DNA of 64,000 nucleotides from Nostoc foliaceum FACHB-393 (GTDB lineage Bacteria > Cyanobacteriota > Cyanobacteriia > Cyanobacteriales > Nostocaceae), in NCBI RefSeq assembly GCF_014698505.1, contig NZ_JACJTD010000029.1, positions 1 through 64,000 on the forward strand, read 5' to 3'. The notes under the pieces were generated by a model. It had not been told where the DNA came from. It saw nothing but the letters and a program-made list of their open reading frames with translations, and did no database searches. Each line of letters begins with the position of its first letter. Positions within the stretch are counted from its first letter, which is position 1. This document shows positions 1-64,000 of this stretch, one piece after another. Both the position numbers and the translations under genes were made by a program.

Positions 1-199
1 TCGAGTTGAGGTTATTAGCAAAGGGGAAGTCAGAAGCGAGAACAGCACAATAAGCGCTCAACTCGTACTTCCCAATTCCCTTGTTATCCATCCAGTAGCG
101 AAGACAAGAATTACGGATAAAACGAGCGGTCCGAATTGCTTCATCAAGCTTTTCGTATTGCTCGTTACTACCCTTAAGTTTTGCTTCAAATACAAGCAT
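1..199 (-). CDS. TnpB-family protein of an IS200/IS605-type element (5' part, cut by window edge)
   Basis: The minus strand opens with ATG at 199 and stays open to the window edge, giving 66 residues that begin MLVFEAKLKG and contain TARFIRNSCLRYWMDN. This is the N-terminus typical of cyanobacterial TnpB (OrfB) proteins of IS200/IS605 or IS1341 elements. TnpB proteins are RNA-guided DNA nucleases that act with an omegaRNA from the element's right end. The RuvC and zinc-finger parts would lie outside the window, so intactness cannot be judged. No tnpA is seen on the visible side. Family identification comes from recognition of the N-terminal block. Confidence 0.85.
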   Translation of the reverse strand, partial: MLVFEAKLKGSNEQYEKLDEAIRTARFIRNSCLRYWMDNKGIGKYELSAYCAVLASDFPFANNLNS

Positions 200-256
200 G
201 GTTACGCTGCTACACTTAGCGTAATTATATCATAAATACGAGCAAAAATCACGAAA

Positions 257-281
257 AAGCCGTGCTAGAAGCACAGGGCTT
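257..281. repeat. Hairpin upstream of tnpB, candidate element left end
   Basis: AAGCCGTGC and GCACAGGGCTT form an imperfect stem around a short loop, about 60 bp before the TnpB start codon. IS200/IS605 elements carry subterminal hairpins recognised by TnpA at both ends, so this is a plausible left end. The exact element boundary was not determined. Confidence 0.4.
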
Positions 282-324
282 TAGATCCAATCTTTCGGTA
301 AAGAAGCACTTTTGACCTGAGATT

Positions 325-2418
325 ATGCACTCCTCTAAAAAATCCCTCACTTACCCATCCAGTCACAAGAACAATCAAGTCGATAACTACCACGGTACTT
401 TAATCGCAGATCCTTATCGTTGGTTAGAAGATCCTGACTCTGAAGAAACAAGGACTTGGATTGAGGCACAAAATCAAATTACTTTTGGCTACTTGAGTGA
501 AATTCCTACCAGGGAAAAAATTAAACAGCGCCTCACCAAACTTTGGGATTATGAAAAATATGGTATCCCTTTTAAAGAAGGTGAATCTCTGCAAGACAGT
601 TCTACCGAACGCTACTTTTATTTTAAAAATGACGGACTGCAAAATCAAAGTGTCCTCTACACTCTGAAAACCCTCGACGACCAACCCAAAGTTTTACTCG
701 ACCCAAATAAACTTTCAGAAGATGGCACTGTTGCTCTTTCAGGATTATCTATTAGCGAGGATGCTAAACTTTTAGCATATGGTTTATCCGCCTCTGGTTC
801 TGATTGGCAAGAGTGGAAAGTCCGGGATGTCGAAACTGGTGAAGACCTACAAGACCAGTTGAAATGGATTAAATTTTCTGGTGCGTCATGGACACATGAT
901 AATCAAGGTTTTTTCTACAGCCGTTACGATGAGCCAAATGAAAAAACTCAATTAGAAGATGTTAACTATTATCAAAAGCTCTACTATCATCAGCTAGGTC
1001 AACCCCAATCAGAAGATGTACTGATTTATCATCGTCCTGACCAAAAAGAATGGGGTTTTAGTGGCGGTGTTACTGAAGATGGATGCTATCTAATAATTTC
1101 AGTTTGGCTGGGTACTGACTCCAAAAATTTGGTTTTCTCCAAAGATTTGACTAACCCTAATGCTGAAGTCTTAGAGCTAATTAACCAGTTTGAGGCAGAT
1201 TACAGCTTTATCGACAATGATGATAGCGTGTTTTATTTTCGCACAGATTTAAATGCACCACGGGGAAGAGTTATTGCGATTGACACGAAAAATCCTGCCA
1301 AGGAAAATTGGCAAGAAATCATTCCTCAATCAGCAGAAACATTGGAAAGTGTCGGGATACTCAATAACCAATTTGTTGCTGATTACCTCAAAGATGCTCA
1401 CAGCCAAATTAAAATTTTTGACCTCAAAGGTGCATTTATTCGAGAAGTAGAACTACCTGGACTCGGTTCAGCAAGTGGTTTCGGTGGTAAGCGTCATGAT
1501 ACCGAAACTTTTTATAGTTACACCAGTTTCACTACACCAGGAACTATCTATCGCTACGATATGATAACTGGTAACAGTACTGTTTTTCGCCAGCCAGAGG
1601 TAGATTTTAATCCTAACGATTATGAGACAAAACAGGTTTTTTATCAGAGCAAAGATGGTACTAGAGTACCCATGTTTATTACGCACAAAAAGGGCATTAA
1701 ATTAGATGGAAATAACCCCACTTATCTCTATGCGTATGGTGGTTTTAATAACTCAATGACTCCTGGTTTTTCTGTGAGTCTGTTGGTGTGGATGGAGATG
1801 GGTGGTGTCTATGCTATGCCCAATATACGCGGTGGTGGAGAATATGGCGAAGAATGGCATCAAGCAGGAATGAAGGATAAAAAGCAGAATGTCTTTGATG
1901 ACTTTATTGGCGCAGCTGAGTGGTTAATTGCTAATAAGTATACTAAGACTGATAAGCTAGCGATCGCAGGTGGTAGTAACGGCGGTTTATTGGTGGGTGC
2001 TTGTATGACGCAACGTCCCGATTTATTTGGTGCAGCTTTACCAGCAGTCGGCGTGATGGATATGTTGCGCTTCCACAAATTCACCATCGGTTGGGCTTGG
2101 ACTTCCGAATATGGTTCCCCGGATAATCCAGAGGAATTTCCTGCACTCTATGCCTATTCGCCATTGCAGAATCTCAAACCAGATACAGCTTACCCAGCAA
2201 CCTTAATTACCACAGCCGATCATGACGATCGCGTTGTCCCTGCTCATAGTTTCAAATTTGCCGCAGCTTTGCAAGAGGCTCACACAGGTGATGCGCCAGT
2301 GTTAATTAGAATTGAGACTAAGGCAGGACATGGTGCAGGTAAACCCACAGCTAAAATTATCGAAGAAGCCGCAGACAAATGGGCTTTTTTGGTGCGTACT
2401 TTGAATGTTGAAGTTTAA
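325..2418 (+). CDS. Prolyl oligopeptidase (S9A serine peptidase)
   Basis: The 697-residue protein has the two-part plan of prolyl oligopeptidase: an N-terminal block and seven-blade beta-propeller (about residues 10-430) followed by an alpha/beta-hydrolase domain. The nucleophile is Ser551 in GGSNGG. The acid lies in DHDDRVVP (residues 632-639), and the histidine is His669 in AGHGAG. The family cleaves short peptides after proline in the cytoplasm, and no signal peptide is visible. The length matches the family (about 700). It is read alone, with the next gene 135 bp downstream. Confidence 0.93.
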   Translation: MHSSKKSLTYPSSHKNNQVDNYHGTLIADPYRWLEDPDSEETRTWIEAQNQITFGYLSEIPTREKIKQRLTKLWDYEKYGIPFKEGESLQDSSTERYFYFKNDGLQNQSVLYTLKTLDDQPKVLLDPNKLSEDGTVALSGLSISEDAKLLAYGLSASGSDWQEWKVRDVETGEDLQDQLKWIKFSGASWTHDNQGFFYSRYDEPNEKTQLEDVNYYQKLYYHQLGQPQSEDVLIYHRPDQKEWGFSGGVTEDGCYLIISVWLGTDSKNLVFSKDLTNPNAEVLELINQFEADYSFIDNDDSVFYFRTDLNAPRGRVIAIDTKNPAKENWQEIIPQSAETLESVGILNNQFVADYLKDAHSQIKIFDLKGAFIREVELPGLGSASGFGGKRHDTETFYSYTSFTTPGTIYRYDMITGNSTVFRQPEVDFNPNDYETKQVFYQSKDGTRVPMFITHKKGIKLDGNNPTYLYAYGGFNNSMTPGFSVSLLVWMEMGGVYAMPNIRGGGEYGEEWHQAGMKDKKQNVFDDFIGAAEWLIANKYTKTDKLAIAGGSNGGLLVGACMTQRPDLFGAALPAVGVMDMLRFHKFTIGWAWTSEYGSPDNPEEFPALYAYSPLQNLKPDTAYPATLITTADHDDRVVPAHSFKFAAALQEAHTGDAPVLIRIETKAGHGAGKPTAKIIEEAADKWAFLVRTLNVEV

Positions 2419-2553
2419 GGGTTGATTTATTTGTGAGTGCGTTAACGCAGTGTAACGCACTACATTTTCTTGATTAGACATATTATAAATTTTGCTTGAT
2501 TACCTGCATCAGGCGGGGTAGTTTAGATACTCATCTAACATAAAATTCCGCTT

Positions 2554-3681
2554 ATGCGCCTGACTTCACTGGATGTTTTTCGCGGCATTACCATAGCTGC
2601 GATGATTCTCGTCAATATGGCGGGAGTCGCAGATGATGTATATCCTCCCTTAGCCCACGCCGATTGGCACGGTTGCACACCAACAGACTTGGTATTTCCC
2701 TTCTTTCTCTTCATTGTCGGCGTAGCAATGACTTTCTCGCTGTCAAAATACACCAAAGATAACAAACCAACCTCAGATGTTTACTGGCGTATCTTACGCC
2801 GCGCTGCCATTCTCTTTGCCTTAGGCTTGCTACTCAATGGCTTTTGGAATCAAGGTGTTTGGACTTTTGACTTAAATAGTATCCGCATGATGGGAGTATT
2901 GCAGCGCATTAGCATTACCTATCTGCTGGCTTCCTTGGTAGTTCTCAACCTTCCGCGTAAAGGGCAATGGATACTTGCAGCAGTGCTACTTATCGGCTAC
3001 TGGCTAACGATGATGTATTTACCAGTGCCCGATTATGGAGCGGGAATGCTGACGCGAGAAGGTAATTTTGGCGCTTATATTGACCGCCTGATTATTCCCA
3101 AAGCACATCTATATAAAGGTGATGGTTTCAACTTTATGGGAGATCCAGAGGGGCTGTTCAGTAGTATTCCCGGTATAGTAAACGTCCTCGCTGGCTACTT
3201 CACTGGTCAATGGATACGCAGCCAACCTGTACAGTCACGCACAAGTATAGGTTTAGGATTATTTGGAGTTGCTTGTTTAATTATCGGTTGGGCGTGGGGG
3301 TGGATATTCCCCATTAACAAAAAGCTATGGACAAGTTCTTATGTAGTTTTCACCAGCGGTTGGGCTTTACTTTTATTAGCAGCTTGTTATGAACTCATCG
3401 AAGTCCGGCTGATACGTCGCTGGAGTAAACCTTTTGAAATTATGGGCTTAAATGCGATCGCACTTTTCGTTCCATCCGTTTTGTTGATTAAAATCTTAGT
3501 CAGAACCACTATCGGTACAGGCAAAGACGCTCCCAGTACCTACAATTGGATTTACCAGAATTTTTTCGCATCTTGGGCGGGAGTCTTGAATGGTTCCCTG
3601 TTGTTTGCCATAGTCACCGTGTTGTTGTGGTGGGCTGTTGGTGTTCTGATGTATCGGCAACGCTGGTTTCTCAAAGTGTAA
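2554..3681 (+). CDS. Heparan-alpha-glucosaminide N-acetyltransferase-like membrane protein (DUF5009/NagX family)
   Basis: The 375-residue polytopic membrane protein begins with the family signature LTSLDVFRGITIAAMILVN, followed by about ten hydrophobic segments. The motif PTDLVFPFFLFIVGVAM in the second segment is also typical. Relatives are human HGSNAT and bacterial NagX (COG4299), which move acyl groups across a membrane to sugars. The substrate here is not known. A weak inverted repeat built on AGTGCGTTA lies just upstream (2434-2460) and may end the peptidase transcript. The family call is firm, the enzymatic role inferred. Confidence 0.85.
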   Translation: MRLTSLDVFRGITIAAMILVNMAGVADDVYPPLAHADWHGCTPTDLVFPFFLFIVGVAMTFSLSKYTKDNKPTSDVYWRILRRAAILFALGLLLNGFWNQGVWTFDLNSIRMMGVLQRISITYLLASLVVLNLPRKGQWILAAVLLIGYWLTMMYLPVPDYGAGMLTREGNFGAYIDRLIIPKAHLYKGDGFNFMGDPEGLFSSIPGIVNVLAGYFTGQWIRSQPVQSRTSIGLGLFGVACLIIGWAWGWIFPINKKLWTSSYVVFTSGWALLLLAACYELIEVRLIRRWSKPFEIMGLNAIALFVPSVLLIKILVRTTIGTGKDAPSTYNWIYQNFFASWAGVLNGSLLFAIVTVLLWWAVGVLMYRQRWFLKV

Positions 3682-4218
3682 TAATTGCGATGACCTCCGG
3701 TCGGTCGGAGACCATCGCCTACGGCGGGCGCTTGCGCCATCGCAAGGTTTTTAGGTTTGCTACTCTAGCCTACGAGAATGCTGAGAACAAGCGATCGCAA
3801 AAACACTTATTTGAGCGGACATGATATAAACTCTGGCTTTTTCTATCAAACGCAAATATGCAAAGTTTTTATTTGCGTTATATTTTGTATTAGCCAATAT
3901 TCTTAATTATTGTACTTAAAAACAGGCGTAATAAAGTAAAAATTTTTTGTGCTTTACGTTTGGGTGTTAGCTAGGTTACAACAGGTATTAAGTAATCCTT
4001 TTTTCACACTCAAGGAACAAAGACGAGCGCAGCATTATCTTTACTCTTGATCAACTTATTTCCGTTCTTCTTAGGGGACTGATCGGAGTTTTGATATCTG
4101 GCAAAAAGCCGCTTCTAAAATTCCGAATAAAGAAGCGTCTACAAACTTCTGTGTGTGTTGAAAATTATTATTTCTTCTAATTCACTAAATTAATCCATAC
4201 AAAATTGTGAGGTTATAA
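3682..4218. other. 537-bp intergenic region with two dispersed repeats
   Basis: Bases 3686-3743 carry a GC-rich palindromic repeat (GCGATGACCTCCGGTCGG ... GGAGACCATCGCC). A second copy lies at about 32760-32812. A CGGACATGATAT end motif is at 3816-3827, shared with elements at 30136 and 36648-36777. A HIP1 octamer lies at about 3791. At 4110-4136 CGCTTCT and AGAAGCG can pair. No coding potential is seen. Confidence 0.6.
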
Positions 4219-4923
4219 ATGCATCGCATTAAATTTTGGGTATTTTTGCCAGCTGCCCTAATTTTCGGCTGCTCAAATCAATTGTTTCAATCTAGTCCGT
4301 CTGTGGCAAACTCTAATCCAGCAGTAGTTCAACCAACTAGTCCAACTTTATTAGCAAAGGCGAGTTATCTTTCACCGCTGGAACAACAGGTAATTGTGGA
4401 AACAAATAAGGTACGAACAAACCCCAAAGCATACCTTCCAATTATGGAAAACTATAAAAAGCGCTTTGAGGGGAACCGAGTCAAAATTTCTAATAATGCC
4501 TATTTGCGAACTCAAGAAGGAGTCAAAGCAGTCAATGAAGCGATCGCATTTTTGAAATCAGCACGTCCTGTAGGAGCATTGAGTGCCTCGAAAGGTATGT
4601 CTTTAGGAGCAAGAGACCATGTTAAAGACCAAGGCCCAAAAGGTGCTACAGGTCATGATGGTAGCGATGGTAGCAACCCCTTTAATCGCATTAACCGCTA
4701 TGGTAGATGGCAAACAACCGCAGGCGAAAATATCAGTTATGGCCCAAACACCGCCCAAGATATTGTCATGCAGTTAATTATTGATGATGGTGTGCCCGAT
4801 CGCGGTCATAGAAAAAACATTTTTAACGCCGCTTTTAAAGTGTCTGGTGTTGCTTATGGAACCCACAAATCCTATAGAACAATTTGCGTAATTAACTACG
4901 CTGGGGGGTATAGGGAACAATAA
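4219..4923 (+). CDS. CAP/SCP-domain lipoprotein
   Basis: The 234-residue protein starts with a lipoprotein signal peptide ending IFGC (Cys18). A Ser/Pro/Thr-rich spacer follows, then a CAP (SCP/PR-1) domain from about residue 55 to the end. Recognisable CAP elements are [48 protein letters not shown] and the closing VINYAGGY. Function of bacterial CAP proteins is poorly known; they are extracytoplasmic, and some bind lipids or glycans. The gene is convergent with the carotenoid oxygenase gene. The gap between them contains pairing CCTCCG and CGGAGG blocks (about 4998-5044) that may stop both transcripts. Confidence 0.85.
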
Positions 4924-5097
4924 TTTGAGGTGGACAAGGAGAAATAGAAAGAATATATCTAGCAATTAAAAATCGTGGCTACACAAACAGGAGCTACACC
5001 TCCGTGGGCTAAGAGAAAATTAAGGTTTTTTAACCAGCGGAGGCGGGTTTTGTCTGTGTAGACGCGGTTTGTAACCGCCCATTTAGCGTTAAGTTGA

Positions 5098-6480
5098 CTA
5101 TTCCTGTGCAACCCAAGCACCATGAAATCCATAAGGCACTCGTTGAGGAATTATCACCCGCGCTACAGGTTCAGCAGTTACATCTTGGGCATTCACCACT
5201 ACTAATTCGGAAGTGTTTGAATTCTCATCGTGGACGAAAGTTATAAGCCAACCATCATCCTCAGCAATTGCACCAGGACGCGGCGCAAACACAGCTTCAC
5301 CGCCATAGCGCCCCTGTCCGAATTCGTGGGTTTGGGACTGTCCATTGCTGAAGTCGTACTTAATGATCCCTTCAAATAAAGGTAGGGGACTATTTGCCAT
5401 TTTGTTACTGTAGCCATATCGGGTTTTTCGCCCCAACAGATTTTCGTTGACGCGGGGAAATTCTGAAGCTACATCGTCCAACATCTCTTCACGCACTGTC
5501 CCCGTACTGAGATTAAATCGCCAGCGATGTAAACGGGGGATATTTCCTTCTGGGTCGAGTTGCGAATCATCAGAACTCAAAACAGTAGTAGAACTCATGC
5601 GACAGGCAATAAGGACTACTTCATCTCCCTCTTCGTAAGCATTGAGGGTATGGAAGACGTAGCAAGAGGGACTTTCAAACCAGCGGATATTACTGTTATC
5701 ACCGTGACGTGGTAGAATGCCAAAACGACTTGGGCGATCGCGCTCAAACATCATAACGGGTTCTCCCCGTTGCGATCGCTCGGCGCTAAAAGTCAGCGGC
5801 AAATCCATAAAGATCGTATAGTTTTCAGTGATGGCGAAATCGTGCATCATCACTCCCATTGGCAGGTCAATTGGCACTGTCCGCAACAGTTCGCCTTGGG
5901 CTGAGACTACACTATATTGCAGATACGGTGGCACAAACAGAGAGTAGCCAAAGAAGATCATTTCGCCTGTAACCGGGTCTACCTTAGGATGGGCTGTGAA
6001 GGCAGAAACTAGTTTGCCATTATAGGTGTACTCACCAATAGTTTCTAATTCAGGAAGCTTGATGGTGTGAGGTTTACCTCCCTCGTTCAGCGCCAACATC
6101 TGACCAGCGTGCCACACTAAGGCAGTATTGGCAGTATTTTTGTAGCCACCGTGGGGGTTATCCATTTGTGGTGGTTCTAACAACCCACTCCAGAGAGCCT
6201 TACCCGCTTCTCGTTCTTTTTTCCATGCGGCTGTCTGGACGTAGCGGTTACAATATGTAGCTACGCCGTTGCTAATTTGCACACCATGCAACATCCCATC
6301 CCCATCAAACCAATGATATTCACCGATGGGTGTCCATTGAGGGTTAGGGCCATTTCGGACAAACATCCCCGATAGGTCAAGGGGTAATTCACCGATGACT
6401 AGCAATTTGTCTGTGGTAATTTCTTCATGGATTGGAGCAAAATTGCGATCGAGATACGGATTGACTGCTATTGTTGTCAT
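5098..6480 (-). CDS. Carotenoid (apocarotenoid) cleavage oxygenase
   Basis: The 460-residue protein belongs to the RPE65/carotenoid cleavage dioxygenase family: non-haem iron enzymes with a seven-blade propeller that split polyene chains with O2. Iron-ligand histidines are visible in AHPKVDPVTGE, MMHDFAIT, VFHTLNAYEEGDE and YGFHGAWV, and VRNGPNPQW near the N-terminus is diagnostic. The exact substrate (whole carotenoid or apocarotenal) cannot be told. It lies 9 bp downstream of a PadR regulator gene on the same strand, so the two probably form an operon. Confidence 0.92.
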   Translation of the reverse strand: MTTIAVNPYLDRNFAPIHEEITTDKLLVIGELPLDLSGMFVRNGPNPQWTPIGEYHWFDGDGMLHGVQISNGVATYCNRYVQTAAWKKEREAGKALWSGLLEPPQMDNPHGGYKNTANTALVWHAGQMLALNEGGKPHTIKLPELETIGEYTYNGKLVSAFTAHPKVDPVTGEMIFFGYSLFVPPYLQYSVVSAQGELLRTVPIDLPMGVMMHDFAITENYTIFMDLPLTFSAERSQRGEPVMMFERDRPSRFGILPRHGDNSNIRWFESPSCYVFHTLNAYEEGDEVVLIACRMSSTTVLSSDDSQLDPEGNIPRLHRWRFNLSTGTVREEMLDDVASEFPRVNENLLGRKTRYGYSNKMANSPLPLFEGIIKYDFSNGQSQTHEFGQGRYGGEAVFAPRPGAIAEDDGWLITFVHDENSNTSELVVVNAQDVTAEPVARVIIPQRVPYGFHGAWVAQE

Positions 6481-6489
6481 TGCCTTGAT

Positions 6490-7056
6490 TTATAGAATCT
6501 GATAATGTGATGCATATGGTTTTTGGTGACTGATAACATTGATCGCTATCTTCAACCAATTAATATAAGTCTGTTCTCTTCGGATCAACAACTCCAGCAC
6601 AAGCCTTTGCATCACCTGCTCACGGTTGGCAGACTCATCATCAAGTGATGGCAAATCAATGATTTCACATTCAGCAAGCTTTTTGCTTCGGGCCGCCAAT
6701 TCTTGTTCCAGTAGGTAAATGATGGTTTCATTCGGCAACTGGTCTGCAAAATGCAACTGGACAAGCATTGGTTCTCGTACAGTCGGTAACGGCTGATGAG
6801 TCCCAAGCCATCGGGCAAATTCGGCTTTCCCTGCCTCCGTTACGCTGTAGACTTTGCGGTTAGGGCGATCGTGCTGAATCTCAATCTTACAGGTAATCCA
6901 GCCTTGCTCAACTAGCTTATCGAGAGTTCTATAAATTTGTGCCTGGTCAGCTGGCCATAAATAAGCAATGCATTGATCAAAGCAGCTCGTTTTGAGGTCG
7001 TAGCCTGTCATTTCTTGCTGCTGAAGAAGACCTAGAATTACATATGCTAGCGACAT
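6490..7056 (-). CDS. PadR-family transcriptional regulator
   Basis: The 188-residue protein has an N-terminal winged helix (residues 1-85; LAYVILGLLQQQEMTGYDLK, then AQIYRTLDKLVEQGWI). A C-terminal helical dimerisation half follows, as in the PadR/Vir family. PadR proteins are usually ligand-released repressors of the operon they start. Position as first gene of a two-gene operon with the carotenoid oxygenase suggests it controls that enzyme, perhaps in response to a carotenoid or phenolic ligand (inference). Confidence 0.9.
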   Translation of the reverse strand: MSLAYVILGLLQQQEMTGYDLKTSCFDQCIAYLWPADQAQIYRTLDKLVEQGWITCKIEIQHDRPNRKVYSVTEAGKAEFARWLGTHQPLPTVREPMLVQLHFADQLPNETIIYLLEQELAARSKKLAECEIIDLPSLDDESANREQVMQRLVLELLIRREQTYINWLKIAINVISHQKPYASHYQIL

Positions 7057-7234
7057 TAAGACTGTTTTCCCATAATTGATATTTTCTCGATAGGTTCTAC
7101 ACTATGTACTTCTTATAAGTTTATGCTAATATATGAGTAATCAAATATAAGATATAACAGTTATAAAAAGATATGTTAAATGTCATGCGTCTTAAAAAGG
7201 ATACCGAATACATGAACTGAGATTGGGCAGATGA

Positions 7235-7376
7235 CAATACGGTTCGGATAAGATCCCCCCGCCTGCCGCGATCCCCTTCCCCTTACAAAGAGGGTGAAGA
7301 GGAGAAAAAGCCCGCCAATTTATCGGGGGATTGGGCGGATATTCGAGAGACAAACCTGTTAACCGAAACGTATTAG
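7235..7376. repeat. MITE-like element, family 1 (about 142 bp)
   Basis: Terminal inverted repeats: CAATACGGTTCGGATAAG at the left, and GTTAACCGAAACGTATTAG at the right. The interior is low-complexity and has no coding capacity. The same kind of ends bound elements at 17330-17463, 24062-24201 and 29935-30039, though this copy has a different interior. It fills most of the gap before the next gene. The 7057-7234 stretch to its left is AT-rich and probably holds the promoter of the padR operon. Confidence 0.6.
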
Positions 7377-7450
7377 GGCAGTTGTTCGCTACAGTCTATT
7401 CGTGATGAATACCGACGCAGAAATTATTTAAGCCATTGAAGACTATCGTA

Positions 7451-7882
7451 ATGAAAGGATGGGTAACATTGACTTCTAACACACTTTCACAAAGAATACG
7501 TCAACATCAATATCTGCGTGATTTACGAAACAAATTACTCCACCTTCATAAGATGTTGCTGGAGACAGAACGTATTGCCTACGAACAGGTTAGTGGACGA
7601 GTATCAAGCGGAGAACTTCTTCAGCTAGTTATCGCTCATGAACAATTTGCTTGGCTACATCGCATTTCTAAGGTGGTTGTGCAAGTTGATGAAATGCTCG
7701 AAGCAGATGAACCGATATCGATGGACGATTTTGAAAAGTTGATTGCTGATGTCCGCACGCTGATTGTACCGTTAGAGACGGGCAACACCTTTGAGAGAAA
7801 GTATTACAACGCTCTCCAGCGCGAACCTGCTGCTGTGTTGGCACATGCAGAAATATCAAGATTTCTCACGACTAAGGTTTAA
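7451..7882 (+). CDS. Conserved hypothetical protein
   Basis: A soluble, mainly alpha-helical protein of about 143 residues that I do not recognise. It contains RQHQYLRDLRNKLLHLHKML, a central acidic helix pair (VQVDEMLEADEPISMDDFEK) and a basic RK near the end. The start is uncertain: TTG 7436 and ATG 7451 lack a clear Shine-Dalgarno sequence, whereas TTG 7469 sits about nine bases after AAAGGA and could be the true start. It stands alone, with two hairpins downstream. Regular amino-acid composition argues that it is a real gene. Confidence 0.6.
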   Translation: MKGWVTLTSNTLSQRIRQHQYLRDLRNKLLHLHKMLLETERIAYEQVSGRVSSGELLQLVIAHEQFAWLHRISKVVVQVDEMLEADEPISMDDFEKLIADVRTLIVPLETGNTFERKYYNALQREPAAVLAHAEISRFLTTKV

Positions 7883-7970
7883 GAGTAGATATGGCAAGAC
7901 TTGGGGCTTAAACCCCAAGTTCTAATGACCATCAGTTCATTCGACTCTTGCGGGAATACAAAATACCTTG

Positions 7971-8004
7971 AAAAGGCTACAGCGTTTATCTTGTAGCCTT
8001 TTTT
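7971..8004 (+). terminator. Rho-independent-type terminator
   Basis: AAGGCTACA (7973-7981) pairs with TGTAGCCTT (7992-8000), followed by a run of T. A second hairpin, ACTTGGGG/CCCCAAGT (about 7899-7921), precedes it. Both would end the transcript of the hypothetical gene upstream. Confidence 0.75.
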
Positions 8005-8105
8005 CGTGAAAATAGATAGAGCGATCGCTTATTTGAAGCGATCGCCATAATATCATCTGCGGTTAAACACAAATCAATTGCGATCGCAACATCTGCCGTT
8101 TAGAT

Positions 8106-9299
8106 TTATTTCCCCTGTCTCCGTTGTTTAACAGCATAGCCGTAGGGCAAAGGCCAGTTTGGTTCCTCATCCAAATGGTAACGGGCATGAATCGACCAAT
8201 ATGGATCGCGGAGCATTTCTCGACCGACGAGAACCAAATCCGCACATCCACAAGTAATTACTTGGTTGGCATACTCAGCCTCCTTTATCATCCCCACAGC
8301 CCCTGTTCTAATCCCAGCCTCTTCTCGGATTTTGGCAGCAAAAGGCACTTGATAACCTGTCTGCACGGGAATCCTGGCATGAGGGACTAAGCCTCCTGTG
8401 GAAACATCGATTAAATCAACGCCTAATTCCTTTAGTTCACGGGATAATATCACTGACTGCTTGAGATCCCAACCTCCCTCTACCCAGTCGGTAGCAGAGA
8501 GGCGCACAAAAAGCGGCATCCCGCTTGGCAGAATCTCTCGGATTCGTCTTGTAACCTCCAGTAACAAACGCATTCGGTTCTCCAACGAACCTCCGTAACG
8601 ATCTGTTCGTTGATTACTTAGCGGCGAAAGAAAAGAATGCAACAGGTATCCATGAGCTGCGTGGATTTCGATAATCTGAAAGCCCGCTTGAAGGGCACGC
8701 TGCGCTGTGGCAACAAAGGCTTCAATCACCTCTTCAATCCCAGCCTCATCGAGGGGTATGGGAACGGGGCCGCCCTCTTGAAACGGAATTGGGCTTGGCC
8801 CGACTACCGGCCAACCGCCTTCTTCAGGTGTTAACGGTGTACCACCCAGCCAGGGAACATTGCAACTCGCCTTTCGGCCAGCATGGGCTAATTGAATCCC
8901 TGCGATCGCTCCTTGTTGGCGAAGAAAGCGGACAATGCGAGCTAGTGGCTCGATGTGCATATCGTCCCAAAGACCAAGGTCACCGGGGGTGATTCGTCCT
9001 TGGGGTGTCACGGCTGTCGCTTCGACTACAATCAGGTGAGTGCCTCCAGTAGCCCGACTCCCCAAATGGACAAAATGCCAATCATTTGCGAATCCATTCT
9101 CTGCCGAGTATTGACACATTGGTGACATCGCTATGCGATCGGGCAGGGTGATATCTCGAATTTTCAGTGGACTAAACAAGTCAACTTCCGGGACATCCGA
9201 ATCGTGCAGACTCGTTGATTGACAACCGGGGGAATCTATGAATTCTAATTCGGTCTGGGCTGGAGATGATGGCAAGGTACTTAGTTTCTCTGTAGTCAT
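8106..9299 (-). CDS. NADH:flavin oxidoreductase, old yellow enzyme family (YqjM/NamA-like)
   Basis: The 397-residue protein has an FMN-binding TIM barrel from about residue 40 on. Diagnostic pieces are LFSPLKIRDITLPDRIAMSP, QLAHAGRKAS (substrate-binding His and the following Arg-Lys), EIHAAHGYLLHSFLSP and RYGGSLENRMRLL. The motif MCQYSA places it in the YqjM-like class rather than the classical yeast class. Such enzymes reduce activated C=C bonds with NAD(P)H. The first 40 residues are not part of the barrel, and the start may lie further in. Downstream (8020-8100) is HIP1-rich. Confidence 0.9.
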   Translation of the reverse strand: MTTEKLSTLPSSPAQTELEFIDSPGCQSTSLHDSDVPEVDLFSPLKIRDITLPDRIAMSPMCQYSAENGFANDWHFVHLGSRATGGTHLIVVEATAVTPQGRITPGDLGLWDDMHIEPLARIVRFLRQQGAIAGIQLAHAGRKASCNVPWLGGTPLTPEEGGWPVVGPSPIPFQEGGPVPIPLDEAGIEEVIEAFVATAQRALQAGFQIIEIHAAHGYLLHSFLSPLSNQRTDRYGGSLENRMRLLLEVTRRIREILPSGMPLFVRLSATDWVEGGWDLKQSVILSRELKELGVDLIDVSTGGLVPHARIPVQTGYQVPFAAKIREEAGIRTGAVGMIKEAEYANQVITCGCADLVLVGREMLRDPYWSIHARYHLDEEPNWPLPYGYAVKQRRQGK

Positions 9300-9544
9300 G
9301 CTGTTACTTTTCCGTGCTTTGTGGACTAAAACTCGTGTCCGAGTTAGCTCGTCAAAATCAATTCTGGATAGGGAGTTTCAGATATTGGGTGTCCGATTTT
9401 TTGTGACTTACCAAAGGATTTTTAACTAATCCCCGTAATTCCCCATCCCTCTATAGTGTAGAAATGTAAGGAACTTCCACATAAAAAAACATCCCATTGC
9501 CAAGGGACAAGAATGACAAGGTAAAATTTTCTTTCCCAGCTCCC

Positions 9545-10261
9545 TTATAGCCCAGCAAACCACTCATAGCCCTGATCCTCCCAATAGCCTTTACGAGGTA
9601 ACAAATTGCTGACGAATGTAATTTGAGTCACCCACTTGCTTTGCTTGTAGCCAAGTTTAATTGGGGATGCTAGGCGCATAGGTGCACCATTATCAACTGA
9701 TAAAGGTTGTCCATTTTTTTGATAAGCCATGAGAGTTTGGGGATGTACAGCAGAGGCAATATCCCAGCTTTCATAGTAGCCATCCGCAGATTTGAAGTAG
9801 ACATAGCGGACATTTGACTTAGGCTGTACCAGCGCTACTAAGTCTCGCAATCGCACACCTCCCCATTGAGCGATCGCAGCCCAGCCTTCAACACAGACAT
9901 GGCGAATTACCATTGAAGTCAAGGGAAGTTTTTGAATATCTGCCATGCTCAATTGTATCGGGTTACTAACCTCGCCATCAATCTTCAGGCGAAACTGCGC
10001 CGGATCAATTTGCGGGGTGAAGTCAAAGGTATTAATCAGCAATTTGTCTGGTTCTATGGCACTGACAGGAAATTCAGGTACAGGTTTTTGAGTTAGCAGG
10101 AGTGCTTCAAGACTTTGGTTTAGTGGCTCAGATATTTGCCGCAGATTATCTGAGAACAAACTTGTTCCACAGCCACCTAAAAGAAAGCCTACGCCTGAAA
10201 GTCCAGATACTTGCAGTAAGCGACGACGGGATAAAGTGCGTTTGGGAAGAATCAGACTCAT
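9545..10261 (-). CDS. Tat-exported molybdopterin-dependent oxidoreductase (sulfite oxidase/MsrP-like fold)
   Basis: The 238-residue protein starts with a twin-arginine signal (SRRRLLQ, residues 11-17) and a lipobox LGGC ending at Cys31, suggesting a Tat-exported lipoprotein. The rest is the oxidoreductase molybdopterin-binding domain. HVCVEGW carries the likely Mo-ligand cysteine (Cys123), GGVRLRD follows, and GAPMRLASPIKLGYKQSKW is typical near the end. Natural substrate is unknown; MsrP of this fold repairs methionine sulfoxide. No haem-subunit gene lies adjacent. Confidence 0.85.
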   Translation of the reverse strand: MSLILPKRTLSRRRLLQVSGLSGVGFLLGGCGTSLFSDNLRQISEPLNQSLEALLLTQKPVPEFPVSAIEPDKLLINTFDFTPQIDPAQFRLKIDGEVSNPIQLSMADIQKLPLTSMVIRHVCVEGWAAIAQWGGVRLRDLVALVQPKSNVRYVYFKSADGYYESWDIASAVHPQTLMAYQKNGQPLSVDNGAPMRLASPIKLGYKQSKWVTQITFVSNLLPRKGYWEDQGYEWFAGL

Positions 10262-10690
10262 AGAACCTCTACAGGAACATAGATTTAATTAGACGGATGC
10301 TTCCTACCTTCAGGGCAAGTAAGAAATGAGCAATTGTAAATAGTATGACAGTGATAAAGTCACTAGACCCAGAAGACCACATCGCCTAATCCACAAAGTT
10401 TCAGAACCAACAATATCTCTGGCTGGCTATCCTAAACTTTGGAACATCTAGTGCAATCATCCGAAAGCTGACAAAAATTGGTACCTAAGGCTTGATATGC
10501 GATGCCTATGACGGCAAGCTACGCAATCCAATTTCTGTATGTAATATTTTATTATTGAAGAATATCTGCGCTTTGATGCTTCTGATACTAATCCATGCGC
10601 GACACAGGAACAAAGCGACTTTTAAGCAACCGCTGGGACATCCCAGCCCTAACTAGCGATTAGGGTGGGCACTTTTCCCACCCAAACACT
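10262..10690. other. 429-bp intergenic region
   Basis: No gene seen. Bases about 10498-10526 hold a degenerate copy (GCGATGCCTATGACGGCAAG) of a short dispersed repeat also found at about 25423-25450, 44867-44896 and 57409-57432. The part nearest rpmA holds an imperfect hairpin (TAGCGATTAGGGTGGGCAC) that could be the terminator of the rplU-rpmA transcript. Confidence 0.45.
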
Positions 10691-10987
10691 CTAACTTGCT
10701 ACTGCCTCAGCAGGGGCTGCCTCAGCAGCAGTTATGGGTAAATAAACACTAACCTTTTTACGGGTTTTGCCCTTTCTCTCAAACATTACAACACCGTCGA
10801 TTAAGGCAAACAGAGTGTCATCGCTACCAATACCGACGTTGTTACCAGGGTGGAATTTGGTACCACGCTGACGCACGAGAATGTTTCCTGCACGCACAAC
10901 TTGACCGCCATAACGCTTTACACCCAGACGTTGGGCATTAGAATCACGACCGTTGCGTGTACTACCTGTTCCTTTCTTATGAGCCAT
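10691..10987 (-). CDS. rpmA: Ribosomal protein bL27
   Basis: The 98-residue protein begins [20 protein letters not shown] and contains [20 protein letters not shown], the conserved body of bL27, a 50S protein near the peptidyl-transferase centre. It starts 30 bp after the rplU stop, on the same strand, the usual rplU-rpmA operon. The C-terminus ends with an Ala/Glu-rich tail ([12 protein letters not shown]). Confidence 0.97.
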
Positions 10988-11017
10988 GATTTCCTCTTGT
11001 GTATCTTCTCTTTATTA

Positions 11018-11425
11018 TTATTCAGCAGCGGTTTCAACTTCTTCGGCAGGAGTCTCATCTAAAACGGGGGTTTCCTTCTCCGGTGCTTCTTGGGCAGCAA
11101 ACACTGCACCGTTAAGAGTGATGGAGTCAATCATAAGTCTGGTAATTTCCTGACGATGCCCCCGCTTTTTGCGGGTTTTCTTTTTGGGCTTCATCTTGTA
11201 TACCAGAACTTTACGACCCCTGTAATGTCGCATTACAGTCCCTTCTACAGTCGCACCTGTCACTAGTGGCTGTCCAATGGTGACTTCACCATCGTGCTGC
11301 ACGAGTAATACAGCGTCTATTGTAACTTTTTCATCTGGTTCGGTCGGAAGCAGTTCAATATCGTAAAACCGCCCTGGCTCTACTCGTATTTGTTTGCCGC
11401 CAGTTTCAATAATCGCGTAGGTCAT
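11018..11425 (-). CDS. rplU: Ribosomal protein bL21
   Basis: This 135-residue protein reads [20 protein letters not shown], with [20 protein letters not shown] later, as in bL21, a 50S protein that binds 23S rRNA. The frame stays open upstream to 11545, but ATG 11425 is preceded by AAGGACAATTCC, a good Shine-Dalgarno sequence, and matches the family start. The last 30 residues are an acidic tail ([20 protein letters not shown]) beyond the usual fold, as in some cyanobacterial L21. It forms an operon with rpmA. Confidence 0.95.
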
Positions 11426-11877
11426 GGAATTGTCCTTGAGGTTGCCGTACAGGTAGCTGGTTTTTATCTCGTGTAGAGAGGCTTTTGCCAGCTTTTGTAA
11501 TATGTCTACCTGATCCGAGCAGGAATTAGACAGACAATCTAACATACTATTTTATTAACAGGTGTCAAGTCAAGCTTTCATTTGCTAAAAATCGTCATGG
11601 CTGAATTATCCACGCGAAAAATGTAAAATGCATTTGCAATTCAAAATCAATCTTATTTAGATAAATACAGCTTCCCTCTTAGGGCTTAATTCTAAAAATT
11701 AGCAGAAACATTTAAAATAAAACTTATATTTTCTTATCAGAATCTACACATTTTTATTCTTTGTTTTAAAATTAAATTTACACACTTAATCTAAAGGTTA
11801 TTCACAGAATTTAGTGAATCCACAGGAATCAGATTAATACATTCAAACCTGATATTTAAAACAGGAGACAGACTGTC
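11426..11877. other. Divergent control region between rplU and the Nif11-type gene
   Basis: About 450 bp, strongly AT-rich from 11570 to 11830, with no gene seen. The rplU mRNA leader (11426-about 11545) is an open frame without a good start and could be an untranslated leader. The right part should hold the promoter of the Nif11-type gene; no specific site is asserted. Confidence 0.45.
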
Positions 11878-12111
11878 ATGACACAGGAAAATGCTACCCG
11901 ACTTTTTCAAGCCGTAAAACAAGATCAAGCATTACAGCAAAGACTCAAAGCAACAGACGATCCAGAAGCCTTCATTAAGATTGCTCAAGAGCGTGGCTAT
12001 GATTTCAGTGTCGAAGAACTAGACAGTGAAATCAACAAATTGTCTGAAGAAGATTTAGCTGCCATTGTCAATCCAGGATGGGGGACTAGACGGCACATTA
12101 ATCCTAGATAA
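11878..12111 (+). CDS. Nif11-type leader peptide / putative RiPP precursor
   Basis: The 77-residue peptide has a complete Nif11-like domain: MTQENATRLFQAVKQDQALQ, then DPEAFIKIAQERGYDFSVEE and LDSEINKLSEEDLAAIV. The last 13 residues, NPGWGTRRHINPR, sit where core peptides of Nif11-class natural-product precursors lie. AGGAGA lies nine bases before ATG. No lanthipeptide synthetase, protease-transporter or other maturation gene is within the window, so it is an orphan. The core lacks Ser, Thr and Cys apart from one Thr, which argues against a lanthipeptide. It may instead be a small regulator with the same fold. Confidence 0.85.
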   Translation: MTQENATRLFQAVKQDQALQQRLKATDDPEAFIKIAQERGYDFSVEELDSEINKLSEEDLAAIVNPGWGTRRHINPR

Positions 12112-12320
12112 TTCCTTTTCTAGGAAACCGAAAGTATCAAAACAACTGAATTGACAAGTTTTGCTCCTCAAGGGGATATCGTTGCATCATCTCCTTTAGG
12201 GGCATTTCTGTTAAACTAAGCAACTCTTGGTATTAGTCATTGCTCATTGGTCATTTATTCTTCTTCTCCTCCTCTACATCCTCATTCCCCACTTCCCACC
12301 TGCTTAACTCATGAGTTAGG

Positions 12321-13433
12321 ATGACTATATTTTATTCAGGTGATATGGAAAGAATAGAAGTTGAGCAAAGAACTATTTTAATTGGTTTGGCAGGTAGCCA
12401 CGGCTATGGTTTAAATCGTCCTGATTCAGACTTTGATTATCGGGGAGTATTTATCGCACCCAAAAGGTATTACTTAGGATTTGATCGCATAGAACAAAAG
12501 GATACTGGTTGGGATGAACCAGGAATATTTCCATTCATTGATGGCAACAAAGACACAGTTATATATGAATTAAGAAAAATCCTTCAGTTATTAGCGGGCG
12601 CTAATCCCAATGTTTTAGAATTGCTGTGGTTAAGTAACTATCCTTTTTTAAGCGCAGTCGGACAGCATTTAATTAATCATAAGCAGTTATTTTTGAGCAA
12701 GAAAGTAAAACATACTTACACTGGTTATGCCTTTGCCCAAATCAAAAAGATGGAAACTCATCGAAAATGGTTGTTAAAACCACCGCAAAAAAAGCCAATA
12801 CCATCTGACTTCGCTATAGAAGACGAAGCACCCCTCAGCAAAGATGAGTTAAATGCTTTTCTGGAATATCTTTATAACTTAATCAGAGGACGGATTGAGT
12901 TTTTGGAAGAAGCGGAACAACTATACCAATTGCTGACAGCAGATATTGATTTTAAAGGCGTGTTGAAACAATACACTTTGCCAGATGAAACTTTGGAATA
13001 TACCCAAAAGTTAACTAATAGCCGTAAAGATTTTATCCGCCTGCTTCAGAAAAGCCAAAGTTATCAAATAGCTTTAAGAGAATGGAAGGCTTACTTATCT
13101 TGGCAGGAAAATAGGAATCCAGCTAGAGCAGAAATGGAAAGAAAATCGGGTTTTGACCTCAAACATGGAATGCACTGCATTAGATTGTTACGCAGTGGAG
13201 TAGAAATATTGCGGCGGGGTGAAGTGATTGTAGATAGGAGAATAGCTGGTGATTTTGAGGATTTAAAAGCTATTTTAAAGGGTGAATATTCTTATGAGCA
13301 GGTGATGAAAATGGCAGAAGATTTGGTCACCGAAATGGAAATTGTTTATGATCAATCTGCCTTACCTCACAAACCTGATTTGGAGCAAATCAATGATTTG
13401 TGTATGGAATTGGTGGAAATGCGGAATTGGTAA
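12321..13433 (+). CDS. Predicted nucleotidyltransferase (COG3541, Pol-beta superfamily)
   Basis: The 370-residue protein has the nucleotidyltransferase signature GLAGSHGYGLNRPDSDFDYRG near residues 22-42 (GS followed by DSDFD, the metal-binding carboxylates). A helical C-terminal region follows, containing GFDLKHGMHCIRLL. It matches the uncharacterised COG3541/YcgL group. The substrate is unknown. The start is uncertain: ATG 12321 directly follows TTAGG, while ATG 12345 follows AGGTGAT at short spacing. The preceding 200 bp is pyrimidine-rich and holds a small hairpin only. Confidence 0.82.
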   Translation: MTIFYSGDMERIEVEQRTILIGLAGSHGYGLNRPDSDFDYRGVFIAPKRYYLGFDRIEQKDTGWDEPGIFPFIDGNKDTVIYELRKILQLLAGANPNVLELLWLSNYPFLSAVGQHLINHKQLFLSKKVKHTYTGYAFAQIKKMETHRKWLLKPPQKKPIPSDFAIEDEAPLSKDELNAFLEYLYNLIRGRIEFLEEAEQLYQLLTADIDFKGVLKQYTLPDETLEYTQKLTNSRKDFIRLLQKSQSYQIALREWKAYLSWQENRNPARAEMERKSGFDLKHGMHCIRLLRSGVEILRRGEVIVDRRIAGDFEDLKAILKGEYSYEQVMKMAEDLVTEMEIVYDQSALPHKPDLEQINDLCMELVEMRNW

Positions 13434-13516
13434 TTGAAAAGAGACGCGATTAATCGCGTCTGTACATGAGTTAGGAGAGACACGATTAATTTCTCATTCA
13501 TAACTCCTAACTAATT

Positions 13517-13813
13517 TTATAGAGTGTACATTAAGTCAGCAAAGCCATAGAGGCTGATGATAAGCAATAGCGATGCTGTTAGTTGGGTAATTCGTGTCTG
13601 AGGTGAGGGGGCGATCGCTTCTCGCACTAAGATGGAAATAGATGCCCCAACTACTAAGCTCAAGCCTAAAATTAAATAGGGTATATCCGGTAAAATACTG
13701 GCTATTGCCAGCATAGCGATTGCTAATAAAAGCATCAATAATTCTACAAACCTGGGCGGGTTGTATTGGCTAGATAAAATAAAGCTGTTGAACCAAAAAG
13801 ACCAAAATCTCAT
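13517..13813 (-). CDS. Small hypothetical membrane protein
   Basis: A 98-residue protein with three hydrophobic segments (about residues 24-45, 46-64 and 78-96) and no recognisable motif. ATG 13813 is taken as the start. It lies between the nucleotidyltransferase gene (convergent) and chlI. The convergent gap contains a palindrome GACGCGATTAATCGCGTC that could stop both transcripts. Function unknown. Confidence 0.6.
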   Translation of the reverse strand: MRFWSFWFNSFILSSQYNPPRFVELLMLLLAIAMLAIASILPDIPYLILGLSLVVGASISILVREAIAPSPQTRITQLTASLLLIISLYGFADLMYTL

Positions 13814-13975
13814 AGTGAGTGTTGAGTTAGGAGTTAGGAGTTAGGAGTTATATAGTCAGTGTTGAATGCTGAGTTAGGAGTTGTGAGTTATATACTCAGT
13901 CTTGAGTGAGGAATTAAAGTTGTGAGTTATAAAGCAGCTTTCCATTCAAAACTCCTAACTCCTCACTCTTAACTT
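13814..13975. repeat. Heptad STRR repeats
   Basis: A run of GAGTTAG-type heptads (GAGTTAGGAGTTAGGAGTTA) with two diverged reiterations of TATAGTCAGTGTTGA lies between the small membrane gene and chlI. Heptad short tandem repeats are characteristic of heterocystous cyanobacteria. The complement of the same heptad is seen at 42636-42678. Confidence 0.75.
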
Positions 13976-15100
13976 TTAACCCCTAGCCCCTAACTTTTGA
14001 CCTGTGCCGTTCTTTTGTGCAGCATCACTTTCTGGTAGTTCGACACCAAAGACGCGGCTAAAAACTTTGGCGACTTTGTAGCCAGAATCAATCGATTCTA
14101 AGGGGTCTTTCCGCAGCCTGTGACGCAAGCATAGCGTAATTACGCGGTGGATATCATCAACCGTAACTTCAGTACGTCCTTCGTATGCTGTTAAGGCTTT
14201 GGCGGCGCGGTTACTAACAATGTCACCCCGCAAACCATCTACATCCAGTTCTGAGCAGACTTCAGAAATTTTTACCCGCAGATCATAGTCAAGCTTCACT
14301 TCTGGCAAAAGCTGTTGAGCATTGACAATTTGCTGTTGCAATGCTTCTTGCTGGGGTTTGTACTTTTCGAGAAACACTAGAGGATTTTGGTCAAAATCCG
14401 CCCGTTGTTCCACGATTTGCACCCGCAAGGCTGGTTCTTTTACGGTGTGAATTTCTGCGTGCATCCCAAAGCGATCGAGCAGTTGCGGGCGTAGTTCGCC
14501 TTCTTCCGGGTTTCCAGAACCCACAAGAACGAAACGCGCTGGGTGACGGATAGAAATACCTTCCCGTTCTACAGTGTTCCATCCACTCGCGGCGGAATCT
14601 AGTAGCACGTCTACGAGGTGGTCATCTAGTAAGTTGACTTCATCCACATAAAGAATGCCCCGGTTAGCCTTTGCCAGAAGTCCCGGTTCAAAGGCTTTGA
14701 CACCTTCAGATAAAGCTTTCTCAATGTCGATTGTGCCACAAACTCGGTCTTCTGTAGCTCCTAGCGGCAGGTCTACCATTTGGACTTTTTTGTGAGCTAT
14801 AGGAATTTCCGCCCCTTGTTCTAACAGTTGGCGGACTTCATCGCTCATCAAGTCGGGGTCGCTAGGATCGCTACTGAAGGGGTCATTGGCAACCACAGAA
14901 ATTTCTGGCAGCAGATCCGCCAGCGCCCGGATAGTTGTGGATTTCCCGGTGCCGCGATCGCCCATGATCATTACACCACCAATTTTGGGGTCAATCACGT
15001 TCAATAGGAGCGCCAGTTTCATTTCTTCCTGGCCCACAATTGCCGTAAAAGGAAATACCACGCGACGCGCACTTGCCGTGGATTGAGCAGTTGGACTCAC
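13976..15100 (-). CDS. chlI: Magnesium chelatase ATPase subunit I
   Basis: The 374-residue AAA+ protein has a Walker [10 protein letters not shown] (residues 48-56), a Walker [11 protein letters not shown], sensor 1 [20 protein letters not shown] and a C-terminal lid containing [14 protein letters not shown]. It forms the ATPase ring, with ChlD, that drives Mg2+ insertion into protoporphyrin IX by ChlH, the first step of chlorophyll synthesis. The length fits cyanobacterial ChlI. The C-terminal extension ending [10 protein letters not shown] is variable. It is monocistronic here; chlD and chlH are not in the window. Confidence 0.96.
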
Positions 15101-15496
15101 TAAATTACCTTAACAATATTTTTCTTATTACAGTTCTCTATTGTGACACAGGTGGGGTGTGGGGGAGTGTGAAGATCGGGAGCAGGGGGCAGGGGGAGCA
15201 AGGGACAAGGAGGACAAGGAGGACAAGGGGGAATTATTGAACAAGTCTCTTCCTTGTCTTCCCCCTCTCCCTTGTCTATTCTCTATGCCGAATGCCTTAT
15301 GCCCCATTCCCCACGCCCAATGCCCTATTCCCCATACCAATATCTATTGGGCAATTGGGCACAAATGCCTACTTGCTGCGTCAACTATCTTAAATATTGT
15401 CTGCTTTAGTTTTTCTGGTGCAAAAGTTCCATAAGCAGGGAACGAACAACTACCAACTCATCAATCCTGTAGTAAGCATAAATACTTGTAGACTAT
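15101..15496. other. Intergenic region with low-complexity purine/pyrimidine repeats
   Basis: Between the divergent chlI and GHL10 genes. Bases 15160-15345 hold GGACAAGGA iterations and CCCCATTCCCCA/CCCAATGCC blocks, a frequent junk repeat in Nostoc. Related sequence is inserted in the hpnB gene at about 61504-61569. The open frames across it on both strands are low-complexity and not considered genes. Promoters of both genes should lie near the two ends. Confidence 0.55.
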
Positions 15497-16762
15497 ATGG
15501 TTAGTAGATTCAATTGTAAAAGCGAGCAATGGCGTGTGTGGGTAGCTAATGCATCATTCAAATCTATGAAATCACCTTTTATTGTTCAAACTTGGCGGCG
15601 ACTACTCAAGTCTCTTTTTCCGGTTCTCATTTTAATATCCTTTTTTACCGTATTACTGGTGGACAGTTTCACCCCTGCCGTCGCACAGTTACCCCGTCAG
15701 GAAATTCGCGGGGTTTGGATGACCAACAATGATTTTGACACTCTCAAAAATCGGGACAAAGTGCAAGATGCGGTGAGTCAATTACGACGGCTGAACTTTA
15801 ACACAATCTATCCTGTGGTTTGGAATTCTGGCTATGTAATGTACCCTAGTGCGATCGCACAACGTGCAGGTATTCAACCTTTTGTCTACAAAGGTTCAGA
15901 TGGACATGATATTCTTGCAGACCTGATTAACCAAGCCCATCGCAAAGGATTGCTAGTAATTCCCTGGTTCGAGTTTGGTTTTATGGCTCCCCCAACCTCA
16001 GAATTGGCAATGAATTATCCTGATTGGTTCACACAGAAGCGGGATGGTAGCCAAACTTCAATCAGTGCGGCGGGTGAGGTGATGTGGCTCAACCCGTTCC
16101 ATCCAAAAGTGCAACAGTTTATCACTAATCTAGTGTTAGAAACTGTTACCCAATATGATGCCGATGGCATTCAGTTTGACGATCACATGAGTTTGCCTCA
16201 CGAATTTGGTTACGACCAATATACAGTTGCTTTGTACACCAAAGAAACCAAAAATGCTCCCCCAAATAACCCCCAAGATGCGGCATGGGTCAAGTGGAGG
16301 GCAGATAAAATTACAGCGTTCATGGTACAACTTAACCAAGCTGTGAAGCAGAGAAGACCCCAGGCGATTTTCTCTGTTTCTCCTAATTACTATGATTTTG
16401 CTTACAAGTTTCACCTGCAAGATTGGCTGGGTTGGATGCGGCAAAATATTGTGGACGAGTTAATCGTGCAAATTTATCGTCCGGATCTGCAAAGTTTTGT
16501 GGCTAATATTTCCCGCCCAGAAATTCAAGAAGCACAACAAATAATTCCAACTGGAATTGGCGTTATGACAGGGTTACGAAATAATCCAGTTCCTATGCAG
16601 CAAATTAAGTCTCAGGTGCGGGCTGCTCAAGAACGCGGTCTAGGCATAACTTTCTTTTATTATGAAAGTCTTTGGAACGATGCTCTAGAACCTTTAAATG
16701 AGCGGCAAGCTGGATTTGCAACTCTATTTCGGTCTCCCGCGCTCCGCGCCAAAGTTGAATAA
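15497..16762 (+). CDS. Glycoside-hydrolase-like family 10 protein (GHL10/DUF187), secreted
   Basis: The 421-residue protein has an N-terminal hydrophobic segment (about residues 38-58) ending in an AVA-Q cleavage-like site, so it is probably exported. Then follows the GHL10 TIM-barrel: EIRGVWMTNNDFDTL, LNFNTIYPVVWNSGYVMYPS, GLLVIPWFEFGF and YDADGIQFDDH. Members act in, or beside, peptidoglycan and septum processes in cyanobacteria, but no reaction is established here. The start could be ATG 15497 or ATG 15566; the latter gives a more usual signal-peptide length. Confidence 0.85.
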   Translation: MVSRFNCKSEQWRVWVANASFKSMKSPFIVQTWRRLLKSLFPVLILISFFTVLLVDSFTPAVAQLPRQEIRGVWMTNNDFDTLKNRDKVQDAVSQLRRLNFNTIYPVVWNSGYVMYPSAIAQRAGIQPFVYKGSDGHDILADLINQAHRKGLLVIPWFEFGFMAPPTSELAMNYPDWFTQKRDGSQTSISAAGEVMWLNPFHPKVQQFITNLVLETVTQYDADGIQFDDHMSLPHEFGYDQYTVALYTKETKNAPPNNPQDAAWVKWRADKITAFMVQLNQAVKQRRPQAIFSVSPNYYDFAYKFHLQDWLGWMRQNIVDELIVQIYRPDLQSFVANISRPEIQEAQQIIPTGIGVMTGLRNNPVPMQQIKSQVRAAQERGLGITFFYYESLWNDALEPLNERQAGFATLFRSPALRAKVE

Positions 16763-16791
16763 CTTTTCTGTTCAAGATTATGTTATGGCTA

Positions 16792-16865
16792 GTAAGGGCA
16801 TGGCATTGCTATGCCCCTACGATCATCTAGATTATGTATCGGGGTTTTCGTGAATTGGTATAAGG
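16792..16865. repeat. Dispersed palindromic element, family 2
   Basis: GTAAGGGCATGGCATTGCTA, then GCCCCTACGAT, ends with GTGAATTGGTATAAG. A second copy with the same orientation lies at 36266-36335. The core GGGCATGGCA/TGCCATGCCC is palindromic in that copy. No coding potential. Confidence 0.6.
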
Positions 16866-16957
16866 TTTTTGCACCTAATGTTAGTGCCTTGCCTGTTGCA
16901 AAAGCTGAGATTCCCGGCTTATTGTAAAAGTCGAGAATCTTGTTATAACCGCTTCAG

Positions 16958-17014
16958 ATGTGTACTTCTATCCATTCTGAATTAGCTTTTGAAATTAACT
17001 CTAAAATTAGATGA
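16958..17014. repeat. Direct repeat flanking the DGR (left copy)
   Basis: About 57 bp beginning ATGTGTACTTCTATCC and containing GAATTAGCTTTTGAAATTA. It is about 80 percent identical by eye, in the same orientation, to 21416-21473. The two copies bracket the whole retroelement locus. They may mark a past insertion or be an unrelated dispersed repeat. Confidence 0.45.
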
Positions 17015-17163
17015 ATCGGACAACTGTTCGACCTTGCAGCCTACCAAGCTATCCGACTCGGTTTTATATTCGGAAGTCGTCATCAACCTCACTGGATTAG
17101 GCCTGGACTCTTTTTTGGTACGCCCGATGAATTCCCATTCACCAGTTCTGACACAAAAGAGTA

Positions 17164-17288
17164 CTGCCACGAACCAACACAACCCGAAAACCCACGTTGT
17201 TGTTACGATTGTCACGCGCGTTATAGTTGCGATACGCCGAGCGGCAATTCCTGGGATTGTTGTTCCACGAACCACCACGCAGCAGCCG
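17164..17288 (-). repeat. DGR template repeat (TR)
   Basis: This 125-bp block is the template copy of the variable repeat at 19231-19355. Read on the minus strand it is dense in AAC/AAT codons (encoding [12 protein letters not shown] and [12 protein letters not shown]). Compared with VR it differs at 15 sites, each of them A in TR on the minus strand; the remaining 110 bases, including every C and G, are identical. The first mismatch outside the block is at 17163/19230, where identity ends. It lies 220 bp downstream of the reverse transcriptase stop. It is expected to be part of a non-coding TR RNA that is copied with adenine-specific errors. Confidence 0.95.
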
Positions 17289-17329
17289 GTGTCGCCTACC
17301 CCATTATTTAGATTAACACGATAGACTCG

Positions 17330-17463
17330 CAATACTGTTTGGTTAAGACAAGAGACGCGATGAATCGCCGTCTCTACAATAATCAGTCTTTTGTCTTGGC
17401 GGCAATTTATCGCGTCTTTGTGATCTATAATTTTCATCAAAAAACCTTAACCGAACCGTATTG
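17330..17463. repeat. MITE-like element, family 1 (134 bp)
   Basis: Ends CAATACTGTTTGGTTAAG and CTTAACCGAACCGTATTG form terminal inverted repeats. The interior carries GACGCGATGAATCGCCGTC. It lies between the TR and the reverse transcriptase stop codon. It is one of four copies in the window. Confidence 0.65.
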
Positions 17464-17508
17464 GATAGGCTCGGAACTAAAAAATTGACTTACAATATTT
17501 TCTAATTG

Positions 17509-18549
17509 CTAAGTAATAAATATTTGCTGGCGTAGTTGCCATGTATCACCATACTTTAAGTGGGCAACCCAACTCTGCATTGATTGGGATATTTTTTCAT
17601 ATTCAATTTTTCCTTGATCGTATTCCCAAAGCATTTTTCGTAATCTTTTTCTTGCCAGACGCAGATTATCACTGCGTACCCGAATCCGGTCTGGTAAAAT
17701 GCGAAATCCAACAAAATTAGCTCCGTGTTTTGTTTCAAACAATTGGCTTTTTATTGGATGAATTTTAACTCTTAAACCAGCAAGATATTCCTCTATTCTG
17801 ATTCTGGCGTTTTGCAAAAATACTTTGTCATCTGAAAATAAGGCAAAATCGTCTACATAACGAATATATTGAGATGCTTTTATTTGTTCTTTAACAAAAT
17901 GGTCAAAGCTATTTAGATATATATTTGCAAAAAATTGGCTGGTTAGATTGCCAATTGGTATACCATGTCTTCTTTCGAGAGGTGTGAGTAAATCATCTCC
18001 AGTAAAATAATTAAGTACTAGTTCTTGATGATTACTGCTATCAATAATGATATTAATTAACCAGAGTGTGTTAGGACATTTAATTTTATGATATATCTGT
18101 GATTTCAATATTTCATGGTCGATACTAGGAAAATATTTACGAATATCAGCTTGCAGAACATAACGGCTGGAACGAGCAAATTTAGTAAAACGATGTAAAG
18201 CGCGATGAGAGCCAAATCCAACACGATTGGCGTAGGAATCGCTGATAAATGTGCGTTCAAATATGGGAACAATGATGTTACAGAGAGCATGATGTACAAC
18301 TCTATCACGATAAGGAGCGGCTGAAATTATTCGCGGTTTGGGTTCAAAAATTTGAAATGTGGTGTAGTTTCCAGGAGAGTATGTTTTTAACTGTAATTCT
18401 TCTTGCAATTGAAATAATTCTTGCTCTAGATTGTAGTTAAACTCTAAAACATTTTCGCGAAAACGTTTACCCCGTTGTGCTTGCTGGGCGGCTGATAGTA
18501 AATTTCCAAATGCTATAATTTCATTCCAGAGATTCCCGTATTTTTTCAT
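17509..18549 (-). CDS. Reverse transcriptase of a diversity-generating retroelement
   Basis: The 346-residue protein counts from ATG 18549 ([12 protein letters not shown], the usual DGR-RT start). The frame extends 13 codons further, without a clear ribosome site. RT motifs in order: [20 protein letters not shown] (70-89), [11 protein letters not shown] with Asp135, [17 protein letters not shown] (196-212), YVDD (231-234) and FVGFRI. IGNLTSQ in place of the QG...SP seen in most retroelements is characteristic of the DGR clade. There is no maturase or endonuclease domain. It makes cDNA from the TR RNA with errors opposite adenines. All catalytic aspartates are present. The gene lies between an avd-like pseudogene and the TR. 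Confidence 0.95.
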
Positions 18550-18639
18550 CAATTTAACCCAGGTTCGCCCCTGGCATTGTAGCTGCACTTTCTAACAAGT
18601 TGTTTGCAAAGTGTTTCGCTGTGACTTTAGGAACTTTTA

Positions 18640-18720
18640 GATCCCCCCTAACCCCCCTTAAAAAGGGGGGAACCGGAATTAATCAAAGTCCCCCTTTTTT
18701 AAGGGGGATTTAGGGGGATC
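18640..18720. repeat. Large inverted repeat, GATCCCCC/GGGGGATC type
   Basis: The left arm (GATCCCCCCTAACCCCCC, 18640 on) and the right arm (ending GATTTAGGGGGATC at 18720) are near-perfect inverted repeats. Each also carries a nested CCTTAAAAAGGGGG-type palindrome. This is a common Nostoc interspersed element. It lies between the RT and the avd-like gene, where it could form a strong RNA hairpin and lower RT expression. Confidence 0.65.
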
Positions 18721-18762
18721 TCCAAGGGTTAGGTGTATACAAAAACAGTTTTCAGACATCCT

Positions 18763-19120
18763 CTAATCGCTAGGTATAATTGCCTTGATTTTTTGCTGTT
18801 TTATCCATCCACCCAAATCAGTGCCAATATCATTTAAAAGTTTTTGAGCATATTCATAACGCTCTGTCTTAATTAAGTCAAATTCTAAAAGTAGGCGAGT
18901 TTGATAGCGTAAAATATCTAGTTTACTATTCAATAATTCTAAATGGGCTAATTTCTGTTTAGCATACCGTGCTATGATTCAGAATATCTAATAAATTGTA
19001 TAGTTCTGTAATAATTCGATTTCCTAGCAAAAACTTATGATCTCTAGGAAGCCGATTTAAAATTGGCACATACCACTTGATTAAATCGTAAGTTTTTTGT
19101 ATTATTGGTAAATCACTCAT
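18763..19120 (-). pseudogene. avd-like DGR accessory protein gene with a +1 frameshift
   Basis: ATG 19120 opens a 53-codon frame ([20 protein letters not shown] ... [13 protein letters not shown]) that ends at TAA 18961-18959. Continuing in the next frame from about 18979 gives [20 protein letters not shown] ... GTDLGGWIKQ, ending with TAG at 18765-18763. Together these make a 118-residue helical protein of the four-helix-bundle Avd/23S-IVP-like family that partners DGR reverse transcriptases. One extra A in CTGAATCATAGCA (about 18975-18982) explains the break: removing it gives L-I-I-A-R-Y-A, matching the family's LLxxxxARY pattern. This could be true decay or a sequencing error. Confidence 0.85.
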
Positions 19121-19146
19121 CCATGCAAAATTTGAAAAAAAAATGA

Positions 19147-19161
19147 TCGCGCAGAGCGCGA
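19147..19161. repeat. Short hairpin downstream of the VR
   Basis: TCGCGC and GCGCGA pair around AGA. It lies about 70 bp past the end of the variable repeat, in the 3' flank of the target gene. In phage BPP-1 a hairpin just after the VR helps target recognition; this is a candidate equivalent, though further away than usual. Confidence 0.35.
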
Positions 19162-19223
19162 GACATTAAGAAGGGTAAAGAAATAAAGAGCAGAGTGCTA
19201 AAGGGCAAGAGTATAAAGGGCTA

Positions 19224-20822
19224 CTAAGTCCTGCCACGAACCAACACAACCCGAAAACCCACGAAGTTGATACGAGAGCCACGCGCGTCATAGCGGCGAC
19301 ACGCCGAGCGGCAATTCCTGGGAGAGCTGCCCCACGAACCACCACGCAGCAGCCGATTTTGATTATCAACTAACCAAGCGCTTCCGTCTTTTGGCGCTCC
19401 TTTATAATTTTCGTGCCACTCATCCTGACACCATTCCCATATATTACCATGCATATCAAATAAACCAAAGGGGTTAGCAGGAAATTTCCCCACATCTGTT
19501 GTTTGCTGACGATATTCACCCTTTGGGGCAGAACCATAAGTATAATTACCGTCGTAATTCGCTAAATCCGTTGTAATCGTTTCGCCAAAATAAAACGGTG
19601 TAGTCGTTCCCGCACGACAAGCATATTCCCATTCTGCCTCACTGGGTAAGCGATAGGTTTTCTCAGTCTTTTTAGATAGCCTAGCGCAAAACTCAATTGC
19701 ATCATCCCAAGAAACCTGTTCAACAGGTCGATTAGCACCTTTAAAATTGGTTGGTTCGGGATTTAAATCAATATTAACCTTGGGTAAATCAGCAACGGCT
19801 TTCCATTGGCTCTGAGTTACCGTAAATTTCCCCATAAAAAAGGGTTGAATGGTGACAGAGTGCTGTGGACTTTCATCGCCACTTCTTTCTGGCTCACTCT
19901 CTGGCGAACCCATGATAAATTTACCACCCGGAATTGCAACCATTTCCAAAACTACGCCATTACCCAAGTCTTCTGTAGCAAACTCGGTTTGTCGTTTTTG
20001 ATACTCTATTTCTTGTTCTTTTTTTAAGCGAACTACATCCACATCTTTAAGCAGATAATATTTCTGCAATGTCTCTAATTCAGCTTCAGTTTTTTCACCC
20101 AATGGATATCCCTGTTCATCTACAACCCTTGTCAAGTATTGCTTGTATTTATCTAGATTTTTCTTATATATTCCGTAAGGCTCTAATGCTTTTTCTCGAG
20201 ATGCAATGTCTTCTTTATCTGTTAATTTTAACTTTTCTTGTAAATCTTCTAATATATAAGATTCCACAGAAGAAATCTCGCCATCAGACGCAAATTCCTC
20301 AGCCTTTTGAAGATACTCAGCTATAGCGGCTTCCTTCCTTACCCGCTGTTGTTCACGTTCCTTAATTAGTTGTTCAGCCGCAAACTTAATTCCCTGAGCT
20401 ACATTCGTGAATGCATCATCTTGATTACTCCAAGACTTAATAGGTTGAGCATTTTTGGGCAGAGCTTGTAGTTTAGCAAATGGTGCATCTTGCCAAAAAA
20501 CGTTTCGCAGAATAATTGGAATGACACAAGCCTCCCCATTTGCGTGGCGTTCTATTGCTTTGGTAACTTCAACATCCCAGCAGTATTTAGAAAATATAAA
20601 GTCTGAACTGACTAGTAATAAAATGATATCGGCTGTATTTAAATTTTCATTAATCTGCTGATCCCATTCTTTTCCAGGTGGTATTTTGCGATCGTGCCAA
20701 GTTGAAGTTATACCTTGGCGTTCCAACATCGTCAGGTGTTTAGCCAGTTCATCCTTTAGGGGTTCGTCGTTGTGAGAATAGGAACAAAACACCTTGAGTG
20801 GTTCCAACGAAACATCTGCCAT
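19224..20822 (-). CDS. DGR target: TIR domain + FGE-sulfatase (C-type-lectin-like) protein
   Basis: The 532-residue protein has a TIR domain at residues 8-130 (VFCSYSHNDE; SSDFIFSKYCWDVEVTKA, with Glu85 the likely NADase glutamate). A charged helical linker (145-290) follows, containing two DGEIS/GYPL-type repeats. The C-terminal formylglycine-generating-enzyme-like domain (295-530) carries VAIPGGKFIMGSPESE, YRLPSEAEWEYACRAG and LFDMHGNIWEWCQDEWH. The FGE fold is a C-type-lectin variant and a common scaffold for DGR variation. Here its last 42 codons are the VR. Likely role: a variable ligand sensor coupled to a TIR effector or scaffold (inference). Cytoplasmic; no signal peptide seen. Confidence 0.93.
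   Translation of the reverse strand: MADVSLEPLKVFCSYSHNDEPLKDELAKHLTMLERQGITSTWHDRKIPPGKEWDQQINENLNTADIILLLVSSDFIFSKYCWDVEVTKAIERHANGEACVIPIILRNVFWQDAPFAKLQALPKNAQPIKSWSNQDDAFTNVAQGIKFAAEQLIKEREQQRVRKEAAIAEYLQKAEEFASDGEISSVESYILEDLQEKLKLTDKEDIASREKALEPYGIYKKNLDKYKQYLTRVVDEQGYPLGEKTEAELETLQKYYLLKDVDVVRLKKEQEIEYQKRQTEFATEDLGNGVVLEMVAIPGGKFIMGSPESEPERSGDESPQHSVTIQPFFMGKFTVTQSQWKAVADLPKVNIDLNPEPTNFKGANRPVEQVSWDDAIEFCARLSKKTEKTYRLPSEAEWEYACRAGTTTPFYFGETITTDLANYDGNYTYGSAPKGEYRQQTTDVGKFPANPFGLFDMHGNIWEWCQDEWHENYKGAPKDGSAWLVDNQNRLLRGGSWGSSPRNCRSACRRYDARGSRINFVGFRVVLVRGRT
19231..19355 (-). repeat. DGR variable repeat (VR), inside the target gene
   Basis: This 125-bp block covers codons about 490-531 of the TIR-FGE target. 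Its final 33 bases (19231-19263 on the plus strand) are identical to TR and act as the probable initiation-of-mutagenic-homing segment. The 15 substitutions lie between 19264 and 19332. They alter ten residues: template N-N-N becomes G-S-S; Y to C; N to R; N to D; D to G; N to S; N to I; N to F. The stop codon is just outside, at 19224-19226. Confidence 0.95.
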
Positions 20823-20901
20823 TTTGCGTCTTCAGGGGTAGTATAAATTACGCTTCTCACAAATTATAGTATTTTTGCCTGATTTCCTTGATAAAATAAC
20901 C

Positions 20902-21070
20902 GCGATCGCCAGTGCAACTCTTCATCTCGTCGTCTAAACCCGGAGATATGGTATTGCGATCGCTATTCTATTTTGATGGTATTGCGATCGCTTATAGCAT
21001 AGAAGGCGAGGCTTTTTCTGGTATTGCGATCGCTGTATTCTTTTATATATTTTGATGGTGCTGCGATCGC
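20902..21070. repeat. HIP1 cluster upstream of the DGR target gene
   Basis: Five GCGATCGC octamers occur in 169 bp (20902, 20956, 20984, 21026, 21063). Four sit in a repeated context GGTATTGCGATCGCT or GGTGCTGCGATCGCTG, two of them preceded by TATTTTGATGG. The cluster lies 80-250 bp upstream of the target start and probably overlaps or adjoins its promoter. Confidence 0.7.
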
Positions 21071-21105
21071 TGCATAAAATCGATAGGGTAACTTTTATCA
21101 AAAAT

Positions 21106-21250
21106 CTATTCATCGTTCACATCTGCAAATATAGATTTTAAATCTCGATAACCGCTAATTACCCGCACAATCACAACACTATCTTCAAAAACTCGATAAA
21201 AAATAATGTAGCCATACATTTACTGGCAGACGAATTGTTGAAGGAATCAA
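21106..21250 (-). pseudogene. RelE/ParE-type toxin remnant
   Basis: On the minus strand, codons from 21219 to the stop at 21108-21106 read YGYIIFYRVFEDSVVIVRV and GYRDLKSIF, the C-terminal strands of ParE/RelE toxins. Just upstream, in another frame, IPSTIRLPVN fits the preceding strand, so a frameshift near 21217 breaks the gene. No N-terminal part and no antitoxin were found. The rest of the 20823-21524 gap holds the HIP1 cluster and the right direct repeat. Confidence 0.55.
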
Positions 21251-21415
21251 GTTTAGTTCCATCGGATGCTGAGGACAAAGTAGCAAGTCTTGGTTTATAT
21301 GATTCTTTTGAAGCTGCTGCGGTTTGAGCGAAGGCATTAGCAGAAGAAAAAGCGGCAACACATGGTTGAGAAAGTTAGATTTGCATTTACTGAGGTAAAC
21401 CCAGATTAGCGTTTG

Positions 21416-21473
21416 ATGTGTGCTTCTATCGTTCGGAATTAGCATTTGAAATTAGCCCTAAAATAGCCTGATG
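21416..21473. repeat. Direct repeat flanking the DGR (right copy)
   Basis: ATGTGTGCTTCTATCG ... GAATTAGCATTTGAAATTA: a diverged copy of 16958-17014 in the same orientation. See that entry. Confidence 0.45.
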
Positions 21474-21524
21474 GAAATAGTGAAACCCAACATCATATTA
21501 AGTTAACGTTGGGTTTCACAGCAT

Positions 21525-22262
21525 TCAACTAGCTTGATTAGGCGGTATTTCTTCAGGTGGTGCTTCCGCTGGGGGAGCGAGTACCGCATCCGGCGCAATT
21601 TCTTCTACGGGAATCGGTTGCTTATCCTCAGTTTCCGCATCTGGTTGCGCTGCTTCCACCAATTCAGGAGATGGGGGATGTGGTGGAATCGCTTCCGGTA
21701 CACTCTCGGTTTTTGCTTCGGTGTCAGTCGTAACTGTCTCCTCTGCTGGTTTTTCTGGTATAGGAGTAGTTTTATCGATAATCTCAACAGCAGGTTTCTC
21801 TGCCAGAACAGAGGTAATGTCTTCAGGTCTGGGGGTTGTGGGTGTTTTTTTGCTAACAGTCTGTTGCACCTTATCTTTCACGCCACTGAAGGTGCTACCA
21901 AGACCTTTTTGCAACTGGCCCAGCTGTTCCTGAAGGGACAATTTATTTACCTGTTCCTGAATGCCAGTTTTCACCGTCTCAGGACTAGGTACTTGGGTTT
22001 GTTGTGCCTGCGGGGTTAGTTGGCGACGTAATGATAGAGTTTGCCAGCCAAACCAAACTAAAAGAGCCACACTAGCCACATGACCCAGCAACAAACCCCC
22101 AGTAATACGTGGTGCAAACACCCATAAGACTAAAGCGTAGAAAAGTCCTACACCACTCCAGATAAAGTCATTCTTGCGGTGGATTTCTGGGAAAAAGAAA
22201 GCTGCTATATAGATGGCTAAACTACCAAGACCGACCACCAAAGCTAGGACAAATGCCAGCAT
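21525..22262 (-). CDS. Ycf66-family membrane protein
   Basis: The 245-residue protein has a Ycf66 domain in residues 1-85: MLAFVLALVVGLGSLAIYIA, NDFIWSGVGLFYALVLWVF and RITGGLLLGHVASVALLVWF give about four membrane segments. A long Pro/Glu/Thr-rich, probably disordered tail (about residues 90-245) follows. The family is found in cyanobacteria and some chloroplasts; its function is not settled. The gene is divergent from gnd. Confidence 0.88.
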   Translation of the reverse strand: MLAFVLALVVGLGSLAIYIAAFFFPEIHRKNDFIWSGVGLFYALVLWVFAPRITGGLLLGHVASVALLVWFGWQTLSLRRQLTPQAQQTQVPSPETVKTGIQEQVNKLSLQEQLGQLQKGLGSTFSGVKDKVQQTVSKKTPTTPRPEDITSVLAEKPAVEIIDKTTPIPEKPAEETVTTDTEAKTESVPEAIPPHPPSPELVEAAQPDAETEDKQPIPVEEIAPDAVLAPPAEAPPEEIPPNQAS

Positions 22263-22477
22263 TATTTGGTTACTCCTTACTGCGTCCTTTGACTATTTAA
22301 ATTTTGCAAATTTTGCCAGTCAATTGTTGATTTAGATACAAATTAAAATTAATTATCCGTGTTAGTTGTGGATTTTTGCCCTTTATTCAAGTCTTAAGGT
22401 CTTCTTTAGGGGAGAACGGAAAATATCGGACTACCCTTATAGGTAAAGGATCTGCAAGAGTTAGCCAGAAATTTTTT

Positions 22478-23908
22478 ATGACACTACAAAGCTTTGGTGT
22501 GATTGGATTAGCCGTTATGGGTGAGAACATCGCTCTAAACGTGGAGCGCAATGGCTTCCCAATTGCAGTTTACAACCGCTCCCGAGAAAAAACGGATGCG
22601 TTTATGGCGCAGCGTGCTACAGGACGGAACGTCAAAGCCGCCTTTACTCTAGAAGAATTCGTCGCCTTATTGGAACGTCCCCGCAAAATCTTAGTAATGG
22701 TGCAAGCTGGTAAACCAGTGGATGCGGTGATTGCTCAACTCAAACCCTTGTTAGAGGAAGGCGATATCATTATCGACGGTGGCAACTCTTGGTTTGAAGA
22801 TACGGAACGACGCACTCAGGAATTAGAACCCGCAGGGCTTCGGTATCTTGGTATGGGTGTCAGTGGCGGTGAAGAAGGAGCGCTAAATGGGCCTTCACTG
22901 ATGCCTGGAGGTACAACAAGCTCTTACGAATATCTATCGCCAATTTTCAACAAAATTGCTGCCCAAGTCGATGATGGCCCTTGTGTAACCTACATTGGCC
23001 CTGGTGGTTCTGGCCACTATGTAAAAATGGTACACAACGGCATTGAGTACGGCGATATGCAGCTAATTGCTGAAGCCTACGACTTGCTGAAAAATGTCGC
23101 TGGATTAGACCATAATCAGCTACATGAGGTGTTTGCTGAATGGAACACCACCGATGAACTCGATTCATTTTTGATTGAGATTACGAAGAATATCTTCCCA
23201 TATATTGACCCAGAAACAAAAAAACCCCTGGTGGATTTGATTGTTGACGCAGCAGGTCAAAAGGGAACTGGACGCTGGACTGTGCAAACTGCATTGGAAT
23301 TGGGAGTTGCTATTCCCACAATTACAGCAGCAGTTAATGCCCGGATTATATCTTCGATTAAAGAGGAGCGGGTTGCAGCATCTAAAGTCCTCACAGGCCC
23401 CAGTGGCAAGTATGACGGGCAAACTAAGGACTTTATCAACAAAGTCCGTGATGCTCTCTATTGCTCAAAAATCTGTTCTTATGCTCAAGGGATGGCCTTG
23501 CTATCTACAGCTTCAAAAACATATAACTGGAATTTGGATCTGGGCGAAATGGCGCGGATTTGGAAAGGTGGTTGTATTATTCGCGCTCGCTTCTTGAATA
23601 AGATTAAGAAGGCTTTTAGCGAAAATCCAGCTTTGCCTAACTTGCTGTTAGCTCCCGAATTTAAGCAGACAATTCTTGACAGACAGACAGCTTGGCGGGA
23701 AGTGATTGCAACAGCTGCAACAGTGGGAATTCCAGTACCTGCATTTAGCGCATCCTTGGATTATTTTGACAGCTATCGCCGCGATCGCTTGCCTCAAAAT
23801 CTAACTCAAGCACAACGCGACTACTTCGGCGCACATACCTACCTGCGTCTTGACAAGCCCGGAAGTTTCCACACTGAATGGGTACCCATTGCTGAAGCCG
23901 AGAAGTAA
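22478..23908 (+). CDS. gnd: 6-phosphogluconate dehydrogenase (decarboxylating)
   Basis: The 476-residue enzyme oxidises 6-phosphogluconate to ribulose 5-phosphate with NADP+, the NADPH-yielding step of the oxidative pentose phosphate path, central for dark metabolism and heterocysts. The N-terminal Rossmann motif is GVIGLAVMGENIALNVERNG with YNRS following. DGGNSWFEDTERR and GVSGGEEGALNGPSLMPGG carry substrate-site residues, and KGTGRWT with RDYFGAHTY marks the C-terminal half. The frame opens further upstream (TTG 22376), but ATG 22478 gives the family start and length. Confidence 0.96.
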   Translation: MTLQSFGVIGLAVMGENIALNVERNGFPIAVYNRSREKTDAFMAQRATGRNVKAAFTLEEFVALLERPRKILVMVQAGKPVDAVIAQLKPLLEEGDIIIDGGNSWFEDTERRTQELEPAGLRYLGMGVSGGEEGALNGPSLMPGGTTSSYEYLSPIFNKIAAQVDDGPCVTYIGPGGSGHYVKMVHNGIEYGDMQLIAEAYDLLKNVAGLDHNQLHEVFAEWNTTDELDSFLIEITKNIFPYIDPETKKPLVDLIVDAAGQKGTGRWTVQTALELGVAIPTITAAVNARIISSIKEERVAASKVLTGPSGKYDGQTKDFINKVRDALYCSKICSYAQGMALLSTASKTYNWNLDLGEMARIWKGGCIIRARFLNKIKKAFSENPALPNLLLAPEFKQTILDRQTAWREVIATAATVGIPVPAFSASLDYFDSYRRDRLPQNLTQAQRDYFGAHTYLRLDKPGSFHTEWVPIAEAEK

Positions 23909-23972
23909 ACTTTCGTACATCTAAATTTTCAATTTATTGAGAAAGTTTAGACTGTTTCAGAATAAATATTAC

Positions 23973-24006
23973 AAGTGACTCTGAAACTCAGAGTCACTTT
24001 CTTTTT
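23973..24006 (+). terminator. Terminator of gnd
   Basis: AAGTGACTCTGA pairs with TCAGAGTCACTT around AAC, followed by TCTTTTT. A strong intrinsic terminator 65 bp after the gnd stop. Confidence 0.9.
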
Positions 24007-24061
24007 AATGCTGAGTTAAATGCAAAATAAAACTGCTGTATCTTATTGATTGATTTTAAGG

Positions 24062-24201
24062 CAATACGCTTGGGTTAAGAGTTATTGGTGTAGGTAATTG
24101 GTCTTTGAAGACGCGAGAAATCGCCGTCTCTTAATTGGTCTTTGAAGACGCGATAAATCGCCGTCTCTACAAGTGTTTTGGTCTTATCTGAACTGTATTA
24201 G
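24062..24201. repeat. MITE-like element, family 1 (140 bp)
   Basis: Ends CAATACGCTTGGGTTAAG and CTTATCTGAACTGTATTAG are inverted repeats. The interior has two tandem copies of a block TTGGTCTTTGAAGACGCGA followed by AATCGCCGTCTC. Its outer half is the reverse complement of the copy at 29935-30039. It ends 3 bp before the kinase stop codon. Confidence 0.7.
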
Positions 24202-24204
24202 ATT

Positions 24205-25344
24205 TTAAGGATTATTATTACCAAGATATTTGGCTTTTAATTGTTCTAATTCTTCATCTATTTTATTTGTACTAGAAGGCTGAGATGTGGGATTTGGTGG
24301 CTGTATTTTATTTGGTTGAGGTTTGCTGCTACCCAAAAACTGGGTTTTCATTTCCTCTAATTCTTTCTCAAGTTGACTCGGAGATTTCGATACAAAAGCG
24401 GCTGGAGATTTGAGTGGTGATTGAGGGATAGGTTTTGGTGCAATAGCTGGTGTGGCTGCTACTTGCGACTGGTGATTTAAATCGTTGAGAACTTCATCTA
24501 CTGTTTGATAACGCCGAATTGGAATACTTTCTAGCATCTTGTTGAGAATGCGACTCAACTGATTACTGATGGGAGTTTGCAAGTATTGCTGCCAAATCCA
24601 AGTATCGTTATTAGTATCATAAGAATCGAAAGGCGATCGCACTGTTAATAAATTAACACAAGTAGCCCCCAAACTGTAAATATCGCTGGCAAAGACAGCC
24701 CTACCTCTCATTTGTTCAGGGGCAACGTATTCTGGACTACCAATACTTGTACCAGTTTGATTTAAGGCAGCGCCAGTGGCAGATTTAGCAGCACCAAAAT
24801 CTACTAATACTAGTTTGCGATCGCTTTCGCGCAAAATAATATTTTCTGGCTTAATATCGCGGTGAATTACGTGTCTGGCATGACAAAATTGCAAAACTGA
24901 CAATAAATCATTTAATAGTTGCTGGATTTGTATTTCATTGAAAGCACCTCTATGCGCCAATTCCTGAGCTAAGTTTTTCCCGTCGATAAATTCTTGTACA
25001 AGATACTGCCGATCTTCTTGAGTAAAATATGCGAGTAGTTCGGGAATTTGAGGATGTTTACCCAATTCATCTAACTGCACCGCTTCTTGGTTAAATAACT
25101 CTACGGCTTTTGCAAGAGTGTTAGTGCCTTGAGATTGGGGATAAAATTGCTTAATTACGCAGCGTGGTTTTGAGGGCTTATCCTCATCCACAGCTAAGAA
25201 GGTTTTGCCAAAACCACCTTGTCCAATTGGTTTAATAGCACGGTAACGTTCTTTGAGGAGTAACTTAGAACCGCAAGCCTGGCAAAACTTGACATGATCA
25301 GGATTTTCAGGCTTGGGACAATGGGGATTAAGGCAGTAGCTCAT
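24205..25344 (-). CDS. Serine/threonine protein kinase with N-terminal zinc ribbon
   Basis: The 379-residue protein begins with a four-cysteine zinc ribbon (CLNPHC ... FCQACG, residues 4-25). A Hanks-type kinase domain (about 34-300) follows: glycine loop GQGGFGKTF, lysine in CVIKQF, catalytic HRDIKPEN, DFG in VLVDFGAAK and SPEYVAPEQMRGRA. The C-terminal 80 residues are Pro/Ser-rich with two similar helices (LEKELEEMKTQFLGSSK and DEELEQLKAKYLGNN). No transmembrane segment is seen. This layout is common among the many Nostoc PknB-like kinases. Target unknown. Confidence 0.92.
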   Translation of the reverse strand: MSYCLNPHCPKPENPDHVKFCQACGSKLLLKERYRAIKPIGQGGFGKTFLAVDEDKPSKPRCVIKQFYPQSQGTNTLAKAVELFNQEAVQLDELGKHPQIPELLAYFTQEDRQYLVQEFIDGKNLAQELAHRGAFNEIQIQQLLNDLLSVLQFCHARHVIHRDIKPENIILRESDRKLVLVDFGAAKSATGAALNQTGTSIGSPEYVAPEQMRGRAVFASDIYSLGATCVNLLTVRSPFDSYDTNNDTWIWQQYLQTPISNQLSRILNKMLESIPIRRYQTVDEVLNDLNHQSQVAATPAIAPKPIPQSPLKSPAAFVSKSPSQLEKELEEMKTQFLGSSKPQPNKIQPPNPTSQPSSTNKIDEELEQLKAKYLGNNNP

Positions 25345-25462
25345 ACAGGCGATCGCTCTTATATCTCTTTATTTTACTGGCGTTGAGGGTGGGGAACTTT
25401 TGCAAATGGGTTAAACTATGAGCGATGTCTATGACGAGCTACGCCTACGCACTGCTAGCTAA

Positions 25463-26554
25463 CTACCCTATACCTTGTATAACTGGATGGAAGTAGAAGG
25501 CGAACCCCAACACTGTATAGGTAGCTAATAATAAAGTGCCTTCAAGCCAATTGGACTTACCATCAGAACTAATACTGTTTGCAATCAACACTGACGCAAC
25601 CACAGCTACTAATTCAAAAGGTTGGAAATCCAAATCCATTGGTTTACCCATTACCCGCCCTGCTATAACTAACACGGGTGCGACAAATAGGGCAATCTGC
25701 ATACTTGATCCCACAGCTACCGAAAGGGAAAGATCCATTTTATTTTTCATTGCCACGGTGACTGCTGTGGCGTGTTCAGCCGCGTTACCGACGATGGGAA
25801 CCAAAATCACCCCTGTAAACAGCGCCGTTAAACCTAGCTGAGATGTGGCCACCTCCAGAGAATCGACCAACATTTCTGACTCAATTGCCACCATTAAGGT
25901 ACATACTAGCAACACGCCAACCCACAACATCATATTTGGTTTAGCATGAGGGATTTCCTCTTCTTCTGTCTCTGCTACACCCACATCATATAAATAGGAG
26001 TGGGTTTTCATCGAAAATAGCAGAGTTAAGGCATAAACCAGGATTAACACTACAGCAACAGCAATAGAAAAATTTTGCAGTGTTTGTTCGTTAATTCCTT
26101 GAGAGGTATAATTCATCGCCGTTGGCATCAAAATAGCAATCACCGCCAAATTCATCGAATCAGCATTCACCCGCGCCACAATTGGTTGAAATGTCTGTTC
26201 TTTGTAGCGCAGTCCTCCCAAAAGCATGGAAAAACCCATCACCAGTAGTAAGTTGCTAATAATCGATCCCGTGATACTGGCTTTGACTACATCTATTAAC
26301 CCAGCGTTCAGCGCCACTAGGGCGATAATTAGTTCCGTCGCATTGCCAAAGGTGGCGTTTAATAAGCCCCCCATTGATGGCCCTACTACGACAGCAATTT
26401 CTTCTGTGGCTGTACCCATCCAAGCTGCTAAGGGCAAAATTGCTAATCCAGCTGTAATGAAAACTATCAATTCTCCCCACTCTAGAAAGTGGGCTGCTAC
26501 AGAAACCGGGATAAACAGTAATAAAGCGAAAAGAATAATGTTTTTGGTTGACAT
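25463..26554 (-). CDS. Calcium/proton antiporter, CAX family
   Basis: A membrane exchanger of about 363 residues with the two inverted alpha-repeats of the CaCA superfamily: GGLLNATFGNATELIIALVA in the first half and VGNAAEHATAVTVAMKNKMD in the second. They are separated by an acidic loop (AETEEEEIPHAKPN), and there are eleven hydrophobic segments. CAX proteins export Ca2+ in exchange for H+. ATG 26554 (MSTKNIILFALL) puts the first membrane helix at the usual place; an in-frame start 39 bases upstream is possible. Confidence 0.9.
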   Translation of the reverse strand: MSTKNIILFALLLFIPVSVAAHFLEWGELIVFITAGLAILPLAAWMGTATEEIAVVVGPSMGGLLNATFGNATELIIALVALNAGLIDVVKASITGSIISNLLLVMGFSMLLGGLRYKEQTFQPIVARVNADSMNLAVIAILMPTAMNYTSQGINEQTLQNFSIAVAVVLILVYALTLLFSMKTHSYLYDVGVAETEEEEIPHAKPNMMLWVGVLLVCTLMVAIESEMLVDSLEVATSQLGLTALFTGVILVPIVGNAAEHATAVTVAMKNKMDLSLSVAVGSSMQIALFVAPVLVIAGRVMGKPMDLDFQPFELVAVVASVLIANSISSDGKSNWLEGTLLLATYTVLGFAFYFHPVIQGIG

Positions 26555-27080
26555 TTGTTGTCTTGAGTTGAGGGTATCATTCACAGCGAGCAATCCTAAA
26601 TTTTAAATTTGGAGTGTTGAATTAACAATTACTTTCACTCAGCACTCCCATAGGATACTCTCAACCGTCTGTAGAGCAATTCAGAAATTGTACTGTTTTC
26701 AGTTCACTGCTGTGTATGTAAAATTAAATTGCGATATAATTAGATTCTGTAATTTTTTGTTGCAAAACTATGAATTTGAGCAAAAGTTTTACACCAAAAA
26801 TGGGGTTTAATATATTAAAAGACAATTAAAATTTTGATTGGCGCTGCTAACGAGAAAACCCCTAACTGAGGCTTTGTTCAATGGCTAATTATTTTGAGCC
26901 TTCAGGGAAAGGGCTGTGCGATAACGCAGATTTCCCACTACAATAAAAACGCTTTGTCAAAAATTTGGTTGGATTCCATAGTTGTTGTTTATACCGGATT
27001 TTGTGTGAAAACCATTGTAGAAAGGTTTATGCACAATGTTTTCGGTGCAACTGCAAGTTTTTTGTTTTGGATAAATATAC
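26555..27080. other. Control region between divergent CAX and GH57 genes
   Basis: No gene supported. The sequence is AT-rich from 26690 to 26840. At 26895-26935 GGGAAA and TTTCCC can pair across GGCTGTGCGATAACGCAGA. This is a possible leader structure for the GH57 mRNA, not matched to a known riboswitch. Confidence 0.4.
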
Positions 27081-29798
27081 ATGACTTCTGCTGCTGAAAT
27101 GCCAGCTAGCTCTGGCTCAACGTTAACATTACATTCAGATCCCAAAAACACCAAAGAAACCGATCCCCTGAGAAAGGCTAATGGTGTTTATGTGACGGTG
27201 CATGGTCATTTTTACCAGCCACCAAGGGAAAACCCTTATCTGGACGCAATTGAACGCCAACCGAGCGCTGCACCTTTCCATGACTGGAATGAGCGGATTC
27301 ATTGGGAATGCTATCGCCCGAATGCTTTTGCCAGAGTCTTAAATGACCGAGGCGAAGTGGTGAAGATCGTCAACAATTATGAGTATTTTAGTTTTAATAT
27401 TGGCCCAACGCTGATGTCGTGGCTAGAACGCTACGATGTGGAGGTTTATCAGCGGATTTTAGAGGCGGATGCCAAGAGTAGCGATCGCTTGCATGGTCAC
27501 GGCAATGCGATCGCGCAAGTATACAATCACATCATCATGCCCCTGGCGAACGAACGCGACAAATATACCCAAATTCGCTGGGGTAAAGAAGACTTCCGCT
27601 CCCGCTTTGGACGCGATCCCGAAGGAATGTGGCTAGCGGAAACAGGTGTAGATTATGCCACCCTAGAAGCTCTGGTTGCTGAGGGTATTCGCTTCATTAT
27701 CCTTGCACCATCTCAAGCACTGCGTTGCCGTCCCGTCCCTACTCCAGATCATCCCCATCCTGAATGGCACGAAGTCGGTGGTAGTCAGATTGATCCCACC
27801 CGTCCCTATCGTTGTTATTTGAAGCCCACGCTAGACACTTCTTCTTCACCTCTAAGTGCTATCACCACTAGCCCCAAGGATGATAGTACAGAAGAATTAC
27901 CCTACATTGATATCTTCTTCTACGATGGGCCGATATCGCGGGACATGGGTTTTAGTGATGTTGTTTATAATTCCAGTCACTTTGCCGGACGTATTGGCTC
28001 GGCTGTGCGTGGGGATCATCGGCCAACACAGTTAATCTCTGTGGCGACGGATGGAGAAACCTTCGGACATCATAAGAAGGGAACTGAGAAAACTTTAGCC
28101 TACGCCTTTACCAAAGAGTTTCCCCAGCAAGGTTGGACGGTGACGAATTTCGCCCACTACCTCAGCCTCAATTCTCCCGGTTGGGAAGTGGAATTGAAGT
28201 CAGTCACAGCCTGGAGTTGCGCCCACGGTGTAGATAGGTGGCAAGATGACTGTGGTTGCGGTGGAGAAGGCAGTATTTGGCATCAGAAATGGCGTCGTCC
28301 TCTGCGGGATGCCCTAAATTGGCTGCGAGATCAGCTAACTGAGGTGTATGAAGAACATGGTAGGCAGTTATTTCGTGATCCCTGGCAAACACGAGATGAA
28401 TATATCCAAGTGATGCGCGATCGCACTGCTACCAATGTCAACCGTTTCCTAGCCCGTCATCAAACCCACAAACTAACCGCAGCCGAACAAGTAGACGCAC
28501 TACGCCTATTGGAAATGCAGCGTCACGCTTTGTTGATGTTCACTAGTTGCGGTTGGTTTTTTGAAGAAATTTCCCGTCCAGAGGGGACACAAATTCTGCG
28601 CTACGCCGCCCGTGCTTTGGAATTAGCAGGGGAAGTGGCTGGCGTGCAGTTGGAAAAAGGCTTCGTCAAACGTCTTGGTTTAGCCCCCAGCAATGTGGAT
28701 GACTTCAAACACGGTGGCGAAATTTATCGGCAACTCGTGTTAACTGCCCAGCTTGGCTTTAAGCAAGTAGCAGCCCATTACGCTATTACTTCTCTGTTTA
28801 CAAATCAGAAACCAGCACAGACGCACAATTCTTTGCCTAGAAAAGATGCTGCTGATAAACAGTCTCAGCGTTACCACAAAAAGGTTTATTGCTACGCTGC
28901 TAATGAGCTAGATTACCAGCTGCAACGTATGGGATCGCTAACTCTGGCTGTGGGAAATTTAAAGCTGGTATCAGAGATTACTTGGGAAAGCGAGCATTTG
29001 GTATTTGCGGTTCTCCATTTGGGAGGCTGGGATTTCCACTGCTGTATTCAACAATTTACTGGGCGGCGTGACTACAGCCAATTAAAAGAAAAGCTGTTTG
29101 GCGCACTAAAACAAGCTAGTGCAGCTCATACTATCTTGGCGATGACGCAGCTATTTGGCGAAGAAGCTTTCAACTTGCAAAATCTATTTGCTGAAGAACG
29201 CCACCGGATTATGCGACTGCTTAGTGAGGAAACGCTGACACGCTTAGGACAGTTGTATACCCAAGCATACCGTGATAATTACGGTGTGCTGATGGCGTTT
29301 CATCGAGATGAAATAGCAGTACCACAAGAATTGCAGGTAGCAGCCGATATTGCTTTAGGGCATCGCTGTTTGATGACATTGCGATCGCTTGAGCAAGATA
29401 TCGCTGATCCCCAAAAGAGTTGGAGTCACATAATAGAATTGGAAGCGATCGCTACTGAAGCAAAACATCTGCGTTGTCGGCTGAATATTCCCGACGGTAA
29501 GCAGATGTTAGAACAGTTAATTGCGCGATCGCTCTGGCAATTGTTGCATGATGCTAATGGTAGCTTTAATGCAGATATCCAACTATTGGAGAGATTGATT
29601 GATGTCGGGGATCAACTAAATATTGACATTTCCCTACAGCGATCGCAAGAACTATATTTTAGTTGTCTGCACAGTCAGATCGCGCCAGTGTGTATCACTA
29701 GCGTTGGGAATGAAGGAGATAATCAGTGTCTTCAGTTACTTAAGTTGGGCAAAAAGTTAGCCGTTGATGTTAGCATGATCTCAAATCAGTTGGGATAG
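27081..29798 (+). CDS. Glycoside hydrolase family 57 protein with DUF3536
   Basis: The 905-residue protein begins with the GH57 catalytic region: YVTVHGHFYQPPRENPYLDA, then WLAETGVDYATLEALVAEGI holding the probable nucleophile Glu. HFAGRIGSA and ISVATDGETFGHHKKGTE follow, where the second carboxylate Asp is expected. The C-terminal half is the DUF3536 helical region. GH57 enzymes act on alpha-glucans with retention, as amylases, 4-alpha-glucanotransferases or branching enzymes. The specificity here is unknown, but glycogen metabolism is likely. It stands alone and ends at a strong terminator. Confidence 0.9.
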   Translation: MTSAAEMPASSGSTLTLHSDPKNTKETDPLRKANGVYVTVHGHFYQPPRENPYLDAIERQPSAAPFHDWNERIHWECYRPNAFARVLNDRGEVVKIVNNYEYFSFNIGPTLMSWLERYDVEVYQRILEADAKSSDRLHGHGNAIAQVYNHIIMPLANERDKYTQIRWGKEDFRSRFGRDPEGMWLAETGVDYATLEALVAEGIRFIILAPSQALRCRPVPTPDHPHPEWHEVGGSQIDPTRPYRCYLKPTLDTSSSPLSAITTSPKDDSTEELPYIDIFFYDGPISRDMGFSDVVYNSSHFAGRIGSAVRGDHRPTQLISVATDGETFGHHKKGTEKTLAYAFTKEFPQQGWTVTNFAHYLSLNSPGWEVELKSVTAWSCAHGVDRWQDDCGCGGEGSIWHQKWRRPLRDALNWLRDQLTEVYEEHGRQLFRDPWQTRDEYIQVMRDRTATNVNRFLARHQTHKLTAAEQVDALRLLEMQRHALLMFTSCGWFFEEISRPEGTQILRYAARALELAGEVAGVQLEKGFVKRLGLAPSNVDDFKHGGEIYRQLVLTAQLGFKQVAAHYAITSLFTNQKPAQTHNSLPRKDAADKQSQRYHKKVYCYAANELDYQLQRMGSLTLAVGNLKLVSEITWESEHLVFAVLHLGGWDFHCCIQQFTGRRDYSQLKEKLFGALKQASAAHTILAMTQLFGEEAFNLQNLFAEERHRIMRLLSEETLTRLGQLYTQAYRDNYGVLMAFHRDEIAVPQELQVAADIALGHRCLMTLRSLEQDIADPQKSWSHIIELEAIATEAKHLRCRLNIPDGKQMLEQLIARSLWQLLHDANGSFNADIQLLERLIDVGDQLNIDISLQRSQELYFSCLHSQIAPVCITSVGNEGDNQCLQLLKLGKKLAVDVSMISNQLG

Positions 29799-29862
29799 AT
29801 GTAGACACGCACAGCGGTGCATTGATATCAACTTAAGTGAGTTGGGGGAAATTTTCACACAC

Positions 29863-29895
29863 AGAGAAGGGGATAATTATCCCCTTCTCTTTTTG
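29863..29895 (+). terminator. Terminator of the GH57 gene
   Basis: AGAGAAGGGGATAA and TTATCCCCTTCTCT form a perfect 28-base palindrome followed by TTTTT. A strong intrinsic terminator about 65 bp after the stop. Confidence 0.9.
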
Positions 29896-29934
29896 ATTTG
29901 CTTGATTATGATGTCCGCCAAATCACCCATAATA

Positions 29935-30039
29935 CAATACAGTTCAGAATGAGCAACAAAACCCAGATGTAGAGACGCGATTTATCGCGTCTTGAAAGAC
30001 CAATCATCTACACCAATAACCCTTAACCCAAGTGTATTG
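29935..30039. repeat. MITE-like element, family 1 (105 bp)
   Basis: Ends CAATACAGTTCAGAATGAG and CCCTTAACCCAAGTGTATTG. The interior has GACGCGATTTATCGCGTC, then a block that is the reverse complement of 24070-24110 with few differences. A CGGACATGATAT motif of another family follows at 30136-30147 and overlaps the stop of the next gene. Confidence 0.7.
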
Positions 30040-30146
30040 ACCCATAAGAAGCATTTTTTGGTATGGACTTCAGTCACCAAAGCCAGGACTTTAGTCCTTA
30101 CTACGAACGAACATTTTTTATTCCGCTTGATTAACCGGACATGATA

Positions 30147-30392
30147 TTACTTAACCTGGGAGCGATCGCAATGGTAAGGATAAAGCCATTCACACTTGAA
30201 GAGTCCGTGGGTATGTTTCTCAAAAAAGGTTCCTGCATGGCGGCCAGGTGATATATCGATCCCAGCTTTCGTTTTAATCTCATATAGCCAAGGAAAGGCT
30301 ACTACTAAAATAGCTATGACAGCGAAGAGGTAGAGAATCGTAGTTCTAATATTCAGAAATCTTAGGGAATTGCTATTGTGATTTTGAGGCAT
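30147..30392 (-). CDS. Small hypothetical single-pass membrane protein
   Basis: An 81-residue frame with one hydrophobic helix (about residues 18-38, ILYLFAVIAILVVAFPWLY) preceded by basic residues, and a Cys/His-containing tail (HTHGLFKCEWLYPYHC). I do not recognise it. No ribosome site stands out, and the stop codon lies inside a dispersed repeat, so the 3' end may have been reshaped by repeat insertion. Confidence 0.5.
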   Translation of the reverse strand: MPQNHNSNSLRFLNIRTTILYLFAVIAILVVAFPWLYEIKTKAGIDISPGRHAGTFFEKHTHGLFKCEWLYPYHCDRSQVK

Positions 30393-30428
30393 AGATCGTG
30401 AGAGATTAATAGCTCATCCAATCCTAAC

Positions 30429-30673
30429 CTAAAGCTGAAAATATCGCTGGAAGCGGGAATCAAGGTTGCTTGATTTCTGCTGATTGCACGTTAAACAGAG
30501 GGTTTGTAGATTGCTAATATCATTTTACCACCACGGAAGAGGGGAATAATATGGTCAATACTGAGATTAGTTTCTTCAGTGGTTTTACCGCAACTTTGGC
30601 ATTGGTATTTGTCACGTTTAAAAACATATTTCTTTACTTCCGGCGGGATACGAATGCGAGGAGTTTTGCTCAT
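30429..30673 (-). pseudogene. HNH endonuclease with a frameshift in a poly-A run
   Basis: ATG 30673 encodes MSKTPRIRIPPEVKKYVFKR, then CQSCGKTTEETNLSIDHIIP, the first zinc CxxC and the DH of HNH nucleases. At AAAA (30523-30526 on the plus strand) the frame is lost and ends after 60 codons. With one more A it continues NDISNLQTLCLTCNQQKSSN to a stop at 30429-30431, restoring N, the second CxxC and a normal length of about 81. The gene is 7 bp after the Gfo/Idh gene. It is either decayed or has a homopolymer sequencing error. Confidence 0.8.
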
Positions 30674-30680
30674 TTTTACT

Positions 30681-31796
30681 TTAGTTGCTAAGAAATCCTT
30701 CCAAGCTTGGTACGTCTACCCAGCTTGCTTTTGTATGAGATTCATGGGATAAATCCATCAACAACTGAGAATAAATTCCTTCTCGCAGCGATGGTGTAAT
30801 TTCCTGATTGCAGTTAATTCCTTGTACCCATTGGTTTACTACACGGATAAATGCAGAAATGCGTCCATCAGCATAATTTTTGGGAAAAATTAACCGATTC
30901 GGTATTTCTATTTCCGTTAGGGGTTTACCTGGCTGGGAAGCCCAAACACGAAAGCCGTGTATATAGTCTTTTTGATTTTCACTACCTACTATTAATGTAC
31001 CGCGATCGCCATATACTTCTATCCAATGGGTTCTTGGTGCGTGAACAACTGCACTGATAGAAAGTTGGCAAGGTGTACCATCTGCTAATTCCAGCGTTAA
31101 TATACAGTTGTCATCTGTATCCACTGGCTTAGATTCTCCACTAATAGGGTCAACTCGTGTGGGAATAGCAGTACTCAAATGGGCGTTTAATCTACGGACT
31201 GGCCCGAATAACCAGTGAATGTAATCGAAGGCGTGGGAACCCAAAGATCCTAATGCACCGCCTCCTTTAGCTTTGTCAGAATACCAATTCCAAGGGCGTG
31301 AAGTATCAGCACGAGAAGAACCTAACCAATCAATTTTAATTAAACGCAATTTACCCACATAATCTTCTGACAATAATTCAGCAAATAACTGCCATGCTGG
31401 TACAAAGCGAAATTCAAAGTCTACAGTCGCAATAACACCTTTTCTTTTAGCTAACTGATAAAGTTCTTTAGCCTCAGATGCATTTAAGGTTATAGGTTTT
31501 TCTAGTAATAAATGTTTCCCCGCTTGCAGTACAGTTTTTGCCATTTCATAATGCAAAAATGGCGGTGTAGAGATGCTAACTGCTTGCACTTCTGGCAATG
31601 CCACAATATCTGTAAGTGAGTCAGAGGCGTGGGGGATCTTATGAGATTCTGCTATAGCTTTAGCTTTATTTATATCTCGGTGATAAACAGCAACTATCTC
31701 AGTCTGAGGATGTGCTTGGAATCCAGGGATGTGGACTTTTTGACCAAATCCAGTGCCTGCGATCGCAATTCCAATCATATCATTATTTACTCCCAT
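30681..31796 (-). CDS. Gfo/Idh/MocA-family oxidoreductase
   Basis: The 371-residue NAD(P)-dependent dehydrogenase has a Rossmann fold (IGIAIAGTGFGQKVHIPGFQ, residues 8-27; VSISTPPFLHYEMA; LLEKPITL, with the catalytic Lys of EKP). A C-terminal alpha/beta domain follows with GGGALGSLGSHAFDYIHWLFG. Such enzymes usually act on sugars or cyclitols; the substrate here is unknown. Start ATG 31796, or ATG 31778 (MIGIAIAG) as an alternative. The HNH gene follows closely downstream. Confidence 0.88.
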   Translation of the reverse strand: MGVNNDMIGIAIAGTGFGQKVHIPGFQAHPQTEIVAVYHRDINKAKAIAESHKIPHASDSLTDIVALPEVQAVSISTPPFLHYEMAKTVLQAGKHLLLEKPITLNASEAKELYQLAKRKGVIATVDFEFRFVPAWQLFAELLSEDYVGKLRLIKIDWLGSSRADTSRPWNWYSDKAKGGGALGSLGSHAFDYIHWLFGPVRRLNAHLSTAIPTRVDPISGESKPVDTDDNCILTLELADGTPCQLSISAVVHAPRTHWIEVYGDRGTLIVGSENQKDYIHGFRVWASQPGKPLTEIEIPNRLIFPKNYADGRISAFIRVVNQWVQGINCNQEITPSLREGIYSQLLMDLSHESHTKASWVDVPSLEGFLSN

Positions 31797-32104
31797 ATTT
31801 GTATATTTTACTATTCACTTAATAATATCATTTTGTCTATGATATCTAATATATCCGAGTCTTTACTTGTATAAAATTTTTTAGCGAGTAATTTTTCTGA
31901 TTGCCTAATATTTTCAAAATCCTGTAGAAAATTCTTGGATGATAGGTATTAACGTCACTTAAAGTATCATTGCGAAATTATGGAAATCTAAAAAGTCTTA
32001 AGTTTGTATCATGCTAATGTATCTCATTACATAAGCAATAAGGTGTAAAAATTTAATGCTTTTTCAAAATTGTAGATGTTAAATAACAGACGTTTAATCA
32101 TTTT
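31797..32104. other. 308-bp AT-rich intergenic region
   Basis: Upstream of the Gfo/Idh gene and downstream of the DUF4870-like gene, both on the minus strand. I see no gene, repeat or hairpin with a T run worth naming. Confidence 0.4.
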
Positions 32105-32572
32105 TTACCGTAAAACTCTAATTGTCAAAGGATAACGATAATACTCACCCTTGTAAGCTTTTATAGCGGCAAAAGTCACTACAAACGATTGTAGTACAAG
32201 TTTAAATAGAATTAATGACGTAAGTACAATTAATAAGCTATCTAAAGTATTTTTGATCTCATTACTTGAACCATTGATAGTTACTGCTCGACCAAAGGTA
32301 GTTAAGACTATAACTAAAGATATGGCTATAATAATTAAGGTATATATTGTTAAAGAAAATTGAAAATTTATTGATTCCTTGCCTTGTAAATCAATCCAGG
32401 GATATTGTGTTTTTTTAAATAGCCAAATTATTAGTGGAGCTAAAAGATTTAAGGGTAAATATAAAGGGATACCAATAAATACTAAAAAAAACACTAATAT
32501 CCATCCTAATAAAGCCGATAAATGACACAAAGTAGCCCATATACGCATTTGCTGTTTAGGTTTTTCTCTCAT
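32105..32572 (-). CDS. DUF4870/Tic20-like membrane protein
   Basis: The 155-residue protein has about four membrane helices. It opens WATLCHLSALLGWILVFFLV, contains WIDLQGKESINFQFSLTIY, and ends AIKAYKGEYYRYPLTIRVLR. This layout matches the DUF4870 family, which resembles plastid Tic20. Function in bacteria is unknown. ATG 32572 is taken as the start. Confidence 0.8.
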   Translation of the reverse strand: MREKPKQQMRIWATLCHLSALLGWILVFFLVFIGIPLYLPLNLLAPLIIWLFKKTQYPWIDLQGKESINFQFSLTIYTLIIIAISLVIVLTTFGRAVTINGSSNEIKNTLDSLLIVLTSLILFKLVLQSFVVTFAAIKAYKGEYYRYPLTIRVLR

Positions 32573-32961
32573 GGTTTTTTATTTGTAAGTGGATTTAGCA
32601 GATAATTCTCCATTGTAATTATCTATAAAAAAGCCAAATAAAAGCTTAAAACCTGAGTATTCCTCTGTCATAGTATTCGGAAAGAGGTTCTATTTCCCAA
32701 ACTATACCTTTTTCTGGCAGCAGCGCAACTTCTAAACCTTTGAGGACTTTATCAACTTGAGCGATGGCGTAACCGCCCGCCGGAGGCGATGGTCTCCGAC
32801 CGGAGGTCATTGCAAGCTGAAAACCATCTGACAGTTTATACTGAGTACTGGGAAAACAAGCAGTTGGCTTTTGCAATACCCAATAGCAAGGATCATATAG
32901 AACTTACGCATAAGATATCCGCTCTATGTCGTAAACTTAATAACACTAACGGATTTTCAAT
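32573..32961. other. Intergenic region with a repeat and a possible gene fragment
   Basis: Bases about 32760-32812 are a second copy of the palindromic repeat at 3686-3743 (GGCGATGGTCTCCGACCGG). On the minus strand, 32646-32758 reads VDKVLKGLEVALLPEKGIVW, then EIEPLSEYYDRGILRF and a stop. That looks like the C-terminus of a real but unidentified protein whose front is interrupted by the repeat. The Omp85 promoter should be at the right end. Confidence 0.4.
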
Positions 32962-34473
32962 ATGCGAGTTCAAATAACTGTAGTTGCGATCGCAGTAATG
33001 TTAGTGGGCGGGAAAAATCCAGAGGCCCTCGCAGACTCGCAATTTTCTACTCAGGATGGGTTTAGTAGTATTGCGACACCGGAAGCTACGATCCATATAG
33101 AGGGGGAGTATGCCAAATATGGTAATTATATAGGAGCGACTTCAGGAGATAGCCAGACGCTTGTATTTTCCCAAAAAGTTGTCAAAGACATCCAGATTCG
33201 TTTTATTAATGACAAAGATGAGTTGCTCGATGACAAAGGTCAGCCCATCAAAGGGCGTACTCAGACAGATTTTATCATTGGTCTGCTGAGACTCAAACCT
33301 GGTCAGGTATTCCGTGAAGATTTACTTCAAGCAGACTTGCAACGATTGAGAAGATTAGAGTCATTTAATCAAGTAAATGTTGAGCGAGAAGAAGATGCCT
33401 CCAGTGTTAATATCATCTATGAAATCAAAGAACGTGCCTTCCCTTCTCTAATTTTAGGAGGCGGAAATAACGATGATGTTGGACTATACGGTCGGGTGGG
33501 TTACAAAGATGCAAATATCAGCGGTCTTAACGATGAATTAGATACAACTGTGCAGTTCAGCAGTGAAGATGTCCAGTTTAATGGTCAATTCATTAGTCGT
33601 TATCGTCCTGGAGAACCAAACCGCTTAGGCTATAGCATTAGAGGTTTTCGTAGTCGAAATATATCGGGAACCTTCAACGAAGATATCAGATTGTCTAACG
33701 GCAACAAAGTGCGGGAGGGAAGGTTTGGCGGTTCTGTGGGACTCTTACAATCTTTCGATGATTGGGATACAACTGTGGCTCTCAACTATACCCGGATTAG
33801 CCTACGCGATCAAGAATATAACGTTGCACAGGTAGATAGATTAGGGAGTCCCCTATCTGTCAGCGGTACTGGTATTGATGACCTATTTACAGTATCATTT
33901 GCTGTATCCAGAGATCAACGCGATCGCCGAGATAATCCGACTCAAGGATCAATCTTCACCCTCAGCACAGAACAAGCGATTCCCATTGGACTGGGCAATA
34001 TTTCTAGCAATCGCCTACAGGGAGACTATATTCAGTATTTACCAGTTAGTTGGATAGGTAATGGTAAACCGACCGACAATCCAGAAATGTTGGCAATTAA
34101 TTTACAAATTGGCACCACAATTGGAGACTTTCCACCAGCGGATGCCTTTAATATTGGTGGACTAGATTCTGTCAGAGGTTATGGTTATGGTAAAGTTGCC
34201 AGTGGTCGCAGTTATGGTTTAGCTTCCGTGGAATATCGTTTTCCAATTTTCCAGTCAATCGGAGGAGTTATCTTTACTGACTTCGCCTCAGATTTCGGGT
34301 CTAGCGAAACCGTACTAGGAGAACCAGGAGTACTGCGAGACAAACCTGGAAGTGGCTTTGGTTACGGCTTAGGATTGCGAGTCAAGTCATCCTTTGGGCT
34401 GATTCGAGGTGACTTAGGAATTAGCGACCAAGGAGAAGTTAGATTTGAAGTTACTACAGGTCAGCGATTTTAA
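32962..34473 (+). CDS. Short Omp85 (BamA/TamA-type) outer-membrane protein
   Basis: The 503-residue protein has a signal peptide (residues 1-25, ending EALADS) and one POTRA-like domain (about 70-150, with LLRLKPGQVFREDLLQADLQ and LRRLESFNQVNV). A 16-strand barrel (about 155-503) follows, with the L6 motif DSVRGYGYGK and SYGLASVEYRFPIF. It ends in Phe, as outer-membrane barrels do. Cyanobacterial Omp85 proteins normally have three POTRA domains, so this is a reduced member. It probably works in insertion or secretion at the outer membrane. Confidence 0.88.
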   Translation: MRVQITVVAIAVMLVGGKNPEALADSQFSTQDGFSSIATPEATIHIEGEYAKYGNYIGATSGDSQTLVFSQKVVKDIQIRFINDKDELLDDKGQPIKGRTQTDFIIGLLRLKPGQVFREDLLQADLQRLRRLESFNQVNVEREEDASSVNIIYEIKERAFPSLILGGGNNDDVGLYGRVGYKDANISGLNDELDTTVQFSSEDVQFNGQFISRYRPGEPNRLGYSIRGFRSRNISGTFNEDIRLSNGNKVREGRFGGSVGLLQSFDDWDTTVALNYTRISLRDQEYNVAQVDRLGSPLSVSGTGIDDLFTVSFAVSRDQRDRRDNPTQGSIFTLSTEQAIPIGLGNISSNRLQGDYIQYLPVSWIGNGKPTDNPEMLAINLQIGTTIGDFPPADAFNIGGLDSVRGYGYGKVASGRSYGLASVEYRFPIFQSIGGVIFTDFASDFGSSETVLGEPGVLRDKPGSGFGYGLGLRVKSSFGLIRGDLGISDQGEVRFEVTTGQRF

Positions 34474-34869
34474 CTTTTTCTAAATAAATACACTTCGCTT
34501 CAAACTTAGATTAATTGCTTCTGGAAGTAGATGCTTCCAAGATAAGAATGAAGCGATCGCCCATTTTGGTACTATTGAGCAAGTTGCATCGGGCGTTGTC
34601 ATTCTCAACCTAAACAATGCGCGGAAGGGTAGGTGTACAAATTTCACAGCGCCAAAAAAGTGCTTCTATCCCAACTCCAGTAAGGCTTTTAAACCATTAT
34701 CTGCCGAATCCTCATCCGCGCAACCTTTGAAATGCTTATCAATATACAATTTCAGCCTTTAAACTTTCCTAATGCTCTTTCCAAACGAATTCTCTAATGC
34801 TATGATTGCCCTTGAATCGCGCAACCGCACCTTGAAAACTAAATATAGCTTGGCTTTCCGGCCCCCGCC
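34474..34869 (+). promoter_or_regulatory. CRISPR leader region
   Basis: The 396 bp between the Omp85 gene and the first CRISPR repeat are non-coding. The final stretch, ACCGCACCTTGAAAACTAAA followed by TATAGCTTGGC, resembles cyanobacterial leader ends and would promote transcription rightward into the array. Repeat orientation (GATTGAAAC at the right end of each repeat) agrees. No cas gene lies on either side. A HIP1 site lies near 34555. Confidence 0.6.
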
Positions 34870-36218
34870 ATTGCAATTCATTAAAATCCCTATTAGGGAT
34901 TGAAACAGCAATTTCATTACTAATCACATCGCTCAAAATTACATTGCAATTCATTAAAATCCCTATTAGGGATTGAAACAGTTTGGCTCTGGAAAGTCTC
35001 TCTATCAATTAGAGCTTATTGCAATTCATTAAAATCCCTATTAGGGATTGAAACACCAATTTCATTACTAATCACATCGCTCAAAACTACAAATTGCAAT
35101 TCATTAAAATCCCTATTAGGGATTGAAACACCTACCCCACTGCCACAATCATGAGTGGCAACTTATTGCAATTCATTAAAATCCCTATTAGGGATTGAAA
35201 CACTTCACTACCTACGGGAGAAGAAGCGACTGTAATAAATTGCAATTCATTAAAATCCCTATTAGGGATTGAAATGCAAAATTAGCTCTGGATGCTTAAA
35301 TTGTTAATTGCAATTCATTAAAATCCCTATTAGGGATTGAAACTTCAACTCTGGCTTTTCATCTTTATAATTATTCAATTGCAATTCATTAAAATCCCTA
35401 TTAGGGATTGAAACAGCATCGATGCAGAGCAATCCCTCCCAAGTTCCACCGGATTGCAATTCATTAAAATCCCTATTAGGGATTGAAACGTACTATTCTC
35501 GATGCTGCGGGTGCTCTTGAGAAAGAGGATTGCAATTCATTAAAATCCCTATTAGGGATTGAAACAAATTATGCTTATTGCTGAGATGGGGGCGGGTAAA
35601 ATTGCAATTCATTAAAATCCCTATTAGGGATTGAAACGAAAAGTTCAAAGCACTCTAAATATACTGATTGAAGAATTGCAATTCATTAAAATCCCTATTA
35701 GGGATTGAAACAGTTTCCCGCTCAAAGCTTGAGGAAGAAATACGGATTGCAATTCATTAAAATCCCTATTAGGGATTGAAACACAAAGCCCAAAGGATAA
35801 AGTAGGTACCGAGGATGATTGCAATTCATTAAAATCCCTATTAGGGATTGAAACGTAGGGGAATACTCACACCGAAATCTAATCGCCACATTGCAATTCA
35901 TTAAAATCCCTATTAGGGATTGAAACGGGTTGCAGTGCAAGAGCTAAGGCTTTATTGGTGGATTGCAATTCATTAAAATCCCTATTAGGGATTGAAACAT
36001 CACTTTTAATTCCCCTGGCATTGATAGTCAAAGATTGCAATTCATTAAAATCCCTATTAGGGATTGAAACAAAACCCTGAAAGCGTCATCTTGATTTTGA
36101 ATCAATTGCAATTCATTAAAATCCCTATTAGGGATTGAAACGGGAGATTTTGATAATTTAGAATACGCTTGGTGGCTGCAAATTGCAATTCATTAAAATC
36201 CCTATTAGGGATTGAAAC
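34870..36218 (+). CRISPR. CRISPR array, 19 repeats of 37 bp, 18 spacers
   Basis: Repeats begin ATTGCAATTCATTAAAA and end CTATTAGGGATTGAAAC, with an internal palindrome AATCCC/GGGATT. First repeat 34870-34906, last 36182-36218. Spacers are 31-40 bp, mostly 34-38. All repeats read identically except number 6 (35239-35275), whose last base is T instead of C. Spacer 1 (34907-34942) and spacer 3 (35055-35092) are nearly identical. The last repeat is intact, so decay at the distal end is not evident. No cas genes lie in the window, so the array must use Cas proteins from elsewhere, or be idle. Confidence 0.99.
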
Positions 36219-36265
36219 TGACACTAATACCATTTCACTTTAATAATAATGATACAAATACACTG

Positions 36266-36335
36266 GTAAGGGCATGGCAATGCCATGCCCCTACGATAAA
36301 TCTATATGTATCAGGATTTTTGTGAATTGATATAA
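36266..36335. repeat. Dispersed palindromic element, family 2 (second copy)
   Basis: GTAAGGGCATGGCAATGCCA, then TGCCCCTACGAT, ends TGTGAATTGATATAAG. Same orientation as 16792-16865. It sits 48 bp after the last CRISPR repeat. Confidence 0.6.
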
Positions 36336-36427
36336 GTCTTTGGCGGATTCTGCAAGCAAGGCTATTGCGGATTTTGCCCCTTGTCTGGCTAAAAGGAAAA
36401 TAGCAAGAGAGTGTCAATTGCTCAGTC

Positions 36428-36523
36428 TTAGGAACGATTTTGAGGGAACAGATAGGCGATCGCAGCATAACCCGAAACACTAAGAAAACTAACCAAAAAA
36501 GCAGCCAGAAGAAAAGTAGACAT
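36428..36523 (-). CDS. Candidate 31-residue single-pass membrane peptide
   Basis: ATG 36523 opens MSTFLLAAFLVSFLSVSGYA, then AIAYLFPQNRS and TAA. It is one hydrophobic helix with a polar end, the size and shape of small subunits of photosynthetic or NDH-1 complexes. It does not match PetG, PetL, PetM, PetN, PsbM, PsbT or PsaM sequences I know. No convincing ribosome site. A larger overlapping frame on the same strand runs through a repeat and is rejected. Confidence 0.35.
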   Translation of the reverse strand: MSTFLLAAFLVSFLSVSGYAAIAYLFPQNRS

Positions 36524-36647
36524 AATATTACACTTATGCATTTCCAAAATCTCGGCATCCATCAAAAAACCTAGATTTCGGATACTTTCAAATTAGCAAT
36601 TGGGTATGACACAGCCGTGGCTACCTTGTGTCAATCCCTTGTATCTC

Positions 36648-36777
36648 ATATCATGTCCGCTTAATTAGTTATTATTCAGGGCATCTATGCAAAAATCTTA
36701 AAACTCTCTTTCCCCCTGCTCCCTGCCCCCAGCGAGAAATGCGGTCTTAATGATAAGTCTTTTACCGGACATGATAT
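36648..36777. repeat. MITE-like element, family 4 (130 bp)
   Basis: Ends ATATCATGTCCG and CGGACATGATAT form perfect 12-bp terminal inverted repeats. The interior is low-complexity with no coding. Single copies of the same end occur at 3816-3827 and 30136-30147. It directly follows, on the minus strand, the stop of the histidine kinase gene. Confidence 0.65.
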
Positions 36778-36795
36778 CAAGGGTTTTGACTTAAC

Positions 36796-37884
36796 TTAAG
36801 CCAAAGGCAGAAAAAACCGAAACGTACTGCCAACTCCTAACTCGCTTTCTACTTGAATCTGACCGCCTTGTAGTTCAATTAAACGACGGGAAATAGTTAA
36901 GCCAACACCCGTGCCTCCCGAATGGCGATCGCGCGATTGGTCGGCTCGCCAGAAGCGTTCAAACACATGAGGCAAATTTTCTGGAGCGATACCAATGCCT
37001 GTATCTATAACCGCAATCCAGAGTTGAGATGCTTCAGTCCCAGCACGAACGGTAATTAAACCTTCATTAGTGTAACGCACTGCATTACCTAGTAAATTAA
37101 CCAATACCTGTTCTGTGCGGTCAATATCTGCCAATACAGGAGGCAGCACAGATGGACATTGTAAGAGCAGAACTGGCCCATCTTCCAACAATTGGTCGGT
37201 GAATTTCTCCACTAATGACTCTAACAACGGACGCAGATTTACCTGTTGTATATTAATTGGTAGATAACCAGCTTCTGCCTTAGACAGTTCTTGTAAATCG
37301 TTTACCAAGCGCTCTAACCGCCTAGTTTCTTTAGCTAAACGCCGATAGATTTCAGGAGACGCTTCAATTTCCCCATCAGCCAGTTCTTCCAGGTAACCGC
37401 GCACCACTGTTAACGGTGTTCGTAGTTCATGGGTCATATCTCCAATCACTTCTCGCCGCCGTGCTTCAACCCCTTCTAAACTGGCTGCCATCCGATTGAA
37501 ACTAGCACTCAGTCCACTGAGTTCTGGAATGTCAGACACAGGTAATCGTGCATCCATCTGACCAGCAGCAAATTTTTGGGTGATTTGTTCCATCTCGGTC
37601 AACCGCTGCATAATCCGTCTGGACACCCAGTAACTCAATCCTCCAGCTGCGGTGGTGCCGGCTAAGACTGACCAAATAGTGCTTCGTTGCCAAGCAAGTT
37701 CAAATCCTGTAACTAATTCAGTACGGATATTGATTAAATCGAACCCTCGATTTTCTAATCGTTCCAAATGCAAGACAAACAAGCGGGGAGAAGAGATTTT
37801 GCTGATGCTCACCAGACTAGCTACCCCCACTATCATCACCACTAAGTGGGAGAAAAATAGGCGTGTTCTCAGCCCCATCTTCAT
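36796..37884 (-). CDS. Sensor histidine kinase
   Basis: The 362-residue membrane kinase has a first helix (about 8-28), a short extracytoplasmic loop of about 40 residues and a second helix (about 69-86). Then come HAMP (88-142), a HisKA domain with His152 in MTHELRTPLTVVRGYL, and HATPase_c with NAVRYTNEG, DTGIGIAPENLPHVFERFWR and GGTGVGLTISRRL. The small sensor loop gives no clue to the signal. It follows its response regulator by 5 bp in one operon. Confidence 0.94.
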   Translation of the reverse strand: MKMGLRTRLFFSHLVVMIVGVASLVSISKISSPRLFVLHLERLENRGFDLINIRTELVTGFELAWQRSTIWSVLAGTTAAGGLSYWVSRRIMQRLTEMEQITQKFAAGQMDARLPVSDIPELSGLSASFNRMAASLEGVEARRREVIGDMTHELRTPLTVVRGYLEELADGEIEASPEIYRRLAKETRRLERLVNDLQELSKAEAGYLPINIQQVNLRPLLESLVEKFTDQLLEDGPVLLLQCPSVLPPVLADIDRTEQVLVNLLGNAVRYTNEGLITVRAGTEASQLWIAVIDTGIGIAPENLPHVFERFWRADQSRDRHSGGTGVGLTISRRLIELQGGQIQVESELGVGSTFRFFLPLA

Positions 37885-37889
37885 AACAT

Positions 37890-38600
37890 TTACGCTACCA
37901 GAGGATCTTCAAATTTATAGCCCACCCCAACAACAGTTTTAATAAAAGTAGGATTTGCCGCATCAGGCTCAATCTTTTTTCGCAATCTAGCTACATGAGT
38001 ATCCACCACTCGTTCATCGCCAAAAAAGTTATCTCCCCAAAGTTTATCAATTAGTTGAGTGCGGTTCCAAACTCTACCAGGATTGCTGACAAAGGTGGTT
38101 AGTAAGTTAAATTCTAGGGTAGTTAAGTCCAAAATTTCCGGTTGTTGAGAATTCAACTGACGACTGGCAGTTCGCTGGTCTACATCGACAATAAAGTGTT
38201 GGGTACGATTGATTTGATGTTGTCCTCCTTGGCGGAGACTACGCCGCAATAGTGCCCTCACCCTAGCTACCAACTCTCTGGGGCTAAAGGGTTTAACCAT
38301 ATAATCATCAGCACCAGTAGACAAGCCAATAACGCGATCGATTTCCTCACCCTTAGCCGTGAGCATTAAAATGTAAGGATCTTTTACACCTGGTTTTTGG
38401 CGAATTCTAGCACAAACTTCCAACCCATCCAAATCAGGAATCATTAAATCTAGAATGATTAAATCAGGTGGTTGCTCCTGAAACATCCGTAAAGCATTCA
38501 TACCATCGCGGCTAATGCGACAAAAAAATCCTTCTTTTTCTAAAGAGAGTTTGATTAAATGAGCAATTTCTGGTTCATCTTCAACTATTAAAATATCCAT
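37890..38600 (-). CDS. OmpR-family response regulator
   Basis: The 236-residue protein has a receiver domain (1-120): acidic pocket VEDEP, phospho-acceptor Asp51 in IILDLMIPDLDG, and Lys in YMVKPFSPREL. A C-terminal winged helix (about 140-232) follows, with LTTLEFNLLTTFVSNPGRVW and VVDTHVARLRKKIE. ATG 38600 (MDILIVEDEP) is the family start; the frame extends five codons upstream. First gene of the operon with the histidine kinase; the target genes are not known. Confidence 0.94.
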   Translation of the reverse strand: MDILIVEDEPEIAHLIKLSLEKEGFFCRISRDGMNALRMFQEQPPDLIILDLMIPDLDGLEVCARIRQKPGVKDPYILMLTAKGEEIDRVIGLSTGADDYMVKPFSPRELVARVRALLRRSLRQGGQHQINRTQHFIVDVDQRTASRQLNSQQPEILDLTTLEFNLLTTFVSNPGRVWNRTQLIDKLWGDNFFGDERVVDTHVARLRKKIEPDAANPTFIKTVVGVGYKFEDPLVA

Positions 38601-38859
38601 TTCAATTAATAACAAGACTTGGAAAAGGCTTGGGGCAAAATTCCCTTGTTAAACATAGGTAAACTTGCGCCATAGTATTGGCTACTTTAAGCTCATCCCA
38701 ACTCTAAAAGGGGATGGGATTTCACTTTGACTGATGACAGTTGACGGTTAACAATCATCAGTCATCTATGGATGGGGATTCAAACCCCACCCAACCTGAT
38801 AAATCTTCTACAGACTTGCAATAACTCAGTAGAGATTTCGATAGATTTGAAATAAAGTT

Positions 38860-39555
38860 TTAAAGATTTGAATTTGAGGGCGTGCGATAACTATAGCCAA
38901 CATTAGAATCTTTTTGAATGTGTGCTTTAATACTATCGAGATCAATGAAGCAGTCAGCAACATCAATCAAGCTTTCGCTAGTAGTAGTTTGTAGACTAAC
39001 CACTTCTACTCGCACCCCCATTCTGCTGACAGCGTTCACAGCATAGGCTAGATCCCCATCTCCACTGACTAAAACCGCAGTATCATAATAAGGAGCTAAA
39101 GTTATCATATCTACAGCAATTTCTACGTTCAGATTTGATTTTTTGAAATTCTCTGCTGGTTGCATGATATCTTTAGCTACTACACGATAGCCATTACGAC
39201 GCATCCACAATAGAAAACCCTGTTGCTTTTCATTGCTTATATCAACCCCAGTATAGAAGAAAGCACGCAACAGCCTTGAACCGTTAGTTAAATGACAAAG
39301 CAATTTAACATAATCAATTTCGATGCCGAGTTGTAAAGCTGTATGAAATAGGCTTAAGCCATCAATAAAAATAGCAACTCGACCACGATTTAAGCTATTG
39401 AAAATCGAGCTATCAGTTGCAGTATCTTGCATCTTGTTATCTTTACCTTTGACAGCAGTATCGTTCAAATTTTGCCCTTGCCAATGTGGTTTAGCTTTGA
39501 GTACTTTAGGTTCTTTAAATTCATTTCTTTGTTTGCTAAGATTAGTTATAATCAT
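38860..39555 (-). CDS. LabA-like NYN-domain protein
   Basis: The 231-residue protein has an NYN (PIN-like ribonuclease) domain from about residue 54 to 210. Its acidic residues are seen in RVAIFIDGLSLF, NVEIAVDMITLA and LVSGDGDLAYAV. This is the DUF88/LabA group; LabA modulates circadian output in Synechococcus. The first 50 residues are polar and could be an extension beyond the real start. No partner gene adjoins. The upstream gap is described separately. Confidence 0.85.
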   Translation of the reverse strand: MIITNLSKQRNEFKEPKVLKAKPHWQGQNLNDTAVKGKDNKMQDTATDSSIFNSLNRGRVAIFIDGLSLFHTALQLGIEIDYVKLLCHLTNGSRLLRAFFYTGVDISNEKQQGFLLWMRRNGYRVVAKDIMQPAENFKKSNLNVEIAVDMITLAPYYDTAVLVSGDGDLAYAVNAVSRMGVRVEVVSLQTTTSESLIDVADCFIDLDSIKAHIQKDSNVGYSYRTPSNSNL

Positions 39556-40076
39556 TGATACCTCTGATTTTAAAGTGGGAATAGTTTTGGGTAAATTGTC
39601 TATACTATAGTCTGTGCTGATTTATAACCCTAGAAGGTAATGGTATTAAGCCAATACATACAGATAAACTTAACTGGCGCTCAACAGGATTAAAAGTAGA
39701 CAGACCAAGGGTTTTTCACTCTTGTCAGGGTTTGTTTAAAGAGATATTGCGTCTGTCCACAGATATGTTAATCTTCACCCACCCAGACAGCAAGAGTTTG
39801 GAGAAAATAAATCCTTCTGTAAGGGTAGGGGCAAGAATCCACAAACATCATCTATCTATATTTTATTTTACAGCCAGGAAGTTGAAATTTACCGCAGACT
39901 AAGGACGTTCAAATATTGACAAAGTTAGAATCACCAATAATGTAATATGCAATCGCCCCTCAAAAGGTAAGTTTAGTAAGGTATTTAGGTAATCTTTAAT
40001 GCAGTTTTTTTAAAGTTTATCTTAATGAGGGAGTACTCAACAGTTAAGAGTCAGAAAGCACTGACGAATATATAAG
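39556..40076. other. About 520-bp intergenic region
   Basis: Between the NYN gene and desB, both on the minus strand. It contains the NYN gene's promoter region and nothing else that I recognise. A GTAAGGGTAGGGGCAAGAA string near 39820 recalls the dispersed GTAGGGGC repeats but has no inverted partner. Confidence 0.4.
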
Positions 40077-40106
40077 ATTCCCGACTTCTTGAAATAAGTC
40101 GGGAAT
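40077..40106 (-). terminator. Terminator hairpin after desB
   Basis: ATTCCCGACTT and AAGTCGGGAAT pair around eight bases, 7 bp past the desB stop. The T run on the minus strand is poor (CTTATATATTC), so termination may be partial. Confidence 0.65.
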
Positions 40107-40113
40107 ATGAGTC

Positions 40114-41193
40114 TTAGCCTTTAGCTAACTTATTGTTGGATGTGTAGTAAACCTTACTACCAGTATCAGGGACAAAATGGCAGCTGATACATGAATTCCA
40201 TACTGACTTCCAAATCGGTTCTTCCGATTTGTGGAAATACTCACCCATCACTGGTTTTATTGCCTCAGTTGCCTTAAGCAAATTGTAGTGAGGGATGTTA
40301 AGGAATATATGGTGAGCAACATGAGTACCAATATCGTGATGGATATGATTAACTAAACCATAATCACGGTCAATACTAGAAATTGCGCCTTTAAGGAAAG
40401 TCCAATCTTCTCCACGATACCAGGGAAGGTCTGGCTCAGTGTGGTGTAAGAATGTCACCAAATCTAGCCAAACTATGAACACAAGGTAGGGCACAGCGTA
40501 ATATTTCAGCAACCACATCCAACCCCATTGGTAGGTGAGGAAACCTAGCAAACCTACCATGCCAATCAAAAGTACAGTACTAGTGATGACATCCCATTTT
40601 TCCGATGGTTTGAAAAGTGAACTACTGGGCAAAAAGTGGGAGCCTTCTTTATTAGGAGAACGCTTAAACAAATACACAGGATAAGCCAAAAGAAAAACAT
40701 AATATCTGCCGATCTTTTGGGCTAAAGGCATCTCCTTGTATTGTGATTCGGTCACAGGATACCAGCTTTCATCGTTATCGATATTGCCAGTATTTTTGTG
40801 ATGAGTTCTGTGACTAATCCGCCAACCATGATAAGGAACAAGTATTGGTGTATGAGAAAGATGTCCAATCAAATCATTGAGCCATTTCTGCTTAGAAAAA
40901 GATTGGTGTCCGCAGTCGTGTCCGACTACAAACAAAGCCCAAAACATCGTTCCTTGCATTAGCCAGAAAATCGGGAAGAAAAGCCAAGAATCCAGGTAAT
41001 TAGCTACTGCATAAAGCAGACCGATAATCAGGATGTCACGAAAGAAGTAAAAAAGTGATTTTGTTACATTGGGCTGAAAGCATTCAGCAGGAATTGCAGC
41101 TTTTAAATCCTGAAGAGTGAAAGGTAATTTAGTCGTATCCTCAGACGTTTCACAGCCAGGAGGATTATTGAAACTGATGGTATCTAATTGCAC
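40114..41193 (-). CDS. desB: Acyl-lipid omega-3 (delta-15) desaturase
   Basis: The 359-residue di-iron membrane enzyme introduces the omega-3 double bond into glycerolipid acyl chains using ferredoxin and O2. Histidine boxes: HDCGHQSF, HRTHHKNTG and HVAHHIF. The start chosen is GTG 41193 (MQLDTISFNNPPGC), which gives the usual length; the frame is open 15 codons more to a TTG at 41238. It lies in a same-strand series desC, desA, desB, the arrangement known in Nostoc. Cold induction is known for desB in relatives. Confidence 0.92.
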   Translation of the reverse strand: MQLDTISFNNPPGCETSEDTTKLPFTLQDLKAAIPAECFQPNVTKSLFYFFRDILIIGLLYAVANYLDSWLFFPIFWLMQGTMFWALFVVGHDCGHQSFSKQKWLNDLIGHLSHTPILVPYHGWRISHRTHHKNTGNIDNDESWYPVTESQYKEMPLAQKIGRYYVFLLAYPVYLFKRSPNKEGSHFLPSSSLFKPSEKWDVITSTVLLIGMVGLLGFLTYQWGWMWLLKYYAVPYLVFIVWLDLVTFLHHTEPDLPWYRGEDWTFLKGAISSIDRDYGLVNHIHHDIGTHVAHHIFLNIPHYNLLKATEAIKPVMGEYFHKSEEPIWKSVWNSCISCHFVPDTGSKVYYTSNNKLAKG

Positions 41194-41411
41194 TGGATTC
41201 TTTTGTTTAGATATAAATCGGAACTTGATTTGAGACAAGATAATCTCATCTCTAGGATGCCCACGACACTAGCGATCGCTAACACACAAGAGGATAATTT
41301 CTGGCAATTTATCTAAAATTTTATTCAGTAAACAATTGCCAGATTCTATTAAAACACAGCATGATAAACGCTCTCGTTGGTTCAAGAGCGGGAGTGTAAT
41401 CACAGTGCTAT

Positions 41412-42464
41412 TTATTGCTCTGTGTAATGTTCGTTGAAAGTCTTATAGCCAACATCAGTTGTGTACAGTTGACACTCATCTGTAATCTGCTTCATTAAAG
41501 GCCAAGAAAATTGACACTCATTATGCAGATAAGGCTGCCAATTTTCTTTGATGCTGCTGTAAGCTAGCCGCAAATTATAAGAAGGAATAGCAGTGGAAAT
41601 ATGATGAGGGACATGAACGTTGATATCGTGGCACAAGATTTCTACCCAACGCGGATAATCGCAATGAATAGTGCCATTTAGCTGTGCTAGAGCTTCGTTC
41701 CACTTATTCGCTGTCGCAAAAGGAACATCTGCGGCAGTGTGGTGAACAATAGTAAAAGTACTCATCCAAAAATGGTAAATCATCCAGGGCACTAGCCAAA
41801 ACTTGACAAATCCCCAGATACCAGTTGTGGCGATGAGAATCGGAAAAGCGATCGCAGCAAACACAACTACTACAGCCACAGAAAGCTTGATACTTGATTG
41901 GTCTTTAGTTTTGAAGTTCCGCCAATCAAAATGCACAACAGCCCAATGTCCAATGGAACCTACCCACCAGAGGCGTTTACGCATAAACAGCTTAAAAGCA
42001 GACTGTCGGGTTGTATCCCAATTTTCAAACACTTCTGGTCTGATTGGATGCCAAGCATTGTCCTCATCCAACTTGTTGGTATGAGTATGGTGATAATTAT
42101 GCTTAATGCGCCAACTGTGAAAGGGGTAAATCAACGGCATCATGAAGAAGTGTCCCACCAAATCATTTACCCAACGACGTTTGGCAAAAGACCTGTGACC
42201 ACAATCATGGCCAATTACAAAAAAACCTGTTAAAGCAGTGCCCGTAAAAATCCAAGCTAGGGGCAAAAGAAACCAAGGAGTGATGATCAGGCTGTAATAG
42301 CCCAAGGCAACTGCCAAGACACTGAGCATTACTTGTGTCCAAGCTTTGCGACGGTTCTGCTGAAAACATTCCCGTGGCAGGGTTTTGATAATATCTTTGA
42401 GCCGGAAGTCGGAATTAGCAGGCTCGTCACTTAGTTTCTGGCTATTAATTATTGATGTAGTCAT
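41412..42464 (-). CDS. desA: Acyl-lipid delta-12 desaturase
   Basis: The 350-residue membrane desaturase has histidine boxes [17 protein letters not shown] and HVPHHIS and hydrophobic helix pairs between them. It converts oleoyl to linoleoyl groups in membrane lipids. ATG 42464 ([14 protein letters not shown]) gives the family length; the open frame reaches 42533 but those codons are not conserved-looking. Between desA and desB a hairpin CGCTCT/AGAGCG (41370 area) may divide the transcript. Confidence 0.94.
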
Positions 42465-42635
42465 GGACACCTGAAAAACAACAAAATCCTCCACCAAGTT
42501 ACCAAAAAGCAACTTGCCGCAAAATTTCTTCACATTAGCGCTTCGGATTATAGCAACCTAACTGGTACAAGCGCACCCGTAAATAGCTTTTTGAAAAGTT
42601 AGGAGTTAGAAGAGATGAGTTTAAAAAGGTACACG

Positions 42636-42678
42636 TCCTAACTCTTAACTCCTAACTCCTAACTCCTAACCCCTAACT
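42636..42678. repeat. Heptad STRR repeats (CTAACTC type)
   Basis: Six successive CTAACTC-like heptads (TCCTAACTCTTAACTCC and so on). The final unit overlaps the desC stop region. Complementary in sequence to the heptads at 13814-13900. Confidence 0.8.
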
Positions 42679-43494
42679 AGTTTTTGTTGGGGCCAACTTC
42701 ACATTAGTAGCCAGACCAACCGCTTGTAGCAATTGAACAGTCATCCAAGTTAAATCGATTTCCCACCATTCCAGCCCATGACGAGCTGAGTATTGAAAAG
42801 CATGATGGTTATTATGCCAGCCTTCACCGAAAACTAGTACGGCTACCCACCAGCAATTAGTCGATTTATCACCAGAATCATAGCTCTGATAGCCAAATTT
42901 ATGAGTAGCGCTGTTCACTAACCAAGTGCAGTGGTAAACCCAGACAATGCGAACAAAAATTCCCCAAATAACAAAAGGCCAGCCACCCAGAGCCAAAAGC
43001 AATACACCCAGAGCAACCTGGATCAAAATGAAATATTTTTCTAAAAACTGATAAACTGGGTCTTCGGCAATGTCTTTGGTGAAACGAGGAACATCAGCGT
43101 GAGCGGGACAATAATGAGTCAGCCAACCCATGTGGCTCCACCAGAAGCCTTTATTAGAATCATGGGGATCAGTGTCAGTATCAGAGTTTAAATGATGAAT
43201 GCGATGTGTCCCGATCCATTCAATTGGGCCTCCTTGACACGAGAGTGTGCCGAAGAAAACCAATAGATACTCTAGCCACTTGGGAGTTTGAAAACTGCGG
43301 TGGGTGACAAGGCGGTGAAATCCTAGAGTAACTCCTAAACCACCTGTTACCCAGTACAGCAAGAAACCCACACCAACTGCCGTCCAGCTAAAGTTACCAG
43401 GAACAAAGGCAAATAAAGCGCCGATGTGCAGTCCAATGAAAAACAGGGTATTAACCCAGTTAATTTGAGGTTTGGTTGAAGTAGCAATTGTCAT
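42673..43494 (-). CDS. desC: Acyl-lipid delta-9 desaturase
   Basis: The 273-residue enzyme makes the first double bond (delta-9) in glycerolipid acyl chains. Histidine boxes: HRLVTHRSF, HRIHHLNSD and EGWHNNHHAF. ATG 43494 (MTIATSTKPQINW) is chosen. The frame runs on to 43647, but that part overlaps the start of the divergent PLP-enzyme gene and does not look like desaturase. First of the desC-desA-desB series. Confidence 0.95.
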   Translation of the reverse strand: MTIATSTKPQINWVNTLFFIGLHIGALFAFVPGNFSWTAVGVGFLLYWVTGGLGVTLGFHRLVTHRSFQTPKWLEYLLVFFGTLSCQGGPIEWIGTHRIHHLNSDTDTDPHDSNKGFWWSHMGWLTHYCPAHADVPRFTKDIAEDPVYQFLEKYFILIQVALGVLLLALGGWPFVIWGIFVRIVWVYHCTWLVNSATHKFGYQSYDSGDKSTNCWWVAVLVFGEGWHNNHHAFQYSARHGLEWWEIDLTWMTVQLLQAVGLATNVKLAPTKTS

Positions 43495-43579
43495 GCAGTA
43501 ACCTGAATTTGAATTTTCCAGCCTAATCTGCGCGATCTTAAAATCCGCATATCTATAATTTTTTTTGAACGAGGAACTG

Positions 43580-44815
43580 ATGAACAGCTTAGAACAGCTG
43601 CGGCAAGCAGAACATGCACTGTTAGAAATTTTTTCTGGAATTGACACTCAGGTCAAGCATAATCTAAAACGAGTGCTGGATGCTTTTCGTAATCACCGTG
43701 TAGGCGCACACCACTTTGCTGGGGTAAGTGGCTATGGTCACGATGATTTAGGACGAGAAACTTTAGATAAAGTTTTTGCCGAGGTTATGGGTTCTGAAGC
43801 TGCGGCCGTGCGGGTGCAGTTCGTTTCGGGAACTCATGCGATCGCTTGTGCTTTGTTTGGTGTTCTCCGTCCCGGAGATGAAATGTTAGCAGTGGTCGGT
43901 TCTCCCTACGATACGCTTGAAGAAGTCATTGGTTTACGAGGTCAAGGCCAAGGCTCCCTTATCGAGTTTGGCATAAATTACCGACAATTGGAGCTAACCT
44001 CCGAAGGAACTATAGATTGGCAAGCTTTAACTACTAGTGTGGCTGAAAACACTCGTTTAGTGTTGATTCAGCGTTCTTGTGGCTATTCTTGGCGACCTAG
44101 TTTATCAATTGCCGATATTGAAAAAATCGTCCACTTAGTTAAACAGCAAAACCCGAACACCGTTTGCTTTGTGGATAACTGCTACGGCGAATTTATCGAA
44201 ACAAAAGAACCTACAGCCGTAGGTGCTGATTTAGTGGCGGGGTCATTGATTAAAAATCCTGGTGGTACCATTGTCAGCGCTGGCGGTTATGTTGCTGGTC
44301 GCGCCGACTTAGTGGAAGCATCGGCTTGTCGCCTCACTGCTCCCGGTATCGGTAGTTATGGCGGCGCTACTTTTGACCAAAATCGCCTGCTGTTCCAAGG
44401 ATTATTTCTGGCTCCGCAAATGGTAGGAGAGGCGATGAAAGGGACATACTTAACTGGTTATGTATTTGACAAACTTGGTTATCCAGTGAATCCCGCACCC
44501 CTGGCTCCTCGTGGAGATGTAATTCAGGCAATCAAACTCGGTTCTGCCGAAAAGCTAATTGCCTTCTGTAAGGCGATACAACAGCATTCTCCCATCGGTT
44601 CTTACTTAGACCCTATTCCAGATGAAATGCCGGGGTATGAGAGCAAGGTAGTCATGGCTGGGGGGACATTTATTGAAGGGAGTACCTTGGAATTATCAGC
44701 AGATGGGCCTTTGCGTGAACCGTATGTGGTTTATTGCCAGGGGGGAACTCATTGGACTCATGTAGCGATCGCATTGGAGGCTGCGATTAATGCAATAGGA
44801 AGTGCTGGTGATTGA
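43580..44815 (+). CDS. Methionine gamma-lyase-family PLP protein (aluminium-resistance-like)
   Basis: The 411-residue protein is of the Met_gamma_lyase/aluminium resistance group: VGAHHFAGVSGYGHDDLGRE, QFVSGTHAIACALFGVLRPG, VCFVDNCYGEFIETKEP and GSLIKNPGGTIV, where the Lys is the probable PLP anchor. The reaction is unproven; it is a fold-type I PLP enzyme acting perhaps on sulfur amino acids. ATG 43580 follows GAGGAA by five bases, which decides the start over the in-frame TTG at 43565. Divergent from desC, with only about 85 bp between the two. Confidence 0.88.
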   Translation: MNSLEQLRQAEHALLEIFSGIDTQVKHNLKRVLDAFRNHRVGAHHFAGVSGYGHDDLGRETLDKVFAEVMGSEAAAVRVQFVSGTHAIACALFGVLRPGDEMLAVVGSPYDTLEEVIGLRGQGQGSLIEFGINYRQLELTSEGTIDWQALTTSVAENTRLVLIQRSCGYSWRPSLSIADIEKIVHLVKQQNPNTVCFVDNCYGEFIETKEPTAVGADLVAGSLIKNPGGTIVSAGGYVAGRADLVEASACRLTAPGIGSYGGATFDQNRLLFQGLFLAPQMVGEAMKGTYLTGYVFDKLGYPVNPAPLAPRGDVIQAIKLGSAEKLIAFCKAIQQHSPIGSYLDPIPDEMPGYESKVVMAGGTFIEGSTLELSADGPLREPYVVYCQGGTHWTHVAIALEAAINAIGSAGD

Positions 44816-44894
44816 TTACAGGATATATTCCGCACGGCATCAGGTTTATTGAGAAATTAGTGAAAGGCGATGCCTACGGCTGGCTACGCCTACG

Positions 44895-45103
44895 CATTTG
44901 TTGATTTGGCGATCGCATTTGTTATTTCGGCGAACCCATTTGTTGATTTGGCGAACCCATTTGTTGATTTGGCGAACCCATTTGTTGATTTAGCGATCGC
45001 ATTTGTTATTTCGGCGAACCCATTTGTTACTTTAGCGATCACATTTGTTATTTCGGCGAACCCATTTGTTGATTTGGCGATCGCATTTGCTATATTACCG
45101 ATC
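44895..45103. repeat. 21-bp tandem repeat built on HIP1-like units (10 copies)
   Basis: Units begin CATTTGTT and end GGCGATCG or GGCGAACC, in phase every 21 bp. The last unit (45084-45103) overlaps the stop codon and last codons of ndhH. A copy of the GCGATGCCTACGGCTGGC dispersed repeat precedes it (about 44867-44896). The array would translate as a seven-residue repeat but has no start signal; it is not regarded as a gene. Confidence 0.9.
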
Positions 45104-46288
45104 TACTGATCCCATGATGATATCGATACTACCCAATACTACAACCAGATCGGCAACCTTCACGCCGCGTAAGATTTCGGGTAATACTTGCAAGTTATTG
45201 AAATCGGCGGGACGAATTTTCCATCGCCAGGGGAAGATGTGATCATCGCCAATTAGATAAATTCCCAATTCACCTTTACCACTTTCTACACGAGCGTAAA
45301 TTTCCCCCTTAGGAATCTTAAAGGTGGGGGCAACTTTTTTGGCGATGTACTGGTAATCAAAGCTATCCCACTCAGATTTTTTCCCTGCTGCCATGCGCTT
45401 GGCTTCCAGGTTCTCAAAAGCACCACCGGGAAGTCCTTTGAGAGCTTGGCGAATAATCTTCACTGATTCGCGCATTTCCCGAATTCGTACCAAGTAACGA
45501 GCATAACAATCACCAGCAGCATCCCACTGCACTTCCCAGTCAAAATCGTCGTAACATTCATAATGGTCTACTTTCCGCAAATCCCATTTCACACCAGAAG
45601 CACGTAACATGGGGCCAGAAAGCCCCCAATTGATGGCTTCTTCACGAGCGATCGCGCCAATGCCTTGAACGCGACGGCGGAAGATGGGATTATTGGTAAT
45701 TAAGCGTTCGTACTCATCTACTTTGGGAAAAAAGTAATCGCAGAAATCTTCGCACTTGTCTACCCAGCCATAAGGTAAATCTGCTGCCACGCCGCCAATG
45801 CGAAAATAGTTATTGTTCACCATCCGATAACCTGTAGCGGCTTCCCACAAGTCATAAATCAACTCCCGTTCTCGGAAGATGTAGAAAAAGGGAGTTCCAG
45901 CACCCGTATCAAGTAAGAATGGCCCCAACCATAGCAGGTGATTAGCAATCCGGTTCAATTCCAGCATGATGACACGGATATAGCTAGCACGTTTTGGGAC
46001 AATAATATCAGCTAATTTTTCTGGGGCATTAACTGTAACCGCTTCGTTAAACATCCCAGCTGCATAGTCCCAGCGACTAACATAAGGTACATACATGACA
46101 TTGCTGCGGTTCTCAGCAATTTTTTCCATACCTCTATGCAGATAGCCAAGAACTGGCTCACAATCGACAACATCTTCACCATCCAGGGTGACAATCAATC
46201 TAAAACACCCATGCATAGAGGGATGGTGAGGTCCCATGTTGAGCAGCATAGGTTCAGTTCTTGTTTCAATCCTTCTGCCGACGGTCAT
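45095..46288 (-). CDS. ndhH: NAD(P)H-quinone oxidoreductase subunit H
   Basis: The 397-residue 49-kDa-type subunit lines the quinone site of the NDH-1 complex, which feeds cyclic electron flow and respiration at the thylakoid. Key pieces are [61 protein letters not shown] and the closing [13 protein letters not shown] 46288 ([13 protein letters not shown]) is chosen over an upstream in-frame TTG. As is usual in cyanobacteria it is not in the ndhAIGE cluster. Its 3' end lies within the last unit of the tandem repeat. Confidence 0.96.
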
Positions 46289-46776
46289 AATTAAATATTT
46301 TCCCTTTACCAAAGATTGAAAATGAGTGGCGATGCTTCGCTTTGATCAGGAATGATTTGAAGAAGAATTCAGGAGCCAGAATTCAGGAATGTGTGGATTC
46401 AGACCTGCCACTGATTGCACCAAATCGTAGATTTGGTGGTGATTTTAAACCCACTTATTTATCCGCCAATCGTACAGAATTTATTCTGAATTCTGACTCC
46501 TGACTCCTGAATTCTGTTTCGATAAAGAGCGAAATTTAGTTAGGAGTTAGATGGAGGCTATTCATAGAGCGAAACACTTTTTATGCTGATTTTTAGAATC
46601 ACGATCGCAAATCGTGATAGTACAGCGCAGCGTAAATCAAGCTAGATTTTAAAACTGCAAAAGCCTTGATATACAAAACTTTTGACTTTTCATTTCCCCT
46701 TTGCGGTACTAGCCTCCATTATTTAAATAATATGGATTGTAGTCTTGTAGATTCGTCCGATTTTTGGACATTTTTC
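46289..46776. other. Intergenic region with inverted GAATTCAGGAG repeats
   Basis: Bases about 46366-46518 are bounded by inverted GAATTCAGGAG-type blocks (AGAATTCAGGAGCCAGAATT at the left, CTGACTCCTGAATTCTG at the right), a possible degenerate MITE. A hairpin ATCACGAT/AATCGTGAT is at about 46598-46618. No gene supported. Confidence 0.5.
46619..46712. repeat. MITE-like element, family 5 (94 bp)
   Basis: AGTACAGCGCAGCGTAAATC at the left, AACTTTTGACTTTTCATT inside and TTTGCGGTACTAG at the right. It is the same element type as 52442-52526. The outer ends are weak inverted repeats (CTAGTAC/GTACTAG in the other copy). Confidence 0.6.
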
Positions 46777-47700
46777 CTATTTTTTATATTTTTGTTCCAG
46801 CATTTTAGGGGTAACTCCCATGAGACGCTTGAAGTGGCGATTGAGATGGCTTTGATCGACAAAACCAACTTGACTAGCAATCTCTGCAATGGAAAGTTCT
46901 CTTTGAAGCAACAACTGTTTAGCTTTTTCAATTCGACAGCGAATAATATATTGATGTGGAGTCGCACCCGTAGATTGTTTAAACAGTTGTGAAAAGTAAT
47001 GAGAACTCATTTGGACAACGGCTGCAAGTTCCTTTAAACTTAAGTCTTGGGCTAGATAAGTATTTATATAGTCAATCACGTGCTGCAACTTGTGTTTTGG
47101 TAGACCGCCTGAATATTCCCGTAATACAAGTTGCTGTGTACAGTAGTGCTGCAACAGATGAACGATTAGGGCATTTGTCATTGCTTCTGCATATAGCCGA
47201 CTATCTGCACCATAATTTTCGAGGGCAGATTTGAGGGCTAGCCCAATTTGGTAAACCAGTGGATCGGGTGTGGCAAAGTGTGGTAAAAGTTCAATGCGAT
47301 CGGGATCGACTGATTCGTAAATTGCATGAGCGAAAACAGTTGGTTCAAATCCTAAAATAATTACACCACCTGCTCTATCCCAGCAGGCACGATGTCCAAT
47401 GTTAGCAGGGGAGACAAGAATATTACCTTGAATTACTTGCTCACTTTGAAAGCGACCATCGAGCGTCCGTTCTGCCTGAATTGGTGTTGGCACTTCGGTA
47501 AAAATAGCAACACCATGCTGTTTAGACAAAACCTCTGGAGTCTCGCCAGCCATTTGCCAGTCGTAAGCAAAATAGACATTATTCCAGTTTGCACTCAAAC
47601 TGGTCAGAAGTGGCGATCGCGAAAAAATTCGCTTATACCCATCTTCCTTTTCTTTGGAGAAGTCAACAGATAAAGATTCCTTTTCTAGCATCGCTCTCAC
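46777..47700 (-). CDS. AraC-family transcriptional regulator
   Basis: The 307-residue protein has a C-terminal double helix-turn-helix (about 205-305): DYINTYLAQDLSLKELAAVV, SSHYFSQLFKQSTGATPHQY, ELSIAEIASQVGFVDQSHLN and RHFKRLMGVTPKML. The N-terminal 190 residues are a weakly recognisable sensing domain. It is the last gene on the minus strand of the stress run and lies 137 bp downstream of the manganese catalase gene. It may be unrelated to it or may regulate it. Confidence 0.9.
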   Translation of the reverse strand: MRAMLEKESLSVDFSKEKEDGYKRIFSRSPLLTSLSANWNNVYFAYDWQMAGETPEVLSKQHGVAIFTEVPTPIQAERTLDGRFQSEQVIQGNILVSPANIGHRACWDRAGGVIILGFEPTVFAHAIYESVDPDRIELLPHFATPDPLVYQIGLALKSALENYGADSRLYAEAMTNALIVHLLQHYCTQQLVLREYSGGLPKHKLQHVIDYINTYLAQDLSLKELAAVVQMSSHYFSQLFKQSTGATPHQYIIRCRIEKAKQLLLQRELSIAEIASQVGFVDQSHLNRHFKRLMGVTPKMLEQKYKK

Positions 47701-47837
47701 TGGTTCGACGTTCTTAATCTATCAAACTACCAAATCAGTGCTAGCTAAGATATGTTCATCTGCCAAAAATTCCCCCAATCCTGTTGGGGGAGTCAAGCGT
47801 TATTAGAACAGATGTGAATGCAACTCTATGCCAATGA

Positions 47838-48761
47838 TTAGCCACCAATAGTTTTTGTACGCTCAATCAAAGGGGGTGCGCTCGAACCGTTGCCTTGTGT
47901 CTGTGGCATTTTCGAGGTACCATGCAGTCGTGGATCGGGCACAGGAGGTTGCGGTTCTGGGCCTAGTGGTTGGGGATTTTCCACATACTCAAATTCGCCT
48001 TTGCCATCCATTGAGGGGCCTTTCGCCCAACGACCTTCAGAACTTTCTGTGCCTTCTGAGTGATTCCAGAACTGATAGGCAAATTCGCGTTTCTCTAATT
48101 CCAATGGGAAGGAACTGGGAACTGGCGTGGTTTCCAATCCAGAGCTTTCTAAATCCTCAATGGTTGCTAGCCACAAATTTTGATGCATGGTATCACGAGC
48201 GATCATAAAGCTCAAGGTATCTTTCACCCCTGGATCATCCGTCATTTCATACAGCCGTACTGCTTGCAAACGTCCCTGACTTTCCGCGTGGAGATTAGAC
48301 CGGAAATCTGCCAACAGGTTACCACTGGAGACAATAAAGCGACCGTTCCAAGGATAGCCGACGCTATCAGATGGTGTTGCACCCAAACCAGATACAATAG
48401 CGTGTTGGGGGTTCATCGCCGCCGCCATAATTACATCTCGTGGGCTACTACCGCCCATCACAGCACCTACTACCGCATCTTTTGCACTTTCTTCTTGCAT
48501 TTTGAGCGGCGCTTTATCTAGAAGATGGGCAATCATCGTTGCCAGCATCTCAATATGACCGATTTCTTCAGTACCAACATCTAGCAGCATATCTCGGTAT
48601 TTGGCAGGGCCTCGACAATTCCAACCCTGAAATAGATACTGCATCATCACGGTCATTTCACCAAAAGTCCCGCCGATGAGTTCTTGAATTTTCATTGCGT
48701 AAACTGCATCTGGTTTTTCTGGCGGCTTAAAATATTGGAGTTTCTTATTGTGATAAAACAT
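47838..48761 (-). CDS. Manganese catalase
   Basis: The 307-residue protein belongs to the di-manganese catalase family, which dismutates H2O2 without haem. Ligand-bearing helices of the four-helix bundle are visible: MKIQELIGGTFGEMTVMMQY, VGTEEIGHIEMLATMIAHLL, NLHAESQGRLQAVRLYEMTD and MIARDTMHQNLWLATIEDLE. The Pro-rich tail (EPQPPVPDPRLHG) wraps subunits in relatives. Nostoc species carry such catalases as their main peroxide defence. ATG 48761 (MFYHNKKLQYF) fits the family start. Confidence 0.95.
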   Translation of the reverse strand: MFYHNKKLQYFKPPEKPDAVYAMKIQELIGGTFGEMTVMMQYLFQGWNCRGPAKYRDMLLDVGTEEIGHIEMLATMIAHLLDKAPLKMQEESAKDAVVGAVMGGSSPRDVIMAAAMNPQHAIVSGLGATPSDSVGYPWNGRFIVSSGNLLADFRSNLHAESQGRLQAVRLYEMTDDPGVKDTLSFMIARDTMHQNLWLATIEDLESSGLETTPVPSSFPLELEKREFAYQFWNHSEGTESSEGRWAKGPSMDGKGEFEYVENPQPLGPEPQPPVPDPRLHGTSKMPQTQGNGSSAPPLIERTKTIGG

Positions 48762-49010
48762 TTGAATTCCTCGTTAATTGCAGATGTCGCTGACGCAAAA
48801 TCAAAACAGTTGCCAAACTTTTATGCGATTTTGTGTAGCCTCTTATTACTAGGAAACTAATCAAATGCTTTATCTTCATCAGCCTCTAGTCTGATAAAAA
48901 AAATACTTTTAAATAAGTATTCCGACTAGGGCTTTTTTATTTATAGTTCTGTCTAGGAAAGGATTTCATAAACTTCTGGCTTCTTTCGAGAAAGGTATAA
49001 CCAAAAGACA

Positions 49011-49043
49011 GTAGGGGCGCACAGTTGTGCTGTGCGCCCCTAC
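49011..49043. terminator. Perfect GTAGGGGCGC hairpin downstream of the cupin gene
   Basis: GTAGGGGCGCACAG and CTGTGCGCCCCTAC form a 14-bp perfect stem with loop TTGTG. It lies 48 bp after the cupin stop. It may be both a repeat (GTAGGGGC family) and a terminator, though no T run follows. The rest of 48762-49090 holds the catalase promoter; no defined site. Confidence 0.55.
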
Positions 49044-49090
49044 GAAATACCTCCATTAAACACAATTAAAAACGGCTTGTTATCTATCGC

Positions 49091-49432
49091 TTAGTTTTCA
49101 TCCCGTCCGTGGACTTGAGCCGGCGGACTGGTTGCTTCAACAGCCGTGAATGGTTCCAGGATTTTGTATGTATGGCTGGCTCCTTTGGGCACAACCCAAG
49201 AACTCCCAGGCTCTAACAAAACCATTTGCCCTTCAATGTGCAATTCGGCACGACCATTAATTACATAACCAACTGTTTCATAGTCGCGCGAACTTGGTTC
49301 TTTGTCTTCGCTTGGTTGTTCGTCTTCCCAAAGACGCATGGAAAGAGATTTACCAGAAGCAAGATACTTCTGACCGAGTTTACCTTTAGGGGAATGGGTA
49401 GAATCTATTTTTTTAACGCTGGTATCGCTCAT
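49091..49432 (-). CDS. Cupin-domain protein
   Basis: A 113-residue single-domain cupin: LWEDEQPSEDKEPSSRDYET, GYVINGRAELHIEGQMVLLE, PGSSWVVPKGASHTYKILEP and AVEATSPPAQVHGRDE. The expected metal-ligand histidine is seen in motif 2 only, and the first motif is acidic rather than HxH. The start is ATG 49432: AAGGTGAT precedes it and overlaps the stop codon of the upstream alcohol dehydrogenase, so the two are co-transcribed and translationally coupled. Confidence 0.85.
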   Translation of the reverse strand: MSDTSVKKIDSTHSPKGKLGQKYLASGKSLSMRLWEDEQPSEDKEPSSRDYETVGYVINGRAELHIEGQMVLLEPGSSWVVPKGASHTYKILEPFTAVEATSPPAQVHGRDEN

Positions 49433-49439
49433 AATCACC

Positions 49440-50609
49440 TTACGGTTTGAGTACAACTTTGATACAGTTATCTTTCTTGTGCTTAAAAATTTCGTAGCCG
49501 TGGGGCGCTTGTTCTAGAGGTAAAGTATGGGTGATGATAAACGTTGGATCGATTTCACCGTTTTGAATCCGCTCTAGCAGGGGGCGTAAATATTTATGGA
49601 CGTTAGTTTGTCCCATTTTGAAGGTCAATCCCTTGTTCATGGCAGCACCCATCGGGATTTTATCTAAAAAGCCACCATACACACCCGCAAGTGATACGTG
49701 ACCACCTTTACCAGCAGACACTATTACTTGCCGTAATGCGGTCGGACGGTCTGTTTCTAGACGTACTGCTTGCTTTACCTGGTCGTAGAACGCCATAAAG
49801 TCAGTGCCGTGTGCTTCCATTCCTACTGCATCTATGCAAGAATCGGGGCCACGACCGCCAGTCATTTCTTTGAGTGCTTCGCCAATATTCACTTCTTCGT
49901 AGTTGAGAACTTCTGCTTTGCCGTATTCTTTAGCCATTTGCAGACGTTCAGGAACGCGGTCAAAGGCGATAACACGTTCCGCACCTAGCATATATGCGCT
50001 TCTGATGGCGAATTGTCCAACTGGGCCACAACCCCAAACAGCAACAATATCGCCGGGTTTGATGTTGCAGTTCTCGGCTGCCATATAGCCAGTGGGAAAA
50101 ATATCTGTTAAAAATAGTACTTGCTCATCCGTTAAACCATCGGGAATTTTGAACAAGCCTACATCCGCAAAGGGTACTCTTGCATACTCTGCTTGACCAC
50201 CAGCGTAACCGCCAAATAAATGAGAGTAGCCAAATAGACCTGCTGGTGAATGTCCCATTTGCTTTTCTACTAACCAAGCATTGGGGTTAGAGTTGTCGCA
50301 CAGTGACCATAAATCTCGATTGCAGAAAAAGCAGCTACCGCAAGATATAGTGAAGGGAACAACGACGCGATCGCCTACGCTCACATTTTTAACTGCACTT
50401 CCAAGTTCTACGACTTCTCCCATGAATTCATGACCAAGGATATCGCCCTTTTGCATGGTGGGAATGTAGCCGTCATAAATATGTAAATCAGAACCACAAA
50501 TTGCCGTGGAAGTAATTTTAACAATGGCATCGCGTGGGTTGAGGATTTTGGGGTCGGGAACTGTATCTACCCGCACATCGTTTGCTCCATGCCAGCAAAC
50601 TGCTTTCAT
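49440..50609 (-). CDS. Zinc-dependent alcohol dehydrogenase (paralogue 1)
   Basis: The 389-residue medium-chain dehydrogenase has the catalytic-zinc motifs [14 protein letters not shown] and [12 protein letters not shown]. The structural zinc cysteines are in [16 protein letters not shown], and the nucleotide-binding motif is [12 protein letters not shown]. It resembles the glutathione-independent formaldehyde dehydrogenase-like group. Substrate not known. A second copy, largely identical in layout, is at 51234-52403, with one small gene between them, implying tandem duplication. The cupin gene follows by 7 bp. Confidence 0.93.
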
Positions 50610-50787
50610 AATTATTTATTCCTTAATTAGAATTAATGGCTAAATAATATCAAGATAAATATCTTGATTAGGTCTAATTTAGAGACGCGATAATTATCGC
50701 GCCCCAGTAAGTGCTCAAAGCTTATGCGACAATATATTTAGTCAAACAATGAGACAAATTGTTATAAGCTTAGACCCTATCTCTTCA

Positions 50788-51171
50788 TTATCTGGTAGTA
50801 GCAGGAGTTCGGTAATAACCCTCTTCAGTTTCAGTTAATGCTTGACCATTTTCTCTAACCTTGTTTTTTGTAGAATTCAGAAACTCTTTTGTAGCTCTAG
50901 GAGTTTCTTCGTCCAAATTTAGCTTTTCACGGATATTGTCAGCAGCTTCTTTTAATGGATTTTGGCTCTTTGTTCTTTGGGTATCGTTTCTGATTTCACC
51001 TTGTTGGTCTGGTATTCCTTTGTAATAAGTGCCCTCTGGGGTTATAACATCAGCTTGTGCTACACTAACGTAACTAAAAGCTTGACCCAGTAAAAACATA
51101 AATCCTACCAGGAAAACTACAAGGATTTGGGAAATGCGAATATTTCGTAGCCAAGAAGTTACTCGATTCAT
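50788..51171 (-). CDS. Secreted DUF6658-like protein
   Basis: The 127-residue protein has an N-terminal export signal (residues 1-35; ISQILVVFLVGFMFLLGQAF, ending SVAQAD). A polar, helical mature part follows with EGTYYKGIPDQQGEIRNDTQ and EGYYRTPATTR. It resembles the DUF6658 family of cyanobacteria, function unknown. ATG 51171 follows GAGG by six bases; the frame runs six codons further. It sits between the two alcohol dehydrogenase paralogues. Confidence 0.75.
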   Translation of the reverse strand: MNRVTSWLRNIRISQILVVFLVGFMFLLGQAFSYVSVAQADVITPEGTYYKGIPDQQGEIRNDTQRTKSQNPLKEAADNIREKLNLDEETPRATKEFLNSTKNKVRENGQALTETEEGYYRTPATTR

Positions 51172-51233
51172 AAAAAACCTCAATTCCATTATGTAAGGTG
51201 TACAAATCCAAACACTGAATGACTATTCACCAT

Positions 51234-52403
51234 TTAGGGTTTAAGAACAACTTTGATACAGTTGTCTTTTTTTTGTTGAAAGATGTGATAGGCGTGAGGT
51301 GCTTGCTCTAGAGGCAATTGATGGGTGACAACAAAAGATGGATCAAGTTTTCCATCCAAAATCATCTGCAATAACAAATGCATATATTTTTGTCCATGCA
51401 TTTGTCCCATCCTAAGGGTTAGACCTTTATTGAAGGCTGCACCAAATGGCATTTTGTCTACAAAACCACCATAAACACCCATGATTGATAGAGTCCCGCC
51501 TTTACGACAGGCGACCATCATTTCCCGCAGAACGTGGGGACGGTCGGTTTCCAATCTGAGCTTTTGTTTTGTCTGGTCATAGAAGTCTTCTAAACCAACG
51601 CCGTGTGCTTCTAAACCAACAGCATCGATGCAAGCATCGGGGCCACGACCACCAGTCATCTCTTTCAACGCTTCGCCAGCATTAACCTCTTCGTAGTTAA
51701 TCACTTCTGCTTTGGCAAACTTTTTCGCCATTTCCAGGCGTTCGGGAAAGCGATCAATCGCGATCACTTTTTCGGCTCCCATCATGTAGGCGCTAATCAT
51801 GGCAAATTGTCCAACAGCACCGCAACCCCAAACGGCTACAGTATCACCCGGTTGGATATCGCATAATTCTGCGCCCATATAACCAGTGGGAATAGCATCG
51901 GAGATGAATAACAACATCTCATCCGGTAAGTCTGGCGGAACTTTGACGACACCCACATCAGCAAAGGGTACACGGATATATTCTGCTTGTGCGCCTGCAT
52001 AACCACCTAACATGTGGGAGTAGCCATAAATTGCTGAGGTGATATTGCCAAACAGTTTTTCTTCAATCCAACCGTTGGGATTGGAATTATCGCACAACGA
52101 CCACATATCACGCTGGCAATAATGGCAATTCCCACAGCCAATTGTAGAAGGAACAACAACGCGATCGCCAATTTTTAAATTGTTGACTCCTCTACCAACT
52201 TCCACGACTTCCCCCATAAATTCGTGACCAATAATGTCACCCTGTTGCACTGTGGGAATATAGCCGCCATAAATATGTAGATCGGAGCCACAAATCGCAG
52301 TGGAAGTAATTTTAATAATTGCATCACGCGGGTTAAGAATTGTCGGGTCTGGTACCGACTGTACCCGCACATCATTAGCACCGTTCCAGCAGACTGCTTT
52401 CAT
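51234..52403 (-). CDS. Zinc-dependent alcohol dehydrogenase (paralogue 2)
   Basis: 389 residues, collinear with paralogue 1: [56 protein letters not shown] and the identical ending [12 protein letters not shown]. Both zinc sites are complete. It differs in the substrate-pocket region ([20 protein letters not shown] versus [20 protein letters not shown]), so the two may prefer different substrates. Confidence 0.93.
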
Positions 52404-52441
52404 AGTTATTAATCATTGGGCATTGGGCATTGGGCAAATAA

Positions 52442-52526
52442 CTAGTACAATGCGGCGTAAATCCTTAGATATAAAAAACTTTTGACTTTTGACTTTTGAC
52501 TTTTGACTTCCGCCTTGCGGTACTAG
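52442..52526. repeat. MITE-like element, family 5 with TTTTGAC heptads (85 bp)
   Basis: CTAGTACAATGCGGCGTAAA at the left, then five TTTTGAC heptads (about 52479-52511), then CGCCTTGCGGTACTAG. The right end includes the stop codon TAG of the SRPBCC gene (52523-52525). Counterpart at 46619-46712. Confidence 0.65.
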
Positions 52527-53221
52527 CTGCGTCCAGAAGGTTGACCTTCGGTTGTGGCAATTTCGCCTGCTTCCATTAGCATTTTGAAGCGGCGCAATTC
52601 ATCACCAATTTGCTGTTCTGGTTCTTCACCAAAAAGTTTAGCTACAGTGGCTGCCAATGCTCCACCGGGTGGGTTATACTCCAAAACAACCTTGACTTCC
52701 GTGCCGCGATCGCCTGGTGCTTTTTTGAAGCGAACAAACCCAGAATTATCAACGTCTGCACCTTCTACAGAAGCCCAAGAAATGAATTCATTTTCTCGGT
52801 CTTCGAGAATATCTGCATCCCATTCTACGCTGTTACCCAAAGGTGCATTAGCTATCCAATGAGAACGTTTTTCGTTATGCACCTTGACAGATTTGAGATG
52901 CTTCATAAATGTGGGCAAATTCTCAAAGTCGTGCCAAAAGCGATACAGTTCATCTGCTGGTTTATTGATCGTTACTGTCTTTTCAACTTTGATGGGTTTG
53001 TTTATCCCTATTGCTTCCTGCGCTTGCTGAATTGTGCTTTGCTTTGTTGCACCTTGATAGAGCAAACCACCACCAGCCAAAGCCGTCAGCGCTCCCCGCA
53101 ATGAACCTTGCCTTAAACCCATCAGCACCATCGCACCGCCACCAATGAGAGATGCCCAACGCTCTACTTCACTAGCTTCAGCCTGATTGGTACTTGGTTT
53201 ATCACCTGATGTTGAAGTCAC
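52523..53221 (-). CDS. SRPBCC-family (cyclase/dehydrase-like) protein
   Basis: The 232-residue protein has an N-terminal pair of small glycine-rich membrane helices (about 28-60, LIGGGAMVLMGLRQGSLRGA). A START/Polyketide_cyc-like SRPBCC domain (about 78-220) follows: VEKTVTINKPADELYRFWHD, FENLPTFMKHLKSVKV and VLEYNPPGGALAATVAKLFG. The family binds hydrophobic ligands, but the ligand here is unknown. Same strand as the neighbouring stress genes. The stop codon lies in a repeat element. Confidence 0.85.
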   Translation of the reverse strand: MTSTSGDKPSTNQAEASEVERWASLIGGGAMVLMGLRQGSLRGALTALAGGGLLYQGATKQSTIQQAQEAIGINKPIKVEKTVTINKPADELYRFWHDFENLPTFMKHLKSVKVHNEKRSHWIANAPLGNSVEWDADILEDRENEFISWASVEGADVDNSGFVRFKKAPGDRGTEVKVVLEYNPPGGALAATVAKLFGEEPEQQIGDELRRFKMLMEAGEIATTEGQPSGRS

Positions 53222-53330
53222 TTTTTTATATCTCCATCACAGTAAATTCACCACGGAGGCGCAAATATCCTCTTCTTTCTATCTCTGTGTTATTTGCGCC
53301 TCTGTGGTAGCCGTCTACGTTCAAAAAACC

Positions 53331-54428
53331 TTACATTGAAACAGCAGCCCCTGTAGTCGGCTTAGGAGGCTGAATCTGAGCGCCTAACCGTGCCCGATAC
53401 AGTTCTACCAATCGTTGTTCATATTTCAATGAATCGTGGTAAATTTCTTTGAAAATAGCTGTTGCTACTGGGTCAGTGTACATTGCACACAAGTTGCCAA
53501 TATCGCCGATACCAGTTTGCACATCACCTAGAGCAGAACGTAACTGATATATATCATCACTTCCTGTCATGGCAGTTTTCACCTTGGCATACTGATTAGC
53601 AATATTTGCCCCTAAAGAGGGTTTTTCGCCCAATCTGTGAAGATAAGTTTCTAGCTTTTCAATGTGGCGCTGTTTATTAACAATTATTTCTTGAAAAACT
53701 GATTTTACTTCGCTATCTGAATCCTTTTCAAAGTATTTTTCAAATGCTTCTAGTGCATAACGTTCACCACTAAGGGCAGTATTTAAACCTCTGGCAATAT
53801 CACCTTTAGTTGAGCCGCCCCAAGCATCAGCGAGTTTCCACCATTCAGCACTTGTGTCTTTTTCATTCGGCAATGCAGCATCTTTGCCACCATAACCCAA
53901 ACGGCTTAATATCGCTGTGGTGAAAATTGGTAAGTCTGCGGGTTCACGGGATGTAATCAAATTTCCGTCAACTACCACTGGCTCATCTAGATAATTTGCG
54001 CCAGCGTTAATCATATCTTTGGCAATAGCGCTAAAACCGGTGGCTTGTTTACCTCTGAGCAAGTCACCTTCAATTAAAACTTGTGGCCCGTGACAAACAG
54101 CAGCGACTAATTTTCCTTGTTGTATAGCTTCTTGGACAAAACGCACCGTATTGATGTTCCGCCGCATTCTGTCGGGAGCCATGCCACCGGGAATCACAAC
54201 TGCATCGAATTGGGCTGCGATCGCTTCTGTCGTAGTACCATCAGCTTGAATGCTAAGTTTGCCGCGTTTACCCTTATATTTTTCATTCATCCGGGAACCG
54301 AGGACTACTACCTCCATTCCTGCTTGTTTTAGTCCATTATAAGGAACTGTAAATTCTGCATCCTCTACTGCCTGTTCAATGAGGATAGCAACTTTTTTCT
54401 TACCGGAATGATTGTTATGGTCAGTCAT
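53331..54428 (-). CDS. DJ-1/PfpI domain fused to a ferritin-like domain
   Basis: The 365-residue two-domain protein has at residues 11-185 a DJ-1/PfpI domain: KKVAILIEQAVEDAEFTVPY, IPGGMAPDRMRR, and the nucleophile elbow AAVCHGPQVLIEG with Cys112. Residues about 205-355 form a ferritin-like/DUF2383-type four-helix bundle: ALSGERYALEAFEKYFEK, VNKQRHIEKLETYLHRLG and YHDSLKYEQRLVELYRARLG. PfpI-type domains act as deglycases, chaperones or peptidases; the helical part may bind iron. The combination suggests repair during oxidative or drying stress (inference). Confidence 0.87.
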   Translation of the reverse strand: MTDHNNHSGKKKVAILIEQAVEDAEFTVPYNGLKQAGMEVVVLGSRMNEKYKGKRGKLSIQADGTTTEAIAAQFDAVVIPGGMAPDRMRRNINTVRFVQEAIQQGKLVAAVCHGPQVLIEGDLLRGKQATGFSAIAKDMINAGANYLDEPVVVDGNLITSREPADLPIFTTAILSRLGYGGKDAALPNEKDTSAEWWKLADAWGGSTKGDIARGLNTALSGERYALEAFEKYFEKDSDSEVKSVFQEIIVNKQRHIEKLETYLHRLGEKPSLGANIANQYAKVKTAMTGSDDIYQLRSALGDVQTGIGDIGNLCAMYTDPVATAIFKEIYHDSLKYEQRLVELYRARLGAQIQPPKPTTGAAVSM

Positions 54429-54545
54429 AGATTGTATTACCTGTTTATTTCTAGTATTTAACTAGCTAAAATATTTATCGATTAGGACAGTTAAATAAAT
54501 AAAATAGCTAGGATTTCTCCTGAGGAAATTTATTTTAATTGCCTA

Positions 54546-54947
54546 CTAAGCAGGTACTTCACTTGTTGGTGAAGTCCCAAATAGTTCTTCATAATCGTGA
54601 GAAAAATGGGTGTGTAAGGCAGCAAATAGTTCTGGGCTAATAGCATTTTGCAACACAGCAAACACAGCCCGGACATGAATTGCCGCAGTGGTTGGTTCTA
54701 TATTTTCTTTTTGGCTTGCACGGGTAATAAATTCTTGCAAGTTGAAGGATTCACCATCATCTCCTTCTCTTCCTCGCAAATAATCGCCTAGTTGTTGGGG
54801 CAAATTCGCAGCCAATTCTTGGGCATCATCACCTGCTATCCGTTCTTTAAGGGTTTCTAGTGTGGCACGGGTAGCACGTTCTGCCTCTTCACGAGAATCT
54901 GATTGGGCAAGGCTTTGTACATGTGTAATGAATTCGTTGTATTCCAC
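54546..54947 (-). CDS. DUF2267-domain protein
   Basis: A 133-residue acidic helical protein of the DUF2267 family: MEYNEFITHVQSLAQSDSRE, ATRATLETLKERIAGDDAQE, LAANLPQQLGDYLRG and PELFAALHTHFSHDYEELFG. Function unknown; such proteins often sit with stress genes in cyanobacteria and mycobacteria. It is divergent from the DUF6335 gene and probably first in the minus-strand stress run. Confidence 0.88.
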   Translation of the reverse strand: MEYNEFITHVQSLAQSDSREEAERATRATLETLKERIAGDDAQELAANLPQQLGDYLRGREGDDGESFNLQEFITRASQKENIEPTTAAIHVRAVFAVLQNAISPELFAALHTHFSHDYEELFGTSPTSEVPA

Positions 54948-55316
54948 TGTCTACCTCCGCTTATCAAAATTCTTTAATGTTTTGTTGTTTAGCATTCAGG
55001 TCGTTAAAAGCATTAATTAATAAAAACTTAAAGATCGCTAAAATTAAATTTTCCTTTTAGCTCGTAATAAAAAATAGTTATGAGTGAAAAGTTGACTACT
55101 GAATAATTTCGGTTTGATAACTCCTAACTCATAACTAAAAACTTCAACTACAAGTTGCTTGACCATGAATTCATATTTACAATAGTATGGCGCGATGGTT
55201 AGTTTAGCTTCGTTCCTAGGGGATAGATTATTTTCTTACTAAAGCTATACATCTCTAGTAAGACAACTTGCTGACAGGAAAACGTTATTGTGAGAATGCA
55301 GAAAAGGGCTAGTATC
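54948..55316. other. Control region between divergent DUF2267 and DUF6335 genes
   Basis: 369 bp with no gene. It includes a heptad-like TAACTCCTAACTCATAAC stretch at about 55120-55137. Promoters for both directions must lie here, but no sigma-factor boxes are claimed. Confidence 0.45.
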
Positions 55317-55715
55317 ATGGCAGAAAAAAATCATAATGACGAAATTGAAAGCAATGATTTGCCACAGGAAATTACGGAATCCTACGGCACTGGCGTGAAA
55401 GACTTGCCAGGATACAATATTGGTGGGCGCTCAATGAGAGCAGAAAGACAGCAGTACACAGAAACTAGTCCTGAACTTACTGGTGGGGATGTTGACGCTT
55501 ATTGGCAAGATGCAGACGCAGTTGGGGATGAAGCTGTTGGTGGTAGTACTTCCACTCCCGATCAAAATGTAACTGAAGAGATAGAAGCAGCAGTAGGGCT
55601 AGAAATGGATGATTTTGCGTTTCTGCGTACCAACGATATTTTAGAGGAGCGTGACGATTCCCGCTGGGAGTTAGATCCTAAATCTTCTGAAGATTATCAA
55701 GAACGACGAGAATAA
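55317..55715 (+). CDS. DUF6335-family protein
   Basis: A 132-residue acidic, hydrophilic protein: SNDLPQEITESYGTGVKDLP, SPELTGGDVDAYWQDADAVG, DEAVGGSTSTPDQNV and a C-terminal DDSRWELDPKSSEDYQERRE. The conserved GGDVDA and DEAVGGS blocks define DUF6335 of cyanobacteria. The composition is that of a partly disordered, hydrophilin-like protein. ATG 55317 (MAEKNHNDE) is preferred; GTG 55290 has AGGAAA upstream and is possible. Confidence 0.82.
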   Translation: MAEKNHNDEIESNDLPQEITESYGTGVKDLPGYNIGGRSMRAERQQYTETSPELTGGDVDAYWQDADAVGDEAVGGSTSTPDQNVTEEIEAAVGLEMDDFAFLRTNDILEERDDSRWELDPKSSEDYQERRE

Positions 55716-55800
55716 GCTCAATAAAAGCAGAAGCCGTATTCCTACTCTATATTCAGAAATTGGAAATCGATTTAATCAATTAATGCTACTATAATGCGGC

Positions 55801-55840
55801 TAAATTGTGACAGTGCTTACAAAAGCACTGTCACAATTTA
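55801..55840. terminator. Perfect 18-bp hairpin after the DUF6335 gene
   Basis: TAAATTGTGACAGTGCTT pairs completely with AAGCACTGTCACAATTTA around ACAA, 85 bp after the stop. No long T run follows, so it may equally be a mobile repeat. Remaining 55841-56127 holds nothing identifiable apart from the promoter of the next gene. Confidence 0.65.
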
Positions 55841-56127
55841 ATTTAACATCTATCCATCGAAATATATCCTGATAATGTCTCCATTTTGCCGCATTCCAAT
55901 TGCCAATTCCTTCACCTTGCCCTTACCAAGCATTATTTGGTTTTGATATTGGGTTTATATCTAACAGTAATATTTCTAATGCAGTACTTCACTCTACCCG
56001 ATTTATGTTCTGTCTATAATTGTTATTCTTTATGATTCCAAGACTTCTATCTTCAGTAGGGTAAAACGCTAAATGTACATTTGATAACCTTGGTAATGAA
56101 ACTAATTAATGGCAATTGGAGTTAATA

Positions 56128-56619
56128 ATGACATTTACACAAACGAGCGATCCAATTATTCGTGAACATGTTCAAGCTTGGCAACAGTTGGATGTAGATC
56201 AACAACTGGCTTTGTTTTGGTTCATTTACAAAGAAATGGGTAGCTCAATTACGCCAGCGGCTCCTGGTGCCAGCACTGTTTCCCCAGAAATTGCCGAAGG
56301 TTTATTTAATCAAGTTAAGGAATTAACTCACGAACAACAATTACAAGTTCAGCGTGACTTGATTAATAAAGTAGATACCCAAATTTCTCGTGAATATGGT
56401 TCTTTAGGTGATACCACCAAGCTACTATTTTGGTATCGATTATCTCAAGGTATGGATAATGGTACTATCATTCCGGTACCTTCTGACTATGAACTTCCCT
56501 CAGAATCTAAAGCATTGTTTGGCAGAATTCAAGGATTAGGCTTTGAGCAACAGATTACTCTTTTCCGTGATTATGTTTCGCCAATGGGTGCCGAACCAAA
56601 AGCAGGTGCTGAAATTTAG
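56128..56619 (+). CDS. Helical carotenoid protein (OCP N-terminal-domain homologue)
   Basis: The 163-residue protein equals the N-terminal carotenoid-binding domain of the orange carotenoid protein: VQAWQQLDVDQQLALFWFIY, EIAEGLFNQVKELTHEQQLQ, KLLFWYRLSQGMDNGTIIPV and FGRIQGLGFEQQITLFRDYV. Trp31 and Tyr34 match OCP Trp41 and Tyr44 by spacing, and the Trp of LLFWYRL matches Trp110. HCPs bind one carotenoid and quench singlet oxygen or phycobilisome excitation, depending on type. ATG 56128 follows TTGGAG by eight bases. No CTDH partner gene is in the window. Confidence 0.93.
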   Translation: MTFTQTSDPIIREHVQAWQQLDVDQQLALFWFIYKEMGSSITPAAPGASTVSPEIAEGLFNQVKELTHEQQLQVQRDLINKVDTQISREYGSLGDTTKLLFWYRLSQGMDNGTIIPVPSDYELPSESKALFGRIQGLGFEQQITLFRDYVSPMGAEPKAGAEI

Positions 56620-57736
56620 TACTTTTGAAGTTTTTAGGCTACTTGAGGCTACCTTTTTAGCCATCCGGTCAGAACGACTGTAATACCAAGTTAATTTGGT
56701 TGTAGTAGAAGGATTCAGAAATTAGAATGTCTTTACTCTCCAGCAGGTTTTTTAAACTAGGTGATTGGTGTTAGCGTAGCGTTACCAACTCTTGCCTGCT
56801 ATATGCAGCTTCCCCCTCACGAGGAGGGTAAGCATATTATACGCATTTATAGCCCTTTTGTTAAACCTTGCTATATTCGCCAGTCACTTAATATCAAGCT
56901 GTATTTTGATGACTGGTGTGTTTATTTTTTCTAATAAATAAACACAGAGTAAAAACTAAAGCTCTTACTCTGTGCTCATCTATGTCCTCAGGCCAGTTGC
57001 ACCCTACAGTCGTAACGCCCTTTGTTTTGTACTCAATATATTAAAAGTAATTATAGTTGATTTAATCTGTCTTTTGGTTGGTTTAAATATGCTTAGGTTA
57101 TATTAGAGTTCCATCTTTTTATAGTGTTTTATTTAGAGCTAAATGTTTAAGATTTAGAAAGGTATAAAAGGGATAGTTCAAATTTTTACATTGCAGATTT
57201 AATTATTCTTTTCATAACTAATGCAAAAATACATCTAAGGAAAATTCAAAAATGTAACTAATTTACCATACGTTATTATAGCTGACAAATATCTTGAACA
57301 ATGAAAGCTATATGTCTCAGTTTTTAATACTTTAAATAGAAGCGATCCCTTCCCTACATTCGCGCCGCGTTTCGCAGACAGATGCTACGCGTAATTTGCT
57401 TCCCGATAGGGATACGGCTGGCTACGCCTGCTTACACTAGACAATTTTCACAGTTATTTAATACTTAAGCTATGATCCAATACCCACTAATAGAATAGAT
57501 ACATTACTAACATAAATTTCTGCCGATTTGAACCATCACAATTCAAGACTGATACATCAAATGACAGTTATTTGCTTGGCGTGATTGTTGCCAGCAGCAC
57601 AGAGTTACCAAAATTAAGTGATGTTCTTTCGCTGTGTTTCCGAACAAAGTAATAGTCAAACTGGCTGAAGGCAGAATTACAATTTTCACTTAATATTTTT
57701 TTAGTTAATTAAGTAGTTAATTACTTTGAGGTGTTT
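56620..57736. other. 1.1-kb intergenic region between two HCP genes
   Basis: No gene is supported on either strand. Seen: a hairpin CACAGAGTAA/TTACTCTGTG at 56943-56974 (possible terminator or repeat end), a long AT-rich stretch from 57020 to 57330, and at about 57355-57432 GC-richer repeat fragments including GATACGGCTGGCTACGCCTG. The length is unusual for this otherwise packed window; a deleted or unrecognised gene, or a small RNA, could be hidden here. Confidence 0.5.
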
Positions 57737-58186
57737 ATGACTTCTACCAACATCAATTTTTTAGAACAAAGCGTATCAAAATTCCAGAGTTTGGGTCCAG
57801 ACGATCGCCTGACGGTTCTAGCGTTAATGTATACTGAAATTTCTGATGAAATTCCAGCGATCGCTCTCAATGATGTGCCAAATGAAAGGACTGCGAATTT
57901 AGTTGCACAAATTCAAAACCTGCCACAGGCAGAACAGCTTTTTGCTTTGCGTCAGTTGCTAAACCAAGATGAAGTAGGGGAAACAGCGATTCCTACTGAA
58001 GAATATACTTCAATGAACGCTGACGATAAATTGGCTTTTTGGTATCAATTAGCCCAAAATTTGGGGACTTCAATCATCGGTGTCCCAAATGACTATATAC
58101 CTTCTGAAAAAGCTACAGAAGTAGTAGATTTACTTAACACACCAAATATTGAAGATTTAGTGACTTTCTTCAAGCGGGTGCTGTAA
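57737..58186 (+). CDS. Divergent helical carotenoid protein
   Basis: The 149-residue OCP N-terminal-domain relative contains FLEQSVSKFQSLGPDDRLTV, LALMYTEISDEIPAIALND, DKLAFWYQLAQNLGTSIIGV and DYIPSEKATEVVDLLNTPN. The Trp of FWYQL (OCP Trp110 position) is kept, as is Tyr32 (Tyr44 position). The residue three before it, Trp41 in OCP, is Ala29. It is shorter than the neighbouring HCP. ATG 57737 follows GAGGTG closely. It probably arose by duplication of an HCP gene and has diverged in its carotenoid site. Confidence 0.88.
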   Translation: MTSTNINFLEQSVSKFQSLGPDDRLTVLALMYTEISDEIPAIALNDVPNERTANLVAQIQNLPQAEQLFALRQLLNQDEVGETAIPTEEYTSMNADDKLAFWYQLAQNLGTSIIGVPNDYIPSEKATEVVDLLNTPNIEDLVTFFKRVL

Positions 58187-58269
58187 AACTTTTGAGTCAA
58201 TAGTCAAAAAGGTGGGGCTTGCCTCACCTTTATTTCTATAACAATTTACAGGTAAATAGACCACGCTCT

Positions 58270-58612
58270 ACAGCAACAGCTTAATCATTACTTGTAACAA
58301 CTTCATCTGTAGTAACTACAACTTCAGCCGTATTAACTACAGCTTCATCTGTAGTAACTCCAGCTTCACGAATGATAACAAATGCTTAAGTCGTATTAAC
58401 TACAGCTTAATCGTTACTTATAACAACTTCATCTGTAGTAACTCCAGCTTCAGGAACGATAACAAATGCTTAAGTCTTATTAACTACAGCTTAAGCTTTA
58501 CTTATAACAACTTCATCTGTAGTAACTCCAGCTTCATCCGTAGTAACTCCAGCTTCAGGAACAATAACAAATGCTTAAGTCGTATTAACTACAACTTAAG
58601 CTTTACTTATGA
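58270..58612. repeat. Complex tandem repeat (EAGVTTDE-type minisatellite)
   Basis: About four higher-order copies of a unit made of AACTTCATCTGTAGTAACTC, CAGCTTCAGGAACGATAAC and AAATGCTTAAGTCGTATTA, with internal 18-21-bp repetition. Read on the minus strand, one frame gives repeated VPEAGVTTDEVVIS blocks separated by regularly placed TAA stops, so unit lengths are multiples of three. It occupies most of the 530-bp gap between the second HCP gene and shc. No ribosome site is seen; not called as a gene. Confidence 0.8.
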
Positions 58613-58717
58613 AAACTTGGACGTTTATAATTAGTGTTTGTCAGTCAGATGCAGTACAAAATCATATCGCCAAGTGTAGGGGCAGGTTACGCCGTGCCTC
58701 TACTAATGTACTGCAAA

Positions 58718-60637
58718 CTAATTTTTTCTAATCGCTGTTTGATAGCGACCTAGAGCTATTAAAGGAAAGTATTGTTGATACATATGATACTTAAGATAAA
58801 AATGGCAAGGGAATCCAGTACCTGTAAAGTCCGCCTCAAACCAAGTACCATCTGGTTGTTGAGTTGCCACGAGGTAGGCAATTCCGCGTTCGATACTCTC
58901 AAGGGCTAATTTATTAGTTGCTTCACCTGCTGCCAAGAGGCCAATTAAAGCCCAAGCAGTTTGCGATGCAGTACTATTTCCTTTTCCTTTAAGACTGGGG
59001 TCATCGTAGCTGCGGCAAGTTTCACCCCAACCACCATCTGGATTTTGACATCCAACTAACCAAGCTGCTCCTCGTTCTATACTGAGTTTATGCCTTTGAG
59101 GGTCAATCAAGGCTAAGGCTGATAAAACGCCACTTGTACCGTAAATATAATTTACACCCCAACGACCAAACCAACAGCCTTCGGTTTCTTGTTCGCGCAG
59201 AAGATAAGTAAGCGATCGCTCCAAATTATAATTATCAATTGACAAATCACAAGCACCCAGCATTTCTACGACTCTAGCCGTAACATCTGCGGTGTTCGGA
59301 TCGATCATAGCTTTCAAGTCGCCATAAGGGATGGAGTTAAGCCAATCTTGATCGTTATCCAAATCAAAAGCAGCCCACCCACCTGGTTTACACTGCATAG
59401 ATGCAATCCAATTTAGGGCACGAGCGATCGCAGCCTGCTTAATTTTTTCATTGGGGAGTTTCGCCAAATGTAGTGCCATCACCACTACAGCCGAGTCGTC
59501 TACATCGGGATAAAAGCGATTGTCAAACTCAAACGCCCAAGCCCCTGGTTTTCCCTGACGATTTTTTACAGCCCAATCTCCGTAATCTAAAATTTGTTTT
59601 TGCAGTAACCATTCGCCAGCTTGCACCACAGCGGGATGATCTGGTGCAATGCCAGATTCTACCAAAGCACGCATCGCCCAAGCTGTATCCCAAACGGGTG
59701 AAACACAAGGCTGTACCCGGTAGCTATCCTCTGTTTCAATACCAAAGTTATCAATTGCTTGTAAACCTCGTTCCACAATCGGATCGCTTGGGTCATAATC
59801 CAAACAGCGCAAAGCCAGCATTGAATTCAACATTGCCGGAATAATGCCGCCCCAGTCGCCTGTAGCTTCTTGTCGCTCTAAAATCCACTTTTCGGCGGCT
59901 TTGATGCCTTCTTCACGAAAAGGCACTAAATTCAAACTTTCTGCTAACTTGAAACCCTGATCAAGGGTGAGGAATAAATCTGTCCAATCGCCAGCTTGGG
60001 GTAATTCCCACCGGACTTGATCAACACCTTCAGCGTAAAGTTCATCTAGGTTGATAGTTGGGTCAGTGATAAAAACAGGTTTGCGATCGCATACAATCAA
60101 CAACGGTACAGTACTGGAACGTGCCCAGCTAGACATCTCGTAAATATTAACTGGGAAAGCTTTGGGCAACAGCATTATCCAAGGTGGTAGCGAGGGAATA
60201 CCGCGCCAGTTGTAGCAGCCAATCAAGGCTAGGTGCAACTTGGTAAAAATCCGAGTTTTACTGATACCACCCCGTTGGAGAATAAAAGCTTTTGCTCTAA
60301 TCATCGCTGGATCGGTTGCTGGTACACCTAGCAGCCTCAGCGCCATGTAGGCTTCAACCGAGGTGCTAAGTTCTCCGCCATCACCGTAGAAAAGTTCCCA
60401 ACCGCCATGCTGCCGTTGCTCTTGACGCAGGTATGCTTCAACTTTGTGTAAAGGTCTGCCTTGGTCTGTTCCCCAAATCTTATGCAGGAGAACGGTTTCA
60501 GCAGTTATGGTGACATTGGATTCTAACTCTGCCCACCAATAACCTACCGGATTTTGAATTGAAAGCAAATATTGTTGGCTAGCTGCGATCGCTGTTGCGA
60601 CTTGATTGACTTTTACCCTGTCTTGTGTTTGCATCAA
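58718..60637 (-). CDS. shc: Squalene-hopene cyclase
   Basis: The 639-residue triterpene cyclase turns squalene into hopene/hopanol, the base of hopanoid membrane lipids. The acid motif DVDDSA begins at residue 378. QW-type repeats are visible in GHWAEL-like GYWWAELESN, QRQHGGWELFYGDG, QCKPGGWAAFDLDNDQDWLN, EQETEGCWFGRWGVNYIYG, CQNPDGGWGETCRSYDDPS and TQQPDGTWFEADFTGTGFP. It is monotopic at the inner membrane in relatives. Divergent from hpnB, 120 bp apart, which supports joint hopanoid function. Confidence 0.96.
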   Translation of the reverse strand: MMQTQDRVKVNQVATAIAASQQYLLSIQNPVGYWWAELESNVTITAETVLLHKIWGTDQGRPLHKVEAYLRQEQRQHGGWELFYGDGGELSTSVEAYMALRLLGVPATDPAMIRAKAFILQRGGISKTRIFTKLHLALIGCYNWRGIPSLPPWIMLLPKAFPVNIYEMSSWARSSTVPLLIVCDRKPVFITDPTINLDELYAEGVDQVRWELPQAGDWTDLFLTLDQGFKLAESLNLVPFREEGIKAAEKWILERQEATGDWGGIIPAMLNSMLALRCLDYDPSDPIVERGLQAIDNFGIETEDSYRVQPCVSPVWDTAWAMRALVESGIAPDHPAVVQAGEWLLQKQILDYGDWAVKNRQGKPGAWAFEFDNRFYPDVDDSAVVVMALHLAKLPNEKIKQAAIARALNWIASMQCKPGGWAAFDLDNDQDWLNSIPYGDLKAMIDPNTADVTARVVEMLGACDLSIDNYNLERSLTYLLREQETEGCWFGRWGVNYIYGTSGVLSALALIDPQRHKLSIERGAAWLVGCQNPDGGWGETCRSYDDPSLKGKGNSTASQTAWALIGLLAAGEATNKLALESIERGIAYLVATQQPDGTWFEADFTGTGFPCHFYLKYHMYQQYFPLIALGRYQTAIRKN

Positions 60638-60757
60638 AAACTATTTAACCTCAACACCCAACACTAGTTATCAACACGGCAATACGATGAAAAAAACTTT
60701 TTTGTCTATCAGTAGACATAGTATTGTGTCTGAGTCACTGAGAATTTGCAATAGGTC

Positions 60758-61990
60758 ATGGATGTAATTGTATTAGGATTGATGCTCTTATCCTTGACAA
60801 TTTGGTTAGGATTACTGTGTTTTTGGGGACAGTTTTGGCGAGTAGACCAGCAATTAGAGGTTAAAGAAATTCAGCTACAATCGTTACCTGTAGTTTGTGC
60901 CGTTGTTCCAGCCCGTAACGAAGCTGAATTGATCCCAACCAGCTTGCGATCGCTCCTACTCCAAGATTATCCTGGTTCTTTCAACGTGTTTTTAGTAGAC
61001 GATCGCAGCACAGACCGGACAGCAAATTTTGCTGAAGGGGTTGCACATGCTGTAGGTAAACCCCAGCAATTGCATATTATCTCAGGCGAATCGCTGCCTC
61101 CTGGTTGGTCGGGCAAACTTTGGGCTGTTGAGCAAGGTATAAAAAGCGCTAGTAAATTTGCACCTGACTATTTTTTGCTGACCGATGCAGATATCGAACA
61201 TGATCCTGGTAATCTTCGCCGACTCGTTGCTAAAGCTGTGCAGGAAGATTTAGACCTAGTTTCTGTAATGGTGCGACTCAGGTGTGAAAGCTTTTGGGAA
61301 AAACTTTTGATTCCAGCTTTCGTCTTTTTCTTCCAAAAACTCTATCCCTTCCGCTGGGTGAATAATCCAAACAATCCCACAGCCGCCGCTGCTGGGGGAT
61401 CTATTCTGATTAGTCGAGAAGCTTTAGAGCGAATCGGTGGTATTCAAGCCATTCGCCAAGCTTTAATTGACGATTGCGCCCTAGCTGATGCTGTTAAGAG
61501 GAGTAGGGAAGTGGGGGAAAAAGGGACAAGGGGGATAAGCAATACCCCATACCCAATCCCCAGTCAAGGGTGTATCTGGCTAGGATTGAGTACTTTGACT
61601 CGCAGTTTGCGTCCCTATAACTCGCTGGCCACGATTTGGGATATGGTTGCTCGTACTGCCTATACCCAACTGAATTATTCTCCATTACTACTATTGGCAA
61701 CTTTAGTAGGAATGCCTCTGATTTACCTAGTTCCACCTGTATGTGTAATTCTGGGTGCAGTTTGGAGCAATTGGCCAATTGTATTTACAGGTTTTTTCGG
61801 ATGGCTGTTGATGGCTTTTGCTTACTACCCAACGATCCGCTTTTATAAATGTTCTCCCTGGTTAGCATTTAGTTTACCTGCGATCGCTTTTCTCTATACC
61901 CTGATGACTCTAGACTCAGCACTCCGTCACTGGCAAGGGCGCGGCGGCGCTTGGAAAGGAAGAGTTTACCCTAGTTCGGATAATTTATAG
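60758..61990 (+). CDS. hpnB: Hopanoid-associated glycosyltransferase HpnB
   Basis: The 410-residue membrane-anchored GT2 enzyme has an N-terminal helix (about 4-24). The GT-A domain follows: VVPARNEAELIPTSLRSLLL, VFLVDDRSTDRTA, GWSGKLWAVEQGI and LLTDADIEHDPGNL, where DAD is the metal site. C-terminal helices lie at about 310-400. The family is associated with hopanoid gene clusters, and here it is divergent from shc. At about residues 249-271 there is an insertion of some 22 residues encoded by GGGAAGTGGGGGAAAAAGGG-type low-complexity DNA (61504-61569). It keeps the frame; whether the enzyme tolerates it is not known. Confidence 0.9.
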   Translation: MDVIVLGLMLLSLTIWLGLLCFWGQFWRVDQQLEVKEIQLQSLPVVCAVVPARNEAELIPTSLRSLLLQDYPGSFNVFLVDDRSTDRTANFAEGVAHAVGKPQQLHIISGESLPPGWSGKLWAVEQGIKSASKFAPDYFLLTDADIEHDPGNLRRLVAKAVQEDLDLVSVMVRLRCESFWEKLLIPAFVFFFQKLYPFRWVNNPNNPTAAAAGGSILISREALERIGGIQAIRQALIDDCALADAVKRSREVGEKGTRGISNTPYPIPSQGCIWLGLSTLTRSLRPYNSLATIWDMVARTAYTQLNYSPLLLLATLVGMPLIYLVPPVCVILGAVWSNWPIVFTGFFGWLLMAFAYYPTIRFYKCSPWLAFSLPAIAFLYTLMTLDSALRHWQGRGGAWKGRVYPSSDNL

Positions 61991-62074
61991 TTGGGATAAA
62001 ATTGAATTTCGATATCGATATCGATAGTGCTAATCTAAATAAAAGTAAGCCGAAAGTGGTTGATTAAAAGAGCT

Positions 62075-62290
62075 ATGACAACCGCAACACCAAGAAATAA
62101 TCCTGTTATTGTCCCCAAAAAGCTGCCTTTTCTGGAGTCCATTTGTTGGCAGACTGCCGATGTGTATCGGTTTACTTCAGAACAAATGCTGAGTCGCTAC
62201 GAACGTGGCTGGCAGTATCACAATCTATTTAATAATCTTGAAGGTGAAGAACTTAATTTTCTTCAGGAACTCGCTAGGCGCTATAAGTAG
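62075..62290 (+). CDS. Conserved hypothetical small protein
   Basis: A 71-residue protein, MTTATPRNNPVIVPKKLPFL, then ESICWQTADVYRFTSEQMLS and NNLEGEELNFLQELARRYK. A Trp/Tyr-rich core with a helical end suggests a small folded protein. I do not recognise a domain. ATG 62075 is chosen over the in-frame TTG 62060. It lies 84 bp after hpnB on the same strand and may be co-transcribed. Confidence 0.6.
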   Translation: MTTATPRNNPVIVPKKLPFLESICWQTADVYRFTSEQMLSRYERGWQYHNLFNNLEGEELNFLQELARRYK

Positions 62291-62461
62291 GTTGGCGTAA
62301 ATAATTATCGTTGGAAAAAGGCAGGGGGCAGGGGGAGAGAGGGTTTGAGCCTTGTTTACTTTTCTTCACACAGTTTGGTTTTATTGTGCCGACTTACTTA
62401 AATCCTGGTTGCAAGTTTCTTTATGACAGTTCTTGAACGCTTAGATTTTGACATACTTAGG

Positions 62462-62496
62462 AAGGGTTCTGCTGACTTCGGTGGCGGAACCTTTTT
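62462..62496 (+). terminator. Terminator candidate
   Basis: AAGGGTTCTGC and GCGGAACCTTTTT pair around TGACTTCGGTG, followed by T's. It lies 170 bp past the small hypothetical gene and before the convergent ArsR gene. Bases 62318-62345 are a purine repeat. Confidence 0.65.
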
Positions 62497-62576
62497 GAAC
62501 AAGATAATATCTTTGCTGATTTAGAAACACAGATTAAAAAACAAGAAGATTCTTAAACAGTTCATGCCCAATGCCC

Positions 62577-62927
62577 TTAAATCCTTGAAGCTGTTTGTTT
62601 AGTACTAGCTGGGACAACAGACAATGGTTGAGCGGCTTTCAATACCGCATCCAGTAACCCTGGAAACAGAACCTCTAAATCTTCACGCCGCAGGATGTTA
62701 ATGTGGTGTGTCCCTTCTTTGCGTGTAAAGACTATCCCCGACTCCCGCAAAATCTTGAAGTGATTGGACATCGTAGACTTAGCGATCGCAAAATCAAATT
62801 TGGCACAGCATTGTTCCCCCTCAGTCGCCAGCAGCCGCACAATCTCTAGCCGTACTGGATCGCCCAATGCATACAGCACGCCCGGTAAAGAAATATTTTT
62901 TCTATCTGGATGATAAAGAAATCTCAT
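62577..62927 (-). CDS. ArsR/SmtB-family transcriptional regulator
   Basis: A 116-residue winged-helix protein: LYALGDPVRLEIVRLLATEG, then IAKSTMSNHFKILRESGIVF (recognition helix) and KEGTHHINILRREDLEVLFP. A Cys pair, Cys40-Cys41 in EQCCAKFD, lies just before the recognition region and could be a redox or metal switch. The usual alpha3 CVC metal site of ArsR is not present. Divergent from trxA, with a palindrome between them; a redox-responsive role is inferred. Confidence 0.9.
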   Translation of the reverse strand: MRFLYHPDRKNISLPGVLYALGDPVRLEIVRLLATEGEQCCAKFDFAIAKSTMSNHFKILRESGIVFTRKEGTHHINILRREDLEVLFPGLLDAVLKAAQPLSVVPASTKQTASRI

Positions 62928-62964
62928 AGTTGCATTATCTCATCAGGTGGCATATATTTTTATT

Positions 62965-62981
62965 ATTCGATATTATCGAAT
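62965..62981. promoter_or_regulatory. Palindromic operator candidate between arsR-type gene and trxA
   Basis: ATTCGATA-T-TATCGAAT is a perfect 17-bp palindrome 37 bp before the ArsR start and 27 bp before the thioredoxin start. ArsR-family dimers bind such sites, so this is the expected operator for both directions. Confidence 0.7.
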
Positions 62982-63008
62982 TATAGAATTAATTAGGAAG
63001 GCAATTTT

Positions 63009-63332
63009 ATGTCATCCATTACAAATGTCACAGAAGCCACATTCAAGCAAGAAGTTTTGGAAAGTGAAATTCCGGTATTAGTGGACTTTTGGGCACCGTG
63101 GTGCGGTCCTTGCCGGATGGTGGGTCCAGTCGTCGATGAAGTTGCTGCTGAATACGAAGGACAGGTGAAATTTGTGAAGCTGAACACAGATCAAAATCCT
63201 ACTGTTGCCAGCCACTATGGAATTCGCAGCATCCCGACGCTGATGGTTTTTAAGGGAGGTCGCCAGGTTGATACTGTCGTAGGCGCAGTTCCAAAAACCA
63301 CCTTGAATAAGACCTTAGCACAGCATCTTTAA
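63009..63332 (+). CDS. trxA: Thioredoxin (m-type-like)
   Basis: A 107-residue thioredoxin with active site WCGPC (residues 31-35) in [20 protein letters not shown], the buried Asp25 and the cis-Pro in [13 protein letters not shown]. It reduces disulfides of target enzymes with electrons from ferredoxin-thioredoxin or NADPH-thioredoxin reductase. GGAAGG lies seven bases before ATG. Its divergence from an ArsR-type regulator with a Cys pair suggests an inducible rather than housekeeping thioredoxin. Which Nostoc paralogue it is cannot be decided here. Confidence 0.93.
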
Positions 63333-63568
63333 TCTAGGTACTGTTGTGAGATGCATTTAGTTTGCAGTCTTCTCAGTTGAGTCTAATAAAGACCTAACCC
63401 CCAACCCCTTCCCTACCTCTCCCTAACCCTCTCCTACGAGGAGAGGGAAGCGGAAAAATTTTTGTGGCTGGAAGGGGAGTAAGAATAAATATGACTCCTA
63501 CTCCCGTACAGAGGCGATTAATCGCATCTCTCCATAAATTCTGTTTCAACTAATGGGGAAAGAGCGAA

Positions 63569-64000
63569 ATGGACTTGAAATTGCACGGTAAATCCGCGTT
63601 GGTGAGTGGCTCAACCGCAGGTATTGGTTTTGCGATCGCCCTTGGGTTAGCTCAAGAAGGTGCATCAGTGATTGTCAACGGTCGGTCTGAAGAACGAGTA
63701 GCTCAAGCGATCGCCAAAATTCAGCAAAATACTCCCGAAGCGAAAGTTTCTGGTGTTGTTGCTGACATAGGCACTGCATTAGGGGTAAAGCAGCTATTTC
63801 AAAAAGTTCCTCACGTTGATATTCTCATCAACAATTTAGGTATCTATGAGCCAAAAACGTTTTTTAATATTACTGATGAAGACTGGTTAAACATATTTGA
63901 GGTTAACGTCCTCAGTGGAGTCCGTTTGAGTCGGCAATATCTGCAAAAGCAGCTAGAGCAAAACTGGGGGCGGATAATTTTTATCTCCAGCGAATCTGGT
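63569..64000 (+). CDS. Short-chain dehydrogenase/reductase (3' end beyond window)
   Basis: From ATG 63569 the frame is open for 144 codons to the window edge: MDLKLHGKSALVSGSTAGIG (the TGxxxGIG cofactor motif appears as SGSTAGIG), NNLGIYEPKTFFNITDEDW (NNxG motif) and GRIIFISSESG, with the catalytic Ser. The Tyr-x-x-x-Lys would lie outside the window. A classical SDR, substrate unknown. The 236 bp before it hold dispersed repeats (a CTCTCCTACGAGGAGAG palindrome and GAGGCGATTAATCGCATCTC) and no gene. Confidence 0.92.
   Translation, partial: MDLKLHGKSALVSGSTAGIGFAIALGLAQEGASVIVNGRSEERVAQAIAKIQQNTPEAKVSGVVADIGTALGVKQLFQKVPHVDILINNLGIYEPKTFFNITDEDWLNIFEVNVLSGVRLSRQYLQKQLEQNWGRIIFISSESG

Follow-up and report, generated by a model that had tools for sequence, protein, structure and literature searches.

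How does a CRISPR array come to hold almost the same spacer twice, on either side of an unrelated one? The question is raised by the only array in a stretch of 64,000 nucleotides from Nostoc foliaceum FACHB-393, analysed here as a whole and referred to as the window. The array occupies positions 34870..36218 of the forward strand, as do all of its elements given below, and consists of 19 repeats of 37 nt and 18 spacers of 31–40 nt. The repeat reads ATTGCAATTCATTAAAATCCCTATTAGGGATTGAAAC, and 18 of the 19 copies are identical; the sole variant, repeat 6 (35239..35275), ends in T rather than C. This repeat is followed directly on its 3' side by the shortest spacer (31 nt; the two together span 35239-35306), and the combination is perhaps the trace of a small deletion or of an imprecise integration. 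The strand of the array could be assigned because a conserved leader precedes repeat 1. This leader, of about 254 bp (34616..34869, forward strand), has been kept together with the first repeat across genomes of the genus, with 88-92% match in at least 19 loci of 19 other genus genomes (L018-L036). The query was window:34474-34943, of which positions 143-433 formed the matching part, and weaker matches down to 80% were among those listed. A genome often has several copies of the leader, whose conservation is strong for non-coding DNA. The genes on either side are ordinary, with an Omp85/POTRA protein (32962-34473) before the leader and a histidine kinase (36796-37884) followed by a response regulator (37890-38615) downstream of the array.

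The two spacers in question are spacer 1 (34907..34942, 36 nt) and spacer 3 (35055..35092, 38 nt), the latter being the older member of the pair by its position. They align without a gap from their first base (offset 0) with 34/36 identities, differing by G/C at position 2 and T/C at position 33, and spacer 3 extends 2 nt further at its far end, by two extra A. A first-pass annotation of this DNA had described the pair at these coordinates, letter for letter, and had placed it at the leader-proximal end of the array around an unrelated spacer 2 (34980..35017, 38 nt). The description was exact; the conserved leader confirms the placement, and a comparison of all spacers in the array bears out that spacer 2 resembles neither neighbour. 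The same comparison rules out chance similarity of spacers 1 and 3, as none of the remaining 152 spacer pairs exceeds 19 matches on either strand. Spacers 1-3 are enclosed by four identical repeats. No stop codon interrupts forward frame 1, forward frame 2 or reverse frame 1 in spacer 1 or spacer 3, and the substitutions between these two create none, a pattern that would be compatible with homologous coding sequence.

Which machinery could have built such an array? The annotation had called it cas-less, which is correct locally and incorrect for the genome. In the window, a scan of 40 of the 61 ORFs of at least 100 aa against PADLOC found no credible cas gene, the other 21 ORFs being of 101-167 aa. 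Elsewhere in the genome, Cas1 matches lie on contigs C46, C118 (two) and C176, with none on the window's own contig (C100), and the array is consequently not cas-less at the genome level. C46 encodes a complete type I-D set (Cas1, Cas2, Cas4d, Cas6d, Cas5d, Cas7d, Cas10d and Cas3d), and next to its operon the repeat of the window recurs twice with one base changed, as found with 36 of the 37 bases as query; a second I-D effector set is encoded on C118. Given a full I-D set beside a nearly identical repeat, the window array is likely served in trans by these type I-D proteins. A 2023 review describes type I-D spacers as mostly 35 nt long and varying by 5–6 nt, with Cas4-Cas1 placing the PAM end, and gives GTN as the reported PAM (PMC10212523). 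The window spacers, at 31-40 nt, show a comparable spread of several nucleotides around roughly 35 nt, which is also the mode among the 1380 spacers of the genus comparison described below. The array next to the C46 cas genes (L051 10634-10740) has two repeats only and starts about 42 nt past the cas2 ORF, and C90 bears a single repeat (L054 10067-10103); the large arrays with this type of repeat are thus found apart from the cas genes. Among the matches listed for the window leader, none is on C46.

One further window gene was considered as a cas candidate and rejected. The reverse transcriptase at 17509-18588 (minus strand) is hit by RT-type models, among them one for RT-Cas1 in its RT half, and looks like the enzyme of a diversity-generating retroelement, to which the whole region (17160-17288; 17509-18588, minus strand; 19227-19355; 19224-20822, minus strand) bears a resemblance. 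Besides the reverse transcriptase, this putative element comprises a template-like repeat of 129 bp, of which a variable copy lies in the 3' end of a target gene, whose product is a TIR/ThsB-like plus sulfatase-modifying-type protein. Template and variable copy agree at 113/129 positions and, counted by eye, 15/16 differences fall at an A of the minus-strand template. At 24205-25344 (minus strand), a serine/threonine kinase with a 4-Cys prefix domain strongly matches the PADLOC models for PD-T4-6; kinases of this kind are frequent in cyanobacteria.

The sources of the spacers were sought, as the annotation had proposed, among phage, plasmid and Nostoc sequences, and the search yielded one for spacer 18 and none for spacers 1-3. 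Spacer 18 (36142..36181), the oldest of the array, has the single accepted protospacer, on the Nostoc sp. C052 plasmid pC052_G (NZ_CP040279.1), in a peroxiredoxin-like gene with homologous sites in genomes of the genus. GTT stands directly 5' of the protospacer at 13/13 sites outside arrays in 11 other genomes of the genus, and in the plasmid record as well. This agrees with the GTN motif of type I-D, and it counts as one piece of evidence, from one gene family, because all the sites are in one conserved gene. For the remaining 17 spacers, no accepted protospacer was found in the collections searched. An exact 26-mer of spacers 1/3 occurs 0 times in IMG/VR and in genome_contigs, and an exact 20-mer 0 times in genome_contigs. 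Their 30-base core, with up to 3 mismatches, was found in the array alone when the own genome and the family were searched (217 genomes, own included), and the pair is thus absent from the 216 other family genomes at that threshold; spacer 2 had no match in the 52 other genus genomes searched. Shorter queries returned scattered hits in IMG/VR: degenerate amino-acid patterns of spacers 1/3 hit 1 contig and 3 contigs, and 17-, 16- and 17-mers hit 8, 2 and 1 contigs. The viral loci so reached were rejected as a source, the best ungapped alignments (27/36 at L041, 23/36 at L153) reflecting chance or weak coding similarity. With blastn, spacer 3 gave nothing acceptable (best E 2 in phages, 1 in plasmids), and the array as a whole returned mainly other CRISPR arrays or weak pieces, in addition to the spacer 18 protospacer.

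The ends of the two spacers offer a test. To apply it we assembled the arrays of the own genome and of the genus (81 arrays, 1380 spacers), a set that is not a random sample because the arrays were collected mainly through similarity to the leader. Eighteen rows of similar spacers emerged, and 16 were aligned in detail: two rows of a duplication in one array (L128), spacers 1/3 and 13 other pairs. The other two rows were a pair on opposite strands (L112/L131) and a partial overlap of 16 nt (L102/L110). In the 13 other pairs the far end differs in every case, by 1-10 nt, and the first base is common in 10/13, with offsets of 3, -5 and -8 in the other three; the number of independent cases is below 13, since some spacers belong to more than one pair (the L069/L093 trio accounts for three pairs). 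In that trio, spacers 2 and 3 of L093 (36 and 33 nt) are neighbours in one array with an identical core, and a further array in that genome holds this core once more (L069, 35 nt). Another pair within one genome (L063/L097) measures 35 vs 41 nt. Spacer 10 of the window (35566..35600) has a partner in another genus genome (L121) with 32/35 identities, the same first base and 2 nt more in length, and its three substitutions are synonymous in the frame that reads IMLIAEMGAGK. A different form is seen in L128 (locus start 657), in which spacers 27-28 equal spacers 30-31 with both ends identical; it is the only same-array duplication found in the 81 arrays, and it agrees with the annotation's assumption that duplication yields exact copies. 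No further same-array pair that is near-identical with substitutions was found in these 81 arrays.

Spacers 1 and 3, with a common PAM-side end, different far ends (offset 0; 36 vs 38 nt) and two substitutions, resemble the pairs with a fixed start and a variable far end, which argues for independent, PAM-anchored capture. We thus consider it highly probable, on the evidence of sequence comparison, that each was captured independently, from a different variant of one invader lineage. In two separate events the cell would have taken up one PAM-anchored protospacer, each time from another variant of a single mobile-element lineage, with adaptation probably provided in trans by the genome's type I-D Cas4-Cas1-Cas2, if type I-D proteins indeed built the array. 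The older event would have given spacer 3 and the newer one spacer 1, as judged by position only. Both captures would start at the same PAM-side base and be trimmed differently at the far end, to 38 and 36 nt, and the two substitutions would be differences between the two invaders. Re-capture is nevertheless something we infer, because the search found no protospacer for either spacer; for the same reason the two source variants are not directly seen, neither being present in the collections searched. The far-end difference, moreover, sits in a run of A (AAATTGC vs ATTGC), so that replication slippage could have removed two bases. This possibility, together with the missing source element, limits our confidence in re-capture. 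Also against this explanation are the three genus pairs with unlike first bases and, on C46, the two-repeat array and the lack of a listed leader match.

The annotation had left two origins open, independent capture or duplication followed by mutation. The genus pairs favour the first, and the second, though it keeps a place, is in our judgement unlikely. It would hold that misaligned replication doubled a block of repeats and spacers, whose copies then acquired two substitutions and a 2-nt slip, for example after a unit of two spacers was doubled and one repeat-spacer unit lost, or through a misplaced integration that copied repeat-spacer-repeat around spacer 2. A single integration of the latter kind gives exactly the observed A-B-A order, the length difference lies in the A run, blocks do duplicate in arrays of this genus, as L128 demonstrates, and such duplication has been described as widely reported in CRISPR arrays (PMC8047081). 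Three independent changes would nevertheless be needed within 36 nt, yet the four surrounding repeats are identical, and the sole duplication found is exact at both ends. A duplicated block would be expected to have both ends identical and usually to be adjacent to its copy; here we find two substitutions, a 2-nt length change and one unrelated spacer in between. Spacers 1/3 differ at 2/36 positions, as against 1/703 repeat nucleotides in the array (Fisher p = 0.007; p = 0.0004 with the length change taken as a third event), and repeats across the genus set differ at 46/51060 nt, a contrast that is weakened if, as may be, recombination or selection keeps repeats uniform.

Far less probable is an artefact of short-read assembly, with spacers from two arrays or two strains merged or put in the wrong order. 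The assembly is in 177 contigs and CRISPR arrays are hard to assemble, but the two spacers differ at three places, so that collapse of one sequence cannot have created the pair, both are found nowhere else in the genome, and completeness (100) and contamination (1.23) also speak against it. Least credible of all is that the captures came from paralogous sites of one invader, such as a repeated gene family. The two forward frames and one reverse frame open in both spacers would suit it, as they would suit paralogues and alleles alike; without the source element, such sites are inseparable from two-variant capture.

If spacers 1 and 3 are indeed successive captures, did the first fail? The seed of a type I crRNA comprises its first 8–10 nt except position 6 (PMC10212523), and the two spacers differ at position 2, within that range. 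One may speculate that, through this difference, the second variant escaped spacer 3 and so prompted the update. Spacer 1 would then be a natural "booster": a change of the invader at the second seed base defeated spacer 3, and the mutant site was captured again, possibly by priming. We regard this reading as tentative and rather doubtful; the 2023 review states that data on priming by type I-D are lacking (PMC10212523). If it were true, the pair would be a fossil, datable record of one cycle of escape and update in a type I-D array.

The same collection of arrays holds a second, partial kind of spacer similarity. Among 1299 pairs of neighbouring spacers, 10 have a common prefix of 9-12 nt; a common prefix of 8-32 nt occurs in 0/13333 same-array pairs that are not neighbours, and a common suffix between neighbours is never longer than 6 nt. 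When spacer order was shuffled within arrays 2000 times, at most 4 such pairs arose (mean 0.68). The leader-side spacer is mostly overlong: the prefix is common in 7/14 cases in which this spacer is at least 43 nt long, vs 3/1285 with shorter ones, and the leader-side spacer minus its prefix measures 32-35 nt in 8/10 and 20 and 28 nt in the remaining two. Two pairs (spacers 21/22 and 23/24) belong to an array of the own genome (L053 9706-11722, contig C123), and the others to L070, L074, L078, L081, L088, L090 and L100 (two pairs). It looks as if the target-site duplication had run on into the older spacer for about one helical turn, leaving chimeric spacers; prefix sharing of this kind would be expected if the second-site attack fell 9-12 nt within the old spacer. 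A 10-nt prefix common to spacer 2 and to spacer 25 of the C123 array was set aside as chance, with 3 such cases among 936878 cross-array pairs. Prefix overshoot does not explain spacers 1/3, because these match over their whole length. The prefix-sharing neighbours suggest that the step that sets repeat length errs measurably in nature, and our literature search, which covered few of the subscription journals, returned no report of prefix overshoot in natural arrays.

What is the relevance of the pair beyond this locus? Near-identical spacers appear sortable by their ends alone, re-captures keeping the PAM-side base and varying the far end, duplications keeping both. Applied to natural arrays, such sorting would offer a way of counting repeated encounters with one invader lineage.

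The events described here have counterparts in known systems. The prefix overshoot recalls type II-A repeat mutants of Streptococcus thermophilus, for which partial spacer duplication of 8 nt, not seen in the wild type, is described (PMC6895254). The product is the same, the start of the old spacer being copied ahead of the new one; there the overshoot is 8 nt and the repeat altered, whereas here it is 9-12 nt, and the arrays are natural ones of another system type whose repeats are normal. Adaptation by Cas4-Cas1-Cas2 of type I-D, as reviewed (PMC10212523), shares with the window array the variable spacers of about 35 nt and the 5'-side GTN PAM; the review draws on work in Synechocystis and quotes leaders of 202–220 bp for cyanobacterial I-D arrays, in contrast to the conserved stretch of about 254 bp before repeat 1 here. 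Block duplication by misalignment (PMC8047081) likewise places repeated spacers within one array, but the duplicated blocks described there are exact, which spacers 1 and 3, unequal in both bases and length, are not. Re-capture of this sort is already known, and the window array preserves what is most likely an instance of it in good condition. In the known double captures, too, two arrays or events record one site, as told by overlapping or differing ends; those pairs, however, lie between genomes or between array types, whereas spacers 1 and 3 stand in one array, two positions apart, and differ by two substitutions.
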